From contig NZ_JAHLQH010000049.1 of the NCBI RefSeq assembly GCF_018918325.1, positions 124,001 through 188,000 on the forward strand: a stretch of 64,000 nucleotides of DNA. The letters run 5' to 3'. This DNA comes from Clostridium sp. MSJ-8. Lineage in GTDB: Bacteria; Bacillota; Clostridia; Clostridiales; Clostridiaceae. This document shows positions 1-64,000 of this stretch, in pieces; position 1 is the stretch's first letter, and each line of letters opens with the position of its first letter. The notes below the pieces were generated by a model, which saw only the letters and a program-made list of their open reading frames with translations, made no database searches and had not been told where the DNA came from. Position numbers and translations under genes: made by a program.

Positions 1-59
1 CAATTACAAAATAGATTATAATAAGGTTATTATATAAGTTATAAATTAATATTTAACGT

Positions 60-98
60 AAAAAATCGACAAGGCCATTATGGAACAGTCGATTTTTT
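60..98 (+). terminator. Intrinsic terminator of an upstream gene
   Basis: An 11-bp perfect stem (AAAAAATCGAC paired with GTCGATTTTTT) closes a 17-nt loop and ends in a T-run. It probably ends a transcript entering from outside the window. The remainder of the first 266 bases is AT-rich and holds no recognisable gene. Confidence 0.7.
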
Positions 99-266
99 TG
101 TTTATTATGATAGATAAAAAATATTTTTTAAAAGTGCTAAATACTTAAATTATATTAAAGTAATAGAAATATATAAGTATTTATGGGATAATTAAAAAGA
201 AAGTGTATGATAACAATCTTTTAAAGGTGCATAAACTAAAAATAATTAAAGTAATGGAGAAGATTT

Positions 267-452
267 ATGGAATTATATATAACATTAAAAGGAAAAAAAG
301 ATCCTATAATATTTAAAGGAGATAGAATAGATATATTAGATTTTGAAATGAATGGAGTGGAATACAAGCAAATTAGATATTTTAGGAAAGGATTCTCTAA
401 ATCTGAATATATAGATAAAAGTCTTATAGTAAAAATTCGCGAAAAAAAATAG
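267..452 (+). CDS. Small hypothetical protein, 61 aa
   Basis: This is a short basic protein of 61 residues (many Lys, Ile and Tyr) with no membrane segment, signal peptide or Cys motif. I do not recognise the family. A GGAG ribosome-binding site at 256-259 lies 7 nt before the ATG, and the codon use matches the neighbouring genes, so translation is plausible. It stands alone between the terminator at 60-98 and topB. The 150-bp gap after it contains only a weak imperfect dyad and the topB leader. Its function is unknown. Confidence 0.5.
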   Translation: MELYITLKGKKDPIIFKGDRIDILDFEMNGVEYKQIRYFRKGFSKSEYIDKSLIVKIREKK

Positions 453-628
453 AAAAGACTAATTCAAAACATTTGGTGAGTAATGGTTTCAATTGAACTA
501 GTCATTTCTTCGTTGTCTAATTTTAACATAAAAAAGCTAGAAATACAATAAAAATCTGAAAACAAATCAAAAAATATATATTCGTGGAAAAATATGAGTA
601 AAAATTGATTTTTAGGAAGGAAATAAAT

Positions 629-2821
629 ATGAGTAAGACATTAGTTATAGCAGAAAAACCATCAGTTGGTAGAGATATTGCAAAGGTTCTAAAATGTAAT
701 ATAAATAAAGGTGCGTATATAGAAGGAGATAAATATGTCATAACATGGGCATTAGGGCATTTAGTAGGGCTTATGGATCCGGAAGGATATGGAGAAAAGT
801 ATAAGACATGGAGTATGGATACACTTCCTATGTTACCTAAGTATATGAAGCTTACAGTGCTTAAGAAAACTTCTAAACAATATAATGAAGTAAAAAAACA
901 AATGTTAAGACAAGATATAAATGAAATAGTTATTGCAACTGATGCTGGTCGTGAAGGAGAATTAGTTGCAAGATGGATTATAGATAAAGCTGGAGTAAAA
1001 AAACCTCTTAAGAGATTATGGATATCATCTCAGACTAATAAAGCAATAATTGACGGATTTAATAATTTAAAAGATGCAAAAGAATACGATAACCTTTATA
1101 GAGCCGCAGTTGCAAGAGCAGAGGCAGATTGGTTAGTTGGACTTAATGTAACTAGAGCATTAACTTGTAAGTATAATGCTCAGCTTAGTGCAGGGAGAGT
1201 ACAATCACCAACTCTTGCTATGATAGTAAATAAAGAAGAAGAAATTAAGAATTTTAAGCCAGTATATTATTATAATCTTTCAGCAAAGGCTAATGGATTT
1301 ACTTTAAATTGGATAAATGATAAGAATAATGGTTTAATATATGATGAAGATTTTGCAAATAAGATATTGGCAAAGGTTAAAGGAAGTGAAGGCGAAGTAA
1401 TAGAAATAAACAAATCTGATAAAAAGGTTTATTCAAAAGCATTATATGATTTAACTGAGCTTCAAAGAGATGCCAACAAAATATGGGGGTATTCAGCTAA
1501 ACAAACGTTAAATATAATGCAAAGATTATATGAAAATCATAAAGTATTAACATATCCAAGAACAGACTCAAGATATATTACAACAGATATAGTAGCAACA
1601 ATTCCAGATAGGCTAAAAGCAGTAGCATTTGGAGAATATAGAATTTATGCAGATATGCTTCTTAAGTCCACTATTAAAGGAAATAAAAATTATGTAGATA
1701 ATAGTAAGGTTTCAGATCACCATGCGATAATTCCTACGGAGGAAAAAGGAAATTTGGCAAATCTTAGCTTGGAAGAAAAGCATATTTATGATTTGGTTGT
1801 AAAAAGATTTTTAAGTGTAATGATGCCACCTTATATATATGAACAAACGAAAGTTAAAGTAAAGGTAAACGGAGAAACATTCATAGCTAAAGGAAATGTG
1901 ACTAAAGATAAGGGATGGAAAAAGTTATATGAAAAGTTTACAGCTATTGATGAAGAAGAAAATACTCAAGAATTACCAAGCCTTAATAAAGGAGAAAAAA
2001 TAAAGATAAATTCAGTAGATAAAGTTAGAAAGCAAACAACTCCACCAGCGAGATTTAATGAAGCAACTCTTCTATCAGCAATGGAAAACCCTCATAAGTA
2101 TATAAATGTAGGAAAAGAAGCTGCTAAAACTTTAAATGAAACAGGTGGACTTGGAACAGTTGCAACAAGGGCTGATATAATAGAGAAATTATTTAATTCT
2201 TTTGTAATAGAGAAAAAAGGTAAGGATATTTATCCAACTTCAAAGGGAATACAGCTTATAGAACTTGTACCTAAGGACTTAAAGTCACCATTACTAACAG
2301 CAAAATGGGAAAGTCAGCTTGATGATATAGCAAAAGGAAAAACAAATAGTAAAAAATATATAGAAGAAATGAAGGAATATGCAACTAAGCTTGTAGAAGA
2401 TGTAAAGAATGGAAGTGCAAAATTCCATCATGATAATCAAACAGGTAAGAAGTGTCCTAATTGTGGTAAGTATTTACTTGAGGTAAAAGGTAAAAATGGA
2501 AGAATGCTAGTGTGTCAAGATAGAGAATGTGGTTATAGAGAAAATCTTGCAAGACTTACTAATGCTAGATGCCCTGAGTGTCATAAGAAGTTAGAAGTTA
2601 GAGGACAAGGTGAAGGAAAGATTTATGTATGTATCGGAGATACTTGTAATTTTAGAGAAAAAGCATCTGTTTTTGAAAAAAGGTTTGATAAAAAAGGTAA
2701 AATTAATAAAAAGGAAGTTAACAATTATATGAAGAAGATGCAGAAGGAAGCAGAGAAGATAGCTATAGAGGATAATCCTTTTGCATCACTTTTAGGAAAA
2801 ATGAGTTTTAAAGATAAATAG
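629..2821 (+). CDS. topB: DNA topoisomerase III (type IA)
   Basis: This 730-aa cytoplasmic enzyme should relax negative supercoils and decatenate DNA by a single-strand passage mechanism. The N-terminal TOPRIM domain begins MSKTLVIAEKPSVGRDIA and carries the metal-binding DAGREGE motif at about 105-111. The catalytic tyrosine is in YPRTDSRY (Tyr309). The C-terminus has two Cys4 zinc ribbons, CPNC...CQDREC near 609-640 and CPEC...CIGDTC near 650-690, as in many Firmicute TopB proteins. The ATG at 629 is chosen because an AGGAAGG site ends 8 nt before it; a TTG 24 bases upstream lies before that site and would add eight residues not typical of the family. The gene appears to be monocistronic. 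Confidence 0.95.
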   Translation: MSKTLVIAEKPSVGRDIAKVLKCNINKGAYIEGDKYVITWALGHLVGLMDPEGYGEKYKTWSMDTLPMLPKYMKLTVLKKTSKQYNEVKKQMLRQDINEIVIATDAGREGELVARWIIDKAGVKKPLKRLWISSQTNKAIIDGFNNLKDAKEYDNLYRAAVARAEADWLVGLNVTRALTCKYNAQLSAGRVQSPTLAMIVNKEEEIKNFKPVYYYNLSAKANGFTLNWINDKNNGLIYDEDFANKILAKVKGSEGEVIEINKSDKKVYSKALYDLTELQRDANKIWGYSAKQTLNIMQRLYENHKVLTYPRTDSRYITTDIVATIPDRLKAVAFGEYRIYADMLLKSTIKGNKNYVDNSKVSDHHAIIPTEEKGNLANLSLEEKHIYDLVVKRFLSVMMPPYIYEQTKVKVKVNGETFIAKGNVTKDKGWKKLYEKFTAIDEEENTQELPSLNKGEKIKINSVDKVRKQTTPPARFNEATLLSAMENPHKYINVGKEAAKTLNETGGLGTVATRADIIEKLFNSFVIEKKGKDIYPTSKGIQLIELVPKDLKSPLLTAKWESQLDDIAKGKTNSKKYIEEMKEYATKLVEDVKNGSAKFHHDNQTGKKCPNCGKYLLEVKGKNGRMLVCQDRECGYRENLARLTNARCPECHKKLEVRGQGEGKIYVCIGDTCNFREKASVFEKRFDKKGKINKKEVNNYMKKMQKEAEKIAIEDNPFASLLGKMSFKDK

Positions 2822-2859
2822 TTCAAATTCTATTAATATAAAATTAATAACCTAATATA

Positions 2860-2886
2860 TAAAAATCACAAAAAAAAATCCGATAA
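2860..2886 (+). promoter_or_regulatory. Sigma-28 (SigD/FliA)-type promoter for chemoreceptor gene
   Basis: TAAA at 2860-2863, a 15-nt spacer and TCCGATAA at 2879-2886 match the TAAA-N15-GCCGATAA consensus at all positions but one. It ends 42 nt before the chemoreceptor ATG, a suitable distance for a start site and 5' leader. Confidence 0.72.
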
Positions 2887-2928
2887 ACACTGTAGAAAAA
2901 GAATTTGGTGTGTTTGGAGGAATTCAAT

Positions 2929-4401
2929 ATGGAAGATATAAGAATACAGGAAATAAAAGAAAAAAATAAAGTGGCTTACAAAATAGAAATTGCAACAGTC
3001 TTTTTTGTGTTTCTTACATTGCTTCTAGCAGTGCTATTTAAAGAAAATTTAATAAGTATAGATATTCAATTAGTTATGGCAATTATAGCTATAATTGCAA
3101 TATTAGTAAGTCATAAAAAATTAGATCCAGAAAAGTTTGCAGAAGCAGGCATAATATGGATGGCAATATTTTATTGTACAGTAATGCTATGCAATAGATT
3201 AGATTATGTATATATATATTCATTTCCAATAGTTTATGTTGTTCTTATATATATGAATAGAAGTTTCATAAAAAAAGGAACATGGATATTATTTTTAAGT
3301 AATGTTGTTAATGTTATATCTAGAGGTGTAAGAGGATATATTAATAATGAAAATGGAGCTATGGTTGTAGTTCAAATTTTAATAGTTTTAATTACATGTT
3401 ATGCAGCTAATAAAATAGGATTTTTATTAACTGAATTTAATAAAAAGAATCTAGAAGATATACAAGAAAAAGCAGAAAAAGAAAAAGAAGTATCAAGTGA
3501 AGTTCTTAATATGGCAGAGGAACTTGTAGAAAACTTTAAGTTAACAAGAGAATTGGCACAAAAGCTTAACGAATGTGTAGAAACTAATAATACAAGTATG
3601 AAAAGCATAGTTGATATTTCTGATAAGAATATGGAAGCTATACAAAATCAAGCCGAGATGACTAAAAATATTCAAGAGAATATGGAAGAAACTAAAACAG
3701 AAGTAGATAACATTAAAGAAACTTCTAAAGCAACAAAAGAAATTATAGATGATGGTGCAAAGATTATAGAAAAGCTTCAAGGTCAAGCATCAGAAGTTAA
3801 ATCAGCAAGTGAAGAGAGTAAAAATTCTGCTGATAATTTACTTAATAGTATATCAAAGGTTGAAAATATCATAAGTACTATATTAAGTATATCTAATCAA
3901 ACAAACCTATTAGCATTAAATGCTTCTATAGAAGCTGCTAGAGCAGGAGAAGCAGGAAGAGGATTCTCAGTTGTTGCAGATGAAATACGTAATCTATCAG
4001 AGCAAACTGTTGAAGCTACTAATGAGATAACTAATATAATTCATAATTTAACTGTTGATGTTAAGAATGTTGGTGACTCTATTATGGGTGCTTCAGAACT
4101 AATTAATATGCAAAATGATATGATAGGTGTTGCAGGTGATAAATTTGCTGGAATAAATAGTAATGTAGATAATTTATATAATATTGTTGATTCTATGGTC
4201 CTTATTGTATCTAGTATAGTTAAATCTAATGAGGAAGTTGCTGCTAGCTTGACAGAATTATCTAATAATGGTCAGGATATATATGATTCATCTAATGAAG
4301 GATTGAAACAAAGTGGTGATTCTATAGAAGCATTACAACATGTTAATGAAATATTAAATAAACTTTATGATATTGCAGATAATATGAAGAATTTAGTTTA
4401 A
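2929..4401 (+). CDS. Methyl-accepting chemotaxis protein with membrane-embedded sensor region
   Basis: This 490-aa receptor should signal to CheA/CheW at the inner membrane. Residues about 15-165 form five or six hydrophobic helices with only short loops, so there is no extracytoplasmic ligand domain and no obvious HAMP. The remainder is the helical signalling domain, with the hairpin tip [20 protein letters not shown] near 324-343 flanked by Glu/Gln-rich methylation helices. It probably senses something within or at the membrane. The ATG at 2929 has GGAGG 8 nt upstream; a TTG at 2905 lies before that site and is disfavoured. A sigma-28-like promoter precedes it and a strong terminator follows, so it is a single-gene flagellar-regulon unit. 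Confidence 0.9.
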
Positions 4402-4411
4402 TTTGATTACC

Positions 4412-4446
4412 AAAAAGAGTGTCACTTTAGTAGTGGCACTCTTTTT
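4412..4446 (+). terminator. Intrinsic terminator of the chemoreceptor gene
   Basis: AAAAAGAGTGTCACT and AGTGGCACTCTTTTT form a 15-bp stem, with one G-T wobble, around a 5-nt loop, ending in a T-run. Confidence 0.9.
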
Positions 4447-4584
4447 AGTGTATAGATAATTATATTTAATTCAAATCTATGAAAAAGCACTGTAACCATA
4501 GAATTAATATATAGATATTAAATACTATAAGTTCTTTTCCATAACTGTGTTGATATAGTTTAATCTTTGTTTTAGCAATTAGTA

Positions 4585-4633
4585 TTGACAAATAAGGGAA
4601 ATAGTAATACACTATATATGAACACTTATTCAT
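4585..4633 (+). promoter_or_regulatory. SigA promoter with a TetR-like dyad operator, for the ABC transporter
   Basis: TTGACA at 4585-4590, a 17-nt spacer and TACACT at 4608-4613 form a strong vegetative promoter. Immediately downstream, at 4618-4633, is the dyad ATGAACACTTATTCAT, spanning the expected transcription start. The ATGAA-N6-TTCAT layout resembles TetR-family operators, which often control FtsX-type ABC exporters, but no TetR gene is present nearby. A second dyad (TGTGAAGG / CCTTTCACA, about 4649-4686) lies in the 150-nt leader. The rest of the 350-bp gap from 4447 holds a degenerate half-copy of the palindrome seen at 22845-22951 and nothing else I can identify. Confidence 0.55.
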
Positions 4634-4797
4634 ATGAAAGAATATTGGTTGTGAAGGAAACGGATGTTATCTGCGACCTTTCACAGAGATATCACATTAA
4701 TTACGTATGTTAATTTGTAATATAGGTAATTATATGATAAACTTGTAATAAAAAATAATTGATAATGAATTTCAATTACAAAAAAGGGGGAAGCAAA

Positions 4798-5496
4798 TTG
4801 TTTTTAGAGGTAAAAAATTTAAAGAAATATTATGGTGAAGGAGAAAACAGAAATGAAGTTTTAAAGGGACTTAATTTCACTATAGACGATGGGCAAATAG
4901 TAGTTTTATTAGGACCAAGTGGTTCTGGTAAATCAACATTATTAAATGTCATAGGTGGAATAGATACAGTTGATGAAGGATCTGTTGTTATTGGTAATGA
5001 AGATATAGCTGTCATGAGCAAAAAGAATTTATCAAATTATAGAAGAAATAATTTGGGATTTGTATTTCAATTTTATAATTTAATTCCTAATTTAACTGTA
5101 AAAGAAAATATAGAAGTGTGTGAATATTTATCTAAGAATCCATTAGATATAGATGAACTACTTAAAACATTAGGATTATGGGATCATAAGGATAAGTATC
5201 CTAATCAACTATCAGGAGGACAACAACAACGTTGTGCTATAGGAAGAGCATTAATAAAGAATCCTAAACTTATATTATGCGATGAACCTACTGGAGCATT
5301 AGATTACAAAACTTCAAAAGAAATACTTAAACTAATTGAAGATGTAAATAAAAAATATAAAAATACTATAATAATAGTTACACATAATGATGCTATAAAG
5401 CTTATGGCAGATAAAGTTATGAAACTTAAAGATGGAAATATAACAAAGAGCTATGAGAATGAAACTAAAGTAGCTGCTAGTGATTTAGAATGGTAA
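4798..5496 (+). CDS. ABC transporter ATP-binding protein (LolD/MacB type)
   Basis: This 232-aa ATPase should power the FtsX-type permease encoded just downstream. Visible motifs are Walker A GPSGSGKS near 39-46, the signature LSGGQQQR near 138-145, and Walker B with the D-loop LILCDEPTGALD near 156-167. The start is set at TTG 4798 because a strong GGGGGAAG site precedes it by the right distance and the family starts at this point (FLEVKNLKKYYGEG). An ATG at 4765 would lie upstream of that site and add an atypical tail. Twelve bases separate it from the permease gene, so the two form an operon. The exported substrate is unknown; candidates include peptides, lipids and antimicrobials. Confidence 0.9.
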   Translation: MFLEVKNLKKYYGEGENRNEVLKGLNFTIDDGQIVVLLGPSGSGKSTLLNVIGGIDTVDEGSVVIGNEDIAVMSKKNLSNYRRNNLGFVFQFYNLIPNLTVKENIEVCEYLSKNPLDIDELLKTLGLWDHKDKYPNQLSGGQQQRCAIGRALIKNPKLILCDEPTGALDYKTSKEILKLIEDVNKKYKNTIIIVTHNDAIKLMADKVMKLKDGNITKSYENETKVAASDLEW

Positions 5497-5508
5497 GTAG
5501 GTGAAGAA

Positions 5509-7764
5509 ATGAAAAATCCGTTAAATAAGAGATTGCCAAGGGATATGAAACATAACTTTGGTAGATATTTTGTAATATTTATGTTTTTGACATTAACTAT
5601 AGGACTTATATCAGGTTATTTAGTTGCTAATACTAGTATGCAGATAGCATTTAAGGATAGTTTTAAGAAATATAATATAGAAGATTGTAATTTTGAAATT
5701 CCATTTAAAGCTGAAGATACTCTTATAGATACATTAGAAGCTGAAGATATAACTCTATATGAGAATTATTATGTTGAGGAAGATGCGTTAAAAGATACAG
5801 CTTTACGTATATATAAAGTTCCAACAAAGGTTAATAAGGTATCTGTATTAAAAGGAAAGAAACCGCATAAGGATAATGAAATAGCATTAGATCGTTTATA
5901 TGCAGTTGGAAATAACATTGATGTTGGAGATACTATTAAAATAAACAATAAAAATTTTAAAGTAACAGGTTATGTTGCATTATCTAACTATACTGCAGCA
6001 TTTAAGAAAAACTCAGATATAATGTTTGATTCAAAGAATTTTGGTGTAGCAATAGTTACTGATGAAGGATTTAAAGATTTAAATCAAAAAGAAATTCATT
6101 ATAGCTACTCATACAAATTTAATGATAAACATTTAACAGATAAAGAAAAAAGAGAAAAAAGTAAAGATATAGTTAAGATATTAAGTAGCAATACTATTGT
6201 TACAAGTTATACATTAGAAGAAAACAATCAAAGTATACATTTTGCAGGGGACGATATAGGAAAAGATAAGAGCATGACGATATGGTTATTGTATATTCTT
6301 ATACTTATAATGGCATTTATATTTGCAGTTACAATAATTAATACAATAGACTCAGAATCAGTAGTAATAGGAACTCTTTTATCTTCTGGATATTCAAGAT
6401 GGGAATTAGTTAGACATTATTGTAAGCTACCTATTGTAGTTTCTCTTATAGCAGCAGTTATAGGTAATATATTAGGATATTCTTTATTTAAAGGTCTAAT
6501 GGCTGACTTATATTATGGAAGCTATTCATTTCCAACCTATAAAACAGTATGGAATGCAGAAGCATTTGTATTAACAACAATTGTTCCTATAGTTATAATG
6601 ATAGTAATTAATATTGTGGCACTTTCGCATAAATTGGCCATTTCACCACTTAAATTTTTAAGACATGATTTGAGCAAGAAAAAAAATAAAAAGGCATTAA
6701 AGTTACCTAATTTCAAATTTAAAACTAGATTTAGATTAAGAGTAATAATACAAAATATGTCTAATTATATTGTTTTATTTGTAGGTATTCTATTTGCAAC
6801 ATTCCTTTTATTATTCTGTTTGATGATGCCAACAACAATTGATAAGACTAAAGATGCAATAAAGGATAGCCTTATAAGTAAATATCAATATATATTAAAA
6901 ACTCAGGTAGAAACTGAAAATAAGGATGCAGAGAAATTTGCAACATATTCTGTTGAATTGAACAAAAAGGTATATTCTTCTGATGAAAGTGTATCTGTAT
7001 ATGGACTTCAAAATGATTCTAAATATGTTAATTTAGATTTTGATGATAATTCTAATGGTGTATATATATGTGATGGTATATTAAAGAAATACGGAGTGCA
7101 AGTAGGAGATAATATAGAGCTTAAGGATTCTTATAATGATAAAAAGTATAAGTTTAAGGTCCTAGGAACATATGATTATCCAGCAAGTATGGCCATATTT
7201 ATGAATATAGATGATTTTAATAAGTGCTTCAATCATGATAAAGATTATTTTAATGGATATTTATCAGATAGTAAAATAAAAGATATAGATGAAGTATATA
7301 TAGCTTCCATAATAAAGTTATCAGATATGACTAACTTATGTGAACAATTAACTTCATCAATGGGTAGCATGTTTGATATGTTTACAGTTGTATGTGGAAT
7401 ATTATATATTGTACTTATGTATTTGTTAACTAAGGTTGTTATAGAGAAAAATTCAAATAGCATATCTATGGTTAAGGTGTTTGGATTTAATGATAGGGAA
7501 GTAAGTAGTTTTTATTTACATGCTACTACTATTGTTGTTATAGTATCACTTATAATAAGCATTCCAATATCAGAATGGTTACTAAGTGTATTGTTTAAAG
7601 AGATAATGAAGAGTATGACTGGTTGGTTTACTATGTATATAGATACAATAACTTATGTAAAGACTTTTGTAATAGGTATAATATGTTATATAGTAATTAA
7701 TTTAAGACAAGTTAGAAAAATTAATAAGATTCCAATGGAAGAAGCGTTAAAAAACAGAGAATAA
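5509..7764 (+). CDS. FtsX-family ABC transporter permease, 751 aa
   Basis: This is the membrane partner of the preceding ATPase. One N-terminal helix (about 20-42) is followed by an extracytoplasmic domain of about 200 residues. A first FtsX core of three helices spans about 255-385, then come a central helix (about 415-440), a second extracytoplasmic domain and a C-terminal three-helix FtsX core (about 620-745). The duplicated FtsX layout is typical of single-polypeptide export or stress-response permeases in Firmicutes rather than importers. A GGTGAAG site precedes the ATG. Nothing indicates the substrate. The gene ends three bases before a long palindromic repeat, so its natural terminator may have been replaced by that element. 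Confidence 0.88.
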   Translation: MKNPLNKRLPRDMKHNFGRYFVIFMFLTLTIGLISGYLVANTSMQIAFKDSFKKYNIEDCNFEIPFKAEDTLIDTLEAEDITLYENYYVEEDALKDTALRIYKVPTKVNKVSVLKGKKPHKDNEIALDRLYAVGNNIDVGDTIKINNKNFKVTGYVALSNYTAAFKKNSDIMFDSKNFGVAIVTDEGFKDLNQKEIHYSYSYKFNDKHLTDKEKREKSKDIVKILSSNTIVTSYTLEENNQSIHFAGDDIGKDKSMTIWLLYILILIMAFIFAVTIINTIDSESVVIGTLLSSGYSRWELVRHYCKLPIVVSLIAAVIGNILGYSLFKGLMADLYYGSYSFPTYKTVWNAEAFVLTTIVPIVIMIVINIVALSHKLAISPLKFLRHDLSKKKNKKALKLPNFKFKTRFRLRVIIQNMSNYIVLFVGILFATFLLLFCLMMPTTIDKTKDAIKDSLISKYQYILKTQVETENKDAEKFATYSVELNKKVYSSDESVSVYGLQNDSKYVNLDFDDNSNGVYICDGILKKYGVQVGDNIELKDSYNDKKYKFKVLGTYDYPASMAIFMNIDDFNKCFNHDKDYFNGYLSDSKIKDIDEVYIASIIKLSDMTNLCEQLTSSMGSMFDMFTVVCGILYIVLMYLLTKVVIEKNSNSISMVKVFGFNDREVSSFYLHATTIVVIVSLIISIPISEWLLSVLFKEIMKSMTGWFTMYIDTITYVKTFVIGIICYIVINLRQVRKINKIPMEEALKNRE

Positions 7765-7767
7765 ATG

Positions 7768-8066
7768 AAAAAATTAAGGTATTATTGTTAGATAACTTAT
7801 ATTTGACAATAATTAATATCAATATTATATGTTCTAAGTAAATAATATAATATCATTAAGTATTTACTAATATAATAAAAAAGAGTAAAGATCCCTAAAT
7901 ACTATAAACTCGCTAAAGCTCAGACAGTATAGTATTTTTAACGGGATCTTTACTTTTTTATTATAAGAAATACTAAATTCTATTATAAATAATTTACTTA
8001 AATCAATAATTTGATATTAATAACTGAAAAATAAGTAATCTAAAAAATATATTCAATAATTTTTTT
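7768..8066. repeat. Palindromic element, family alpha, internally deleted copy
   Basis: This 299-bp copy reads as one imperfect inverted repeat. The left terminus AAAAAATTAAGGTATTATTG matches the reverse complement of the right terminus at 8051-8066, allowing a short insertion. Inside, AATTAATATCAA pairs with TTGATATTAAT. The core has a perfect 12-bp stem (AGTAAAGATCCC 7884-7895 with GGGATCTTTACT 7943-7954), a 10-bp stem (AAATACTATA 7897-7906 with TATAGTATTT 7928-7937) and a 21-nt loop that carries a mini-hairpin GCTAAAGC. It lacks about 100 bp per arm relative to the copy at 42057-42515. It has no coding capacity and could also act as a two-way terminator. Confidence 0.85.
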
Positions 8067-8138
8067 AAGTAAGAATTACTGAAGACTTAAGATATTTGCA
8101 GACAATATAGATATATTAAAAATCACCATAACGCTTAA

Positions 8139-8294
8139 ATAATTAAAATATAATATGATTAGTGGAAGTAACCATTATTGTTATGGTTAGAATTATAGGT
8201 AGATACAGAATAATATAACCATGAAGAATTAAAGATTAGTATGAGTAATATGGAACAATCGGTTACTGAACTAATGCTATTATATTTTAATTAT
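8139..8294. repeat. Palindromic element, family beta
   Basis: This is a 156-bp element with terminal inverted repeats of about 35 bp that start ATAATTAAAATATAATA and continue to AGTAACC on the left, mirrored by GGTTACT...TATTATATTTTAATTAT on the right. Near-identical copies lie at 14366-14520, 42583-42739 and 42993-43149. A conserved 72-bp non-coding tail (8067-8138) joins it to the alpha element upstream; the same tail occurs in the blocks at 42.5, 42.9 and 47.0 kb. No ORF. Confidence 0.82.
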
Positions 8295-8460
8295 CAATAT
8301 TTATTCAAAGCAATAATATTGATACTAAAAAAGAAAATCATAATATTAGCATTATCAAATAACATTGGATTTTTCATTATCAATATTTACTTAAATCAAT
8401 AATTTGATATTAATTAACTGAAAAGATAAGTAATCAAAAAATATAGTCAATAATTGTTTA
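8293..8460. repeat. Right-arm fragment of family alpha element
   Basis: Matches the right arm of the full-length alpha element (42350-42515): it includes AACATTGGATTTTTCATTATC and the inner terminus TTTGATATTAATTAACTG, but has no left arm or central hairpin. It lies between the beta copy and the gamma copy and so shows stepwise accretion of the block. Confidence 0.75.
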
Positions 8461-8528
8461 TGTAGAAATGCAGAATACATAAGATACTTATTGAAAATAT
8501 AGATATACTAAAAAAATAACGCTTAAAT

Positions 8529-8714
8529 ATTTAACATAGAAGTGATTTGATGGAACAAAGCATTTTTGCTAGAGAAGAATTAATAATGTCTATAATAAAT
8601 AAAATACTGTGAGAAATTAGAGGTAAGTATGAATAAAATTGAGCAAACGCTTTGTAAAATCAAATCACCTCTGTGTTAATTGGTTACTGAACTAATGCTA
8701 TTATATTTTAATTA
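8529..8714. repeat. Palindromic element, family gamma, nested in a beta remnant
   Basis: Left arm TTAACATAGAAGTGATTTGAT and the right arm at about 8660-8681 are reverse complements with two differences; AACAAAGCATTTTTGCT and its partner continue the pairing inward. Outside the gamma arms sit both ends of a beta element: ACGCTTAAAT on the left and GGTTACTGAACTAATGC...TTTTAATTA on the right (8682-8714). Gamma therefore appears to have inserted into, or replaced the middle of, a beta copy. A second gamma copy is at 47099-47255. The right end touches the stop codon of the AraC-type gene. Confidence 0.75.
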
Positions 8715-9593
8715 CTATAAAAGTGCTTTGTTTCTGTATTCTTTTGGCGTAACATTAAAATGTTTTTTAAATAGCTTATTAAAATAAGAAACACTATTAA
8801 AACCTGTATCTAATGATATTTCCATAATAGACATATCTGTAGTTGTAAGTAGATGAGAAGCTTGTTCTAATCTAACTATATTTATATATTCTATACATGT
8901 CATACCTATATGCTTTTTGAAAAATTTCATAAAATGATATTCACTAAAGTTAATTAAATCAGCTATTTCCTTTATAGTAATTTGATTCTCATAATTATTA
9001 TTAATATAATTAAGAATTATTTTGATTTTTGAACTAACAGTTGGAGAAAGCTTACTTATTTTACTAGAATCTTGTATCAAGTTATTTTTGTATAATAAGT
9101 AAAAAAGATGAAACAAAAGTGCTTTTATTTCTAGTTCATAAAAGTTATCTTTATCATCATAGCAAGTTATAATATTTTTTATAACTGCAACTAATTCAGT
9201 ATATTCTTTCATTGAAGAATCTATACGAATATACGATTTCATATCATTATTTAAAAATGGAGCAATATATTTTATTGTTGCACCATCTGTCAATGCACTT
9301 TGTAGCATAGATAAATTAAACACCATAGAATGCCATGTGCAATATGTATTTTCATCTTTCTTTAGTGAATGAAGAGCAAGGGGTTTTATAAATATAATTT
9401 CTCCTTCTGTAGGGACAAATTCATTTAATTCAACATTGAAAACACAAGTACCTTTTTCAATATAATTAATTTCAAATTCTTCATGCCAATGCATAGGAAT
9501 TAAACTAAAATTGCTTGATAAATCACCGTGATAGGTTGTAAAAGGAAGATTAAAGTCTCCGTGTATTGCATTTTCTTTTAAACTTTTGTTCAC
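8715..9593 (-). CDS. AraC-family transcriptional regulator with cupin sensor domain
   Basis: This 292-aa cytoplasmic regulator has an N-terminal cupin-like arabinose-binding fold (HWHEEFEINYIEKG near 35-48, then EGEIIFIKPLALHSL) and two C-terminal helix-turn-helix motifs in an AraC domain (about 190-290, ending NVTPKEYRNK). It starts at GTG with AAAGGAGGTG just upstream. It is divergent from the GH31 glucosidase gene, and the shared 129-bp gap holds direct repeats, so I infer that it activates the glucosidase gene in response to a sugar. Its stop codon abuts a palindromic repeat. The actual effector cannot be read from the sequence. Confidence 0.9.
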   Translation of the reverse strand: MNKSLKENAIHGDFNLPFTTYHGDLSSNFSLIPMHWHEEFEINYIEKGTCVFNVELNEFVPTEGEIIFIKPLALHSLKKDENTYCTWHSMVFNLSMLQSALTDGATIKYIAPFLNNDMKSYIRIDSSMKEYTELVAVIKNIITCYDDKDNFYELEIKALLFHLFYLLYKNNLIQDSSKISKLSPTVSSKIKIILNYINNNYENQITIKEIADLINFSEYHFMKFFKKHIGMTCIEYINIVRLEQASHLLTTTDMSIMEISLDTGFNSVSYFNKLFKKHFNVTPKEYRNKALL

Positions 9594-9622
9594 AAAAGCA
9601 CCTCCTTTATAAGATAAAAATG

Positions 9623-9664
9623 ACAGTATTGTTTTACTGTGCCTTAGTATATTGCTAGAATACT
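9623..9664. promoter_or_regulatory. Candidate operator of the AraC-type regulator
   Basis: Two related half-sites, AGTATTG at 9625 and AGTATATTG at 9646, start 21 bp apart (two helical turns), as expected for AraC-family direct repeats. They overlap two dyads, ACAGTA-N6-TACTGT (9623-9640) and AGTAT-N9-ATACT (9646-9664). The site lies between the divergent regulator and glucosidase genes. Confidence 0.5.
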
Positions 9665-9722
9665 ACCTATATCTATTATATAATAACATTATAGTAATAA
9701 ACAATACTAGGAGGTATATTTT

Positions 9723-12074
9723 ATGGATAAAATGGGTAAAATAAAAGGATACAATGTAGAAGGTAATGATATTAGAATAGAGTATGAAAATTTTACAGCT
9801 TATGTAAAGGTTATCTCTAAGTCTATAGTTAATTTTTTTGTTCCTTTTCATAGGGAAGAGAGGAATTCTAAGGCAGTAGAGAATATGGTTTGTGATTTTA
9901 ATGAATTTACAGTGAATAAGGAAGGAGATTCAATAGTTATTACAACTGATGAATTAACTGTTAAGGTATATGATGACTTTATTGTAGATATATATGATTC
10001 TTGTGGCAGAGCTTTATGTAAGGACTATAGGGGTGAGAAGGCACCATTTGAGAGAAGAAGAGGAGATTATGGGTTAGCAGAAGCAGAAGGCCATAAGATA
10101 GCTGTAGATGATGGATATAAGGTATATGTATCTAAAGAGATGAAGGAGAATATGTATTTCTATGGGTTAGGAGAGAGAACAGGTCATCTTAATAAGAGAG
10201 GATATCATTATGTGAATTGGAATACAGATGATCCATCACCTCATGGAGAAACATTTTTACAACTATATAAGTCTATTCCTTTTATGATTGGTATGGCAGA
10301 TAGCAATGCATTTGGAATATTTTTTGATAATCATTTTGAGACTCATTTTGATATGGGAAGAGACAATGAAGAATATTATTATTTTGCTGCAGTAGATGGA
10401 AACTTAGATTATTATTTTATTAACGGACCAGAAATAAGCAAGGTTATAACAGGGTATACTTCACTTACAGGAACAACACCTCTTCCTCAATTATGGACAT
10501 TAGGCTATCAACAATGTAGATGGTCATATACTCCTAGAGAGAGATTAATGGAAGTATGTAAGAGCTTTAGAGATAAGAAGATTCCTTGCGATACTGTGTA
10601 TCTAGATATAGATTATATGGATGGATATAGAGTATTTACATGGGATGATGAGAAGTTTAACAATCATAAAGAAATGTTAGAAGAATTAAAAAATATGGGA
10701 TTTAAAGTAGTTACTATTATAGATCCAGGTGTTAAGGTTGATAAAGGATACAAGATATTTGATGAAGGAATGGAAAAGGGATATTTTGCAACAGATAAGA
10801 ATGGATTAACTTATGTTAATGAAGTATGGCCAGGAGATGCGGTTTATCCAGACTTTATGAATTCAGAAGTTAGAAAGTGGTGGAGCAATAATCAGAAGAT
10901 TCTGTTAAATGATGGTGTATCAGGAATATGGAATGATATGAATGAACCAGCTAGTTTTAGAGGTCCACTTCCTGATGATGTTATGTTTGATAATGATGGA
11001 AGAGCAGTTACTCATAAGGAAATTCATAATGTATATGGACACATGATGGATAAGGCCACATTTGAAGGAATCAAGGCAACTACTAATAAGAGACCTTTTG
11101 TTGTGACTAGAGCATGCTATGCTGGCACTCAGAAGTATGCTACAGTGTGGACTGGAGATAATCAGAGTACATGGGAACATTTAAGAATGTCTATTCCTAT
11201 GCTTATGAATTTAGGCTTGAGTGGATTCGCATTTTGCGGAACTGATGTTGGAGGATTTGGCCATGATTGTTCTAAAGAATTATTAAGTAGATGGGTTCAA
11301 GTGGGAGCATTTACTCCATTATTTAGAAATCATGCAGCTATGGGTACAAGAGATCAAGAACCATGGGCATTTGATGCGGAAACTGAGGAGATAAATAGAA
11401 AATATATTAAGTTACGTTATAAGTTTTTACCATACTTCTATGATGTAATGAGGGAAGCAGAGAAAACAGGAGCACCATTTATAAGACCATTAGTATTTAA
11501 TTATCAGGATGATCGTGATACTTATGAAATAAATGATCAATTCATGGTAGGAAAAGACATATTAGTTGCTCCAGTAGTTGCACAAGGTGTACACAAGAGA
11601 ATGGTATACTTACCAAAAGGTGATACATGGTTTGATTATTGGACTGGTGAAGAGATAGAAGGAGGACAATATATAATTAAAACAGCACCATTAGATGTAT
11701 GTCCTATTTATATTAGAGAGGGAGCGATTATTCCTGTATGTTCAGAAGATATAGATTATGTAGGTCAAAAGGATATAGATACATTAAGGTTAAATATTTA
11801 TTTATCTGATGAAAAAGAATATGAAACTGTATATCATCATTTTGTAGATGATGGTGAATCTTATGATTATAGAGATGGAATATATGATGAATACAAAATT
11901 ACCGTAAAAAATACTAAAAATAATATAACAATTGATTTTGAGAAACTTAAGAAAAATTATAAGGACAAATACAAGAATGTAGAAATATTTGTTCACAGCT
12001 TATTTGAAAGAGATGTGATAGTTAATGGAGAAACAAGTATTAAAGTCAGAGATTATACAACAAGAAGAGGCTAG
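9723..12074 (+). CDS. Glycoside hydrolase family 31 alpha-glucosidase
   Basis: This 783-aa enzyme, with no signal peptide and so cytoplasmic, should release glucose or a related sugar from the non-reducing end of alpha-glucosides by a retaining mechanism. The nucleophile is Asp405 in GIWNDMNEPA and the acid/base is Asp479 in WTGDNQSTW; YGLGERTG near 147 and FCGTDVGGF are further GH31 marks. An N-terminal beta-domain and C-terminal beta-sandwich flank the barrel. AGGAGG lies 9 nt before the ATG. The gene is divergent from an AraC-type regulator and its 3' end overlaps the start of the MATE gene by 50 bp. Specificity (maltose, isomaltose, xyloside or sulfosugar) cannot be settled here. Confidence 0.93.
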   Translation: MDKMGKIKGYNVEGNDIRIEYENFTAYVKVISKSIVNFFVPFHREERNSKAVENMVCDFNEFTVNKEGDSIVITTDELTVKVYDDFIVDIYDSCGRALCKDYRGEKAPFERRRGDYGLAEAEGHKIAVDDGYKVYVSKEMKENMYFYGLGERTGHLNKRGYHYVNWNTDDPSPHGETFLQLYKSIPFMIGMADSNAFGIFFDNHFETHFDMGRDNEEYYYFAAVDGNLDYYFINGPEISKVITGYTSLTGTTPLPQLWTLGYQQCRWSYTPRERLMEVCKSFRDKKIPCDTVYLDIDYMDGYRVFTWDDEKFNNHKEMLEELKNMGFKVVTIIDPGVKVDKGYKIFDEGMEKGYFATDKNGLTYVNEVWPGDAVYPDFMNSEVRKWWSNNQKILLNDGVSGIWNDMNEPASFRGPLPDDVMFDNDGRAVTHKEIHNVYGHMMDKATFEGIKATTNKRPFVVTRACYAGTQKYATVWTGDNQSTWEHLRMSIPMLMNLGLSGFAFCGTDVGGFGHDCSKELLSRWVQVGAFTPLFRNHAAMGTRDQEPWAFDAETEEINRKYIKLRYKFLPYFYDVMREAEKTGAPFIRPLVFNYQDDRDTYEINDQFMVGKDILVAPVVAQGVHKRMVYLPKGDTWFDYWTGEEIEGGQYIIKTAPLDVCPIYIREGAIIPVCSEDIDYVGQKDIDTLRLNIYLSDEKEYETVYHHFVDDGESYDYRDGIYDEYKITVKNTKNNITIDFEKLKKNYKDKYKNVEIFVHSLFERDVIVNGETSIKVRDYTTRRG

Positions 12075-13401
12075 GAAGTTTGGCAAGAAACTATTTAAGA
12101 TATGTTGGCCTTTGTTTATTGAATTAGCACTTACTATGTTACTTGGAAGTGTAGATACATTTATGTTAGGTAGATATTCAGATAATGCGGTAGCAGCTGT
12201 AGGTGTGGTAAATCAAGTAATGAACATGGTTTTGTTAGTGTTTCAGATAATCACAACTGGAACAACAATAATATGTGCTCAATATATAGGTGCAAAACTT
12301 AAAGAACATGAATTGTTCAAAATAATAGGAAGTTCAATAAGTTTAAATTTTGTATTAGGAATTATATTTAGTATTGCCATGGTTGTATTTGCAACACCAA
12401 TACTTAGGGTACTTAACTTAGATAGTGACCTTATGGCGTTAGGAAAATCTTATATGGTTATAGTTGGAAGCTTTTCTGTAATTCAAGCAATGAACTTAAC
12501 ATTTTCAGCTGTTATAAGAAGTTATGGTAATACTAAAATGACAATGATAGCAACACTTGTTATGAATATGTTTAATATTATAGGCAATTATACTCTTATA
12601 TATGGAAAGCTTGGAGCACCAGAGTTGGGAATAACAGGAGCAGCAATATCAACATCCGTAAGTAAAGTTATTGGTACAATTATATTAGTAGTATATTTAT
12701 TTAAAGTGTTACTAAAAAACTTTAAATTTAAATATATAATAACTTTGTACAAAGCAGAATTAAAGAAGATATTAACAGTTGGGTTACCTTCGGCAGGTGA
12801 ATCAATTGCATATAATTCGGCTAAGTTAATGTGCACAGTTATATTGACACACATCAGTATAGTTGCACTTACTACTAATAATTATATTAATAATATAGCT
12901 ATGTATATATATATATTCTCTACATCATTAGGACAAGGTACAGCTATAATTATAGGACAGTTAGTTGGAGAAGGTAGAGAAGATGAAGCGTACAAGCTTT
13001 GCTTTTCGTCGTTAAAGAAAGCATTTATAGCGTCAACTACGCTTGCTATAATTGTTGCATTATTAGGTAAACAAATATTTGGAATATTTACAGATAATGC
13101 AGACATAATAGAATTAGGTTCAACTATATTATTTATTAATATTATTTTGGAAACTGGTAGAACTTTTAATGTAGTTGTTATAAATTGTTTAAGGGCAGCA
13201 GGAGATGTGAGATTTCCTGTATATATTGGAATTGTATCTATGTGGGTTATAGGTGTAGGAGTATCTTATGTATTAGCTATACCTTGTAAGCTTGGATTTC
13301 CAGGAATGTGGTTAGCACTTGCAATGGATGAATGGACTAGAGGAATAATTATGTGTTTTAGATGGCGTAGCAAAAAGTGGCATGGAAGAGCACTCGTGTA
13401 G
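12025..13401 (+). CDS. MATE-family multidrug/organic cation efflux protein
   Basis: This 458-aa, 12-helix membrane protein should export drugs or metabolites by sodium or proton antiport. The two homologous halves are recognisable: WPLFIELALTMLLGSVDTFMLG opens the first MatE domain and GLPSAGESIAYNSAKL the second near 255. The first good start, ATG 12025, lies 50 bp inside the GH31 gene in another frame. Its upstream sequence is a weak purine-rich site, so translation may be coupled to termination of the glucosidase. Later in-frame starts would cut into the conserved first helix. The overlap is longer than usual, and the pairing of a glucosidase with a MATE exporter is of unclear meaning. Confidence 0.9.
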   Translation: MEKQVLKSEIIQQEEARKFGKKLFKICWPLFIELALTMLLGSVDTFMLGRYSDNAVAAVGVVNQVMNMVLLVFQIITTGTTIICAQYIGAKLKEHELFKIIGSSISLNFVLGIIFSIAMVVFATPILRVLNLDSDLMALGKSYMVIVGSFSVIQAMNLTFSAVIRSYGNTKMTMIATLVMNMFNIIGNYTLIYGKLGAPELGITGAAISTSVSKVIGTIILVVYLFKVLLKNFKFKYIITLYKAELKKILTVGLPSAGESIAYNSAKLMCTVILTHISIVALTTNNYINNIAMYIYIFSTSLGQGTAIIIGQLVGEGREDEAYKLCFSSLKKAFIASTTLAIIVALLGKQIFGIFTDNADIIELGSTILFINIILETGRTFNVVVINCLRAAGDVRFPVYIGIVSMWVIGVGVSYVLAIPCKLGFPGMWLALAMDEWTRGIIMCFRWRSKKWHGRALV

Positions 13402-13422
13402 AAGTTAAATAATAAGAGCAAG

Positions 13423-13496
13423 AATATTTGCAGGATATACTTAATTGATTATCTGTATGAAGTTAATATATAAGTATAAAGTGCAAATATTTTTTG
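13423..13496 (+). terminator. Probable terminator after the MATE gene
   Basis: AATATTTGCA (13423-13432) pairs with TGCAAATATT (13482-13491), followed by a T-run. ATACTTA...TAAGTAT forms a second stem inside the loop. Confidence 0.6.
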
Positions 13497-13559
13497 CATT
13501 TTAGAGAAGTTTAGTGTATTGTAGTGTTAATATTAATAAATAAAAAGGGGAATATAGAA

Positions 13560-14330
13560 ATGGGTGATTTTTTAATAATAGCCTTCTTATTTTTTATAGG
13601 TAGTTTAATAGGTTGGTGTCTAGAAGTTATATTTAGAAGGTTTTTTTCAGATGCGAATCCAGAGAGAAAGTGGATTAATCCAGGTTTTTTAGTTGGACCA
13701 TATTTACCTTTATATGGTTTTAGTTTGTGTGTGTTGTATATATTAGCACATATAAATGTATCTTTCATACATAATAAAGTAGGAAGAGAAGTTACTTTGT
13801 TTATATTAATGGCAATTGCAGTTACAATAGTTGAATACATAGCTGGGCTTGTTTTTATTAAGGGAATGAAGGTTAAGTTATGGGATTATACAAATGAATG
13901 GGGAAATATACAGGGAATAATTTGCCCTAAATTTTCTTTTTTCTGGGTTATATTAAGTGCTGTATATTATTTTTTAATACATCCACATATAATAAATGCA
14001 CTTACATGGCTATCGGTACATTTATCATTTAGTTTTGTAGTTGGATTTTTCTATGGAGTATTTGCAATAGATTTATGTTATTCATTGAAGCTATTATCTA
14101 AGATTAAGAAGTTCGCAGATGATTATCAAGTAGTAGTAAAATATGAAGCATTAAGAGAAAGTATTAGAAAGAGAAATGAGGAAAGGTCCGAGAAGAGGAA
14201 GTTTATGCTTACTATGAGATCAGAAACAACAACCTTTGCTGAAAATTTAAAACAATATCTTGAACAAGAACAAGCGAAAATAAAAAATGAATATGAGGCA
14301 GGAATAAAAAAATTAAAGAGAAAGAAGTAA
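13560..14330 (+). CDS. Putative ABC-transporter type IV membrane protein (CmpB-like, PF06541)
   Basis: This 256-aa protein has about six predicted helices in the first 190 residues and a basic, coiled-coil-like cytoplasmic tail. The motif FFIGSLIGWCLEVIFRRF followed by NPGFLVGPYLPLYGFS is the hallmark of the Firmicute family often labelled putative ABC-transporter type IV, whose function is not established. The ATG at 13560 is preceded by AAAAGGGGAA at a good distance; an upstream ATG at 13524 has no such site. It is monocistronic and is followed directly by a beta repeat. No partner ATPase is adjacent, so a transport role is only a label. Confidence 0.8.
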   Translation: MGDFLIIAFLFFIGSLIGWCLEVIFRRFFSDANPERKWINPGFLVGPYLPLYGFSLCVLYILAHINVSFIHNKVGREVTLFILMAIAVTIVEYIAGLVFIKGMKVKLWDYTNEWGNIQGIICPKFSFFWVILSAVYYFLIHPHIINALTWLSVHLSFSFVVGFFYGVFAIDLCYSLKLLSKIKKFADDYQVVVKYEALRESIRKRNEERSEKRKFMLTMRSETTTFAENLKQYLEQEQAKIKNEYEAGIKKLKRKK

Positions 14331-14365
14331 ATTCTAAATTTAGTATAGATCAACATAATGCTTAA

Positions 14366-14520
14366 ATAATTAAAATATAATAAGATTAGTGGAAGTAACC
14401 ATTATTGTTAGGGTTAGAATTATAGGTAGATATAGAATAATATAACCATGAAGAATTAAAGGTTAGTAAGATTAATATGGAACAATCGGTTACTGAAACT
14501 AACACTTATTATATTTTAAT
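14366..14520. repeat. Palindromic element, family beta, solitary copy
   Basis: This 155-bp copy has the same termini as the copy at 8139-8294: ATAATTAAAATATAATAAG leading to GGAAGTAACC, mirrored by GGTTACTGAAACTAAC...TATATTTTAAT. It stands alone without an alpha element and so shows that beta is a separate unit. It fills the gap between two convergent genes and its right end stops 3 bp before the stop codon of the CPBP gene. Confidence 0.85.
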
Positions 14521-14523
14521 AAA

Positions 14524-15435
14524 CTATTTCTTTGATTTCATAAGAAACAATATACCTAGTATAAGAACTAAGGTGACAGCAAGTCCTCCCTCCATTCCAA
14601 AAGAACCTCCATTAAGAATTGCATACTTAGATGAGGTAATATTAAGGATACTAGTATCTCCAGCCATACCGCTTACTGAGAAACCATAGAAATTTCCTTG
14701 AAGGAAATTCCACATACTATGAAATGCAGCAACTGGCCATATATTCTGATATTTTAAAATATATATGCTTGCAAATACTCCGTATAGAGCAATATTAATT
14801 ATAGCTAATATTGTGACCCCAGGATTTAATGCGTGGAATAATGAGAAAATTATTGAATTAATAATAATAGCATTTCTTATAGATGTCTTATTACTAAGGG
14901 ATACTAAAAGGTAGCCTCTAAATAGCACTTCTTCGTTGAAGCCTTGTATTAAGTAACCTAAGAAAAATAAAAATATAGTAAATAAGTTTGCAGAAGTATT
15001 TAATTTGAATTTAACAGAACCACATAGAAATACAATTAATACAGCTAATGAGAAAATTACAAATCCAAGTAGTAAACCTTTTAAATATAGAGAAATACTC
15101 TTTTTCTTTACTATTCCAATACTAGCTAATGAACGTTTTTCTATACAAGTACAGTATATAATACCAGAAATAGCAGTAAATATAGTAGCAAATAAAGTTA
15201 TTATCATTGTATTTGCAGGAAGATTATTAGAATAATCCATAATTGCTTTAGGATCAGTAAGTATACCTAATCGCGAAAAATCATGCAACATATATATAGT
15301 AGTTGGAATACTTGAAAGGATAGTACCTATAATAAATACAAGCATAAAAACTAGGCACATTGTAACTGCATTTTTTTGGTATTTACCATTTGATGAACTT
15401 TCAAGCATTAAATTATTGTTATCAAAGAACTCCAT
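14524..15435 (-). CDS. CPBP-family intramembrane glutamic endopeptidase
   Basis: This 303-aa membrane protein with about eight helices belongs to the Rce1/CPBP (Abi) family. The catalytic motif EExxxR is seen as Glu168-Glu169...Arg173 in GFNEEVLFRGYLL, followed by His201 (FSLFHALNPG) and His239 (AAFHSMWNFLQG), the four-motif layout of active members. Such proteases process prenylated or peptide substrates, give self-immunity to bacteriocins or cleave anti-sigma factors. No bacteriocin precursor is visible alongside, so the substrate is unknown. AAGGGG precedes the ATG on the minus strand. Transcription is convergent with the upstream membrane protein gene, with a beta repeat between them. Confidence 0.9.
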   Translation of the reverse strand: MEFFDNNNLMLESSSNGKYQKNAVTMCLVFMLVFIIGTILSSIPTTIYMLHDFSRLGILTDPKAIMDYSNNLPANTMIITLFATIFTAISGIIYCTCIEKRSLASIGIVKKKSISLYLKGLLLGFVIFSLAVLIVFLCGSVKFKLNTSANLFTIFLFFLGYLIQGFNEEVLFRGYLLVSLSNKTSIRNAIIINSIIFSLFHALNPGVTILAIINIALYGVFASIYILKYQNIWPVAAFHSMWNFLQGNFYGFSVSGMAGDTSILNITSSKYAILNGGSFGMEGGLAVTLVLILGILFLMKSKK

Positions 15436-15553
15436 AAATTGTCAACCCCTTTTATATAATAATATTAATTATATCATTTAACTGAAAAAATAGTCTATAC
15501 AAGTGGTGTGGAAATTATAATATTAGATAATCAATTATAATATAGGCAATGGT

Positions 15554-15579
15554 TAAGTTTTGTTCATTTTTGTCGATAA
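15554..15579 (+). promoter_or_regulatory. Candidate sigma-28-type promoter for the second chemoreceptor
   Basis: TAAG at 15554-15557, 14 nt, then GTCGATAA at 15572-15579 resembles TAAA-N15-GCCGATAA. It leaves a leader of about 140 nt before the ATG. The match is weaker than at 2860-2886. The rest of the 290-bp gap holds nothing I can identify. Confidence 0.5.
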
Positions 15580-15725
15580 ATAACTAAATATATGTAATTG
15601 TGTAACTATCTAGAGATTGGTTTAATGTTAATTAATAATAATTTTAAATTAAGAAAACGTATAAAATTCAATTTGCATAAAAAGTATAGATTTACATATA
15701 AAAAATTATAGGAGGGTATTACATA

Positions 15726-17870
15726 ATGAAAAAGGGAGAGAAGAAAATTGAAAAAGAAATGAAAAATGTAAAAGGTAGTTTGTCAAAGAAAACTTCAGTA
15801 GCTATTGGTATGGTAGTTATCGTTTGCTTAACTATTATGGTTATAATAAGTGCAACCCTTAGTAGAAGTTATTTAACTACAAGTATCAGTAATGAATTTG
15901 CAGGAATAGCATCTAAGAATGGAGTGATGGTTCAAGCAATTTTAGATAATGCATCTAGTACAGCAGCAGATCTACAAGGATACATAGAAAATCAATATGA
16001 TGAATTTGCGAAAAATGGATATAGTGGAGAAGAGGAAAAAAGTGATCTTTATGATGTAAATTTACAACGAATGAATAAAGAAATTGAAGATTATATCTTA
16101 AATACATCATGGGCAACAGTTGGTAGTAATAATTCTATATCTGGTGTAGGTGTTTTCTTTGAACCGGGAGCATTTGATCCTGCTATAAAGGATTATACTA
16201 TTTATGTAAATGAATCAGATGCAAAAAATAAGACTTGTCAGAGTTATGGAGCATACTCAGATTATGGTTCAAAAGATTATTATACACAAGCATCAGAATC
16301 AAAGAGTACAGTTTTTACAGCTCCATATGAAGATCAAGGGGTAAAGATGATTACAGCAGCTTATCCTATTTTATATAATGATAAGGTACAAGGTGTAGTT
16401 GTAGTAGATATTAATATAGAGAATTTTAGTGAACTAGAATCAAAAAATTCAGAATATTCAAGTATGTATGTAGATATACTTATGCAAGATAGTACTATGG
16501 TATATGATAGTGAATCTAATGAATATGTAGGACAAAAATTATCTGAATTAATTGATTCAAATCAATATAAAAAGATACAAGCAGGTGTTGATAAAGGAAA
16601 AAGTTTCTCTGTAACTACAAAGAAAGATTCAGGAGAGATGGTATCACGTTATTATACTCCAATAGATGCAGAAGGACAGACATGGTGGGCAGCAAGTGCT
16701 TTAAATAAATCTGATTTGTATCAAAATGCAACAATATTAACTATAATTATGATTATAATATCTGTTATTTCAGTTGTAGTTATTGTATTAATTGCAGCAT
16801 ATTTATTACGTAAATACATTAAACCAATTGATAAAGTTGTAGCAGCTTCTGAACAATTGAAAAAAGGAGATTTTGATATTGATATAAAAGCAGAAAGTGA
16901 TGACGAAATAGGACAGTTATCAGAGGCGTTCTCAGAAGCAGCAGCTCAATTAAGAAGTATTATTCAAGATATAAAAACAGTATTAAATAAGATGGCCGAA
17001 AATGATTTTAATATAAAGCCAAGTGTAAAATATCCGGGAGATTTTGCAAGTATAAAAGAATCTCTATATAAAGTTGTTTCTGATGTATCGGGTACATTAG
17101 GAGAGATTAATGTTGTTTCAGAAGAAGTTTCAGCTAATGCAGATAATATATCACAAGGGGCACAATCTATTACAGAAGGAGCAACTGACCAAGCAAGTGC
17201 AATAGAAGAATTACAAGCTACAATTACAAGTGTTTCTGAAGAAGTAGGCAAGAATGCAGAAAACGCAAAGGTTGCTAATGATATGGCACAAGTTGTGGGA
17301 GAAGAAATTAGATCAAGAAATGAAGATATGCAACAAGTTGTTGATGCTATGGAAGTTATTAATGAAAGTTCTATGCAAATAAATAGTATTATTAATACTA
17401 TAAGTGATATAGCTGCACAAACAAATTTACTTGCATTAAATGCCTCTATTGAAGCAGCAAGAGCAGGGGATGCTGGAAAAGGATTTGCTGTAGTTGCATC
17501 ACAAGTAGGTGAACTAGCAACTCAAAGTGCAGAAGCAGTAAAAACTTCAAATGATTTAATTGAAAATACTATTCAAGCTGTTGAGCGAGGAAAGAATTTA
17601 GTAGATGTAGCTGCAAAACAACTTTTAGAAGCAGCAGAAAAAACAAAAGATTTAGTTTCTAATATAGGAGAAATTTCAACTGCTTCTGAAAATCAAGCAA
17701 CAGCAGTAAGTCAGATTTTAATGGCAGCAGATCAGATTGCAGCAGTAGTTGAAGAAAATACTGCTATGGCACAAGAAAGTTCTGCAAGCAGTGAAGAACT
17801 TGCAGCACAAGCTACTAGATTACAAGAATTAATTGCAGTATTTAAGTTATACGTTAAAGAATTAAACTAG
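15726..17870 (+). CDS. Methyl-accepting chemotaxis protein with dCache-type sensor
   Basis: This 714-aa transmembrane receptor has helices at about 25-48 and 335-360 that bracket an extracytoplasmic domain of about 290 residues. The sequence YYTQASESKSTVFTAPYEDQ...MITAAYPI is typical of dCache domains, which bind amino acids and other small ligands. A HAMP domain (about 361-415, KYIKPIDKVVAASEQLKKGDF) follows, then a second HAMP-like segment and the signalling domain with its tip [20 protein letters not shown] near 565-584. AGGAGG lies 10 nt before the ATG. The ligand cannot be predicted. A sigma-28-like sequence upstream fits expression with flagella. Confidence 0.93.
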   Translation: MKKGEKKIEKEMKNVKGSLSKKTSVAIGMVVIVCLTIMVIISATLSRSYLTTSISNEFAGIASKNGVMVQAILDNASSTAADLQGYIENQYDEFAKNGYSGEEEKSDLYDVNLQRMNKEIEDYILNTSWATVGSNNSISGVGVFFEPGAFDPAIKDYTIYVNESDAKNKTCQSYGAYSDYGSKDYYTQASESKSTVFTAPYEDQGVKMITAAYPILYNDKVQGVVVVDINIENFSELESKNSEYSSMYVDILMQDSTMVYDSESNEYVGQKLSELIDSNQYKKIQAGVDKGKSFSVTTKKDSGEMVSRYYTPIDAEGQTWWAASALNKSDLYQNATILTIIMIIISVISVVVIVLIAAYLLRKYIKPIDKVVAASEQLKKGDFDIDIKAESDDEIGQLSEAFSEAAAQLRSIIQDIKTVLNKMAENDFNIKPSVKYPGDFASIKESLYKVVSDVSGTLGEINVVSEEVSANADNISQGAQSITEGATDQASAIEELQATITSVSEEVGKNAENAKVANDMAQVVGEEIRSRNEDMQQVVDAMEVINESSMQINSIINTISDIAAQTNLLALNASIEAARAGDAGKGFAVVASQVGELATQSAEAVKTSNDLIENTIQAVERGKNLVDVAAKQLLEAAEKTKDLVSNIGEISTASENQATAVSQILMAADQIAAVVEENTAMAQESSASSEELAAQATRLQELIAVFKLYVKELN

Positions 17871-17877
17871 GCAGTAT

Positions 17878-17921
17878 ATATTGTCGATTGTTAGTAAAAA
17901 AAAACTAACAATTGACAATAT
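17878..17921 (+). terminator. Hairpin after the chemoreceptor gene
   Basis: Arms at 17878-17895 and 17904-17921 pair over 18 positions with one mismatch around an A8 loop. There is no clear T-run downstream, so termination may be weak. The right arm contains the -35 box of the valS leader promoter. Confidence 0.55.
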
Positions 17922-17940
17922 TAAAATAATAAGATAAGAT
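17912..17940 (+). promoter_or_regulatory. Promoter of the valS T-box leader
   Basis: TTGACA at 17912-17917, a 17-nt spacer and TAAGAT at 17935-17940 lie just upstream of the T-box leader. Confidence 0.55.
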
Positions 17941-17954
17941 AATAATGAATTTAA

Positions 17955-18197
17955 GATTGATTAATTGCAGTGAGAAAGAGGAGTAGAAACTGAAAGTATT
18001 ATAGAGAGAGAACATATGCTGGAAGTTCTTATATGGAAGGTTTTGAAGGTAGCTTTTGAGCATCTTTAGTGAAATAATAGTAGCTAGAGACGGTTTGTAT
18101 CTAAATCGTTATTATAATAAGAGCCTATGTTTGTAGGAATTAAGGTGGTACCGCGAGCTTTCGTCCTTTATTATAGAGGATGAAGGCTTTTTTTAAC
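17955..18197 (+). ncRNA. T-box leader (valine) upstream of valS
   Basis: This leader senses uncharged tRNA-Val and controls read-through into valS. The T-box sequence AAGGTGGTACCGCG is at 18142-18155. A terminator follows, with stem GCTTTCGTCCT / AGGATGAAGGC and a T7 run ending near 18196. Aligning Stem I with the pheS leader (GAAG-xxx-(G/A)CTT context) places the specifier codon GTA, for valine, at 18049-18051. From 18198 to valS (about 200 bp) there is only an AAAAGCAAA / TTTTGCTTTT hairpin (18298-18346) and the ribosome-binding site. Confidence 0.9.
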
Positions 18198-18405
18198 GTT
18201 TAGTAAAGAATAAAATTTTTTGAGAGTGAGTACTGATTTCTTAATATATAAATTGGTAAAAACATTAAAAAATTAATTGTAGATCTCAAAAGAACCAAAA
18301 AGCAAATTAATTAACTTGTATTTAAATAGGAAATTATTTTGCTTTTAGAACCTGTAATAATGGTTAAACAAAATCTAGAATCGTATATTATTTAGGAGGT
18401 ATGAA

Positions 18406-21042
18406 ATGAAGAAGGAATTATCAACAACTTATAATCCAAAAGAATTTGAAGATAGACTGTATAAGAAGTGGGAGGATAACAAGTATTTTACACCAAAGGT
18501 GGATAAGAGTAAGAAACCATATTCTATAGTTATGCCACCACCAAACATAACAGGTAAGTTACATTTAGGCCATGCATTAGATAATACAATGCAAGATATG
18601 CTTATTAGATTTAAGAGAATGCAAGGATATTGTACTCTATGGGTTCCAGGAGAAGATCATGCTTCTATTGCAACAGAAGTTAAAGTTGCTAATGAACTAG
18701 CAAAACAAGGCTTAGATAAAAAGAAAATGGGAAGAGAAGCTTTCCTAGAAAAAGTATATGAATGGTCAGATGAGTATAGAGGTAGAATAAGAACTCAACT
18801 TAAAAAACTAGGAGTATCTGCAGACTTTACTAGAGAAGCATTTACTATGGATGAAAACTTAGATAGAGCTGTAAGACACGTTTTTGTACAATTATATAAT
18901 GAAGGTTTAATATACCAAGGTAATAGAATAACTAATTGGTGTACAAAATGTCAAACAGCTTTATCAGATGCGGAAATAGAATATGAAGAGCAAGCTGGTC
19001 ATTTCTGGCACATTAACTATCCATTAACTGATGGTTCAGGATATTTAGAGATAGCAACAACAAGACCAGAAACATTACTTGGAGATACTGCTGTTGCTGT
19101 TAATCCAAATGATGATAGATTTAAACATTTAATAGGTAAAACATTAACACTACCATTAGTAAATAAGGAAATTCCTATAGTTGGAGACGATTATGTTGAT
19201 ATGGAATTTGGTACAGGTGCTGTTAAGATAACACCAGCTCATGATCCTAATGACTTTGAAGTAGGTAAGAGACATAACCTAGAAGTTATAAGAATAATGG
19301 ATGATAAGGGTATTATCAATGAAAAAGGTGGTAAGTATCAAGGATTAGACAGATATGAAGCAAGAAAAGCTATAGTAAAGGACTTAGAAGAAGCAGGACT
19401 TCTTGTTAAGATAAAAGATCATACTCATAATGTTGGAACACATGATAGATGTGGTACAACTGTTGAACCTATTGTATCAAAACAATGGTATGTTAAGATG
19501 GAATCTCTTGCAAAACCAGCTATTGAAGCAGTAAGAAGTAAGAAAACAAAATTTGTTCCTGAAAGATTTGATAAAACTTATTATAACTGGATGGAAAACA
19601 TTCAAGATTGGTGTATTTCTAGACAATTATGGTGGGGACACAGAATACCAGTGTGGTATTGTCAAGATTGTGGAGAAGTAATAGTTAGAGAAGAAACTCC
19701 AACAGAATGTCCTAAGTGTGGTTGTAAGCATCTAGAACAAGATAAAGATGTATTAGATACATGGTTCTCATCTGCATTATGGCCATTCTCAACATTAGGT
19801 TGGCCTAATAAAACAGAAGATTTAGAGTATTTCTATCCTACTAATGTTTTAGTAACTGGATATGATATTATATTCTTCTGGGTTGCAAGAATGATATTCT
19901 CAGGAATTCATAGTATGGGAGAAACTCCTTTTGATACAGTATTAATACATGGTATTATAAGAGATTCTCAAGGTAGAAAGATGAGTAAATCATTAGGTAA
20001 TGGTGTTGATCCATTAGATGTAATAGATGAATATGGTGCAGATGCATTAAGATTTATGCTTATTACAGGTAATGCACCAGGAAATGATATTAGATATTAT
20101 CCTGAAAGAGTAGAATCAGCTAGAAACTTTGCTAATAAGATATGGAATGCTTCAAGATTTGTTATGATGAACTTAGATGAAGATTTAATGAAGAAATATG
20201 CTGATTGTACAGAATATTCATTAGCAGATAAATACATCTTATCTAAGGTTAATAATTTAGTAAAAGAAGTAACTGAAAACATGGAAAAATATGAACTTGG
20301 TATAGCAGTTCAAAAGACATATGATTTTATGTGGACAGAATTCTGTGATTGGTATATAGAATTAGTTAAGCCTGTTTTATATGGTGATGATGAAAAGGCT
20401 AAAGGAGTAACATTTAATGTATTGTACAATGTATTGTGTACTGGATTAAAATTATTACATCCTGTAATGCCATATATAACAGAAGAGATATATGTAACTT
20501 TAACAGGAGAAGAAACTATAGTTAATGCTAAGTATCCAGAATATTCAGAAGAACTACATGATGAAAAAGCAGAAAATGATATGGCTTATGTAATAGAAGC
20601 TATAAAAGGACTTAGAAATGTAAGAGCTGAGATGAATGTTCCACCATCAAGAAAAGCAAAAGTTATATGTCTTATTGGATCAGAAGCAAAAGAAGCTTTT
20701 GAAAATGGAGTAACATATATCGAGAAATTAGCTTCAGCTTCAGAAGTTGCATTTATATCTGATAAAAAAGAAGTTCCTGAAAATGCAGTATCACTAGTAG
20801 TTAAGGGTGGAGAATTATTTATGCCATTACTTGATTTAGTTGATAAGGACAAAGAATTAGAAAGATTAAATAAAGAAAAAGAAAAGCTTAATTCAGAAAT
20901 TGCTAGAATAGATAAGAAGTTATCTAATCAAGGATTTGTATCTAAGGCACCGCAACAAGTTGTTGATGGAGAAAAGGCTAAGAGAGAAAAATATGTTGAG
21001 ATGCTTAATTCAGTAGAAGAAAGAATAGCAGCATTAAATTAA
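18406..21042 (+). CDS. valS: Valyl-tRNA synthetase
   Basis: This 878-aa class I synthetase charges tRNA-Val. The HIGH-type motif is HLGH at 53-56 ([13 protein letters not shown]) and KMSKS is at 525-529. The editing (CP1) domain includes [16 protein letters not shown], and the C-terminal coiled-coil tRNA-binding arm is present (about 810-878). A zinc-ribbon-like CxxC...CxxC group appears near 420-445. The length is normal for bacteria. AGGAGG precedes the ATG at 18406. The gene lies under T-box control and is followed by folC, a common order in clostridia. Confidence 0.98.
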
Positions 21043-21048
21043 TAATTA

Positions 21049-21079
21049 TTGTCCCTGAAGATTTTAACTTCGGGGACAA
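21049..21079 (+). terminator. Hairpin between valS and folC
   Basis: TTGTCCCTGAAG (21049-21060) pairs with CTTCGGGGACAA (21068-21079) with one T-G wobble around a 7-nt loop. The T-run is poor, so partial termination or mRNA processing is possible while folC is still read from valS. Confidence 0.6.
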
Positions 21080-21101
21080 TGTTTATAGGAGTGAAAAAAA
21101 T

Positions 21102-22403
21102 TTGAAATATGAAGAAGCTATGAGCTATATAAGAGAGCTAGGAAAATTCGGATCAAATTATGGCTTAAATAGAACTAAGAGAATATTAGAATTGTTAGGA
21201 AATCCTCAAAATGATTATAAGATTATTCATGTAGCAGGAACAAATGGCAAGGGGTCTACTACATCAATGATAACATCTCTTTTAATGGGAAAGAATTATA
21301 AAGTAGGGATGTATACTTCTCCATATCTAGAAGAATTTGAAGAAAGAATTCAAATAAATAGAGTTAATATTCCTAAAGAGGAATTAGCAAATTGTATGGA
21401 TAAGATAGTTACTGTTGTAAATAAGGTTATAGAAGAAGGATATGAACATCCAACTGAATTTGAAATAATAACATGTCTTATGTTTTATTATTTTAGTAAG
21501 TGTGAAGTTCAATATGCAGTTGTAGAAGTAGGATTAGGTGGTAGATTAGATTCAACAAATGTAATAACTCCATTAGTAAGTGTTATAGCATCCATAAGTT
21601 ATGATCACACTAATATTTTGGGAAATACTTTAAGAGAAATAGCAAGCGAGAAGGCTGGAATTATAAAGCAAAATATTCCAGTTGTAACTTATAATCAAAA
21701 AGAAGAAGCAATGAAGGTATTAGAAGAAGTTTCTAAGGAAAAAAATGCTGAGCTATCAGTTATAGATGTTAATGATGGTAAATTAATAAATATAGTTAAC
21801 GATAATGAGTTCTATCAAAAGGTTCAAGTAAAAGTATTTAATAATACATATAATATAGACCTTCCTCTTTTAGGAGAACATCAGATTAATAATCTCATGT
21901 TAGCATTAGGAGCTTTTCTTAAGGTATGTGAATTAGAGAAACTTAAAGTAGATAATGAAGAGATTAATAATTCTATAAGAAAAGTTAAATGGATAGGTAG
22001 ATTAGAAGTATTAAATAAAAAGCCTTTAGTAGTTATAGATGGTGCTCATAATATTCAAGGAATTACAGCACTTAAGGAAAATATATTTAAATACTTCAAG
22101 TTTAATAATATGTATCTATTGTTAGGAATATTAGCAGACAAACAAGTACATGATATGGTTGATATGATTGCACCAAATGCTAAGAAGGTATATGCATTAA
22201 CTCCTCATAGTGATAGAGCTGAAAAAAATACACAGCTTAAGGATGAAATTTTAAAAGTAAATAGTAATTGTGAAGCACTAGATAGTTATGAAGAAGCTTA
22301 TAAAAAAGCATTATTAGAAGCAAATGATGATGATATAATCGTTATTAGTGGCTCATTATATATGATAGGTGATATGAGAAAAATAATAACAAGAAATATG
22401 TAA
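21102..22403 (+). CDS. folC: Bifunctional folylpolyglutamate/dihydrofolate synthase
   Basis: This 433-aa ATP-dependent ligase adds glutamate to folates and may also make dihydrofolate from dihydropteroate. The P-loop is GTNGKGST at 46-53; VEVGLGGRLDSTNVI (Mur-ligase-type central domain) and VIDGAHNIQG are family signatures. It begins at TTG 21102, with AGGAGTGA 8 nt upstream and the N-terminus MKYEEAMSYIRELGKFGSNYGL typical of the family. It is 60 bp after valS on the same strand and is probably partly co-transcribed through a weak hairpin. Confidence 0.95.
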   Translation: MKYEEAMSYIRELGKFGSNYGLNRTKRILELLGNPQNDYKIIHVAGTNGKGSTTSMITSLLMGKNYKVGMYTSPYLEEFEERIQINRVNIPKEELANCMDKIVTVVNKVIEEGYEHPTEFEIITCLMFYYFSKCEVQYAVVEVGLGGRLDSTNVITPLVSVIASISYDHTNILGNTLREIASEKAGIIKQNIPVVTYNQKEEAMKVLEEVSKEKNAELSVIDVNDGKLINIVNDNEFYQKVQVKVFNNTYNIDLPLLGEHQINNLMLALGAFLKVCELEKLKVDNEEINNSIRKVKWIGRLEVLNKKPLVVIDGAHNIQGITALKENIFKYFKFNNMYLLLGILADKQVHDMVDMIAPNAKKVYALTPHSDRAEKNTQLKDEILKVNSNCEALDSYEEAYKKALLEANDDDIIVISGSLYMIGDMRKIITRNM

Positions 22404-22473
22404 TAATGTTTTTAAATCTGTCATAATATGCTAATATTATATATATAAATATTGTGTAAAGGAAGACATAATA

Positions 22474-22776
22474 ATGGGGGATAATATTGTGAAACAAAGG
22501 AATAATGAGAGTAGGTTATCTATAGAAAATCTTGTCAAGATGAATGAAAAGGCTATGGGGGGAATGTTAAAGTTGAATAATTATAGTATATTAATTCAAG
22601 ATACTGACCAGAATATTGATACATATATAATTGAAAAACAAACAGGAATGGGTGGCATTGCATTACTTACAGAAGATAAGAAGGTTAAAATAATATTAGG
22701 TAATCTAGAACTTGAAGATTATTTTGTAACAGAAGAAGAGTTTAATGATAACTTTGAAATATATGAAAGATATTAG
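22474..22776 (+). CDS. Conserved-looking hypothetical protein, 100 aa
   Basis: This is a 100-residue, soluble, mildly acidic protein without membrane segments or Cys motifs. The middle alternates hydrophobic strands (YSILIQDTDQNIDTYIIEKQTGMGGIALLTE, KKVKIILGNLELEDYFVTEEEF), which suggests a small beta-rich fold. I do not recognise the family. AAAGGAAG sits 6 nt before the ATG. It lies 70 bp after folC on the same strand and may belong to that operon. Confidence 0.6.
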   Translation: MGDNIVKQRNNESRLSIENLVKMNEKAMGGMLKLNNYSILIQDTDQNIDTYIIEKQTGMGGIALLTEDKKVKIILGNLELEDYFVTEEEFNDNFEIYERY

Positions 22777-22844
22777 AATGATATATTAGTTTAAGTATGC
22801 TAAGTGAACTAAATAGCTAAACTAAAAATTATCATAGTGCTCAT

Positions 22845-22951
22845 ATAATTAAAATATTATAAGGTCTTTTCCATGAAAATGTTGAAGTTATAATAAGTTA
22901 TATTGTCCAATAAATAACTTTAACACTATTGTGGAAAGGACCTTATATTTT
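22845..22951. repeat. Long inverted repeat sharing the beta terminus (family epsilon)
   Basis: A hairpin of about 105 bp: ATAAGGTCTTTTCCA pairs with TGGAAAGGACCTTAT, and TGTTGAAGTTAT pairs with ATAACTTTAACA further in, leaving a loop of about 23 nt. The left end starts ATAATTAAAATAT, the same terminus as the beta elements. A degenerate half-copy occurs at about 4524-4565 (ATAAGTTCTTTTCCATA). It abuts the 3' end of the minus-strand gene at 22956 and could serve as its terminator. Confidence 0.7.
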
Positions 22952-22955
22952 GCTT

Positions 22956-23195
22956 TTAGATATTTTGTGATATTGCAATTGCAAGTTGATCAGGACATGA
23001 TGTTCCACGACCATTACAATTTATTCCTTTTAGTTTTTCTACTGCTTCTTTTGCATCCATACCTTCTACTAATTTAGATATTCCTTGAAGATTTCCATTG
23101 CAACCTCCTAAGAATTTTACATTTTTAACTTTGCCATCTTCAATATCGAATGATATCTCTCTAGAGCAAGTTCCTTTTGTTTGATAATTAATCAT
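22956..23195 (-). CDS. TSCPD-domain protein (TIGR03905-like), 79 aa
   Basis: This small protein matches the TSCPD domain, which is also found at the C-terminus of class II ribonucleotide reductases. The motif RGTSCPDQLAIAI is at 63-75, with cysteines at 10, 32, 60 and 67 that could bind metal or act in redox. Free-standing versions are common in clostridia and their role is unknown. GAGGTGAG precedes the ATG. It is transcribed divergently from the propeller gene, and its 3' end abuts a palindromic repeat. Confidence 0.85.
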   Translation of the reverse strand: MINYQTKGTCSREISFDIEDGKVKNVKFLGGCNGNLQGISKLVEGMDAKEAVEKLKGINCNGRGTSCPDQLAIAISQNI

Positions 23196-23258
23196 AATTA
23201 TAGCTCACCTCATTTGTTTTTTCCTATTATAACACAAAACTTAAAATTATGTGCCACT

Positions 23259-24191
23259 ATGTGTAACTTTTCATATATTAATAGTAAATATCAATATATG
23301 AGGGGCGAAAGACATATTGGGGAACTATTCTTTTGTGACATACAATCTAATTCTATAAAGAGAGTAGAACTAGTGGATAATAAAGAGATAGAGTACAAGC
23401 TATTTGATGATAACATCTTAGGAAGGACACATAATTTTCGTGTATATAATGATAAGATTATTACAGCTAATACGGATATAGATAGTATATCTGTATTAAA
23501 GTACTTAGAAAGAAAGATAATAAACATAGGGGTGAGTAGAGGACCTAAAGATATATGTGTTTTGAACAATAAAGTATATGTTGTATGCACTGATTCAAAT
23601 TCACTTGATATAGTAGATCTTGATAGTAGTGAAAGGATAATAACTATAAAGGTGGGAAATTATCCTTATAGTATAGATAAGGATATAGAAAATAATAGAG
23701 TATATATTGCAAGTTTAATTTCTGGATTTATAGATGTTATAGATTGTGAGGATAATAGTATAATACAAACGATAAAAGGCTTATTATATCCACTTAAGGT
23801 TTTGGTATCAAAGAATAATAGATATTTATATGTATTAGAGAGTAATATAGAATCTAATGAAAAAGGATATATTACATTTATTAATAGGAAGAATTTTAAG
23901 ATATTATGTAGAATACAAGTGGGTATGATTCCTATAGATTGTATAGAGGATGATAATTATATATATGTATCTAATTATGGCGATAGTACTATAAGCATTA
24001 TTAATATTGAGCAGAAACAAGAAGTGCTTAAGATTGATGTAAGAGGAGCACCTAAAGCTATAAGTAAATATCATAATAGTATATATTATTCTGATTATGA
24101 TAGTGGTAATATATATGAATTAAATTTAGAATATGAGGTAATAAAAAAAATAGCATCAGGAATAGAACCTAATGCTATAATAGTTATTTAG
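23259..24191 (+). CDS. YncE-like beta-propeller repeat protein
   Basis: This protein of about 310 aa is built of repeated blades of about 40-45 residues (for example NKVYVVCTDSNSLDIVDLDS, NRVYIASLISGFIDVIDCED, NYIYVSNYGDSTISIINIEQ), the YVTN/YncE seven-bladed propeller pattern. No signal peptide is evident, so it is probably cytoplasmic. The function is unknown; such proteins bind partners or ligands. The start is uncertain: ATG 23259 and ATG 23298 are in frame and neither has a clear ribosome-binding site, so a leaderless mRNA is possible. Its 3' end overlaps the convergent DUF4364 gene by 8 bp. Confidence 0.75.
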   Translation: MCNFSYINSKYQYMRGERHIGELFFCDIQSNSIKRVELVDNKEIEYKLFDDNILGRTHNFRVYNDKIITANTDIDSISVLKYLERKIINIGVSRGPKDICVLNNKVYVVCTDSNSLDIVDLDSSERIITIKVGNYPYSIDKDIENNRVYIASLISGFIDVIDCEDNSIIQTIKGLLYPLKVLVSKNNRYLYVLESNIESNEKGYITFINRKNFKILCRIQVGMIPIDCIEDDNYIYVSNYGDSTISIINIEQKQEVLKIDVRGAPKAISKYHNSIYYSDYDSGNIYELNLEYEVIKKIASGIEPNAIIVI

Positions 24192-24723
24192 TATCGTCTT
24201 CTTTTAGTAGGTAATTAATAATTTCATTGTATATATCAGATGAATTATTTTGCCACTTGTTGCATAGGGTTATAGCATGCTTTTTTGAAGGAACGGATAG
24301 TTTTAAATCCATTAAAATAGAATCACCTTCAAAGGCCTTTAAATCTACTAAAAAGTTATTATCTTTTGTAGGAAAATAGTCACTTTGGATGTATAATTCC
24401 TTTCTTATAGTGTCAATCTTTTCAGCTATGTAGTTATCGAAAAGTTCTTTTTTTGTAGGTGATATTCTGTTACCAAAAAAAGAAAGTACATTTTCACCTT
24501 TTTGTGTTAAGATTATTAAATCTTTATCTTTTATTTGTTTATATGCTACAAATTCAGCTTCTTCTAATTCTGTTAAGTATTCTTGAAGAGTAAAATAATT
24601 AATAAAACTATTTTCAAGAACCAAGTCGGTTAATTGTGAATTACTTATAGGCTCTTTTAAAGTTTTTAAAATATATAATATTAGTAATTTATTCTCTGCT
24701 AAATCACTTGAATTTTCAAACAT
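24184..24723 (-). CDS. DUF4364 family protein (winged-helix-like)
   Basis: This 179-aa protein matches the clostridial DUF4364 family. Residues 8-75 read as a winged-helix DNA-binding fold (LLILYILKTLKEPISNSQLTDLVLEN, then LTELEEAEFVAY and LTQKGENVLSFF), similar to PadR or MarR wings, followed by an alpha/beta C-terminal domain. The likely role is as a transcription regulator, not proven for the family. GGAGGG precedes the ATG. Upstream, toward the divergent deacetylase gene, is a 12-bp perfect inverted repeat that could be its operator. It overlaps the 3' end of the convergent propeller gene. Confidence 0.85.
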   Translation of the reverse strand: MFENSSDLAENKLLILYILKTLKEPISNSQLTDLVLENSFINYFTLQEYLTELEEAEFVAYKQIKDKDLIILTQKGENVLSFFGNRISPTKKELFDNYIAEKIDTIRKELYIQSDYFPTKDNNFLVDLKAFEGDSILMDLKLSVPSKKHAITLCNKWQNNSSDIYNEIINYLLKEDDTK

Positions 24724-24811
24724 GGTAATAAACCCTCCATCTCCTATTAACTATCAACAATTATAGCATAAAAAAATTATTATTACTATTAAACTTACAC
24801 ACTTGAAAGAA

Positions 24812-24861
24812 TGTAAAAATATTTTTATAAAAAATAGTAATATTTTTACAAGTAATATAAT
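24812..24861. promoter_or_regulatory. 12-bp inverted repeat plus -10 box between divergent genes
   Basis: TGTAAAAATATT (24812-24823) and AATATTTTTACA (24839-24850) form a perfect dyad with a 15-nt spacer. TATAAT (24856-24861) begins five bases later and leads into the deacetylase gene. This is a candidate operator; binding by the DUF4364 protein is inference. Confidence 0.5.
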
Positions 24862-24896
24862 ATACTCTTATAGAGATTGCTTTTAGAGGTATTGAA

Positions 24897-25658
24897 GTGG
24901 AGTGGAGAAGAAAAAAGATAGTAATAATTATATGCATGTGTTTAATTTTAGCTGTTATTTCTGTTAGATTAAGGTCTTCTAACACTACTACAATTGCAGA
25001 TATATCTGGAATACCAATATATTCAGTTCAAAGAGATGATAAAGCTGTTGCTTTAACATTTGATATAAATTGGGCGGAAAAAGATAATATCTATAGCATA
25101 TTAGATACTCTAGAAAAATATAATGTAAAGGGAACTTTCTTCATTATAGGTAAGTGGGTTCAATATAGTGAAGAAAATACCAAGAAACTTTTAGCTATTT
25201 ATGAAAGGGGGCATGAAATAGGAAATCATAGTTATACACATTGTGATTTTTCTACTATTAACAAGACAAATATTGAAGAAGAACTAAAAAAAACAGATAA
25301 GGTTATTGAGGAATATACAAAGGAAAAGCCTAAAATCTTTAGATTCCCAAGTGGGTCATATAATGAAGAGGCAGTTAGAATAGTAAAGGATTTAGGTTAT
25401 ATTCCAGTACAGTGGGATGTTGATTCTGTTGATTGGAAGGAAATTGGTGCTGAAGTAGAATATAAAAGAGTAAGGGAAAATATAAAGTCTGGATCCATAG
25501 TATTATTCCATAATAATGCAAAATATACTCCTGAAAATTTGGATAAGCTGCTCAAAGAGCTAAAAAAAGAGGGGTATAACTTTGGAACTGTAAGTGAAAT
25601 TATTTATGAAAAAAATTATTATATAGATAATTCTGGAATGCAGATTAAAAAAAATTAA
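24897..25658 (+). CDS. PdaB-like polysaccharide deacetylase (NodB domain)
   Basis: This is a 253-aa exported or membrane-anchored protein: residues 6-23 are a signal-anchor helix and the NodB deacetylase domain spans about 47-235. Motifs are TFDINW (Asp56), GNHSYTH (His111 and His115), RFPSGSYN and a final VLFHNN. The second Asp of the usual TFDDG is replaced, as in PdaB-type sporulation deacetylases, which I take as the closest relatives. The likely substrate is peptidoglycan amino sugar during spore cortex formation or wall remodelling. The start is GTG 24897, with AGAGGT 6 nt upstream. It is monocistronic and divergent from the DUF4364 gene. Confidence 0.85.
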   Translation: MEWRRKKIVIIICMCLILAVISVRLRSSNTTTIADISGIPIYSVQRDDKAVALTFDINWAEKDNIYSILDTLEKYNVKGTFFIIGKWVQYSEENTKKLLAIYERGHEIGNHSYTHCDFSTINKTNIEEELKKTDKVIEEYTKEKPKIFRFPSGSYNEEAVRIVKDLGYIPVQWDVDSVDWKEIGAEVEYKRVRENIKSGSIVLFHNNAKYTPENLDKLLKELKKEGYNFGTVSEIIYEKNYYIDNSGMQIKKN

Positions 25659-25763
25659 TAAAAAATATTGGAAAAAAGGTTAATTTGTATTATAATGGAA
25701 ACATGTACTTAAGGGGACGTATCTTTATTTAATAATTATTACAAATGGAGAGAGGGGTTACAA

Positions 25764-26426
25764 ATGGATAATTTAATGTTAAACAACAAGATTTATTTAG
25801 AGGGAAAGGTAGTTAGTGAATTAGAATTCAGTCATGAAATGTATGGGGAAGGTTTCTATAGCTTTAATATAGAAGTTATGAGATTGAGTGATTCTGTGGA
25901 CTTACTTAATATCACTGTATCAGAAAGATTATTAACTAATTTTGATTTAACAATAGGCAAAGAAATAATAGTAGAAGGACAACTTAGATCTTATAATAAA
26001 TTTATAAATGGATCTAACAAACTTATATTAACAGTATTTGCTAGAAATATTGAACCATGTATAGAAAAGAGTAAGAATCCTAATGAGATATTCCTAGATG
26101 GATTTATATGCAAAGAACCTGTTTATAGAACAACACCTTTTGGAAGAGAAATTGCAGATGTTTTATTAGCGGTTAATAGAGCATATAATAAGTCAGATTA
26201 TATACCTACTATTGCATGGGGAAGAAATTCAAGATTTTGTCAAACATTAAATGTTGGTGATAATATAAGAATTTGGGGAAGATTACAAAGTAGAGAATAT
26301 CAAAAAAAGATATCTGAAACAGAGGTTATAAAAAAAGTAGCCTATGAAGTATCTATTTCCAAGATGGAAAAAGTTTCGAAGGATGAAACTGTTAATAAAG
26401 ATAATGGTGAAGTAGGAGCCGTTTAA
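25764..26426 (+). CDS. Single-stranded DNA-binding protein with two OB-fold halves
   Basis: This 220-aa protein reads as two tandem SSB-like OB domains: residues about 6-105 (LNNKIYLEGKVVSELEFSHE...YSFNIEVMRLS...IIVEGQLRSY) and about 110-205 (NEIFLDGFICKEPVYRTTPFGREIADVLLAVNR...IAWGRNSRF...IRIWGRLQSREY). The second half carries the more canonical SSB pattern. The acidic DDLPF-type SSB tail is missing. Similar proteins occur in clostridia beside the ordinary SSB; the role is probably in DNA replication or repair but is not established. AGAGAGGGG precedes the ATG. It has its own terminator. Confidence 0.82.
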   Translation: MDNLMLNNKIYLEGKVVSELEFSHEMYGEGFYSFNIEVMRLSDSVDLLNITVSERLLTNFDLTIGKEIIVEGQLRSYNKFINGSNKLILTVFARNIEPCIEKSKNPNEIFLDGFICKEPVYRTTPFGREIADVLLAVNRAYNKSDYIPTIAWGRNSRFCQTLNVGDNIRIWGRLQSREYQKKISETEVIKKVAYEVSISKMEKVSKDETVNKDNGEVGAV

Positions 26427-26432
26427 GTAATA

Positions 26433-26469
26433 AAAAATCAGCAAGAATTTAATTCTTGCTGATTTTTTT
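26433..26469 (+). terminator. Intrinsic terminator of the SSB-like gene
   Basis: AAATCAGCAAGAA pairs with TTCTTGCTGATTT around a 5-nt loop, ending in a T-run that also serves as the left end of the next inverted repeat. Confidence 0.9.
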
Positions 26470-26554
26470 ACTCTTTAGGAAATTATATTTTGTTTGTAGT
26501 TGCAAATAAGTATCTTAAATATATGTTAGAGTGTATTACCTAAAGAGTAAAAAA
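26464..26554. repeat. Short inverted-repeat element, 16-bp perfect ends
   Basis: TTTTTTACTCTTTAGG (26464-26479) and CCTAAAGAGTAAAAAA (26539-26554) are perfect reverse complements around 59 nt. The left part (continuing AAATTATATTT) recurs after the rplT terminator at 34035-34062 and, less well, after the pheT terminator at 40749-40770. From 26555 to the dapB stop (about 120 bp) I see only an imperfect hairpin near 26632-26672, which may end dapB transcription. Confidence 0.6.
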
Positions 26555-26675
26555 GAAAAATAGTGCTATGATAGAACTACAAAAAAATAAGTTTTAGAAC
26601 CTGTCATAAGCTTCTAACAAAATCGACAGCTTCATAAAGGCACCTTGGAAATTTGGGGCACTTATAAAAGCTAAA

Positions 26676-27440
26676 TTAGAAATTTAGTACCTCACTTATT
26701 ACATCATTCATATCATAAAGACCTGGTTTAGTTACTGTATTCATAAATTCACATGCTTTTAATGCACCTATTGCAAAGACTTCACGCGATATTGCTCTAT
26801 GATTAAATTCTATAACTTCACCAGTTCCTGCAAATAGTACATCATGATCACCTACTATTCCGCCACCTCTAACAGCATGAATTCCTATTTCAGATTTTTC
26901 TCTCTTCTTGATTCCATCTCTTCCATAAACATAATGTGTTTCTTCATCAAGAGAATCTTTTATAGCATCAGCAAGAAGTATTGCTGTTCCACTTGGAGCA
27001 TCTACTTTTTGATTATGGTGTTTTTCTATTATTTCTATATCATAATTACCATATAGTAATGGTGATACTTTCTTTAATACATTAGCAATTAGGTTTATTC
27101 CAAGAGAAAGATTACCAGTTTTAAATAGAGGAAGAGTCTTACTCTTTTCATTAATAAGTGCTAAATCATCTTCAGTAAATCCAGTTGAACATATTACTAA
27201 AGGCTTATTAGTCTTTTCAGTAAGTTCTATTAAATCATGTAGAGAATCTGCTCTAGAAAAATCTAATAAAACATCATATTCAATATCTACTTCCTTTGTA
27301 CTTTTAAAAATCTTATAATCTGCAGTAGTTGGGAATTTATCAATACCTGCTACAATTTCTAAATCAGGAAATTGACTTGTACATGCTGTAACCATTTTCC
27401 CCATTTTACCACAGCAACCGTTTAGTATTACTTTTGTCAT
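26676..27440 (-). CDS. dapB: 4-hydroxy-tetrahydrodipicolinate reductase
   Basis: This 254-aa enzyme makes tetrahydrodipicolinate with NAD(P)H in the lysine/diaminopimelate pathway, which feeds peptidoglycan and spore dipicolinate. The Rossmann start is [14 protein letters not shown]; the active-site motif [15 protein letters not shown] has His141, His142 and Lys145. The length is normal. AAGGAGG precedes the ATG, and 10 bp separate it from the upstream dapA stop, so dapA-dapB form one operon on the minus strand. Confidence 0.97.
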
Positions 27441-27450
27441 ATTTGCCTCC

Positions 27451-28329
27451 TTATATTAAGTTGTAATCCTTAAGTGTATTTTTTAAAATCTCTTCGTTTT
27501 TACTATCCATTTCATATAATGGAAGTCTTAAAGGACCAACTTTTTTACCCATAAGATTTAATGCAGTTTTCACTGGAATTGGGTTTGTTTCTATAAATAA
27601 ATTATTAGCTAGTTTTAAATAATCTAGCTGAAGAGATTGAGCTTTTTTGTAGTCCCCATTTAATGCAGCTTTAGTCATATCATGAACTGTATTAGGAATT
27701 ATATTGGCTAGTACAGAAATAACTCCTTTGCCACCGATAGATATAAATGGGACTATTGAATCATCATTTCCAGAATAAAAATCTATTTGATCTTTATAAG
27801 AAGCCATCATTTTAGCGATTTGCGAAAAATCTCCGCTAGCTTCTTTTATGGCTTTTACGTTAGATAAAGTAGCTATTTTGCCTAAAATATCTGGTGTGAT
27901 ATTTACATTTGTTCTCGATGGAACATTATATAACATAATAGGAATATTAATTGCATTATTAATAGCTTCAAAATGCTTAAATAGGCCTAATTTATTAGTT
28001 TTATTATAATAAGGAGTAATTACTAAGACAGCATCTACTCCTACTGATTCAGCATATTTACTCATATTTATAGCATCTTGAGTATTATTAGAACCAGTAC
28101 CTGCGATTACAGGTATTCTTTTGTTTATTATATCTACTGTGAATTTTATAGTCTTTTTCTTTTCTTCTAATGTCATAGTAGTAGCTTCACCAGTTGTGCC
28201 ACATATTAGTATAGCATCAGTATGATTTTCTACATGCCAGTTAAGCAGCTTCTCTAACTTGTTATAATCTACACCCTCATCAGTAAAAGGCGTTATTAGA
28301 GCTACACCAGAACCTTCAAATATAGACAT
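27451..28329 (-). CDS. dapA: 4-hydroxy-tetrahydrodipicolinate synthase
   Basis: This 292-aa aldolase-class enzyme condenses pyruvate with aspartate semialdehyde, the first committed step to lysine and DAP. The Schiff-base lysine is Lys162 ([10 protein letters not shown]); the catalytic set Thr45-Thr46 (GTTGEATTM), Tyr134 and Arg139 (YNVPSRTN) is intact. GGAGG precedes the ATG. It is the first gene of the dapAB operon. I see no lysine riboswitch in the 190 bp upstream, so control is probably by promoter or by feedback on the enzyme. Confidence 0.97.
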
Positions 28330-28532
28330 CTAAATCCTCCAATCTAATATTCTTATTTTTAGTATATTATATTCATTCTATCTTAAAAATTTAAGAAAAA
28401 ATTATTAAATTACAATTACTATGATAATGAATAGAAACTAAAATATCAATAAATATTATTATTAAAATGAATATTCAAATAATATATGGGTAAAATATAT
28501 ATAAAATAATTAGCGATATGGAGATGTTTAGT

Positions 28533-28784
28533 ATGAGTAAAACACCATTGAAGAAGATAATAAAATCTAAGCTAAAAAGCAATAGGGAGCTAACTCCTGA
28601 GGAGAAGTTAAGAGAGAATATGAAATATGAGATTGCAGAAGAATTAGGATTAAGTGATAAGGTTGATAAATATGGTTGGGGTGGACTTAGTGCTGAAGAA
28701 ACAGGTAGAATAGGTGGAATTATGACTAAGAGAAAAAAAGAACGTAATATACCTAGTAATAGAGAGATACTTAGTAGAAAATAA
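28533..28784 (+). CDS. Alpha/beta-type small acid-soluble spore protein
   Basis: This 83-aa protein fits the alpha/beta SASP family, which coats and protects DNA in the dormant spore. The conserved block MKYEIAEELGLSDKV...WGGLSAEETGRIGGIMTKR aligns with the two SASP signatures, including the EIA segment where the germination protease GPR cuts. The N-terminus (SKTPLKKIIKSKLKSNRELTPEEK) is more basic than in the major SASPs, suggesting a minor variant like SspF. The ATG at 28533 is preceded by GGAG at 28520-28523; the ATG at 28518 lacks a site. It is monocistronic; a forespore sigma-G promoter is expected but I could not identify one with confidence. Confidence 0.88.
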   Translation: MSKTPLKKIIKSKLKSNRELTPEEKLRENMKYEIAEELGLSDKVDKYGWGGLSAEETGRIGGIMTKRKKERNIPSNREILSRK

Positions 28785-28855
28785 ATTGACTATTTTCATG
28801 ATAGGCCTTAATATAATGTGTAGTAATTAAAAATGTACTAGTTGAGGTGTTATAC

Positions 28856-29599
28856 ATGAGTTATGGTGAATTTGCTAAGATATATGATGAACTTATATAT
28901 GAGGATATAGATTATGATAAGATAAAGGATAAAATTAATTCATTTATCACAGAATATAATATAGATAAAGAAGATTATTTAGATCTTGCTTGCGGAACTG
29001 GGAATGTTTCTATTAACATTGCACCAGAATTTAAAACAACTTATCTAGTAGATTTATCAGAAGAGATGCTAGATATAGCTTTTAATAAGTTTAAGAAAAA
29101 CAAAATAAGAGCGAAGATGATATGTCAAGAGATGAGTGAGCTTAGCCTTAATCATACATTTGATTTGATAACATGTGTATTAGATTCAACTAATTATATT
29201 CTTGAAGAGGAAGAGGTATTAGATTATTTTAAAAGTGTTAAGAATCACTTGAAGGATAATGGAATATTTGTATTTGACATTAATTCTTTCTATAAGATAA
29301 CTGAAGTTTTAGGCAATAATATATACACTTATAGTGAAGAGAAGATTTTTTATACTTGGGAGAATACATTAGATGAAGATAATATAGTGAATATGTTCTT
29401 GACTTTCTTTGTTAAACAAGGAGAATATTATGAGCGATTTGAAGAAGAACATTATGAGAGAGCTTATTCTGAAACTAAGATAGAAGAATTATTAGAAGAA
29501 GCAGAACTTAATGTATTACATAAGTATGATGGATATTCAGATGAAGAAGTTAATGACAAAAGTGAAAGAATATTATATGTAGTTAATAAGAAGAAATAA
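28856..29599 (+). CDS. Class I SAM-dependent methyltransferase
   Basis: This 247-aa cytoplasmic protein has motif [12 protein letters not shown] (about residues 42-52), the acidic end of strand 2 ([11 protein letters not shown]) and [14 protein letters not shown] as motif II/post-I, typical of small-molecule methyltransferases of the Methyltransf_25/11 group. The substrate is unknown. The start at ATG 28856 follows GAGGTG at a proper distance. The gene is 13 bp before hslO and the two are probably co-transcribed. Confidence 0.88.
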
Positions 29600-29612
29600 G
29601 GAGAGGATATTT

Positions 29613-30500
29613 ATGGATAAGTTAATAAGAGGAACTGCCAAAAATGGAATGGTTAGAGTATTAGGAGCTATAACAACAGACACTGTTAATTATGGAGCTA
29701 GTGTTCATAATTGTACTCCAGTTGCTGCAGCAGCTTTTGGTAGAATGTTAACAGCAGGCGTACTATTAGGAAGTACTCTTAAGTCTGATAAAGAAGTAGT
29801 TACAACTAAAATAAATGGTGGAGGACCTATTAATGGTATAACTGTTACTGCATATAGTGATGGACATGTAAAAGGTTATGTAGGGAATCCATATGTGGAT
29901 CTACCACTTAATGATAAACATAAATTAGATGTAGGTGGTGCTGTAGGTGTAAATGGATTATTATATGTTATAAAGGATTTAGGAATGAAAGATCCATATG
30001 TAGGACAAGTGCCTATTCATTCTGGAGAAATTGCAGAAGATTTTTCATACTATTTTACAATATCAGAACAAACTCCATCAGCAGTATCATTAGGAGTATT
30101 AGTTGATAAAGACTTAAGTATAAAAGCAGCTGGTGGTTTTATAATTCAAATGATGCCAGATGCAGATCCATTGCTAGCAGATTTATTAACATATAGACTA
30201 GAAGAGATTCCTTCTATAACAACTATGATAAGTGAAGGTAAAACTATTGAAGAAATATTAGAATATGTATTTGAAGGAATGGATTTAAAATTATCAGATG
30301 AAGTTATAACTCCTTCATATTATTGTGATTGTACTAGAGAAAGAATAGAAAAGGCTCTTATAAGTATAGGTGAAAAAGATTTAAGAGAGATATATGATGA
30401 TGGAAAAGAAGAAGAGCTTGTATGTCACTTCTGTAATAAAAAGTATAAATTTACTCATGAACAAATAGGTGAGATATTAAAGAAAGCAACAGAAAAGTAA
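29613..30500 (+). CDS. hslO: Hsp33 redox-regulated chaperone
   Basis: This 295-aa cytosolic chaperone is activated when oxidants release zinc from its C-terminal switch. The four cysteines are Cys238 and Cys240 ([10 protein letters not shown]) and Cys271 and Cys274 (VCHFCNKKY), the CxC...CxxC layout of the family. The N-terminal core ([46 protein letters not shown]) is standard. AAGGAGAGG precedes the ATG. It follows the methyltransferase gene by 13 bp and ends in a strong terminator. Confidence 0.97.
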
Positions 30501-30507
30501 ATATAAC

Positions 30508-30544
30508 AAAATCGTCAAGGCTTCATATTTGCCTTGACGATTTT
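30508..30544. terminator. Terminator after hslO, possibly bidirectional
   Basis: AAAATCGTCAAGGC (30508-30521) pairs perfectly with GCCTTGACGATTTT (30531-30544) around a 9-nt loop. The A- and T-tracts on both sides suit both hslO and the convergent gene at 30566. Confidence 0.92.
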
Positions 30545-30565
30545 ATTTTTATATTCAAATAGAGA

Positions 30566-30757
30566 TTACCATAAGGTGTAAATAGTTATAGCTAAGGTGC
30601 TGAAAATAACTACACTAGATGCTATAGATAACAAAGAAATTGTTTTTAGTTTTACTCTTTTCTGTTTGTATCCTATATATGCTGAACTAATTATGGTATA
30701 ACTCATCATCAATTCCATTATTATTATAAATATAACAAAATACTTTAAATAAAACAT
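30566..30757 (-). CDS. Small membrane protein, 63 aa, two helices
   Basis: This 63-residue protein has two hydrophobic segments (about 4-25 and 41-62) separated by a short basic loop (GYKQKRVKLKT), predicting a helical hairpin with a cytoplasmic loop. I do not recognise a family. The very good ribosome-binding site AAGGAGG, 9 nt before the ATG, supports translation. It is convergent with hslO and shares its terminator. Confidence 0.65.
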   Translation of the reverse strand: MFYLKYFVIFIIIMELMMSYTIISSAYIGYKQKRVKLKTISLLSIASSVVIFSTLAITIYTLW

Positions 30758-30878
30758 GCTAAAATACCTCCTTAATGTGATATTAAAATAGTATGTGTAG
30801 TATTGCTTTTGAAATTCGAATTATAGTTAGTATATAATTAATTTTATCAAATATAGAAAAAATAAACAAATAATATTT

Positions 30879-31577
30879 TTATCCTATTATATATATACTG
30901 CCACGGTCTATTAACTTGCCTTGAGATAAATATATGGGTTTAACATCATACTTATATAGAAAATCATATACTTCTCTACCGTAAGCATAATATTGTAGGT
31001 TACCAAAGAATGCCATAGTATTATTGTTTATAAGCCCACCAGTTCCACCAATGAATCCATAATTCATTGAAGGTAATATAATATCGCCAGGTGGTATAAG
31101 AAGCACATCAAAATTTTCTTTTTTTAGAGCATTAGCAATTCCTTTGTCGCTAGTAATTATCGCTTTTTGATTTACAATTAAGACAGAACACTTACTATAT
31201 CCTTGTTTGACATTTATTAGCGTCTTATTTTTTATGTTATCTAAAAGATTTTTATCTGTATATTTTAAATTATGAATAAAATAATTGTCTAGAACAATTC
31301 CGTTTAAAATAATATCTCCAGGATATGAATATTTTAAATCATCATTGGAAAAGATATATTTAATATTGAATTTATCAAGTGTATTGCAGAAATCTTTATC
31401 CATAGATTTGTGAATAATAATAGTATTTTTTGAGATGATATTCATTTGAATGTCTACATGTCCATTAATTGCATCATATACATTAGTGGTTTTAGGAACA
31501 ATTATTGGTGTTAAGCCTTGTTTTACTATGTTATCTATTTCTTCATTTGAACATCTATAATCTAAGAAACAATACAT
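30879..31577 (-). CDS. Probable GME-fold protein (DUF6873-like)
   Basis: This 232-aa soluble protein has features of the guanidino-group-modifying (dimethylarginine aminohydrolase-like) fold: AINGHVDIQMNII near 37-50, GYSKCSVLIVNQKAIITSDKGIANAL near 125-150, and GFIGGTGGLINNNTMAFFG near 178-196, with beta-alpha repeats. I link it to the clostridial family DUF6873 from memory. The conserved HxDIQ and SDKGI elements suggest a substrate pocket, but no reaction is known. A GGAGG-type site precedes the ATG. It is a single gene, divergent from ytxC. Confidence 0.65.
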   Translation of the reverse strand: MYCFLDYRCSNEEIDNIVKQGLTPIIVPKTTNVYDAINGHVDIQMNIISKNTIIIHKSMDKDFCNTLDKFNIKYIFSNDDLKYSYPGDIILNGIVLDNYFIHNLKYTDKNLLDNIKNKTLINVKQGYSKCSVLIVNQKAIITSDKGIANALKKENFDVLLIPPGDIILPSMNYGFIGGTGGLINNNTMAFFGNLQYYAYGREVYDFLYKYDVKPIYLSQGKLIDRGSIYIIG

Positions 31578-31786
31578 AATTTCCTCCTGTTAGATTTTGT
31601 TTTTTCTTATCTATAAAAATACTATCATTTTGTAATAAAATCAAATTTAAACATTGTGTTTATTTAGAACTAATGTATAGTAAGTGCCGTAATATAAAAT
31701 ATAAATAACTATCATTGAACTATTATAATATTTTGAATATAGAAAAAAATAAAGACCATACTATAATTAGAAGGGAGTGAGAACCC

Positions 31787-32689
31787 ATGCTTGTACTAAA
31801 AATAGTTTATAATAAAGAAATGGACTTTGCAAAAGAACTACAGGATATGAAAAATTCATTTGATAGTAAAAATATTTCTATTGGAATAGTAGAAATGGAA
31901 GAAGGTAGCTCTAGAATAGTAAAAATAATGTGTGATGATTCTACCTACAACTCAAATATATCAGAGAAGATATTATTATATGTTAGCAATATTTTATTTA
32001 ATGTTGTGGTAGTAGAGTATAGGAAGAAGGAACTATACGACTATATAACAGAAAATTATTTTTTCCTTAAACAAGAAGAAATATTAGATATAGAGCAAAA
32101 TATAATAGATGTATTAGAAACAAGAGAAAAGCCTAGTGAAGAAATATTTATTTATTGCTATAATATGATACATTCTATTATAGACAAGATAAAATCATGT
32201 GTGAGTGAGAATGACACAATAAATTTTAATGGATTTATTACCTTTAGAATGAGAGAATTGAGAGAAGATATAGAATCTATAGTTGACAAGATTATAGAGA
32301 AATATATAATAGATAAAGAATATGAGGAATTTATTAGGCTTCTTAAATATTTTGTAGATATTCAAGAATGTAAGATAGATGAAGTTAGAATTAAGATTAC
32401 TTCTTGTGGATTATATATTGTTGAAGATCAAGATGGTAATGATATGCTTAAGGTATATCTTAAAGAACTTGCAGATACAGAGCTTAATATTGTAGATGCC
32501 AATGTTGAGGATATACTTATAAGTGGACTTATAACTAGTGTACCGAAGAAGATTAAGATATATGGTTATGATAATTGTAATAATAAAGAATTTCTCAGGA
32601 CATTAGAGCAAGTATTTGAAGATAGAATTATATTTTGTGAGAATACAGATAAATATAAATTATCTAAAAATAAAGTGTTGACAGAGTAA
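31787..32689 (+). CDS. ytxC: Putative sporulation protein YtxC
   Basis: This 300-aa protein resembles the YtxC family, which is usually linked to sporulation and sits upstream of translation genes in Firmicutes. The most conserved stretch is FITFRMRELREDIESIVDK...EYEEFIRLLKYFV near 147-190, with a long helical middle region. The molecular function is unknown. AGAAGGGAGTGAG precedes the ATG. The -35 box of the infC promoter lies inside its last codons, so the two units are tightly packed but separately initiated. Confidence 0.82.
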   Translation: MLVLKIVYNKEMDFAKELQDMKNSFDSKNISIGIVEMEEGSSRIVKIMCDDSTYNSNISEKILLYVSNILFNVVVVEYRKKELYDYITENYFFLKQEEILDIEQNIIDVLETREKPSEEIFIYCYNMIHSIIDKIKSCVSENDTINFNGFITFRMRELREDIESIVDKIIEKYIIDKEYEEFIRLLKYFVDIQECKIDEVRIKITSCGLYIVEDQDGNDMLKVYLKELADTELNIVDANVEDILISGLITSVPKKIKIYGYDNCNNKEFLRTLEQVFEDRIIFCENTDKYKLSKNKVLTE

Positions 32690-32706
32690 TAAATAGATGA
32701 TACAAT
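32678..32706 (+). promoter_or_regulatory. Vegetative promoter of the infC-rpmI-rplT operon
   Basis: TTGACA (32678-32683), an exact 17-nt spacer and TACAAT (32701-32706) match the SigA consensus closely. The -35 box overlaps the last codons of ytxC. Confidence 0.85.
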
Positions 32707-32711
32707 AATTA

Positions 32712-32830
32712 ACGTTGAGAAGAAGAAACAAGCCGTTTCTCACCTTGCAGCACTTGTTTAGTAGCTAGCATGGTTAGCATTAAGTAGATTTACTATTTGA
32801 TAATAACAGACGGCATATGCCGTCTTTTTT
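32712..32830 (+). ncRNA. Ribosomal protein L20-type leader with terminator
   Basis: The leader lies between the infC promoter and infC. It contains a GAGAAGAAGAAAC...GTTTCTC stem, the GCAGCACTTG...TAGCTAGC region typical of Firmicute L20 leaders, and a terminator GACGGCATATGCCGTC plus T6 (32809-32830). In this class, excess L20 binds the leader and promotes termination before infC. Confidence 0.78.
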
Positions 32831-32877
32831 ATTATATATTATAGAATATTTGCTTTTTTATTTCGGAGGTGAAAACT

Positions 32878-33393
32878 ATCAATAATAAAAAATATATTGT
32901 TAATGAAGACATAAAAGAAAAAGAAGTAAGAGTAATTAATAATGATGGTGCTCAGTTAGGAATCATGAATATTAAGGATGCCCTTAGAAAAGCAGAAGAT
33001 GCAGACTTAGATTTAGTTATGATTTCGCCTAATGCAAAACCAGCAGTATGTAAGATCATGGATGTCGGTAAGTATATATATGAGCAATCAAAGAAAGAAA
33101 AAGAAGCTAAAAAGAATCAAAAAGTTATGAATATCAAGGAAATCAGAGTTAGTATTAACATTGAAGAACATGATATCGCAATTAAAGCTAAAAATGCTAA
33201 AAAGTTCTTAGAAGATGGGGATAAAGTTAAAATCACTGTCAGATTTAGAGGAAGAGAAATGGAACTTTCTCATATGGGATTAAAAATCTTAGATAACTTC
33301 GCTGAGAAGTTAGCAGAAGTTTCAACAGTTGAGAAACCTGCTAAAAAAGAAGGAAGAAGCATGACAATGGTTTTAGGCCCTAAGAAGGCTTAA
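32878..33393 (+). CDS. infC: Translation initiation factor IF-3, AUC start
   Basis: This factor of about 171 aa binds the 30S subunit, blocks early subunit joining and checks the start codon. The N-terminal domain begins [19 protein letters not shown] and the C-terminal domain carries [25 protein letters not shown]. The start is placed at ATC 32878: GGAGG (32865-32869) lies 8 nt upstream, and the family N-terminus fits. A GTG three codons earlier lies within the ribosome-binding site and cannot be used with it. IF-3 discriminates against such codons, so an AUU/AUC start gives autoregulation, as known for infC in other bacteria. First gene of infC-rpmI-rplT. Confidence 0.95.
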
Positions 33394-33414
33394 ACTGAGA
33401 GGAGGAAACATAAA

Positions 33415-33612
33415 ATGCCAAAAATGAAAAGCCATAGAGGTGCAGCAAAGAGATTTAGAAAAACAGGAACTGGAAAGTTAAAGAGATCTAAAGCTTTCAC
33501 AAGTCATATCTTAACAAAGAAGAGCGCTAAGAGAAAGAGAAATCTTAGAAAAGCTGGATATGTATCAACTACTCAAGAAAAAGTAATGAAGAAATTATTA
33601 CCATACCTATAG
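33415..33612 (+). CDS. rpmI: 50S ribosomal protein L35 (bL35)
   Basis: This 65-aa, very basic protein starts [23 protein letters not shown], the exact family pattern, and ends in the usual LPYL. It is the middle gene of the infC-rpmI-rplT operon; GAGGAGG precedes the ATG and the gaps are 21 and 26 bp. Confidence 0.98.
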
Positions 33613-33638
33613 GATATAGAACACAGGAGGTTTAAGAA

Positions 33639-33998
33639 ATGGCAAGAGTTAAGAGAGCTGTAAACGCTCGTAAGAATCATAAAAAAGTATTAAAGCTTGC
33701 AAAAGGATACTACGGTGGAAAGAGCAAGCTATTTAAGACTGCTAATGAATCAGTTATAAGAGGATTAAGAAATGCTTATGTAGGAAGAAGATTAAAGAAG
33801 AGAGACTACAGAAAGCTATGGATAGCAAGAATTAATGCTGCTGCAAGAATGAACGACATGTCTTATTCAAAATTCATGAACGGAATCAAAAAAGCAGGAA
33901 TTGATATAAACAGAAAGATGCTTTCTGAAATAGCTATCAATGATCCAAAAGCATTTGCAGAATTAGTAGCAGTTGCTAAGAAACAATTAGAAGCTTAA
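33639..33998 (+). CDS. rplT: 50S ribosomal protein L20 (bL20)
   Basis: This 119-aa basic protein begins [25 protein letters not shown], with [16 protein letters not shown] further in. It is an assembly protein of the large subunit and the expected repressor of its own operon through the leader at 32712-32830. CAGGAGG precedes the ATG. Last gene of the operon. Confidence 0.98.
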
Positions 33999-34010
33999 GA
34001 CAAATTATGG

Positions 34011-34040
34011 ATGCGGCAAAGTACTTGTCGCATTTTTTTT
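34011..34040 (+). terminator. Terminator of the infC-rpmI-rplT operon
   Basis: ATGCGGCAA pairs with TTGTCGCAT (one G-T wobble) around AGTAC, followed by T8. Confidence 0.93.
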
Positions 34041-34091
34041 ACTCTAATAGGAAGTTATATTTGCTACTATAATTGTGAGGTGGTTATATAT

Positions 34092-35441
34092 ATGGAAAAT
34101 ACTAAAAAAAAACATAGAAGATTTAATGAAGTTCAAATACTTGCTTTAGGATTTATAATAATAATATTAGTAGGAGCATTAATATTATCACTTCCTATAT
34201 CATCTAGAAGTGGTAAAAGTACTAATTTTTTAGATTCATTGTTTACTGCAACTTCTTCAGTTTGTGTAACAGGACTTATAACATTAGATACGGGAACATA
34301 TTGGAATACATTTGGTCAATCTGTTATATTGTTCTTAATTGAAATTGGCGGACTTGGATTTATGTCTCTTACAACATTTATATATATTATCATAGGTAAA
34401 AAAATTACTTTAAGAGATAGAATGATAGTACAAGAAGCTATTAATGTTTTTGATATACAAGGAATAGTAAGAATGGTTAAAGGTATACTATTATTTACTG
34501 TTATAGTGCAAGGAATAGGTGCAATAGCACTTGGTTTTATATTTATTCCTGATTATGGATTAAGTAAAGGAATATTTTATAGCATATTTCATTCTGTATC
34601 TGCTTTTTGTAATGCAGGATTTGATCTTATAGGTAATTTTAATAGTATTACAGGTTATAATACTAATACTTTATTTATACTTGTGATAAGCGCTCTTGTA
34701 ATAATAGGTGGATTAGGGTTTAGTACTATATCAAATATATATCAAACAAGAAATAGAAAAAGGTTATCAGTTAATACTAAATTGGTAATTACAACTACAA
34801 TTACCTTATTAGCTATAGGAACTATTGCATTTTTCTTTTTAGAATATAATAATCCAGAAACATTAGGCAATATGACTTTTAAGAATAAGTTATTAAATGC
34901 ATTCTTTTCGGCTGTTACTCCTAGAACCGCTGGATTCAATTCTATATCTACTGGAGGCATGACAGATTCTAGTAAGATATTAACTATAATGCTTATGTTT
35001 ATAGGAGGTTCACCAGGTTCAACAGCTGGTGGTATTAAAACAACTACTATAGGGCTTATTATACTTACTATAATTTGTGTTATAAAAGGAAGAGATGACA
35101 CAGAAGCTTTTGGACGAAGATTTAGCAAGGAAATAGTATATAAAGCATTCACTTTATTTGCAATTGCAATTGGAATAGTTTTTGTAGTTACGTTTATATT
35201 GGTAATTGCAGAACAAGGAGAAGATTATATTGATTTGTTGTATGAAGCTACTTCAGCATTTGGAACTGTTGGAATAACTACAGGAGTTACTCAGAGGTTA
35301 GATGTAATTGGTAAAATAGTAATAATCATATCTATGTATATAGGAAGAGTAGGACCTCTTACAATAATTTTTGCATTAACTAAGAAGAAAAAGAAAAAAA
35401 TAAGTTATAAGTATCCAGAAGGGAAATTATTAATTGGGTAG
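34092..35441 (+). CDS. Potassium uptake protein, TrkH/KtrB family
   Basis: This 449-aa channel-like membrane subunit has the fourfold helix-pore-helix design. Filter segments are visible near each P-loop: SVCVTGLITLDTG, SAFCNAGFDLIG, TPRTAGFNSIST and SAFGTVGITTGVT; GGSPGSTAGGIKTTT marks the gating loop after the third. The ATG at 34092 has GTGAGGTGG upstream; a longer reading from 34011 would start inside the terminator of the previous operon and is rejected. It is paired with the RCK subunit 12 bp downstream, the KtrAB arrangement, and so probably performs sodium-linked K+ uptake controlled by nucleotide or c-di-AMP. Confidence 0.94.
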   Translation: MENTKKKHRRFNEVQILALGFIIIILVGALILSLPISSRSGKSTNFLDSLFTATSSVCVTGLITLDTGTYWNTFGQSVILFLIEIGGLGFMSLTTFIYIIIGKKITLRDRMIVQEAINVFDIQGIVRMVKGILLFTVIVQGIGAIALGFIFIPDYGLSKGIFYSIFHSVSAFCNAGFDLIGNFNSITGYNTNTLFILVISALVIIGGLGFSTISNIYQTRNRKRLSVNTKLVITTTITLLAIGTIAFFFLEYNNPETLGNMTFKNKLLNAFFSAVTPRTAGFNSISTGGMTDSSKILTIMLMFIGGSPGSTAGGIKTTTIGLIILTIICVIKGRDDTEAFGRRFSKEIVYKAFTLFAIAIGIVFVVTFILVIAEQGEDYIDLLYEATSAFGTVGITTGVTQRLDVIGKIVIIISMYIGRVGPLTIIFALTKKKKKKISYKYPEGKLLIG

Positions 35442-35453
35442 AGGTGATAGAAA

Positions 35454-36125
35454 ATGACTAAGAAACAATTTGCAGTAATAGGATTGGGGAGATTTGGTAG
35501 GTCTCTTGCTAAGACATTATACGAATTAGGGCATGATGTGTTAGTTATAGATAAAGATGAAGATATAGTAGAAGAAATGGTTGAATTAGCTACAAAAGCT
35601 ATATGTATGGATGTTACAGATAAAGACCAATTATTATCATTAGGACTTAGAAATTTTGATATAGTCATAGTAAGTATAGGAGATGATCTAGAATCAAATG
35701 TGCTTATAACTCTGAATTTAAAAGAAATAGGAGTTAAAAATATAATATGTAAAGCTAAAAATGAAATGTGCGAAAAAGTTTTAATGAAGATAGGTGCAGA
35801 TAAAGTAGTATTACCAGAGAAAGATATGGGAATAAGAATGGCATATAATCTTGTATCTTCAAGTGTATTAGATTATATTCAATTATCAGATGAATACGGG
35901 GTAATGGAAATAGGAATAGCTAAGAGCTGGGAAAACAAAACACTTATTGACTTGGAACTTCGTAAAAAATATGATATTAATGTTGTTGCTATAAAATCCA
36001 ATAATTCAATAAATGTTAATCCTAATGCTGAAGATATAATAAAAGCAAATGACATATTAGTAGTTATAGGAAGTCGAAAGAGTTTAAATAAACTAGAAAA
36101 TATCTCAGTTAATAAGAAGATATGA
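35454..36125 (+). CDS. TrkA/KtrA-type potassium uptake regulatory subunit
   Basis: This 223-aa cytoplasmic protein has an RCK-N Rossmann domain (FAVIGLGRFGRSLAKTLYELGHDVLVID, residues 5-32) and a C-terminal RCK-C domain (about 135-218). The pair forms an octameric ring that gates the adjacent TrkH/KtrB channel; the N-domain binds ATP/ADP or NAD(H), and the C-domain binds c-di-AMP in many Firmicutes. GAGGTGATAG precedes the ATG. Its stop is 10 bp before the next gene, so the operon includes the RNA methyltransferase. Confidence 0.94.
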   Translation: MTKKQFAVIGLGRFGRSLAKTLYELGHDVLVIDKDEDIVEEMVELATKAICMDVTDKDQLLSLGLRNFDIVIVSIGDDLESNVLITLNLKEIGVKNIICKAKNEMCEKVLMKIGADKVVLPEKDMGIRMAYNLVSSSVLDYIQLSDEYGVMEIGIAKSWENKTLIDLELRKKYDINVVAIKSNNSINVNPNAEDIIKANDILVVIGSRKSLNKLENISVNKKI

Positions 36126-36135
36126 GGTGAAACAT

Positions 36136-36927
36136 TTGATAAAAATAGAAAGTAAAGAAAACAATCTATTTAAAGAAACTAAGAAATTAAAAGATAGACG
36201 TGGAAGAAATAAAAATAAAAAATATTTAATAGAAGGCTTTAGGATAGTGCAAGAAGCATTTAAAGCAGGAATTAATGTTGATAGAGTTTTTGTTTCATGT
36301 TCTTCTGAAGATAAGATTGAAGAATACCTAGGTGAATACATTAATGATACAAAAATATATATACTAAAAGATGAATTGCTAAATGAATTATGTCAGACTG
36401 AGAACCCTCAAGGGATAGTTGCAGTATTAGATATAGGCAATTCTATAGTTAATAAAGAAGGATCGTTTTATTTATTATGTGATAAAGTTCAAGACCCTGG
36501 AAACTTAGGTACTATAATTCGTACAGCTCATGCTGCAGGAGTTGATGGAATAATACTTACTAAAGGAACAGTAGATGTATATAATCCTAAGGTTATAAGA
36601 GCTACAATGGGATCGATATTCTATATTCCTATAATATTAGATGATGAAGAATATTCTCAAACAAAGGAATTAATAGATCAAGGTTTTTCTATGTTAGCTA
36701 CATCATTACAAGGAGAAAAGAATTTCTTTGAAGAAGATTTAACTGGTAAAATAATTATATCTATGGGCAATGAAGGTAATGGTGTTAGTGAGGAAATATA
36801 TAATTTAAGTGATAAAAAAGTGAAAATCCCTATGCCAGGTGGAGCTGAATCATTAAATGTGTCTGTTGCAACAGCAATAATATTATATGAAAAAGTAAGA
36901 CAAAAAACAGTTGAATTTATTAGATAA
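36136..36927 (+). CDS. TrmH/SpoU-family RNA 2'-O-methyltransferase
   Basis: This 263-aa protein has an N-terminal L7Ae/L30e-like substrate-binding domain and a C-terminal SPOUT knot. The three SpoU motifs are present: DPGNLGTIIRTAHAAGVDGII (about 118-138), IISMGNEGNGVSEEI (about 210-224) and IPMPGGAESLNVSVATAIILYE (about 232-253). It is probably a 23S rRNA ribose methyltransferase, but the exact site is not predictable. The start is TTG 36136 because GAGGTGA (36124-36130) is placed for it; the GTG at 36127 lies within that site. It often precedes pheST in clostridia, as here. Confidence 0.92.
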   Translation: MIKIESKENNLFKETKKLKDRRGRNKNKKYLIEGFRIVQEAFKAGINVDRVFVSCSSEDKIEEYLGEYINDTKIYILKDELLNELCQTENPQGIVAVLDIGNSIVNKEGSFYLLCDKVQDPGNLGTIIRTAHAAGVDGIILTKGTVDVYNPKVIRATMGSIFYIPIILDDEEYSQTKELIDQGFSMLATSLQGEKNFFEEDLTGKIIISMGNEGNGVSEEIYNLSDKKVKIPMPGGAESLNVSVATAIILYEKVRQKTVEFIR

Positions 36928-36939
36928 TATGGTTATAAT
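36911..36939 (+). promoter_or_regulatory. Promoter of the pheST T-box leader
   Basis: TTGAAT (36911-36916), 17 nt and TATAAT (36934-36939). The -35 box overlaps the last codons of the methyltransferase gene. Confidence 0.75.
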
Positions 36940-36949
36940 AATTAAGTAT

Positions 36950-37205
36950 ATGAAAGAAATGTAGATGAAGAGAGTAGATGTTTCGAGACATATAGGGAGA
37001 GAAGGTCATAGACTGTAAGCCTTCTTATGGCAAGTAGCATTGAAGTTCACTTCGTAGTTCTAGCTGTGAACATTTTAGTAGTAGCTAGCGGTTTAAACCG
37101 TTATATTTTATTTGAGAGAACATTCTATAATGAATGTTAATTAGGGTGGTAACGCGGATATTTTCGTCCCTTTGTTCGTTTTGAACATAGGGGCGTTTTA
37201 TTTTG
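36950..37205 (+). ncRNA. T-box leader (phenylalanine) upstream of pheST
   Basis: The T-box AGGGTGGTAACGCGG is at 37143-37157, followed by a terminator with stem CGTCCC...GGGGCG, extended by TTTGTTC/GAACATA, and a T-run ending near 37205. The specifier in Stem I is TTC (Phe) at 37046-37048, in the same GAAG-xxx-ACTT context as the valine leader. Uncharged tRNA-Phe should favour the antiterminator. Confidence 0.92.
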
Positions 37206-37267
37206 TACTATAAAGGAAATTATATAATTAATAATACCATCTACATAAGAAAGGAGATAATTAAATA

Positions 37268-38287
37268 ATGAAAGAAAAATTAAAAGCCATTGAAGAATTA
37301 GCATTAAAAGCAATACAAGATGCTAAAGAAAGTGCTGAACTAGAAGATTTAAGAATTAAGTATTTAGGTAAAAAAGGTGAATTAACTACTATTTTAAGAA
37401 GTATGGGTAATGTATCAAAAGAAGAAAGACCTATAGTGGGTAAAATGGTAAATGATGTTAAGAAAATAGTTGAAGAAAAATTAGATGCTGCTAAGGCAAC
37501 TATAAAAGAAGCAGAGAAGAATGCAAAATTAAAAAATGAAATTATAGATGTAACTATGCCTGGTAATAAAAAGGTTATAGGTAACAAACATCCAGTTGAA
37601 TTAACAATAGATAGAATAAAAGATATATTTATTTCTATGGGGTTTGCAGTAGAAGATGGTCCAGAAGTTGAACTTGATTATTATAACTTCGAAGCATTAA
37701 ATATACCTAAGAATCATCCGGCTAGAAGTGAACAAGATACATTTTATATAAATGATAATTTGGTTCTTAGAACTCAAACATCAGGAGTTCAAGTAAGAAC
37801 TATGGAGAATCAAAAGCCACCAATTAAAATGATATCACCTGGAAAGGTATATAGAGCAGATTCAGTTGATGCAACACACTCACCTATATTCCACCAAATG
37901 GAAGGATTGGTTATAGATAAAAATGTTACATTTGCTGATTTAAAAGGAACATTAGAGTTATTCTGTAAGAAGATGTTTGGAGATAAGGTTAAGACTAAGT
38001 TTAGACCTCACCATTTCCCATTTACAGAACCATCAGCAGAAATGGATGCTACATGTTTTGTATGTGGAGGAAAAGGCTGTAACGTATGTAAAGGATCAGG
38101 TTGGATAGAATTATTAGGTTGTGGAATGGTTCATCCTCAAGTATTAAAAAATGGTGGAATAGATCCAGAAGAATATAGTGGATTCGCATTTGGATTCGGA
38201 ATAGATAGAATGGTTATGTTAAGCTATGGATTAGATGATATACGATTACTATATGAGAGTGATATGAGATTCTTAAATCAATTCTAA
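37268..38287 (+). CDS. pheS: Phenylalanyl-tRNA synthetase alpha subunit
   Basis: This 339-aa catalytic subunit of the class II heterotetramer has an N-terminal coiled coil (1-90) followed by the catalytic core: [30 protein letters not shown] (motif 2 region), [16 protein letters not shown] and [11 protein letters not shown] (motif 3). The length is normal. GGAGAT precedes the ATG. It is 31 bp upstream of pheT and under the T-box leader. Confidence 0.98.
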
Positions 38288-38318
38288 GAGATGGAAATAA
38301 GGACGGAGGAAATAAAAA

Positions 38319-40694
38319 ATGAAAGTACCATATAATTGGATTAAAGATTATGTAGATATAGATGTAACACCACATGAATTAGGAGATATCCTTACATTAA
38401 CAGGATCTCAATTAGAAGAAGTAATGATTCAAGGAGATGAAATTCAAAACGTAGTAGTATGTAAAATACTTAAGATAGAGAAACACCCAGATGCAGATAG
38501 ATTAAGTGTATGTCAAGTTGATATTGGAGCTGATGAACCATTACAAATAGTAACAGCTGCAACAAATATGCAAGAAGGAGATAAAGTTCCAGTTGCACTT
38601 CATAAATCAAGACTTGCAGATGGAACAGAAATTAAGAAAGGTAAAATGAGAGGAGTTGCTTCTAATGGTATGTTCTGTTCTGAAGAGGAATTGGGCATAG
38701 CAGGAGATGAACCTGTTCATGGATTACTTATATTAGATAAAGATGCTGTTGTAGGAATGGATATAAAGGAACATTTAGGATTAAACAAAGCAATATTAGA
38801 TTTTGATATTACTTCTAATAGACCAGATTGTTTAAGTATGATAGGAATGGCAAGGGAAACAGCAGCTGCATTAGATACAACTTATAAGATGCCTAATTTA
38901 TCATATGAAGTTAAGGGAAATGGCAATGTTAAGGATGAATTATCTGTAGAGATAAAGAGTGACTTATGTAAGAGATATATGGCTAGAAAGGTTAAGAATG
39001 TTAAGATAGCTCCATCACCAGCATGGATGCAAGAAAGATTATTAGAAGCAGGAGTTAGACCTATAAACAATATAGTAGATATAACTAATTTTGTTATGTT
39101 AGAAATTGGTGAACCTATGCATGCTTTTGATGCAAGAGAAATATCAACAAATAAAATAATTGTAGATACAGCATCAGATAATGAAAAATTTACTACATTA
39201 GATGAAGTAGAGAGAACTTTAGATAATACATTCTTATGTATAAAAGACACTGATAAGACAGTAGCTTTAGCTGGAATAATGGGTGGATTGAATTCAGAGA
39301 TAAAAGATGATACAACAGAAGTTATATTTGAATGTGCTAACTTTGATGGAACTAACATAAGAGTTAATTCTAAGAAATTAGCTCTTAGAACAGAAAGTTC
39401 AGGAAGATTTGAAAAGGACATAGATCCAAACCTAGCAGAACTTGCCCTAGATAGAGCATGTGCCTTAGTATGTGAATTAGGAGCCGGAGAAGTTGTTCAT
39501 GGAACAATAGATGAATATCCATGCAAAAAAGAAGAAGGACATATGGAAGTATCAGTTTCATATATCAATTCATTTTTAGGTACAGATATAAAAGCTGATG
39601 ATATGAAAAAATATCTAGATAGTTTAGACATGAAGACGACAGTAAATGGAGACACTTTAGAGATAACTGTTCCTACATTTAGAGTTGATATTGGAATAAA
39701 ACAAGATATAGCAGAAGAAGTAGCAAGAATATATGGCTATGACAAGATTCCTACAACTGTTGTTGATGTAGTTCCAGATAGAGAAAATATTCATAAAAAT
39801 GATAAGTTAAGAAAAATAGTTTTAGATACATTAGTATCATCAGGATTAAACCAATCAATATCTTATTCTTTTGTATCACCAAAGGTATTTGATAAAATAA
39901 GAGTAGCAGAAGATTCACCACTTAGAAATGTTATAAAAATTAAAAATCCATTAGGTGAAGATTATTCTGTTATGAGAACTTCAGCACTTCCATCGATAAT
40001 GGAATCATTAGGTAGAAATTATTCAAGAAGTAATGATTATGCTAGTATATTTGAAATAGGAAGAGTATACATTAAAGATGAGGATGAAACAAAGATTCCT
40101 ACTGAGAAGAATGTGCTTACTATAGGTATGTATGGAGATGTAGATTTCTATGATCTTAAGGGGATAATAGAGAATCTAGTAGAAGAATTAGGATTAAAGG
40201 CTAGATATGCAAGAGAAAGCGAAAATCCTACTTTCCATCCAGGAAAAACAGCAAACTTACTAATAAGAAACAAAAATGCAGGTGTATTTGGAGAAATACA
40301 TCCAGACGTATTAGAAGCTTATGGAATAGATGTACCTTGTTATGTTGCAGAATTAGATTTAGATATGATGTATGAAGCTGCAGATATAACTAAGAAATAT
40401 TCACCTATTGCAAAATTCCCAGCAGCAACAAGAGATATCGCAATATTAGTTGATGATGCAGTATTAGCAGGTGATGTTGAAGATGCTATAAAGAGAGCAG
40501 GAGGAAATCTTGTAGAAAAGATATCATTATTTGATGTATACAAAGGTGAACAAATAGAAAAAGGTAAGAAGAGTATGGCATATGCTATAGTATATAGAGA
40601 TGTTAGAAAATCATTAACAGATAATGAAGTTAATAAAGTTCATGATAAGATATTAAAAGCTCTAGAGCATAAATTAGGGGCTGTTTTAAGATAA
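38319..40694 (+). CDS. pheT: Phenylalanyl-tRNA synthetase beta subunit
   Basis: This 791-aa subunit includes an N-terminal tRNA-binding (EMAP-like) domain (about 40-150), B3/B4 editing domain (about 205-385), B5 domain (about 400-475), a catalytic-like core and a C-terminal ferredoxin-like anticodon-binding domain (about 697-790, [18 protein letters not shown]). ACGGAGG precedes the ATG. The gene completes the pheST operon and ends at a terminator. Confidence 0.98.
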
Positions 40695-40710
40695 TAATTT
40701 GTTTGCTATA

Positions 40711-40754
40711 AAAAAAGTGGTTTTATACAATTTCTAGTGTAAAATCACTTTTTT
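40711..40754 (+). terminator. Terminator of pheST
   Basis: AAAAAAGTGGTTTTATAC pairs, with wobbles, with the arm ending ATCACTTTTTT around a loop of about 8 nt; T-rich 3' side. Confidence 0.8.
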
Positions 40755-40802
40755 ACTAAACAGAAAGTTTATATTAAAAGAAATATAGGGAGATTAGAAG
40801 AT

Positions 40803-41297
40803 ATGGAGTATATACATAAATATATGTCGCCTATTGGAGGAATTACTATGGCAAGTAATGGAGAAAAGCTAATAGGATTATGGTTTGATGGACAGAGATA
40901 TTTTGCAGATACACTTGGAAATGATTATATAGAAGAAAAACTTCCGATATTTGAAGAAACCTGTAGATGGTTAGATATTTATTTTAATGGCAAGGTACCT
41001 GAATTTATGCCAGAAATATCAATAAATACAACAAGCTTTAGAAGAGAAGTATGGAAAGTATTATTATCAATTCCTTATGGTAAAACAATGACTTATGGAG
41101 AAATTGCAAATACGATTGCAGATCAAAGGGGAATAAAGAGGATGTCAGCACAAGCAGTTGGAAATGCAGTAGGACATAATCCTATATCTATTATTATTCC
41201 TTGTCATAGAGTTGTTGGTCAAAATGGAAAATTGACAGGCTATGCAGGTGGTTTAGATAAGAAATTGTGGCTATTAAATATGGAAACACATAAATAA
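40803..41297 (+). CDS. Methylated-DNA--[protein]-cysteine S-methyltransferase
   Basis: This 164-aa suicide repair protein removes methyl groups from O6-methylguanine onto its own Cys134, in the motif IIPCHRVVG. The helix-turn-helix segment with the arginine finger (MSAQAVGNAVGHNP) and the N-terminal ribonuclease-like domain are present. The length suits the Ogt type rather than the larger Ada. GGGAGATTAGAAG precedes the ATG. It stands alone after the pheST terminator. Confidence 0.96.
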   Translation: MEYIHKYMSPIGGITMASNGEKLIGLWFDGQRYFADTLGNDYIEEKLPIFEETCRWLDIYFNGKVPEFMPEISINTTSFRREVWKVLLSIPYGKTMTYGEIANTIADQRGIKRMSAQAVGNAVGHNPISIIIPCHRVVGQNGKLTGYAGGLDKKLWLLNMETHK

Positions 41298-41390
41298 AGA
41301 AATTCTTAATATTATTAGGTATTATTATAGATGAAATACTTATTGCAATAGATAAAACTTAAAATTACTATAAGTTTGGGATAATTAAAA

Positions 41391-41447
41391 TCAAAGTCAT
41401 TCTATTTTAATCAAGTACTTCAATTAATGCTATTATATTTTAATTAT
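41391..41447. repeat. Short remnant with beta-family ends
   Basis: ATAATTAAAAT at the left and AATGCTATTATATTTTAATTAT at the right are the two ends of a beta element with almost all of the interior missing (57 bp in total). The rest of the 250-bp gap 41298-41546 shows nothing else beyond the next gene's ribosome-binding site. Confidence 0.6.
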
Positions 41448-41546
41448 AAACATTCGCTATTTACAAATTATTTGCTTTTTGTTATGATAATAGGCATTTT
41501 TGTACATTATAATATTATTATAGTGTACAATTAGGTGGTGATATAT

Positions 41547-42053
41547 ATGGAATTTGAAATCAAGAAGATTCATGTAGGATGGTTTGGTATGACTTTTAAT
41601 GCTGATGACAAAAACGTTTACATAGTCACAACTAGTAAGTGGTTAAATGATGGACCTAGACATTTTTTACAAGCATTTAATGAGATATTAACAATAAATC
41701 ACGGAGAAAGATATGTTATATTAGATGATGAACCAGGTGCTAATATTATATGTATGAAGAAAGTGAAGCCTGGAATGATAAATATTAGTATATATGCAAT
41801 TATTGAATGGTATGATTCTAGAATTAAGTTATATGGAGAAAAGATGCCAGATAACTTAGAAATATATGAAAAACTATTAGACGCAAACTTTAGTACTGTC
41901 AAACTATCTCATGATATATTAGATGCATTTGGGGAATATAGTCGTGGAGATAAAAATGAATATTATAATAAACATTGGTTTGAGTTTCCAGATGATGATT
42001 ATGAAAAACTAAAAAAATTAGTGTCAGGAAGTAGTATGAGTGATGTGGGATGA
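41547..42053 (+). CDS. Hypothetical protein, 168 aa
   Basis: This soluble, acidic protein is rich in aromatic residues, with no signal peptide or membrane segment. It starts MEFEIKKIHVGWFGMTF and has regularly spaced hydrophobic strands followed by helices (ILDDEPGANIICMKK, LEIYEKLLDANFSTVKLSHDILDAF), suggesting an alpha/beta fold. I do not recognise the family. The ATG at 41547 is chosen because AGGTGGTG is spaced correctly for it; a GTG 12 bases earlier lies within that site. It lies between a beta remnant and the largest repeat block, so may be accessory. Confidence 0.65.
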   Translation: MEFEIKKIHVGWFGMTFNADDKNVYIVTTSKWLNDGPRHFLQAFNEILTINHGERYVILDDEPGANIICMKKVKPGMINISIYAIIEWYDSRIKLYGEKMPDNLEIYEKLLDANFSTVKLSHDILDAFGEYSRGDKNEYYNKHWFEFPDDDYEKLKKLVSGSSMSDVG

Positions 42054-42056
42054 TTT

Positions 42057-42515
42057 GTATAATATTGTTAGATAGCTTATATTTTACAATAATTAATATC
42101 AAAATTATATGTTTAAGTAAATAATATAATATGGATAAAATCCAATGTTATTTGGTTTGATTAATATTATGTTTATTATTAGTATCAATATTATATGTTT
42201 TCATAAATAGCATAATTTCATTAAGCATTTCTAAATATAAAAAAATTAAGTTAGCTAAATGTTGTAAACTCACTAAAGTTCAAACAGTACAACATTTTAA
42301 ACGCTACCTTAATTTTTTTATAATAAGAAATCCTAAAATTCATTATGAAGATTTATTCAAAGCAATAATATTGATACAAATAAAGAAAATCATAATATTA
42401 GCATTATCAAATAACATTGGATTTTTTATTATCAATATTTACTTAAATCAATAATTTGATATTAATTAACTGAAAAGATAAGTGATTAAATAATAAATAT
42501 ATTCAATAATTTTTT
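42057..42515. repeat. Full-length palindromic element, family alpha
   Basis: About 460 bp forms one giant imperfect inverted repeat. Left-arm landmarks TTATTGTTAGAT, AATTAATATCAAA, ATCCAATGTTATTTGG, AGTATCAATATTATATG and AAAAAAATTAAG are each met, in reverse order and complement, in the right arm (CTTAATTTTTTTA, AATATTGATAC, AACATTGGAT, TTTGATATTAATT, CAATAAT). The centre is a hairpin: TTAAG-TTAGC with GCTAC-CTTAA, AAATGTTGTA (42257-42266) with TACAACATTT (42288-42297), and the loop AACTCACTAAAGTTCAAACAG. No ORF or transposase. Arms are about 190 nt each. Confidence 0.85.
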
Positions 42516-42582
42516 AAAAGTAAGAATTACTGATGAATACTTAAAATAATACAGATACACTAAAAATCACCATAACGCTTAA

Positions 42583-42739
42583 ATAATTAAAATATAATAA
42601 GCTTAGTGGAAGTAACCATTATTGTTAGGGTTAGAATTATAGGTAGATATAGAATAATATAACCATGAAAAATTAAAGATTAGTATAAATGATATGGAAC
42701 AATAGGTTACTGCAACTAATGCTATTATATTTTAATTAT
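42583..42739. repeat. Palindromic element, family beta (first copy of tandem pair)
   Basis: Terminal inverted repeats as in the copy at 8139-8294: ATAATTAAAATATAATAAG...GGAAGTAACC against GGTTACTGCAACTAATGC...TTTTAATTAT. 157 bp, no ORF. Confidence 0.85.
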
Positions 42740-42992
42740 AATCATTCATTATGAAGATTTATTCAAAGCAATAATATTGATACAAATAAAGAAAATCATA
42801 ATATTAGCATTATCAAATAACATTGGATTTTTTATTATCAATATTTACTTAAATCAATAATTTGATATTAATTAACTGAAAAGATAAATAATCAAAAATA
42901 AATGTATTTAATAACTTTTTTAAGCAAGAATTACTGAAGAATTAAGATGCTTATAATAATATAGATACACTAAAAATCACAATAACGCTTAA

Positions 42993-43149
42993 ATAATTAA
43001 AATATAATAAGCTTAGTGGAAGTAACCATTATTGTTAGGGTTAGAATTATAGGTAGATATAGAATAATATAACCATGAAGAATTAAAGATTAGTATAAAT
43101 GATATGGAACAATAGGTTACTGCAACTAATGCTATTATATTTTAATTAT
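42993..43149. repeat. Palindromic element, family beta (second copy of tandem pair)
   Basis: Nearly identical to 42583-42739. It is followed by a partial alpha right arm to 43232; the remaining 190 bp before the surface-protein gene shows only a short AGAATTC-type dyad (near 43360-43400) and the ribosome-binding site. Confidence 0.85.
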
Positions 43150-43425
43150 CAATATTTACTTAAATCAATAATTTGATATTAATTAACTAAAAAGATAAGT
43201 AATCCAAAAGAAATATATTCAATAATTTTTTTAGTAAGAAAAATTAATGCCATTTAATGCTTTAATTATAAATTGCCTTTATATGTTTAATGAGAAATTT
43301 TGCTTGATATTATAGTTGCTGTAATATTGTAAATGTGAATTTTCTATGATATTCTCCTAATTAGGAATTCTAGGGAAGATAAATTAATCAGAGAATTCTA
43401 TTTTTTAAGGAGGTAAGATATATTT

Positions 43426-46400
43426 ATGAAGAAAATTAAAGAGAGAGGTATCGCACTTGTTTTAACTGTATTAATGGTTTTATTTACAGTACCTAATATT
43501 GCATTTGCAGCAAATAATCCACCAAGTGAAATTAAAAATTGCGAATCAAATTTTGGCTATGATTTTAAAATCGAATTTAATGATACAGATAAAGAATGGC
43601 TTGAAGCAATTGATGAAATAATAATTGCTAACGAGAATTATTCAAAAGGTACATCAAGTTATAGTGTTTGGAATAATAAATACTATTACATTGATAAAGA
43701 TAATCAATATCTTTATATTGGCGAAGGGGGAGCTTTTGTAGACAATAAAGCAAGATGTGTAATAAAGGCTAACGGATATGAAGATTTGGTTTTGGAATTA
43801 GATAAAAGTAATCATACTGCAATTATATCAAAGGATTCATCTGAAGAAGATGAGAAATGCAAACATAGTGGTGGTATAGCAACATGTATAGAACAAGCAA
43901 CTTGTGAAAAATGTGGCAAGAAATATGGTGAATTAGGACCACATAATTATATTAATGGAGTATGTACTGTATGTGGTGACACATTAACAGCAGCACCTGA
44001 AGTATCATTAGAATCAGAATCTTATTATCTTGTTTTTAAAATAAAAGAAAAGGGATATGTATCAGGAATATCATCAATTTCTGAAAATGATACAGAATGG
44101 AAAGAACAATCATTTAAGATGGCTCTTAATGGAAAGCAATACTATTTAGATAAAGAAAATGACTGCATATATTTTGATAAATTTAATGGGATTCCATTTG
44201 AAACAGGTGGAATTATAACAATAAAAAATGAAGCTTATCAAGATATAAAATTAAAAGTAAATGTTGTTAATGATAAAGATGTTAATATTATTCCTGTTAC
44301 AGATGATGTAGAAGTTGGAGATGAATATAGATTACATGTAAGATTAGTTGGAAACTTTGAAGCAGCTATAATTAATCAAAAAGGTTATGATGCAGTAACA
44401 AGTGCTTCAACTAGTGTTACACAAAATAAAAATAGTAGTGCAGAAGTACAAGCTGTTATATTACCAAAGGATAAAGAACCAACAGAAGAAGATTGGAAAC
44501 CACTATGTGATAGTAATATTTCTTTAAATACCGCAAAGGACAAAACTTTTGTAACATTAGATGATCAATCAGGCATGGTTGGAGTGTATTCACCATATGA
44601 TAGTTCTGTAACTTTATCAGGTACACCAGAAAAGAAAGGTGAATACCCAATAACTGTAACAATAACTGATAATCAAGGAAGAAGAGCTACAAGTAATGCA
44701 CTTATATTTAAGGTTTATTCAGGTGAAGAAAATTTAGAAGATCAACTTACAACAGAAAATTGTACTCAAACTGCTGATGGTAAATATATGTATGATATGG
44801 AACCATGGGCAATTAAAAATTTTGATAATGATGATAATATAGTATATGTACCTAAAAATATAAAAGCTTGGTATGGTTCTCATACATCAGGTACTTATGG
44901 AAAATTAGGATATTCAATTCCATCAGCTTCAAAAACTACTCAAACTCTTGTAGTACCAAAGGGGTGTGATTTAACATTAGTAAATATGGATGTTTTGAGT
45001 AGTGTACGTATTGTTGTTGAAAATGGAGGTAAGCTATCTCTACATGATACTCCTATTCAAGGCATTGTTGAAGTAAAAAAAGGTGGAACTTTCTCTATGA
45101 ATTATAATGATTTTGGAGATGGAGAATTCCTTACAGGTTCTTCTATAAATGGACAACTGATACTTCAAGATGGAGCTACTGTAGTTAATTCAATTATTTA
45201 TTCTAATACTAATTATATTGCAAATGGTGATGAAACTAGATCAAATATTAATCCTGTAGTTGTAGCAAATGGTAATGTTAATGTTATAGGTACAGTAGTA
45301 ATTCGTGGAGATGAATCACCTATGGGTATAAATGCAACAACAGGGAAAGCAAATCCAGGACAAACAGGATTAAAAGTTAATGGAAAACTTAATATAACAG
45401 AAGGATCATATCTTGCTGTGTATGGTGGGGGTCATCTTGCACTTACTACAAATGGTGGGACAGCAATTGTTCTTAATAATGGAGAAATTACTGGTAAAGG
45501 TAAACTAATAGCTGTTGCTGGTGATGGAACATTTGGTTATGGCGGAAATGCAGTTGAAGGAAAAGGAATTATATCAGTTAAAGATGCATACTTAGAAGGT
45601 GGAGCTGCAATAAAACCTATGAAAAATGAAGTAGGAGGCAGTGCAATAACAGAAGGTATTAAAATCGCAGATACAACTAATCGTAATTTAATTAATGGAG
45701 AAACAAATACTACAGGAAATGTTGACTATGACAATGACACATATTGGGGAAGCATTGCAGATCCTCTTCCAAGTTTTGATGGTGCAGATAGTAAGTATCA
45801 AGTAGAAAAAAATGGCGTTACTAACATTAAAAAAGAGTATACATTAACATTATCACCAGAAAATACTAGTATTTATGTTGGAGATGTGTTTAATATAACA
45901 TATTCTGTTAACCCAATAGATGCAACTAATCAAGGAGTTATATACTCAAGTAGTGATGAATCAATAGCAACTGTAGATAATAATGGTATTGTAACTGCAA
46001 TTGCAGAAGGAAATGTTGTTATAAAAGTAACTACAGTAGATGGAACTCATAGTGCTGTTTGTAATGTAACTGTAGCTCATAAGCATGTATATAGTGATGA
46101 ATGGAAATGGGATACAAATAATCATTATCATATATGCACATGTGGTGATATAGCAGATTCTGAAACACATGTATTTGGCGATTGGACTGTAATACAAGAA
46201 GCTACTATAGAAGAAGATGGCATTAATGAACGTGTATGTACTGTTTGTGGTTTCATAGAAAGAACAACTACAAAATATGCTATAATTCCAGATTCAAATA
46301 AAGTTTTAGATGTGGATAATAACAAGAATAACAATGATAAAATTAATAAAGTTAATAATATAAAAGTTAATGATAATAATATAGTAAATAAATCAAGTAA

Positions 46401-46548
46401 GAATGAAAAGGATAGTAATAAAGTTATAAAAGAATCTAATGCTATCAAGACAGGAGATAATAATTCTTATATTGTATATGGTGTTATGATGATCTTAAGT
46501 ATCGCATTATATGCAGTATATTTAAACAAGAGAAAGAAATTAAGTTAA
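43426..46548 (+). CDS. Large cell-surface protein with HID-like (DUF1533), Cys-rich and BIG2 domains and a C-terminal anchor
   Basis: 1040 aa. A Sec signal peptide (about 1-28, ending IAFAA) is followed by two domains resembling DUF1533/HID, the heme- and hemoglobin-interacting domain of streptococcal Shr (about 35-142 and 190-285). Between them lies a Cys-rich segment with CxxC pairs (CEKCGK, CTVCGD) that looks metal-binding. A glycine-rich central region (about 520-780) reads like a right-handed beta-helix. A BIG2 Ig-like domain (about 806-880), a second His/Cys-rich module, an Asn/Lys-rich linker and a C-terminal KTGD-helix-RKKLS anchor (about 1010-1040) follow. KTGD suggests a degenerate sortase signal. 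AAGGAGG precedes the ATG. Repeat blocks flank the gene on both sides. Confidence 0.82.
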   Translation: MKKIKERGIALVLTVLMVLFTVPNIAFAANNPPSEIKNCESNFGYDFKIEFNDTDKEWLEAIDEIIIANENYSKGTSSYSVWNNKYYYIDKDNQYLYIGEGGAFVDNKARCVIKANGYEDLVLELDKSNHTAIISKDSSEEDEKCKHSGGIATCIEQATCEKCGKKYGELGPHNYINGVCTVCGDTLTAAPEVSLESESYYLVFKIKEKGYVSGISSISENDTEWKEQSFKMALNGKQYYLDKENDCIYFDKFNGIPFETGGIITIKNEAYQDIKLKVNVVNDKDVNIIPVTDDVEVGDEYRLHVRLVGNFEAAIINQKGYDAVTSASTSVTQNKNSSAEVQAVILPKDKEPTEEDWKPLCDSNISLNTAKDKTFVTLDDQSGMVGVYSPYDSSVTLSGTPEKKGEYPITVTITDNQGRRATSNALIFKVYSGEENLEDQLTTENCTQTADGKYMYDMEPWAIKNFDNDDNIVYVPKNIKAWYGSHTSGTYGKLGYSIPSASKTTQTLVVPKGCDLTLVNMDVLSSVRIVVENGGKLSLHDTPIQGIVEVKKGGTFSMNYNDFGDGEFLTGSSINGQLILQDGATVVNSIIYSNTNYIANGDETRSNINPVVVANGNVNVIGTVVIRGDESPMGINATTGKANPGQTGLKVNGKLNITEGSYLAVYGGGHLALTTNGGTAIVLNNGEITGKGKLIAVAGDGTFGYGGNAVEGKGIISVKDAYLEGGAAIKPMKNEVGGSAITEGIKIADTTNRNLINGETNTTGNVDYDNDTYWGSIADPLPSFDGADSKYQVEKNGVTNIKKEYTLTLSPENTSIYVGDVFNITYSVNPIDATNQGVIYSSSDESIATVDNNGIVTAIAEGNVVIKVTTVDGTHSAVCNVTVAHKHVYSDEWKWDTNNHYHICTCGDIADSETHVFGDWTVIQEATIEEDGINERVCTVCGFIERTTTKYAIIPDSNKVLDVDNNKNNNDKINKVNNIKVNDNNIVNKSSKNEKDSNKVIKESNAIKTGDNNSYIVYGVMMILSIALYAVYLNKRKKLS

Positions 46549-46727
46549 CATTATTGTTAGATAACTTATATTTTACAATAATTAATATCAAAATTATATG
46601 TTTAAGTAAATAATGTAATATGTAAAAAATCCAATGTTATTTGGTTTGATTAATATTATGTTTATTATTAGTATCAATATTATATGTTTTCATAAATAGC
46701 ATAATTTCATTAAGTATTTCTAACTAT
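46537..46727. repeat. Left arm of family alpha element
   Basis: AAATTAAGTTA...TTATTGTTAGATAACTTATAT through AATTAATATCAAA and ATCCAATGTTATTTGG matches the left arm of the 42057-42515 copy nearly base for base. The arm stops where a second alpha element begins (46728). The terminus overlaps the last three codons and stop of the surface protein gene. Confidence 0.8.
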
Positions 46728-47027
46728 AAAAAAATTAAGGTATTATTGTTAAATAACTTATGTTTCACAATAATTAATATCAAAATTATATGTTCTAAGT
46801 AAATAATATAATATCATTAAGTATTTACTAATATAATAAAAAAGAGTAAAGATCCCTAAATACTATAAACTCGCTAAAGCTCAGACAGTATAGTATTTTT
46901 AACGGGATCTTTACATTTTTATTATAAGAAATACTAAATTCTATTATAAATAATTTACTTAAATCAATAATTTGATATTAATAACTGAAAAATAAGTAAT
47001 CTAAAAAATATATTCAATAATTTTTTT
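46728..47027. repeat. Palindromic element, family alpha, internally deleted copy
   Basis: A 300-bp near-twin of the copy at 7768-8066: same termini, same 12-bp stem (AGTAAAGATCCC with GGGATCTTTAC) and same loop. It is joined head-on to the truncated left arm upstream and continues into the conserved tail (47028-47098). Confidence 0.85.
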
Positions 47028-47098
47028 AGTAAGAATTACTGAAGACTTAAGATATTTGCAGACAATATAGATATATTAAAAATCACCATAACGCTTAA

Positions 47099-47285
47099 AT
47101 AATTAAAATAGAAGTTATTTGATGGAACAAAGCATTTTTGCTAGGGAAGAATTAATAATGTTTATAATAAATAAAATACTGTGAGAAATTAAAGGTAAGT
47201 ATTAATGAAATTGAACAAACGATTTGTAAAATCAAATCACTTCTTATTTTAATTACTGAAACTAATGCTATTATATTTTAATTAT
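47099..47285. repeat. Palindromic element, family gamma, nested between beta ends
   Basis: ATAATTAAAATAGAAGTTATTTGAT and the right arm ending TTCTTATTTTAATTA (47255) are reverse complements with one indel and one mismatch. CTGAAACTAATGC...TATATTTTAATTAT (47256-47285) is the right end of a beta element. It has the same nested structure as 8529-8714. Confidence 0.75.
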
Positions 47286-47356
47286 ACAAGCACTCTATAA
47301 ATTATTAAGAAAAGTATACGAAAATAAATATGATTATGATTGTAGAGGAGACAATA

Positions 47357-48760
47357 ATGGTAAAGTATGATTTTTTGATAAAAGATAAAAAAGTGCTTAA
47401 AAATAATAAGGTGTTAGAAATCCTTTATAAAATGTTGAATGAACTTGAAGTTTTAGTATACATTAATAAAGATCTAGCTATGGGAAGATGTAGATATATA
47501 ATAGAATTTTTATATGAAAATTATGCTAGATTATATGGAGAAAGAAATATAAAATATACTAGACTTAAACAGGATAAAAAAATTAGAATTGATGGTTATA
47601 AAAAGGATTATGAGGTTAAGGCAAGTAATATTTTATCTTCTATTGAAGTAAAAGATAAAGAAACTGAGAGAATGCTAGATGAATTATATAATATTATAAA
47701 ATGGATATATTCTAAGGTATCTAATACTATAATTAATATGAGGCAGGATGGAGAAAATATTATAGATAAATCTATTTTAGATTATGAGATTATGTTTGAT
47801 GATAATAATTATCTAGAGGAGCTAAGCCTAAAAGATATAAAACATAAGAGAATAGGATTAGATATATATAATTTTACTACATACGATGATAATGTAATTA
47901 TATATGATAAAAATAAAAACATTATATTTGAAACTGTAGGAAGGACTATAGACAATAATACTAAGGAAGATATAATAGCTGAAATTAATGCAGGTATAGA
48001 TGCTATTAAGGTTGAATATGAGAAACTATATCCTTACATAGAAGCTCTAGAAGAGAGCGCTTTAAAAATTCAAGATAAAAACGTTACTATGGTCAAGGAA
48101 TTAACTGAATATGCGAATTCGTTTGATATAGAAGAAGATAGAAGAAAGGTTTTATTATCAGCATTAAATAAATTAAAAAGAGAAGAAAATAAAATACTTA
48201 ATGGAATATCTGATGCACTTGACAATATTAATAGCAATATAGATGTCTTTATAGACAATTTTTTAGGATTAGAAGATATTTGTGATATGTTAATTCTTTC
48301 AAATTATTTAGATAAAGCTATGTTAAATTTAAACTATCTAAAGGTTTTACATATTGTTTTAAAAGAAGCAGATATAGATTCAGAACGAATATGGTTATGG
48401 GAGAAGATACATAAAATAATAGATAATGCTAAAAATAATGAATTTACTGAAAGAAATTATAAGCAATTATATACGTTAAATGAAGTTAAATGTTTTTTTA
48501 ATATTTATAAGATGCAATATTTAGAAATGTCTTTTCAGTATCAGTGTGAGAGAATGTTTAGTGATTATTATGTAAATAATAATAAAAAAACAGAGTTAGA
48601 AAATCAAAAATTATCTCAACAGGCATTAATAGCAGAAAAGACAAGCATATATAATAATAATTTATTAGAGATCTATAAAAATAGATGTAAAATATTACAG
48701 ACAGTTGGCATAGGGTTTGTAGTAGTAATATTATTTTTAGTAATGTTAAATTATTTATAG
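47357..48760 (+). CDS. Hypothetical tail-anchored coiled-coil protein, 467 aa
   Basis: This is a mostly helical, highly charged cytoplasmic protein with one C-terminal membrane helix (TVGIGFVVVILFLVMLNYL, about 448-466), predicting a tail-anchored topology. Heptad-like stretches occur near 195-290 and 405-445. I recognise no enzymatic motif or family. The start at ATG 47357 follows GAGGAG at a good distance; an ATG at 47330 lacks one. It lies between a repeat block and the two-component system, convergent with the histidine kinase gene. Being bracketed by mobile-like repeats, it may be part of the same accessory cassette. Confidence 0.65.
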   Translation: MVKYDFLIKDKKVLKNNKVLEILYKMLNELEVLVYINKDLAMGRCRYIIEFLYENYARLYGERNIKYTRLKQDKKIRIDGYKKDYEVKASNILSSIEVKDKETERMLDELYNIIKWIYSKVSNTIINMRQDGENIIDKSILDYEIMFDDNNYLEELSLKDIKHKRIGLDIYNFTTYDDNVIIYDKNKNIIFETVGRTIDNNTKEDIIAEINAGIDAIKVEYEKLYPYIEALEESALKIQDKNVTMVKELTEYANSFDIEEDRRKVLLSALNKLKREENKILNGISDALDNINSNIDVFIDNFLGLEDICDMLILSNYLDKAMLNLNYLKVLHIVLKEADIDSERIWLWEKIHKIIDNAKNNEFTERNYKQLYTLNEVKCFFNIYKMQYLEMSFQYQCERMFSDYYVNNNKKTELENQKLSQQALIAEKTSIYNNNLLEIYKNRCKILQTVGIGFVVVILFLVMLNYL

Positions 48761-48810
48761 GCTCTCTAAATTAAAGTATAAACATTACTTATATTCCTTA
48801 CTTAAGTAAC

Positions 48811-50100
48811 TTATAGAAAAAGTTTAATAGAGAATGTAGTACCACCACCTAAAGTATCAGATACAGATAAGGTGCCTTTAAGTAGTTTTATTATTTCATG
48901 TGCTATAGATAATCCTAAACCAAAATTACTTTTACTATTTCTAGAGTTATCCACTCTATAGAATGGTTCAAATATGTGAATTTTATCTGTATCACTTATG
49001 CCTATTCCATTATCAATAACTAATATTTCTATATATGTATTAGTTAATTGAAGTTTCAGAGTTACTGTTCCATTGACTTTGCAATAATTAAATGCATTAT
49101 TAATTAGAATGGATAGTACTTGAATTAACCTTTCTTTATCGCATATATATCTAGGAAAAATAGTATCTTCAATATCTAAAACAAAATTAATAGATTTTTC
49201 TTTTGCCATAATTTCAAAATATTCATAACTATCAATTACTATTGTATCTATTTCTTCTTCATTTAGATTGATACTCCAACTATTTGCATTTGCACTAGCT
49301 AAAAGCAACATGTCATTAATCAAATTAGACATTCTATTACCTTCTGAATTAATAGTTTGTATAAATCTATTACTTTCTTCTAGTGTTTTAGTTTTCTTTA
49401 AGGCAGATGCGCTAGATAGAATAACTGCTAGAGGAGATCTTAATTCATGAGATGCAGCAGCAATAAACCTGTCTTGTCTTTTTTTGCTATCTATAATAGG
49501 TGCAATAGCTTTTTTAGAAAATAGATAAGCAAATATAGTTAATAATATAATAGCAAAAAAATCTATTAATATATAAAATATTATTTGACGATGTAGTTGT
49601 TTATAATAATTATCTAGAGAATGCATTAAAACAACAGAAATATAACTATCGTTTTTGGGAATTAGTCCCAATGAAATAAAAAATTTTTGGTTTTTAAATA
49701 CTGTGGTAAAATCTATACTTGTATATATCTTAAGATTAAGTTCGGTATCGTTTATGTCAAAAGAATATTTTTCTTTTCCGATTTTAATACATTTATCAAC
49801 TAATTTTTTATAATTTTTATCTGTATGAAATTCAGTGATTTTAAGTGGTGTATTATTTTCAGATATATACATGGTGTAATTGCCATTGAATTCTGATTGT
49901 GTAAGCCATTGAAGAGATAAAGTCTCTTGAGCTTGTATGTATGAATAGCATGATGTTGCATTATTAGTAAATGTATTATAATCTGTTGTATATAAGTTCT
50001 TCTGGAAGAAACTTAAAGCTATTGTTGACGTTAATACAAGTATTATACTAGTTATGATTGTGCATATTAGTGTTAAGTTTATTTGAAGTTTTTTAAACAT
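48811..50100 (-). CDS. Two-component sensor histidine kinase
   Basis: This 429-aa membrane kinase has helices at about 9-32 and 172-195 flanking an extracytoplasmic sensor of about 140 residues without a known fold. The phospho-acceptor is His218 in FIAAASHELRSPLAVI (HisKA), and the HATPase_c boxes are NNAFNYC (N), DNGIGISDTD (G1), FEPFYR (F) and NFGLGLSIA (G2). A separate HAMP is short or absent. It overlaps the response regulator gene by 8 bp and is translated after it. The divergent neighbours encode the transport locus that it probably senses or controls. Confidence 0.93.
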   Translation of the reverse strand: MFKKLQINLTLICTIITSIILVLTSTIALSFFQKNLYTTDYNTFTNNATSCYSYIQAQETLSLQWLTQSEFNGNYTMYISENNTPLKITEFHTDKNYKKLVDKCIKIGKEKYSFDINDTELNLKIYTSIDFTTVFKNQKFFISLGLIPKNDSYISVVLMHSLDNYYKQLHRQIIFYILIDFFAIILLTIFAYLFSKKAIAPIIDSKKRQDRFIAAASHELRSPLAVILSSASALKKTKTLEESNRFIQTINSEGNRMSNLINDMLLLASANANSWSINLNEEEIDTIVIDSYEYFEIMAKEKSINFVLDIEDTIFPRYICDKERLIQVLSILINNAFNYCKVNGTVTLKLQLTNTYIEILVIDNGIGISDTDKIHIFEPFYRVDNSRNSKSNFGLGLSIAHEIIKLLKGTLSVSDTLGGGTTFSIKLFL

Positions 50101-50776
50101 CTTTTTTCTCCAGTCTATAGCCTATTCCGCGTATAGTTTTTATTGTTAAATTGCTTCCTATTGATTTTAATCTTCTTCTAACAAGATAAATATAGTTATC
50201 TAGGTTGCCATCTTCTACTTCAGCATAACTTCCCCATACATAAGATAATAATTTTTCTCTTGATAGAGTAGAATTGGGATATTTTAGAAAGAAAGAAAAT
50301 AAAGCTCCTTCTTTTTTAGATAATGAGCATGAATTGTTACCACAAGATAGGATACGTTTATTTTCTTCGTAAGATATATCTAAGTAATTAATTATATCAG
50401 CAGTATCTGTAATTTGCTTAGGTCTTCTAGTTATACATCTTATTCTAGCCATAAGTTCTTGAAAATCAAATGGTTTAATGACATAATCATCAGCTCCAGT
50501 ATCAAGACCTAAAATTCTATCGTTAATAGTGCTTAAAGCAGTAAGCATAATAATAGGAGTTGATATTTTGGCTTCTCTTGCTTTTTTTAAGATTGATATT
50601 CCATCTAAGCTAGGTAGCATTCTATCTAATATGATTAAATCATGGTTATCATTTAAAATATATGTTAATCCATCTTCACCATCATTACAAATATCTATAT
50701 CAAAATTCTCATTAATAAATTCAAATTTTAATGCTTCACATAATTTTATGTCGTCTTCAATTAATAGTATTTTCAT
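50093..50776 (-). CDS. OmpR/PhoB-family response regulator
   Basis: This 227-aa regulator has a receiver domain (acidic pocket Glu7-Asp8-Asp9, phospho-acceptor Asp51 in LIILDRMLPSLDG, then TALST and KPF near 100-104) and a C-terminal winged helix (about 130-225) ending in the usual YLVRRRLK...IRGIGYRLE. It is the first gene of the RR-HK operon. Genes on the other side of its promoter region carry direct repeats with 11-bp period overlapping the -35 position, the classic binding geometry for this family, so they are its probable targets. Confidence 0.95.
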   Translation of the reverse strand: MKILLIEDDIKLCEALKFEFINENFDIDICNDGEDGLTYILNDNHDLIILDRMLPSLDGISILKKAREAKISTPIIMLTALSTINDRILGLDTGADDYVIKPFDFQELMARIRCITRRPKQITDTADIINYLDISYEENKRILSCGNNSCSLSKKEGALFSFFLKYPNSTLSREKLLSYVWGSYAEVEDGNLDNYIYLVRRRLKSIGSNLTIKTIRGIGYRLEKKDV

Positions 50777-50909
50777 TAAGTATCACGCCCTTCAGTAGAT
50801 ATTATATCAAAAAGTTCGTAATATTTAATAAAAATTTGTCTATAAATTGCATAAAAATTATTTATTATGTGCTATATATCATTAAAAATGAGAAATAATA
50901 TATAGTATT

Positions 50910-50942
50910 TTAGAGAAAACTTAGAGATTAAATTGTTATAAT
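50910..50942 (+). promoter_or_regulatory. Direct-repeat operator and -10 box, upstream of the truncated lipoprotein gene
   Basis: TTAGAGA at 50910-50916 and 50921-50927 start 11 bp apart; TATAAT at 50937-50942 follows 9 nt later, so the repeats cover the -35 position as in activator-dependent OmpR/PhoB promoters. A further ATTAGAGATT occurs at 50953-50962. Confidence 0.7.
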
Positions 50943-50973
50943 TTTAGATGAAATTAGAGATTGGGGTGTTATC

Positions 50974-51642
50974 ATGAAGAAGGTTACAATAATAATTACA
51001 GTTATGTTTATGGTATTTTTCTTGTTAACTGTAGGAATAGGTTGCAAAGATATAAGAGTAAAGTCAGAACATAGTTATGTAGAAGATGAGTATTCTTTTC
51101 CTGATAATATACAAGATATATTAGATGTATCAATGCTTGATAATGGTAAACTTGCAGTGATTGGAAGAGCGTATTTAAAAAATAGTACATTTAGTGATAA
51201 TATTGATGAACCATTAAGATATTATGAATCTAGTGATAATGGAGAATCGTGGAGAGAGAAAAAGCTAAGAATACCTAAGAAGAATGATGAAAAATTTATA
51301 GAATATGAGGAAGGAAAAATTTTAGGAGATGGTTCATTTATATTTTCTATAAGGGAATATACTAAACAAGAATTAATCAAAATTGATTCTATAAAAACAA
51401 TAAGTGAAGATGAGGATAAAGAAAACAGAGATAATAATCCTATTAGAATAGTAAGAGGAGATTCAAAGGGAAATTTGACAGAGATACCAAGTGACAAATT
51501 GCCTATAAATGAATATAAGATAGAGGCGGTTAATAACAGATATGTATATTTAAGAAAAGATGACTCATTAGAGATAATACAATTTGACATAGATAATGAA
51601 GAGATTACTAATATAATAAGTTTAGATAATAAACGTCAATAG
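50974..51642 (+). CDS. Lipoprotein with Asp-box, truncated paralogue of the next gene
   Basis: 222 aa. The signal helix (about 3-22) ends GIGC, a slightly weak lipobox (Cys24 region). The rest matches the first 200 residues of the next lipoprotein throughout (for example VEDEYSFPDNIQDILDVSMLDNGKLAVIG against VEEEYKFIDGMTYILDIKVMDNGKIALLG), including the Asp-box SSDNGESW. It stops cleanly at the end of the propeller-like part and lacks the solute-binding domain. It has its own promoter with the same operator. It may be a standalone sensor or decoy, or a partial duplicate that has become stable. Confidence 0.75.
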   Translation: MKKVTIIITVMFMVFFLLTVGIGCKDIRVKSEHSYVEDEYSFPDNIQDILDVSMLDNGKLAVIGRAYLKNSTFSDNIDEPLRYYESSDNGESWREKKLRIPKKNDEKFIEYEEGKILGDGSFIFSIREYTKQELIKIDSIKTISEDEDKENRDNNPIRIVRGDSKGNLTEIPSDKLPINEYKIEAVNNRYVYLRKDDSLEIIQFDIDNEEITNIISLDNKRQ

Positions 51643-51700
51643 AAAATATGGATTTTATTCAATTGAGAATATATTATTATTATAAGCATAGGTTGTAAAT

Positions 51701-51733
51701 TTAGAGAAATTTTAGAGATTACATTGATATAAT
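51701..51733 (+). promoter_or_regulatory. Second copy of the direct-repeat operator and -10 box
   Basis: TTAGAGA at 51701-51707 and 51712-51718 (11-bp period) with TATAAT at 51728-51733. Repeat period and 9-nt distance to the -10 box are identical to the site at 50910-50942. Confidence 0.75.
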
Positions 51734-51765
51734 TTAACCGTAGGGTTAAGGAGGAAACTAGATAA

Positions 51766-54150
51766 ATGAATATATTGAAAAGGCTAACTATTATTTTTAT
51801 AATAATGATTCTTTTAATTACAATGATATCTGGGTGCAAAGATGGAAAAAAAGAACCAAAATCAAAGGGAAGGTATGTAGAGGAAGAATATAAATTTATA
51901 GATGGAATGACATATATATTAGACATAAAAGTTATGGATAATGGCAAAATAGCATTGCTAGGACAAATAAATAATGAAAGTAAAGATAGTTTTACTATAG
52001 ATAAGACTAGATATTATGAGTCGACTGATAATGGACAAAGCTGGACAGAAAAAGAAGTTAATTTGCCATCAAAAATAGATGATAAATTTTTAAATTATGA
52101 ACAAGGGGAAATATTAGATGATGGGTCTTTTGTATTTATAGTAAATGAATACACTCAAGAAGACATAGATAAAATAAATGAAGAAATGCAATCATTTGAA
52201 GATAAAACAAACATAAATGAAGAGTACGTAGAAGAGGAGTATGATCAAAGTATTTCTTCATCAAATATATCTAAACTTGTTAAAATTGATAGAAAAGGAA
52301 ATATTACAGAAATACATGATGACAATATAAATATAAATGATACAGGAATATTAGGAGAAGAAAATGGTTATTTATATCTTAATACTTATGATAAACCCAA
52401 TATAATTCAAATGGATATTAATGAAAATAAAGTTATAAGAATTATAAAAACAGAAGGAGATTATATTGGAGAGGCAATTATATTAAATAATAGGATATAT
52501 GTCAACAACTATGATAATGTAATAGAATATAATACAGAAGATGGAAGCAAAATAGGTAAAGATAATATGCTATCTAAGAATACAATGTCGAATTTGACCT
52601 ATGCTATTAGTTCGGATAAAAAGACTTTATATCAAGCAGGAGAGGATGGTGTATATAGCTATTCTGTAGGAAATAAAATAAATGAACAATTAATAGATGG
52701 TAGTATGACAACTTTTGGAGATGATGATTACATAATAGATAAATTTTTAGAGACAGCAGATAATGAGTTTCTTGCAGTTTTTTACAATTCGTCTGGAAAT
52801 AAAATTATAATGAAGCATTATTATTATGATAAAGATGTAGATAGTAAACCAGATAAAGAACTAACGGTATATTCTTTATATGAAGATTCTTATTTGAAGC
52901 AAAATATAGTTAAATATCAAAAAGAACATTCGGATGTATATATAAATTATGAAATAGGAATAGACACTAATGATAATGAGGATGATATGCCTAGCGAAAG
53001 TGATGCAATAAAAACTCTTAATACTGAAATAATGGCAGGAAAAGGTCCAGATATAATATATTTAGATGGTTTGCAAGAAAATTCATATATAGATAAAGGG
53101 CTACTTGTAGATCTCTCAGATGTAGCAAATAGTTTTAAGGATAAAGAATACCTGACTAAAATATTAAAAGGTAGCAGTGTAAATGGGAAGATATATTCGT
53201 TGTCTATGTATTTTAGAATTCCAGTGATATTTAATAATACTAATAAAAATGTAAGTAATTTAAATGAGTTAGCAGAAGCAGCTAGTGAAGTTAAAGGAAG
53301 CTATAAAGGTGATATAGTATTACCTATTGAAGCAGATGAAATGCTTTATTATTTTTATAAAACTTGTGGAGTAGGAATTCTAAATGAAGATAGAACACTT
53401 AATGAAGAAAAACTAAAAGAATATTTAGAAGATGTAAAAACAATATATACAGCATCTAAAGATAGTCATTTAGAAAGTACTATAAAAGAACATAAAGAAA
53501 TACTTGATAATTATGGTAAATGTAGTGATGCAACAGAAGAGAGCTTTGCAAAAAGTATGTATTTTGATAACTATTTAAATTGGGATGTTACAGCTGCTTT
53601 AGATGAAATACCAGCTTTTTCACTATGTACATTATATTCTACTCAAGATGTTGTTACTTACAATAAAATTATACAAGGATATTCTAGTTTAAATTATTCA
53701 AAGTGGCTAGGTTTAGATAATAAATCAATAATGAATTTGGGCAAGATAGGGATATCATCTAAGAGCAAAGAACAAGAATTAGCTAAACATTTTATAAAGA
53801 CATTATTTAGTGAAAAATATCAAAATAATTCTAGAGATTCTATGAATTTTTCTGTAAATAAGAAAATATTAAAACAATCATTGCAAGATGAAGAAACTTT
53901 ATCAGGAACTATGGAATGGCTTAGCCAAGATGGAGATGAAGATGTGTGGATAGATATGGAGCCTCTTAAATCTGAAGAAGTAGATAAATTTATAGAAATG
54001 GTTGATTCATATGGTGGTTCTAAAGATGCTGATACTAAGATAATTGATGACACAATAGAAGATATGGTTTCTTATGTTAAGGGGGAAAAAAATATGGATG
54101 AAACATTAGCTATAATAAACAAAAAATTAAAGGTTTATTTATCAGAATAG
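51766..54150 (+). CDS. Lipoprotein: Asp-box propeller-like domain fused to an ABC solute-binding protein
   Basis: 794 aa. Signal peptide with lipobox ISGC (Cys near 25). Residues about 35-360 have Asp-box STDNGQSW and repeated beta strands (KLVKIDRKGNITEI, NRIYVNNYDNVIEYNTEDG, KTLYQAGEDGVYSY) that read as a propeller. Residues about 365-790 are a family-1 extracellular solute-binding protein (KELTVYSLYEDSYLKQNIVKYQ, TLNTEIMAGKGPDIIYLDG, GKIYSLSMYFRIPVIF). Such a fusion is unusual: the propeller could present or sense a ligand next to the binding protein. It heads the transport operon with two permeases. AAGGAGG precedes the ATG. The ligand is unknown, with sugars most likely from the permease class. 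Confidence 0.85.
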   Translation: MNILKRLTIIFIIMILLITMISGCKDGKKEPKSKGRYVEEEYKFIDGMTYILDIKVMDNGKIALLGQINNESKDSFTIDKTRYYESTDNGQSWTEKEVNLPSKIDDKFLNYEQGEILDDGSFVFIVNEYTQEDIDKINEEMQSFEDKTNINEEYVEEEYDQSISSSNISKLVKIDRKGNITEIHDDNININDTGILGEENGYLYLNTYDKPNIIQMDINENKVIRIIKTEGDYIGEAIILNNRIYVNNYDNVIEYNTEDGSKIGKDNMLSKNTMSNLTYAISSDKKTLYQAGEDGVYSYSVGNKINEQLIDGSMTTFGDDDYIIDKFLETADNEFLAVFYNSSGNKIIMKHYYYDKDVDSKPDKELTVYSLYEDSYLKQNIVKYQKEHSDVYINYEIGIDTNDNEDDMPSESDAIKTLNTEIMAGKGPDIIYLDGLQENSYIDKGLLVDLSDVANSFKDKEYLTKILKGSSVNGKIYSLSMYFRIPVIFNNTNKNVSNLNELAEAASEVKGSYKGDIVLPIEADEMLYYFYKTCGVGILNEDRTLNEEKLKEYLEDVKTIYTASKDSHLESTIKEHKEILDNYGKCSDATEESFAKSMYFDNYLNWDVTAALDEIPAFSLCTLYSTQDVVTYNKIIQGYSSLNYSKWLGLDNKSIMNLGKIGISSKSKEQELAKHFIKTLFSEKYQNNSRDSMNFSVNKKILKQSLQDEETLSGTMEWLSQDGDEDVWIDMEPLKSEEVDKFIEMVDSYGGSKDADTKIIDDTIEDMVSYVKGEKNMDETLAIINKKLKVYLSE

Positions 54151-54164
54151 GAAAGGGCATTTTA

Positions 54165-55037
54165 ATGAGAAATATTATGAAAAAAAATAAAAATAACTTT
54201 ATAAAAGAAAAATTTAATAAAAAAGCTCTTATATTTATTCTACCAAGTATTATAGGTGTAAGTATTTTTATGTTAATACCATTTATTGATGTGTTTATAA
54301 GATCATTTCAAAATGAAGTTCTTAGAGATTTTGTTTTCTTAGATAATTATAAAGAAATATTTACTAATGATGCTTTTAAACTTGCTAGTAAAAATACAAT
54401 AAGATTTGTGTTAGTGTGTATACCATTATTACTTATAATTTCTCTTGTAATAGCAGTTATAATTAATAGATTCTTTAGAAATTCAGAGAGGCTTACTACA
54501 GCATTTCTTATTCCTATGGCTATACCTATAGCTTCAGTGGTTCTTATATGGAAAATTGTATTTCATGAGCATGGACTATTAAATAGTTTATTAAATGATG
54601 TAGGAATACATGGAATAGATTGGATGAATAGTAAATATGCTTTTTGGGTTCTTGTAGTAACCTATATATGGAAAAACATGGGCTATACAATAATATTATG
54701 GATGGCAGGATTAAGTGTTATACCAAATGAAGTATATGAAGCTGCAAGAGTAGATGGCGCATCAGAAGTGAAATGCTTTACTAAAATTACATTACCAATA
54801 CTTAAACCAACATTGTATACAATTACTGTATTATCATTATTAAATTCATTTAAGGTATTTAGAGAAGCATATCTTATAGCAGGAAATTATCCTGATGAAA
54901 GCATGTATATGTTACAGCATACATTTAATAACTGGTTTAGAGATTTAGCTTTTGGAAAAATATCAGCAGCTTCTATTGTTATGGCAGCTGTAACATTAGT
55001 TTTAATATTATTTTTGCAAAAGAGTTGGGAGAAGTAA
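54165..55037 (+). CDS. Sugar-type ABC importer permease (UgpA/MalF-like)
   Basis: This 290-aa protein has six helices. The EAA loop that contacts the ATPase is EVYEAARVDGASEVKCFTKITLPILKP (about 188-214). It pairs with the next gene as a heterodimer of the MalFG type and would receive solute from the lipoprotein encoded 14 bp upstream. No ATPase gene lies in the locus, so a shared MsmK/UgpC-type ATPase elsewhere is expected if it imports. Confidence 0.93.
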   Translation: MRNIMKKNKNNFIKEKFNKKALIFILPSIIGVSIFMLIPFIDVFIRSFQNEVLRDFVFLDNYKEIFTNDAFKLASKNTIRFVLVCIPLLLIISLVIAVIINRFFRNSERLTTAFLIPMAIPIASVVLIWKIVFHEHGLLNSLLNDVGIHGIDWMNSKYAFWVLVVTYIWKNMGYTIILWMAGLSVIPNEVYEAARVDGASEVKCFTKITLPILKPTLYTITVLSLLNSFKVFREAYLIAGNYPDESMYMLQHTFNNWFRDLAFGKISAASIVMAAVTLVLILFLQKSWEK

Positions 55038-55040
55038 GAT

Positions 55041-55883
55041 ATGAAGAAAAAGATAATAAAATTTATAATAATTGCACTTGCAGTGTTTATGATTGTTCCA
55101 ATAATATTCATAATAGTTGGATCTATTACTAGTCCAGAAGAATTAAAGGATTATTTAGGTCCAGTCCTTCAAAATAAAGAAGGTTTTGCAACATTACCGC
55201 TTTTACCTAATTATCCTACACTTAAATCGCTAGTAAAGTTGCTTTTAGATAGTCCAGAATTTTTTGTTATGTTTTGGAACTCTTTACTTATGGTCTTTTT
55301 TGTTTTGTTAGGACAAGCACTTATTGCTACTCCAGCAGCATGGGCATTTGCTCAATATAAGTTTCCATGTAGAAAAGCATTATTTACTTTATATATAGTG
55401 GCTATGCTTATGCCATTTCAAGTTACAATGTTATCATCTTATTTAGTTTTAGATAAGTTTCATATGATTAATACGACTCTTAGTTTAATAGTGCCAGGAA
55501 TATTTTCAACATTTCCAGTATTTATAATGTATAGATTTTTTGAAAATGTACCTAAGGATGTCATAGAAGCAGCTAGAATAGATGGCGCTAGCGAATTTAA
55601 GATATTCTTCAAAATTGGATTGCCATTAGGTATTCCTGGAATAATATCTTCAATGATATTAGGTTTTATAGAATATTGGAACTTAATAGAACAACCAATA
55701 ACATTTATAAAAGATCAGAGTAAATGGCCATTATCTTTATTTTTACCAAATATAAGCTTGGAAAATGCTGATATGGCATTTATAGCATCACTAGTAACAT
55801 TATTTACTTCACTTGTGATTTTCTTCGCAGGTCAAAAGTATTTAAAACAAGGAATATCAGCAACTTGTGGAAAGGAAGAATAA
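55041..55883 (+). CDS. Sugar-type ABC importer permease (UgpE/MalG-like)
   Basis: This 280-aa protein has six helices, with EAA loop DVIEAARIDGASEFKIFFKIGLPLGIPG (about 173-200) and a C-terminus of the MalG class. It starts 3 bp after the stop of its partner, so translation is probably coupled, and it is followed 3 bp later by the HlyD-like gene. Confidence 0.93.
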   Translation: MKKKIIKFIIIALAVFMIVPIIFIIVGSITSPEELKDYLGPVLQNKEGFATLPLLPNYPTLKSLVKLLLDSPEFFVMFWNSLLMVFFVLLGQALIATPAAWAFAQYKFPCRKALFTLYIVAMLMPFQVTMLSSYLVLDKFHMINTTLSLIVPGIFSTFPVFIMYRFFENVPKDVIEAARIDGASEFKIFFKIGLPLGIPGIISSMILGFIEYWNLIEQPITFIKDQSKWPLSLFLPNISLENADMAFIASLVTLFTSLVIFFAGQKYLKQGISATCGKEE

Positions 55884-55886
55884 TTT

Positions 55887-57152
55887 ATGAAAATAAAAGA
55901 CATAATTAATTATAAAATAAAAAAAGAAATAAAAGATAAGTATAAAGCTATAAATATACTAGCATATTTTTTACTTATAATGCTTGGATTAACATTGTTA
56001 TCTAGATTCTCGGATTCACTTACTATTCCAAAAGTACAAACAACCAATGGAAATAGAGGAACTATTGATCACGAAATATCTGGAGAAGGAATGATATATC
56101 AAAATAGTAGTAATTCAGTAAACTTAATGGAAGGTCTGAAAATAAATTCAATTGATGTTGCTGAAGGAACATCAGTTAATGTAGGAGATACATTATTAAC
56201 TTTAGATATGGATACATTAAATACTGTGTTAGCTTCTCTTGAAAAAGAATTAGAATCATCTAAGCTTGCTTATAATAGAGCTGTAGAAGATCAAAAAAAT
56301 GCAGAAATTAAGATAAATAAACAAATATCAGATGCTAAAAGTGCTATGGACAAGGCACAAAGTGATATGAATAATGCTCAAGATGAGGAAAAAGAACAAT
56401 ATAGACAAGAGTATGAAGCTAAAAAATCAGAGTATGAAGAATTGGTAAATGGTAAGGATGAAACTTTATTATCATATAAAAGAGCAGTAGAAGATGCAAA
56501 GAACCAAGATAATTCAGAAGTATCTGAAAAAGTACAAAAGCTTACTGAGATAAAAAATGCAGGTGGTAAATTAACTGCACCTACTTCAGGAACAATTATA
56601 GAAATAACTGCTGAAAAAGGTGGAACTACTCAAGGGGGAAGTGTTATATCATTATCTAATTCTGAAGTGGAAAATCTTCTTACAGTACAAATATCAAAAG
56701 ATGAAAAAAAATCTATAAAAGTAGGACAGAAAGTGGATGTGACAATAGATGATGATAGTACTTATATGTCTAACGTAAAAATAGCATCTATAAAAGTTAA
56801 TTCTGAAAATTCAGAGATGTTAGATGTTACTGTAAAGCTACCTGTTGGGCAAGGTACTATTGGAGAATATGGCAAAATAACTGTTCCAGCAGAGAGTAAA
56901 GAGTATGATGTAATATTGCCACTTGAAGCTATTCATCAAGATGGTAATAAATATTATGTGTTAGTTGTAACTGATAAAGACACTGTATTAGGTAGTCAAA
57001 AAATTGCATCAAAGGTTGAAGTATCTATTGCTGATAAAAATGGAGATAGTGTTGCACTAAAGGATTCAGCTATATCTTCTTATGATGAAGTAATAGTATC
57101 ATCTAATAAAGATATAAAGGATGGAGACAGAATAAGAAAGGAGGATAAATAA
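55887..57152 (+). CDS. HlyD/RND-type periplasmic adaptor (membrane fusion protein)
   Basis: This 421-aa protein has one N-terminal helix (about 24-42), a split lipoyl/barrel-sandwich domain (SIDVAEGTSVNVGDTLLTLD near 88-107 and TAPTSGTIIEITAEKGGTTQGG near 230-251), an intervening coiled coil (about 108-215) and a beta-barrel/membrane-proximal part. Adaptors of this kind join efflux permeases of the MacB or RND class. Here the gene lies within an importer-type operon, 3 bp after the second permease, and overlaps the next gene by a base. The expected efflux partner is replaced by an unusual membrane protein. Confidence 0.9.
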   Translation: MKIKDIINYKIKKEIKDKYKAINILAYFLLIMLGLTLLSRFSDSLTIPKVQTTNGNRGTIDHEISGEGMIYQNSSNSVNLMEGLKINSIDVAEGTSVNVGDTLLTLDMDTLNTVLASLEKELESSKLAYNRAVEDQKNAEIKINKQISDAKSAMDKAQSDMNNAQDEEKEQYRQEYEAKKSEYEELVNGKDETLLSYKRAVEDAKNQDNSEVSEKVQKLTEIKNAGGKLTAPTSGTIIEITAEKGGTTQGGSVISLSNSEVENLLTVQISKDEKKSIKVGQKVDVTIDDDSTYMSNVKIASIKVNSENSEMLDVTVKLPVGQGTIGEYGKITVPAESKEYDVILPLEAIHQDGNKYYVLVVTDKDTVLGSQKIASKVEVSIADKNGDSVALKDSAISSYDEVIVSSNKDIKDGDRIRKEDK

Positions 57153-58300
57153 TGAAAATTAAGTCTCACATAGTTAATTTAGTATTACTTATTATATTGA
57201 TTATGTGTGTAGGATATGAGATAGCATACTATAATGAGGCTAAATTTTCAAAAAAGGTTTCGTATTTATATGTGCAGGATTCTAATATAGATGTAAAGTC
57301 TATGCAAAAGTATCTAAAAGATGAAGAGGTAGATAACAGATTTTCATTTGTTGGATTTAAAGAGGAGTCTAATGGAACAGCATACAATATGGAACTTGGC
57401 AAAAATACAGAGTGTAATGTTATATATTTAGTCGGGAATTCTAATGTTATATTAAATAATACATCCTTGTATTTAGATGATAGTAAAGGGTGTATTGTAG
57501 ATAAGAAAGTAGCATATGCATTATTTGGAGATTATAATGTAAAAGGATTAACAATAACATATAATGATATTGAGTATACAATAAGAAATGTTGTAGATAA
57601 TTTAGAAAATGCTATAGTCATAGAGGGTGATAGTAATTCTAATATAATGATGGATATAATAGCAGTAGAAAGTGATGATGAAAGTTATACTGAAGAATTT
57701 ATGAATAAATATGGTATAAATGCTATAACAAGTGATAATAACATATATTATAGATTTGCTGAAGGTATGTCTTGTATTTTACTTATTATTATATTGATTA
57801 TATTTTTATCTAAACTTATTAGAATTATTATTAAGGACAAAGATAGGCCTATAAAACAACTTATAGACATAGCTATTATAATTATAGTGTGTATGAATTT
57901 ATATAAAGTTGTAGATGTTAATTTTACTATTAATTATAATCTTATACCTAATGAATGGTCAGATTTTGATTATTGGGGAGATATGATAAGAAAATATAGT
58001 GAAAAATATAAGAGTATTATGCTAATGCAGAAATATAATATAGAAATATTTCCTTTCATTAATGCTGCTAAAAGTATAGCTTGTGGAATTATATCTATTG
58101 TATTGTTTTGGACCGTTAAGAATAGGATTAAGGTAGATAATTTGAAGAAGTTATATCTATTAATCGTTTTAACAATGATAATAGAATTTATTGTTATTAT
58201 AATTGTTAATAAAAATTATGAACTTAATAGTTCGAGAATTATATATTTATTTCCTTATTATTTTGCTATAAATTATTTTTTAGATAAAAAATTAAGTTAG
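57152..58300 (+). CDS. Membrane protein with MacB-periplasmic-domain-like region
   Basis: 382 aa. One N-terminal helix (about 8-27), an extracytoplasmic domain of about 175 residues and five C-terminal helices (about 206-226, 237-255, 305-323, 335-353 and 358-376). The segment GCIVDKKVAYALFGDYNVKGLTITYNDIEYTIRNVV is very like the MacB_PCD signature of FtsX-type permeases, but the helices do not form the usual FtsX core and there is no ATPase. I read it as a diverged partner for the HlyD-like adaptor; this is inference. The start overlaps the previous stop (TAATG). Its last codons (KKLS and stop) lie within the terminus of an alpha repeat. Confidence 0.7.
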   Translation: MKIKSHIVNLVLLIILIMCVGYEIAYYNEAKFSKKVSYLYVQDSNIDVKSMQKYLKDEEVDNRFSFVGFKEESNGTAYNMELGKNTECNVIYLVGNSNVILNNTSLYLDDSKGCIVDKKVAYALFGDYNVKGLTITYNDIEYTIRNVVDNLENAIVIEGDSNSNIMMDIIAVESDDESYTEEFMNKYGINAITSDNNIYYRFAEGMSCILLIIILIIFLSKLIRIIIKDKDRPIKQLIDIAIIIIVCMNLYKVVDVNFTINYNLIPNEWSDFDYWGDMIRKYSEKYKSIMLMQKYNIEIFPFINAAKSIACGIISIVLFWTVKNRIKVDNLKKLYLLIVLTMIIEFIVIIIVNKNYELNSSRIIYLFPYYFAINYFLDKKLS

Positions 58301-58676
58301 TGTTATTGTTGGATAATTTATATTTCACAATAATTAATATCAAAATTATATGTTCTAAGTAAATAATATAATATGTAAAAAATCCAATGTTATTTAGTTT
58401 AATTAATATTATGTTTGTTATTAGTATCAATATTATATGTTTTCATAAATAGCATAATTTCATTAAGTATTTACTAATATAATAAAAAAGAGTAAAGATC
58501 CCTAAATACTATAAACTCGCTAAAGCTCAGACAGTATAGTATTTTTAACGGGATCTTTACTTTTTTATTATAAGAAATACTAAATTCTATTATAGATAAT
58601 TTACTTAAAGCAATAATTTGATATTAATTAACTTAAAAAATAAGAAATCAAAAATAAATATATTCAATAATTTTTT
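58286..58676. repeat. Palindromic element, family alpha, asymmetric deletion
   Basis: The left arm is full length (AAAAAATTAAG, AATTAATATCAAA, ATCCAATGTTATTTAG, AGTATCAATATTATATG), whereas the right arm is the short form ending CAATAATTTTTT. The central hairpin is the AGTAAAGATCCC / GGGATCTTTACT type (58491-58502 and 58550-58561). It closes the transport cassette on the right. The following 210 bp up to aroF are AT-rich and contain no recognisable gene or leader RNA. Confidence 0.85.
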
Positions 58677-58890
58677 ATCCTTAAGAACTTTTTTTAAAAA
58701 GATATTTGCTTAAGTTAATCATATATAGTACAATATTCATAAATGCACATAATATGGCGATAAGCTACATTAATTATAAAAATTTGTATTTCAAATAATT
58801 GATGATTATATATAATTATTAAGATGTAAGTAATAATGTAAACTAATATTATATGTTATATAGTTTTTTTGCCAGAGTAGGGGGTTAAGT

Positions 58891-59922
58891 ATGAGTTTTA
58901 ATAATGTAAGAAAAATTCCATCTCCAGAAGAGATGAGAGAAATGATACCTTTATCTGCAGCATCACAAAAGATAAAGGCAGAAAGAGACGAAGAGATTAA
59001 GAAAATATTTACTGGGGAAGAAGACAAATTTGTAGTAATTATAGGACCTTGTTCTGCAGACGATGAAGATGCAGTATGTGATTATGTTTCTAGATTAGCT
59101 AGAGTTAATGAACAAGTTAAAGATAAACTATTTATAGTCCCTAGAATATACACTAATAAGCCTAGAACAACAGGTGAAGGATACAAGGGAATGTTACATC
59201 AACCAGATCCATTAAAAGCACCTAACATAATAGAAGGTTTAAAAGCTATTAGAAAGATGTTTGTTAGAGCAATAGAAGAAACTGGATTGACACCAGCTGA
59301 CGAAATGTTATATCCATGTAATCATATCTACTGTGGAGACTTATTATCATATGTAGCTGTAGGTGCTAGAAGTGTAGAAAATCAACAACATAGATTAACT
59401 GCATCAGGTGTAGATGTACCAGTTGGAATGAAGAATCCAACAAGTGGAGATTTATCAATTATGTTCAATGCTATAAAGGCTGCTAATGGATCTCATGATT
59501 TTATATACAAAGACTACGAAGTAAGCACAAATGGTAATCCATATGCTCACTGTATCTTAAGAGGAGCTGTTAATAGATATGGTAACAACATACCTAATTA
59601 CCACTATGAAGATTTAATGAAGACTTTAGAATTATATGATAAGTTTAAGTTAGGAAATCCAGCTGTAGTAGTAGACGCTAACCATTCTAATTCAGGAAAG
59701 TTATTTGCAGAACAACCAAGAATAGTTAGTGAAGTTCTTCATAGCAGAAACTACAATCCAGACATTAAGAAATTAGTTAAAGGTGTTATGGTAGAAAGTT
59801 ATATAGAAGAAGGAAATCAAAAAGTTGATGGAAACCATGTATATGGAAAATCAATTACAGATCCATGTTTAGGTTGGGAAGCAACAGAAAAATTACTTTA
59901 TACTATAGCAGAACAAGTATAA
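58891..59922 (+). CDS. 3-deoxy-7-phosphoheptulonate synthase (DAHP synthase, class I alpha)
   Basis: This 343-aa enzyme joins phosphoenolpyruvate and erythrose 4-phosphate, the first step of aromatic amino-acid synthesis. The sequence is of the AroFGH type: IIGPCSADD near 51-59, KPRTTGEGYKGMLHQPDP, GARSVENQQHRLTASGVDVPVGMKNPTSGD and VDANHSNSGK. The N-terminal extension (1-45) is the part that binds feedback inhibitor (Phe, Tyr or Trp) in this class; which one is not readable here. A purine-rich site (AGGGGG) precedes the ATG. I see no T-box or other leader RNA upstream. Confidence 0.96.
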   Translation: MSFNNVRKIPSPEEMREMIPLSAASQKIKAERDEEIKKIFTGEEDKFVVIIGPCSADDEDAVCDYVSRLARVNEQVKDKLFIVPRIYTNKPRTTGEGYKGMLHQPDPLKAPNIIEGLKAIRKMFVRAIEETGLTPADEMLYPCNHIYCGDLLSYVAVGARSVENQQHRLTASGVDVPVGMKNPTSGDLSIMFNAIKAANGSHDFIYKDYEVSTNGNPYAHCILRGAVNRYGNNIPNYHYEDLMKTLELYDKFKLGNPAVVVDANHSNSGKLFAEQPRIVSEVLHSRNYNPDIKKLVKGVMVESYIEEGNQKVDGNHVYGKSITDPCLGWEATEKLLYTIAEQV

Positions 59923-59940
59923 TAGACTAATTTGTAAGAT

Positions 59941-59978
59941 AAGGATTATTACAAAATTTACATTTTGCAATAATCCTT
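59941..59978 (+). terminator. Hairpin after DAHP synthase gene
   Basis: AAGGATTATTACAAAA and TTTTGCAATAATCCTT pair with one mismatch around a 6-nt loop. The T-run after it is weak. Confidence 0.6.
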
Positions 59979-60068
59979 AAATTTATGCATTTAACCTCTA
60001 GGAAAGCATATGAATTTTATAACATAATCGCTTTTATACTTTTCCTAATAAGGATGATGCTATAATAG

Positions 60069-60098
60069 TTGAATATATAATTATAAATATAGTATAAT
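60069..60098 (+). promoter_or_regulatory. Promoter of the suf genes
   Basis: TTGAAT (60069-60074), 18 nt and TATAAT (60093-60098), leaving a leader of about 115 nt before sufC. I see no obvious IscR- or Fur-type operator. Confidence 0.6.
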
Positions 60099-60219
60099 AT
60101 GTAAGTATGGCGTCTGTGAAAGTGGAGAAAATATATAATAATGTTTATGTTTATAATAAATAGAATACAGGAAATATTATAATATACAATTATAAGATAA
60201 AGTTATGGAAGGTGATTTA

Positions 60220-60951
60220 ATGATAAAGTTAGTAGATGTATCATATATAACTGAAGATAAATTTCAGATACTTAATAACATTAATCTTACTATAGATGAT
60301 TCGAAATTTGTAGTTATAACTGGCCCTAATGGTGGAGGAAAATCTACATTAGCAAAAGTTATAGTAGGCATCATTAAACCAACATCTGGAAAGATATATT
60401 TTAATGATATAGATATTACAGATATGAGTATTACAGAAAGAGCGAAGCTTGGAATTAGTTTTGCATTTCAACAACCAGTTAGATTTAAGGGGATTACAGT
60501 TAGAGACCTTATTACATTAGCAGCTAATAGGGAGATTTCAACTGAAGAAATTAATTCTTATTTAAATAAAGTTGGGTTAGATGGAGAAGAGTATATTGAT
60601 CGTGAAGTAAATAGTAGTTTATCTGGTGGAGAAATGAAAAGAATAGAAATTGCAATGGTTATGGCAAAGGATACTAAGCTATATGTTTTCGATGAACCAG
60701 AAGCTGGAATAGATATATGGAGTTTCAAGAATCTTATATCTGTATTTACAGAAATGAGAAAGAATAACAAGTCTAATTCAATGATTATTATTTCACATCA
60801 AGAGAGAATAATGGATATTGCAGATGATATAGTTGTAATTAGTGAAGGAAAAGTAATATCTCATGATAGTAGAGAAGAAATATTACCATGTTTATTAGAA
60901 GGAACTAATAGACAATGTTGCAAGAAGAATACTTTGGAGGTGCAAAAATAA
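60220..60951 (+). CDS. sufC: SufC-type Fe-S assembly ATPase
   Basis: This 243-aa ABC-type ATPase is cytosolic and has no permease. Walker A is GPNGGGKST (near 37-45), the signature is SLSGGEMKRIEIA and Walker B is LYVFDEPEAGIDIW. The SufC marks are the EPEAGID variant of the D-loop and the pairing with a SufB-like gene. The ATG at 60220 has GGAAGGTGA at the right distance; the ATG at 60205 lies upstream of that site. The stop overlaps the next start by one base. Confidence 0.92.
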   Translation: MIKLVDVSYITEDKFQILNNINLTIDDSKFVVITGPNGGGKSTLAKVIVGIIKPTSGKIYFNDIDITDMSITERAKLGISFAFQQPVRFKGITVRDLITLAANREISTEEINSYLNKVGLDGEEYIDREVNSSLSGGEMKRIEIAMVMAKDTKLYVFDEPEAGIDIWSFKNLISVFTEMRKNNKSNSMIIISHQERIMDIADDIVVISEGKVISHDSREEILPCLLEGTNRQCCKKNTLEVQK

Positions 60952-61868
60952 TGGATAAAGTAACTAAAAGCTTGATTCAGATTGTATCTGATATAGATGG
61001 AACACCTCAAGGTGCATATAATATAAGAGAAAATGGAGAGTGTGCGGGAAGACATACTACTGAGCATATAGATATTATTCCAAAGCAAGATAAATCAGGA
61101 ATAGACATTAAGATAAAAGGTGATACTAAAGGGGAAACAGTATATATACCTGCACTTGTAACTCATGAAAATGTAAAGGATATAGTGTATAATGACTTCT
61201 ATATAGAAGAAGGAGCTGATGTTATCATATCAGCTGGATGTGGTATACACAATGATGGATGTGGTACATCAGAACATAATGGAATACATAGATTCTATGT
61301 TGGGAAAAATGCACATGTAGTATATTTAGAAAAGCATATAGGAACTGGTGATGGAGAAGGAAAGAGAATTATTAATCCAGTAACTTATGCAGAAATTGAA
61401 GAAAATGGTTACCTTGAAATGGATACAGTTCAGATAGGTGGAGTAGATTCTACTAAGAGAGAGTGCAAGGCTATACTGAAGAACGGAGCTAAACTTATAG
61501 TTAAAGAGAAGATTATGACACATGGTAATCAATTTGCAGAAACAAGCTTTGATTTGGATTTAGATGGAGAAGAGTCAGGTGCTAACTTGATATCTAGATC
61601 GGTAGCTAAGGGTAATTCAACTCAGAGATTTTTATCTAAGATAAATGGAAATGCAAAATGTACAGGACATTCAGAATGTGATGCTATTATAATGGATAAT
61701 GCAAAAGTGACTGCTATACCTGAGATAACAGCTAATAATATAGATGCATCTCTTATTCATGAAGCAGCTATAGGTAAAATAGCAGGTGAACAAATAATTA
61801 AATTAATGACTCTTGGACTAACTGAAGAAGAAGCAGAAGCAAGAATAGTTGAAGGTTTTATGGAGTAA
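60951..61868 (+). CDS. SufB/SufD-like Fe-S scaffold, short form
   Basis: At 305 aa this is much shorter than a classical SufB (about 470). It consists mainly of the right-handed beta-helix core: ADVIISAGCGIHNDGCGTSEHNG, MDTVQIGGVDSTKRECKAIL, CTGHSECDAIIMDNAKVTAIPEI and the C-terminal EAAIGKIAGEQIIKLMTLGLTEEEAEARIVEGF, which carries the SufBD helix signature. GGAGG precedes the ATG. With SufC it forms a two-gene system without SufS, SufU or SufD, similar to the minimal SUF-like (SMS) systems of anaerobes and archaea. It probably builds or transfers Fe-S clusters as SufB2C2. Confidence 0.9.
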   Translation: MDKVTKSLIQIVSDIDGTPQGAYNIRENGECAGRHTTEHIDIIPKQDKSGIDIKIKGDTKGETVYIPALVTHENVKDIVYNDFYIEEGADVIISAGCGIHNDGCGTSEHNGIHRFYVGKNAHVVYLEKHIGTGDGEGKRIINPVTYAEIEENGYLEMDTVQIGGVDSTKRECKAILKNGAKLIVKEKIMTHGNQFAETSFDLDLDGEESGANLISRSVAKGNSTQRFLSKINGNAKCTGHSECDAIIMDNAKVTAIPEITANNIDASLIHEAAIGKIAGEQIIKLMTLGLTEEEAEARIVEGFME

Positions 61869-61875
61869 AAAATAT

Positions 61876-61915
61876 AAGGCATAGCCATAAAGAATATGTA
61901 TGGCTATGCCTTTTT
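61876..61915 (+). terminator. Terminator of the suf operon
   Basis: AAGGCATAGCCATA pairs perfectly with TATGGCTATGCCTT around a 9-nt loop, followed by a T-run. Confidence 0.95.
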
Positions 61916-61960
61916 GTTTTATGATATGTAATTTGTGTAAAAAAAATCTCTTATTATAAC

Positions 61961-61992
61961 AAATAGCAGAATAGTATTATATTCTGCTATTT
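61961..61992 (-). terminator. Terminator of the lipoprotein gene (minus strand)
   Basis: AAATAGCAGAAT and ATTCTGCTATTT form a 12-bp perfect stem around 8 nt, 17 bp beyond the stop of the minus-strand gene. On that strand it is followed by a weakly T-rich stretch. Confidence 0.75.
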
Positions 61993-62008
61993 TAAATGTT
62001 AATATTAA

Positions 62009-62635
62009 TTACTTCATTTGAAGAGTTTCAGTCATGATTTGACCAACTAATGCAGGATCTGGATCTACATTGTCTCCGATATTAGTAGTAGTAATAACTA
62101 CTGTTGAATCTCCTAATAAAGGCATAAATTGTTTCATATGCATAGTTACATCTGCTTGAGTTACATCATATTCCATTACAAAAACATCAAATTTTTCTGT
62201 AGAAAAATCAGAAAAATTGAAGTTAGTAGCTGAAGAAAATTGAGAAGTAATTTGTTCTTCTAAGCTGCTTTTTATATCATAATAATCATTTATATTTGTA
62301 CTTCCACTAACATCTTGTATAAGTATGTTAACACTTGAAGTTCCAGTTGTAGTATCTGCAGCAGCTGGATAATATAAATAATGACTAGAAGCAGTTATTT
62401 CTTGTTCAGTCCAATTGGCAGGTACTTTAAATGAACATTTGTCTAAATTAATATCTTGTGTATCATAAGTGATATCTGTAGTTGTAACTTTTTTGCTTGA
62501 AGTTTCTTCTACTTTTTTGCCTGAATTTGATGTGCTTCCTTTTTTATCATTAGAATCTCCACAACCAGTTAACATAACAGTAGTAAGTGCTGCCATAGCA
62601 AAAATAGCTATTCTTTTTAATAATTTATTTTTCAT
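62009..62635 (-). CDS. Hypothetical lipoprotein, 208 aa
   Basis: The signal peptide ends in the lipobox MLTGC (Cys25), followed by a Ser/Lys-rich linker (about 26-55) and a soluble domain of about 150 residues (about 56-208). The domain starts NLDKCSFKVPANWTEQEI, a pattern seen in PsbP/MOG1-like secreted domains of Firmicutes, but I cannot assign it with confidence. The function is unknown. GGGGG precedes the ATG. It is monocistronic, between the suf operon (convergent) and the amylase gene (same strand). Confidence 0.75.
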   Translation of the reverse strand: MKNKLLKRIAIFAMAALTTVMLTGCGDSNDKKGSTSNSGKKVEETSSKKVTTTDITYDTQDINLDKCSFKVPANWTEQEITASSHYLYYPAAADTTTGTSSVNILIQDVSGSTNINDYYDIKSSLEEQITSQFSSATNFNFSDFSTEKFDVFVMEYDVTQADVTMHMKQFMPLLGDSTVVITTTNIGDNVDPDPALVGQIMTETLQMK

Positions 62636-62728
62636 AAAATCCCCCTATTAAGTATAAAATTTAAAATACCTTAAAATAATATCATATTAAGTAAAAAAAT
62701 ACAAATATTAATTTGTAAAGAGTAAAAA

Positions 62729-62758
62729 AACGCGATAATCATACAAGATTATCGCGTT
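62729..62758 (-). terminator. Terminator of the amylase gene (minus strand)
   Basis: AACGCGATAATC pairs perfectly with GATTATCGCGTT around a 6-nt loop; on the minus strand a T7 run follows. Confidence 0.93.
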
Positions 62759-62770
62759 AAATAAATGATT

Positions 62771-64000
62771 TTATAGAAAAGAAGTTAATTCGAAATAGTC
62801 ATTAAGTAATAAATCATTTGTGTTTATATTAGGTTTTACACATTTTATAATGTTGTTTTCAAATAGCATAGCAGTATGTTCTGTATAGTATGCACCAGGT
62901 GTATAAGCCATAGGTAACTGATTATAACCATCACTAAATATTACTTGAGTATTGGAAGTTTTAAATTCTTCTGGAATTTCACAGACAAATTTATCGTTTA
63001 TATTATCTTTTTTCATTTCAACGCCTGGCCAAGGTGCTACATATTTATCATTTACATATATATAAGCAAATATTTTATCGCCCCAGTTAGATGGTTTAGT
63101 AGCATATATGCAGCCTTCTACAAAACCTCTGTTTATGAAGTTATGTTTTTTCTTTACATTTACCTTAGATGAAATTTCTTCATATGCAACTGCAACTGAT
63201 CTACCATCTATTTCAGCATGCATTTTTCCGTTTGATACTATAATCTTTCTTCCTGATAATCTATCAGTATATTCTCCATCTTTTAAGTTTGTTTCTGTGT
63301 CTATAATAGCATAATTATTAGATAAATTAATTATTGATACACCAGTTGTACCACGTTCTATTAGAAATACAGAGTTATTATTAAGTATTCTTATATACTC
63401 ATTGCTTCCAGAAAATTTGTTATGAAATCTGTTTATTTCTGAAACTTTTTTATCTTGCCATGATAAGTTACTAGTTTCTCCAATTCTTCCATGTAAACCG
63501 TTTGAAGGACGACAGAAGAATAGAGGAACTGAATCAGCACGAGAAGCTACAATACACCATCCTAATAAAATGTTCTCATCAGATATTCTGTCTGATTTTC
63601 TACCATAATCACCAGCATAAGTATCATGTGATTCAACCCATGTTACAAAGTTCTTAGCTATATCGTTTTTACAATAGAATTGAGCAAGACCTGCATTACA
63701 GTTTGTAACAGCGTCTATAACATTCCATCCATAAACGTTATCTGTAACCTTAAGATATTTTGAGTAGTTTTTGATGTCTGTTCCGCATTCATTTAATATT
63801 TCACCGTATATAAATGCGTTATTATCTTTGTTTTTTATACCTGAAGTAACAGATGGCCAATAATCACTTGAAATATAATCTTCAGGTAGTTCTATATGTT
63901 TAGCAGCATCAAAGCGGAAACCAGAAGCTCCTAAATCTTGAAGTCTATTTAAAAAATTAATTATTATTTTTTGAAGATCTTTGTTTGCTGTGTTTAAACC
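62771..64000 (-). CDS. Alpha-amylase (GH13), 3' part only, with C-terminal starch-binding-like module
   Basis: The open frame runs off the right edge, so about 409 C-terminal residues are present and the start lies outside. Reading the minus strand from 64000 gives GLNTANKDLQ, then GFRFDAAKH (region II, nucleophile Asp), IYGEIL (region III, acid/base Glu) and WVESHDTYAG (region IV), the conserved GH13 order. The last 110 residues (CIYATKPSNWGDKIFAYIYV, APWPGVEM) resemble a CBM26-type starch-binding module. The enzyme should hydrolyse internal alpha-1,4 bonds of starch and is probably secreted. It is followed by a strong terminator. Confidence 0.93.
   Translation of the reverse strand, partial: GLNTANKDLQKIIINFLNRLQDLGASGFRFDAAKHIELPEDYISSDYWPSVTSGIKNKDNNAFIYGEILNECGTDIKNYSKYLKVTDNVYGWNVIDAVTNCNAGLAQFYCKNDIAKNFVTWVESHDTYAGDYGRKSDRISDENILLGWCIVASRADSVPLFFCRPSNGLHGRIGETSNLSWQDKKVSEINRFHNKFSGSNEYIRILNNNSVFLIERGTTGVSIINLSNNYAIIDTETNLKDGEYTDRLSGRKIIVSNGKMHAEIDGRSVAVAYEEISSKVNVKKKHNFINRGFVEGCIYATKPSNWGDKIFAYIYVNDKYVAPWPGVEMKKDNINDKFVCEIPEEFKTSNTQVIFSDGYNQLPMAYTPGAYYTEHTAMLFENNIIKCVKPNINTNDLLLNDYFELTSFL

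Follow-up and report, generated by a model that had tools for sequence, protein, structure and literature searches.

A palindromic repeat anchored at stop codons in Clostridium sp. MSJ-8 shares its hairpin tip with palindromes of other genera and phyla

The palindrome at positions 42057-42515 of the window, a 64,000-nucleotide stretch of Clostridium sp. MSJ-8 DNA, belongs to a species-specific repeat that has been amplified. This repeat is probably a nonautonomous hairpin element acting at transcript ends; we infer its mobility, its part in termination, and the existence of a factor that recognizes it. Two aspects are new here: the copies are anchored at stop codons, and the tip of the hairpin is common to genera and phyla. 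The occurrence of different arms beneath the same tip in other bacteria suggests a widespread family.

RESULTS

The reference palindrome folds end to end

Folding the whole 459-base element gave a single end-to-end hairpin of -125 kcal/mol, compared with -60.9 +/- 4.8 kcal/mol for 100 dinucleotide shuffles, none of which was as good (z -13.4), and the opposite strand gave a fold z of -13.9. The preliminary description of this DNA had proposed that the two arms pair in this way, which is borne out, and its question of whether they pair better than shuffled sequence is answered in the affirmative for this element. It had also seen no ORF in the palindrome, and we found none of at least 80 amino acids (aa) within it; chance ORFs of 88-95 aa are present in some other copies of the repeat. 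The element starts 3 nt past the stop codon of the ORF at 41535-42053, and its parts are listed together with related modules in Table 1. Rfam at the gathering threshold found nothing on the hairpin elements, and at a relaxed threshold it gave sub-threshold microRNA-precursor matches only. Elsewhere in the window, Rfam recognized two T-box leaders and an L20 leader (17961-18171, 36953-37174, and 32714-32837).

Table 1. Hairpin elements, cores, and U modules in the window
Feature	Position	Strand	Basis or context
Full-length type-1 reference element	42057..42515	+	Fold, own-genome copies, stop adjacency
Type-1 core hairpin, A-tract 5' and T-tract 3'	42236..42320	+	Module map, core listing of copies
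Conserved apical loop AACTCACTAAAGTTCAAACA	42267..42286	+	Loop-pattern matches in genome
CTAAA box, 5' strand, below apical stem	42255..42259	+	Sequence; own-site counts of CTAA
U module, second palindrome, ends TAATTAAAATATAATA and TATTATATTTTAATTA	42531..42740	+	Fold z -4.2, sharp right edge, copies
Extra right half (RAi-RAo)	42744..42920	+	Module map
Second U module	42947..43149	+	Repeat search, module map
Third right-arm piece (RAo)	43148..43231	+	Module map
Type-2 element	7765..8065	+	Directly after stop of ORF 5509-7764 (FtsX/MacB-type permease)
U - right half - U train, behind 7765 element	8104..8714	+	Copies, module map
U modules inside the 8104..8714 train	8104-8294, 8484-8714		
Solo incomplete U (module positions 31-206)	14344..14520	+	Just past stop of ORF 13524-14330, sense
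U fragments	22807-22863 and 41416-41448		
Type-1 left half (outer shell)	46549..46742	+	After stop of ORF 43426-46548; module map, repeat family D4
Type-2 element joined to type-1 left half at AAAAAATTAAGGTA/TTATTG	46728..47026	+	Strict junction pattern
U module behind 46728 element	47064..47284	+	Repeat search, copies, module map
Composite copy: full left arms, type-2 core, shortened right arm	58286..58677	+	

The repeat is amplified in its own genome

One genome per species was used throughout, and G000 denotes the window's own, a 2.82-Mb draft in 54 contigs in which the window is C1:124001-188000. With 40 of 370 first-look candidates scored, BLAST of the reference palindrome against G000 returned at least 150 matching pieces, which fall on both strands because the element is a palindrome. 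Among the candidates scored, 18 further places were 88-97% identical to the query over 85% or more of its length. A script applied to the window and the fetched loci found 54 cores of the family, which is about the total, and the loop pattern CTCRCTNNNGYTCARACA had 52 exact matches in G000 against none for its reversed control. The preliminary description had counted four related copies in the window, near 7768, 46728, and 58286 plus a left arm near 46537. These are real (at 7765, 46728, 58286, and 46549), but four is too low a number given the approximately 54 cores, and the related sequence at other loci on which that description had made its reading depend is present elsewhere in G000.

Its account of the copies as internal deletions of the arms holds in part. 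There are two core types, with a common loop and differing stems, and the copies comprise these two types plus composite and stacked forms. The shorter type-2 copy, folded as 7760-8062, has a z of -9.3, and the composite copy overlaps the stop codon of the ORF at 57152-58300. The features by which MITEs are recognized (short, noncoding, multicopy, and with terminal inverted repeats) are present in the G000 elements.

We assessed the conservation of structure by aligning 18 of the genome's own copies and projecting the fold of the first copy on the alignment. Paired cells made up 95.1% of the total, and 15 of 175 pairs were changed on both sides. The covariation score was 0.051, versus 0.030 when shuffled (0 of 500 as high) and 0.007-0.020 when slid. 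Four sequences with a type-2-like core differ at six core pairs, and these pairs account for at least 24 of the 40 cells changed on both sides, so independent covariation events are few.

Elements are stacked and interleaved with a second palindrome

Across the window and 49 loci, the modules behind an upstream gene typically came in the order left halves (LAo-LAi; one, two, or three), a single core, and right halves (RAi-RAo), after which the next gene follows. On the module map, right halves number three at most and often have a second palindrome, U, behind them; some copies have no right half (e.g., L023, L028, and L052). Halves can be unequal in number: L006, L012, and L013 have two right halves and a single left one, and L005 has three of each around one core and, in addition, a core-less train of right halves and U. 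The U module folds independently and has a sharp right edge of its own (Table 1). Its copies lie in sense behind plus-strand genes, interleaved with right halves of the hairpin element. The junction AAAAAATTAAGGTA/TTATTG, where a type-1 left half passes into a type-2 element, is identical in 8 of 54 copies under a strict pattern, and this sharing is best read as a single fusion that would have multiplied afterwards.

Copies in G000 adjoin stop codons in sense

The copies are not freely scattered; they adjoin stop codons in the sense orientation. We measured the distance from the left edge of similarity to the nearest sense stop, using stop-to-stop frames of at least 180 nt, and 1 of the 54 copies (L024) was not measurable. 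Of the 53 copies measured, 44 had the edge no more than 20 nt from a sense stop, and none had it farther off than 40 nt. The same two distances took in 44 and 74, respectively, of 1,080 random points in these loci, a control that strengthens the claim of anchoring. Left ends are variable because the edge of similarity falls at different arm positions among the copies, with 5' truncation differing accordingly. A simple ORF caller placed a sense ORF nearest upstream at 51 of the 53 sites; at the other 2, a chance ORF of 60-61 aa intervenes, and a second script saw the sense ORF. The cores also resemble terminators in that, immediately past a gene, a stable stem is followed by a T-run.

Sense orientation, stop-codon anchoring, and variable 5' truncation in G000 could all be produced by a retroelement or an intron-like element spreading by way of an RNA copied into gene ends. 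We consider such an origin highly improbable, given that a search of five genomes for reverse transcriptases (RVT_1, PF00078) found a match in G000 only and none in G062, G114, G141, or G184. The one G000 reverse transcriptase is at L470 (G000:C19:2053-2673), in a 474-aa frame.

The tip is shared, and the arms are species specific as far as tested

Searched against 58 related genomes, the arms gave short, weak matches only (best E value, 5e-6 over 51 nt), and the arms are therefore species specific as far as tested. The search of related clostridia that the preliminary description had proposed was thus poor in arm matches, but several of the genomes contain other palindromes with the same tip. 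We recognized this tip by the loop pattern AACTCRCT-N1-4-GYTCARACA. Of 68 genomes in the genus, 19 contained it, as did 77 of the 225 in the order; these 77, which include G000, belong to 24 of 56 genera and have up to 89 matches each. The pattern was not found in the other 148 genomes of the order. Its reversed control gave zero matches save in 13 genomes, all of genus g19, one of which (G108) had 8 control and 8 pattern matches. A chance or AT-rich artifact is ruled out by these controls and the folding controls together, genus g19 excepted. Within a single genus, G141 has 51 matches and G142 has none.

Beneath the shared loop, G062, G114, G141, and G184 have palindromes of their own, about 200-330 bp long. 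The mean number of pairs spanning the loop was 79.5 in G000 (45 distinct sites), 79.7 in G062 (12 sites), 86.5 in G141 (50 sites), 81.9 in G114 (51 sites), and 86.3 in G184 (9 sites). With shuffled flanks the means were 18.8-24.2, and the extremes overlap, the lowest observed value being 34 and the highest shuffled value being 60. Six of eight single loci from other genomes of the genus fold around the loop, and the remaining two (L071 and L072) have no long hairpin. When arms from 20 representatives were compared between species with the loop masked (E value, 1e-3), matches were few: G062 matched G070 over 212 nt, four Bacteroidota gave five matching pairs, and G015 was involved in two short, weak matches. 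By eye, the G062 elements at L083 and L084 read as chains of three palindromes, and two G062 subfamilies have swapped end sequences (TATAACTAAATTGTTCG versus TTGAATAATATTGCG) with the loop orientation unchanged. Inside the loop, where the other letters are conserved by the construction of the pattern, the R-Y pair covaried over 191 contexts (GC, 128; AT, 32; GT, 11; AC, 20).

Two short boxes flank the loop. On the 5' strand, CTAA was present at 43 of 45 sites in G000 (mirrored control, 1), 11 of 12 in G062 (control, 0), 34 of 50 in G141 (control, 3), 49 of 51 in G114 (control, 1), and all 9 in G184 (control, 0). On the 3' strand, T[ATC]ACG was present at 15 of 45 sites in G000 and 33 of 51 in G114 (control, 0 in both) and at 12 of 12 in G062, where the mirrored control was equally 12, and it was found at 0 of 50 sites in G141 and 0 of 9 in G184. 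The 3' box is therefore not universal, and its lack in two species weakens the claim of a shared bulge.

A scan of named species genomes with the loop pattern plus the CTAAA box returned at least 119 stretches, and the hosts among the matches listed were Flavobacterium, Flammeovirga, Sphingobacterium, Tenacibaculum, Bacteroides, Parabacteroides, Clostridium, Anaerococcus, Selenomonas, and Rodentibacter. Among the matches listed, TNACG started 10-13 nt past the loop at 98 of 120 distinct named sites, a second TNACG stood at 36-37 nt at 40 of them, and CTA lay exactly 20 nt above the CTAAA box at 56, 21 nt above it at 8, and 24 nt above it at 10. Both TNACG and the upper CTA are outside the search pattern but were noticed on these same matches before they were counted, and the sites are not independent because Flammeovirga supplies many of them. 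This spacing amounts to a ladder in which each rung spans roughly 20 bp and bulges lie on the 3' side. In four Bacteroidota loci (L336, L372, L330, and L354), a recurring block, CTTGATACAAAA..GAACCAAAAAATCAAGGC, could be seen by eye before the palindrome and AAGGCC after it, and CTTGA in the loop could pair with TCAAG. The exact core-2 loop had no match in the genome contigs, and the element had none in a plasmid collection. In viral contigs, a looser loop pattern matched at least 120 stretches, a mixed set in which many sequences had no long pairing.

The hairpins might instead be immobile terminators or 3'-untranslated-region hairpins that serve the host, with a tip that binds a conserved RNA-binding factor and with copies made by gene conversion among terminators. 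Their sense position adjoining stop codons, the A-tract and T-tract flanks of the cores, and the R-Y covariation of the loop would suit such a role, and AT-rich stem-loops near stops are known in low-GC Firmicutes (PMC1590033). We nevertheless regard this explanation as rather unlikely, in view of the patchy distribution within one genus, the composite and stacked copies, and arms that are 88-97% alike within G000 and yet find only short, weak matches in the 58 related genomes.

Putative insertion sites in other genomes

In five genomes taken together, the upstream neighbor was in sense at 158 of 182 sites examined. The sense fraction was 14 of 17 sites in G062 (which has 25 matches), 47 of 51 in G141 (all of its matches), 40 of 51 in G114 (of 89 matches), and 6 of 10 in G184 (of 55 matches), with opposite orientation at 3, 4, 11, and 4 sites, respectively. 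The binomial P value for this bias, 1e-25, is overstated because the copies are not independent. Stop-to-loop distances in G114 cluster at the length of one arm, being 107-121 nt in 25 of 40 sense copies. Orientation was weaker in the named-genome set, where 129 sites among the matches listed divided into 65 sense, 40 opposite, 20 with no upstream ORF, and 4 within an ORF, and gene-end anchoring may therefore be a clostridial trait. At L111 and L115, some convergent gene pairs in G114 and G141 have one sense element per gene, with some 260-360 bp between the two facing elements.

In the window's own species, represented by a single genome, no empty site was seen. Among orthologues, the one informative comparison was that of G141 with G142, two species that are 72-88% alike over the matched pieces. 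The tadA gene of the copy-free G142 ends in AGA TAG, and that of G141 reads AGATA/TAGGGC...CCCTA/TAG when aligned by eye, as if the element had entered the stop codon at its TA. At metG, again by eye, the G141 element lies 3 nt past the stop; the inverted repeat present in G142 is of the ordinary terminator-like kind and lies about 30 nt beyond its stop. Both ends could be recognized by pattern in 14 of the 51 G141 copies, and in 7 of these 14 there was TA on both sides (TA/TAGGG...CCCTA/TA). A MITE mobilized by a Tc1/mariner-IS630 transposase, which inserts at TA, would leave this arrangement, but the flanking TA may be part of the element itself rather than a duplication. A tip common across phyla, on arms and ends that are mostly unrelated, would also be unexpected of independently deleted transposons, and a search of six genomes for DDE_3 (PF13358) gave nothing above the cutoff and one sub-threshold match, in G000. 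An IS630 origin is accordingly improbable in our judgment.

Search for a mobilizing enzyme

A Pfam scan of nine nearby window proteins revealed no transposase, and three of the nine had no Pfam match of any kind. When 725 ORFs from 119 named loci were compared all against all, the largest group, of generic proteins, was common to 10 loci, and its three scanned members were ABC transporters. In all, the six proteins scanned from four of the larger groups were these 3 ABC transporters, a regulator-propeller/SpoIIE protein, a signal peptidase, and an aminotransferase. An autonomous relative with the same termini, which the preliminary description had recommended seeking, was not found in these 119 loci or in the searches with PF01797, PF00078, and PF13358.

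Y1_Tnp genes (PF01797) were present in 16 of 18 motif-rich genomes and had no match in G141 or G184, which have 51 and 55 loop matches. We inspected 15 of 30 fetched Y1 loci: 14 had no motif in the fetched flanks, and L442 (in G185) had one, at a distance of about 470 nt from the Y1 match. Two of the four Y1 matches in G000 are fragments, and the other two are full-length IS200-type genes with different ends; on these two full-length copies we rejected IS200 ends as the source of the hairpins.

Flammeovirga sp. SJP92 has two RAYT group 5-like genes in loci that also carry the loop motif, L365 (1841-2392, minus strand) and L415 (976-1524, minus strand), which we recognized by the text pattern YIH[QN]NP. 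Both are flanked by hairpins with the loop TGTTAAGC..GCGTCA, not by the loop motif itself. By eye, this loop resembles the complement of the one studied here, and we mention it as a lead only.

The hairpins have bulges, many copies, and positions near gene ends, as would REP sequences moved by a RAYT or another Y1 (HUH) transposase. For genes of RAYT group 5 (subclass 2.6), flanking "atypical secondary structures" are reported, copies of which also occur elsewhere (PMC6006769), and the two Flammeovirga genes and the widespread Y1 genes would fit this explanation. It is disfavored, and we give it little credence: two copy-rich genomes have no Y1_Tnp match, nearly all of the inspected Y1 loci have no motif nearby, and the full-length Y1 genes of G000 are of the IS200 type.

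DISCUSSION

The preliminary description had taken the palindrome for a nonautonomous mobile element, and a dispersed, noncoding hairpin repeat of this kind is still best read so, but its copies are not freely scattered, and the transposase families tested are missing from some or all of the copy-rich genomes. We compared the repeat with known systems. Like the REP/RAYT (TnpA_REP) families marked by GTAG/CGTC, it consists of dispersed intergenic palindromes with bulges that are patchy among species and often near gene 3' ends. It differs in size and in its family mark: REP stems are 5-13 bp long and the arms here are about 100-230 nt, and REP families are marked by a GTAG/CGTC foot, while the conserved part here is the apex (PMC3733652). 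It differs further in that two copy-rich genomes have no Y1 gene. In a rough count with no chance level, we looked for GTAG/CGTC or its complement in 30 nt at what was taken as the left end: 5 of 51 G141 copies and 4 of 17 G062 copies had it, the ends in G000 being variable.

Like MITEs, the elements are noncoding, multicopy inverted repeats, and in one species they have TAGGG/CCCTA ends with TA flanks in half of the measurable copies. Unlike MITEs, they are palindromic throughout, have a tip that is similar across phyla, and show a sense bias at stops, and the parent transposase was not found among those sought. Integron attC sites are folded hairpins behind stop codons in which structure is retained while sequence drifts. 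The present hairpins share this position and this precedence of structure over sequence, but they lie outside cassette arrays, and their conserved part is the apex. AT-rich stem-loops with 5' A and 3' T runs close to stops in low-GC Firmicutes, and the clostridial intergenic families Clop-1 (Clostridium perfringens) and Clot-1 (Clostridium tetani), resemble the repeat in position and flanks (PMC1590033 and PMC2267715). Those are stem-loops of 30-50 nt or families of 74 and 93 bp, and the comparison is one of descriptions, not sequences. In the literature searched, which lay outside subscription journals, we did not recognize the motif in any description.

We infer a mechanism in which the tip (the apical loop with the CTAA box and often TNACG) would be the site at which a trans-acting factor recognizes the folded strand. 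The arms would need only to pair, which may be why they drift between species. In the transcript, the element would form a 3'-end hairpin, a terminator-like stem with its A-tract and T-tract, and such a role could explain why copies are kept beside stop codons. We give about an even chance to the reading that combines these steps, namely, a nonautonomous, REP/MITE-like dispersed hairpin that has multiplied in G000, with a tip recognized in trans and a hairpin at the 3' end of the transcript. More tentatively, and at less than even chances, the hairpins could belong to a phylum-crossing mobile class recognized by its apical module (the loop AACTCRCT..GYTCARACA plus CTAAA/TNACG boxes about every 20 bp) and not by its termini. 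An undescribed enzyme would then target stop codons in clostridia, and the arms would be replaceable, so that each species would have a family of its own.

If this is true, long hairpins built on one common tip are present in many bacterial genomes, from two large phyla at the least, and no mover is known for them; this would point to an unrecognized hairpin-handling factor, and one species with 51 matches beside a congener with none would provide a ready test set. The finding also bears on the old question of why bacterial palindromic repeats gather at the 3' ends of genes, since the hairpin copies in question adjoin the stop codon, mostly in one orientation.
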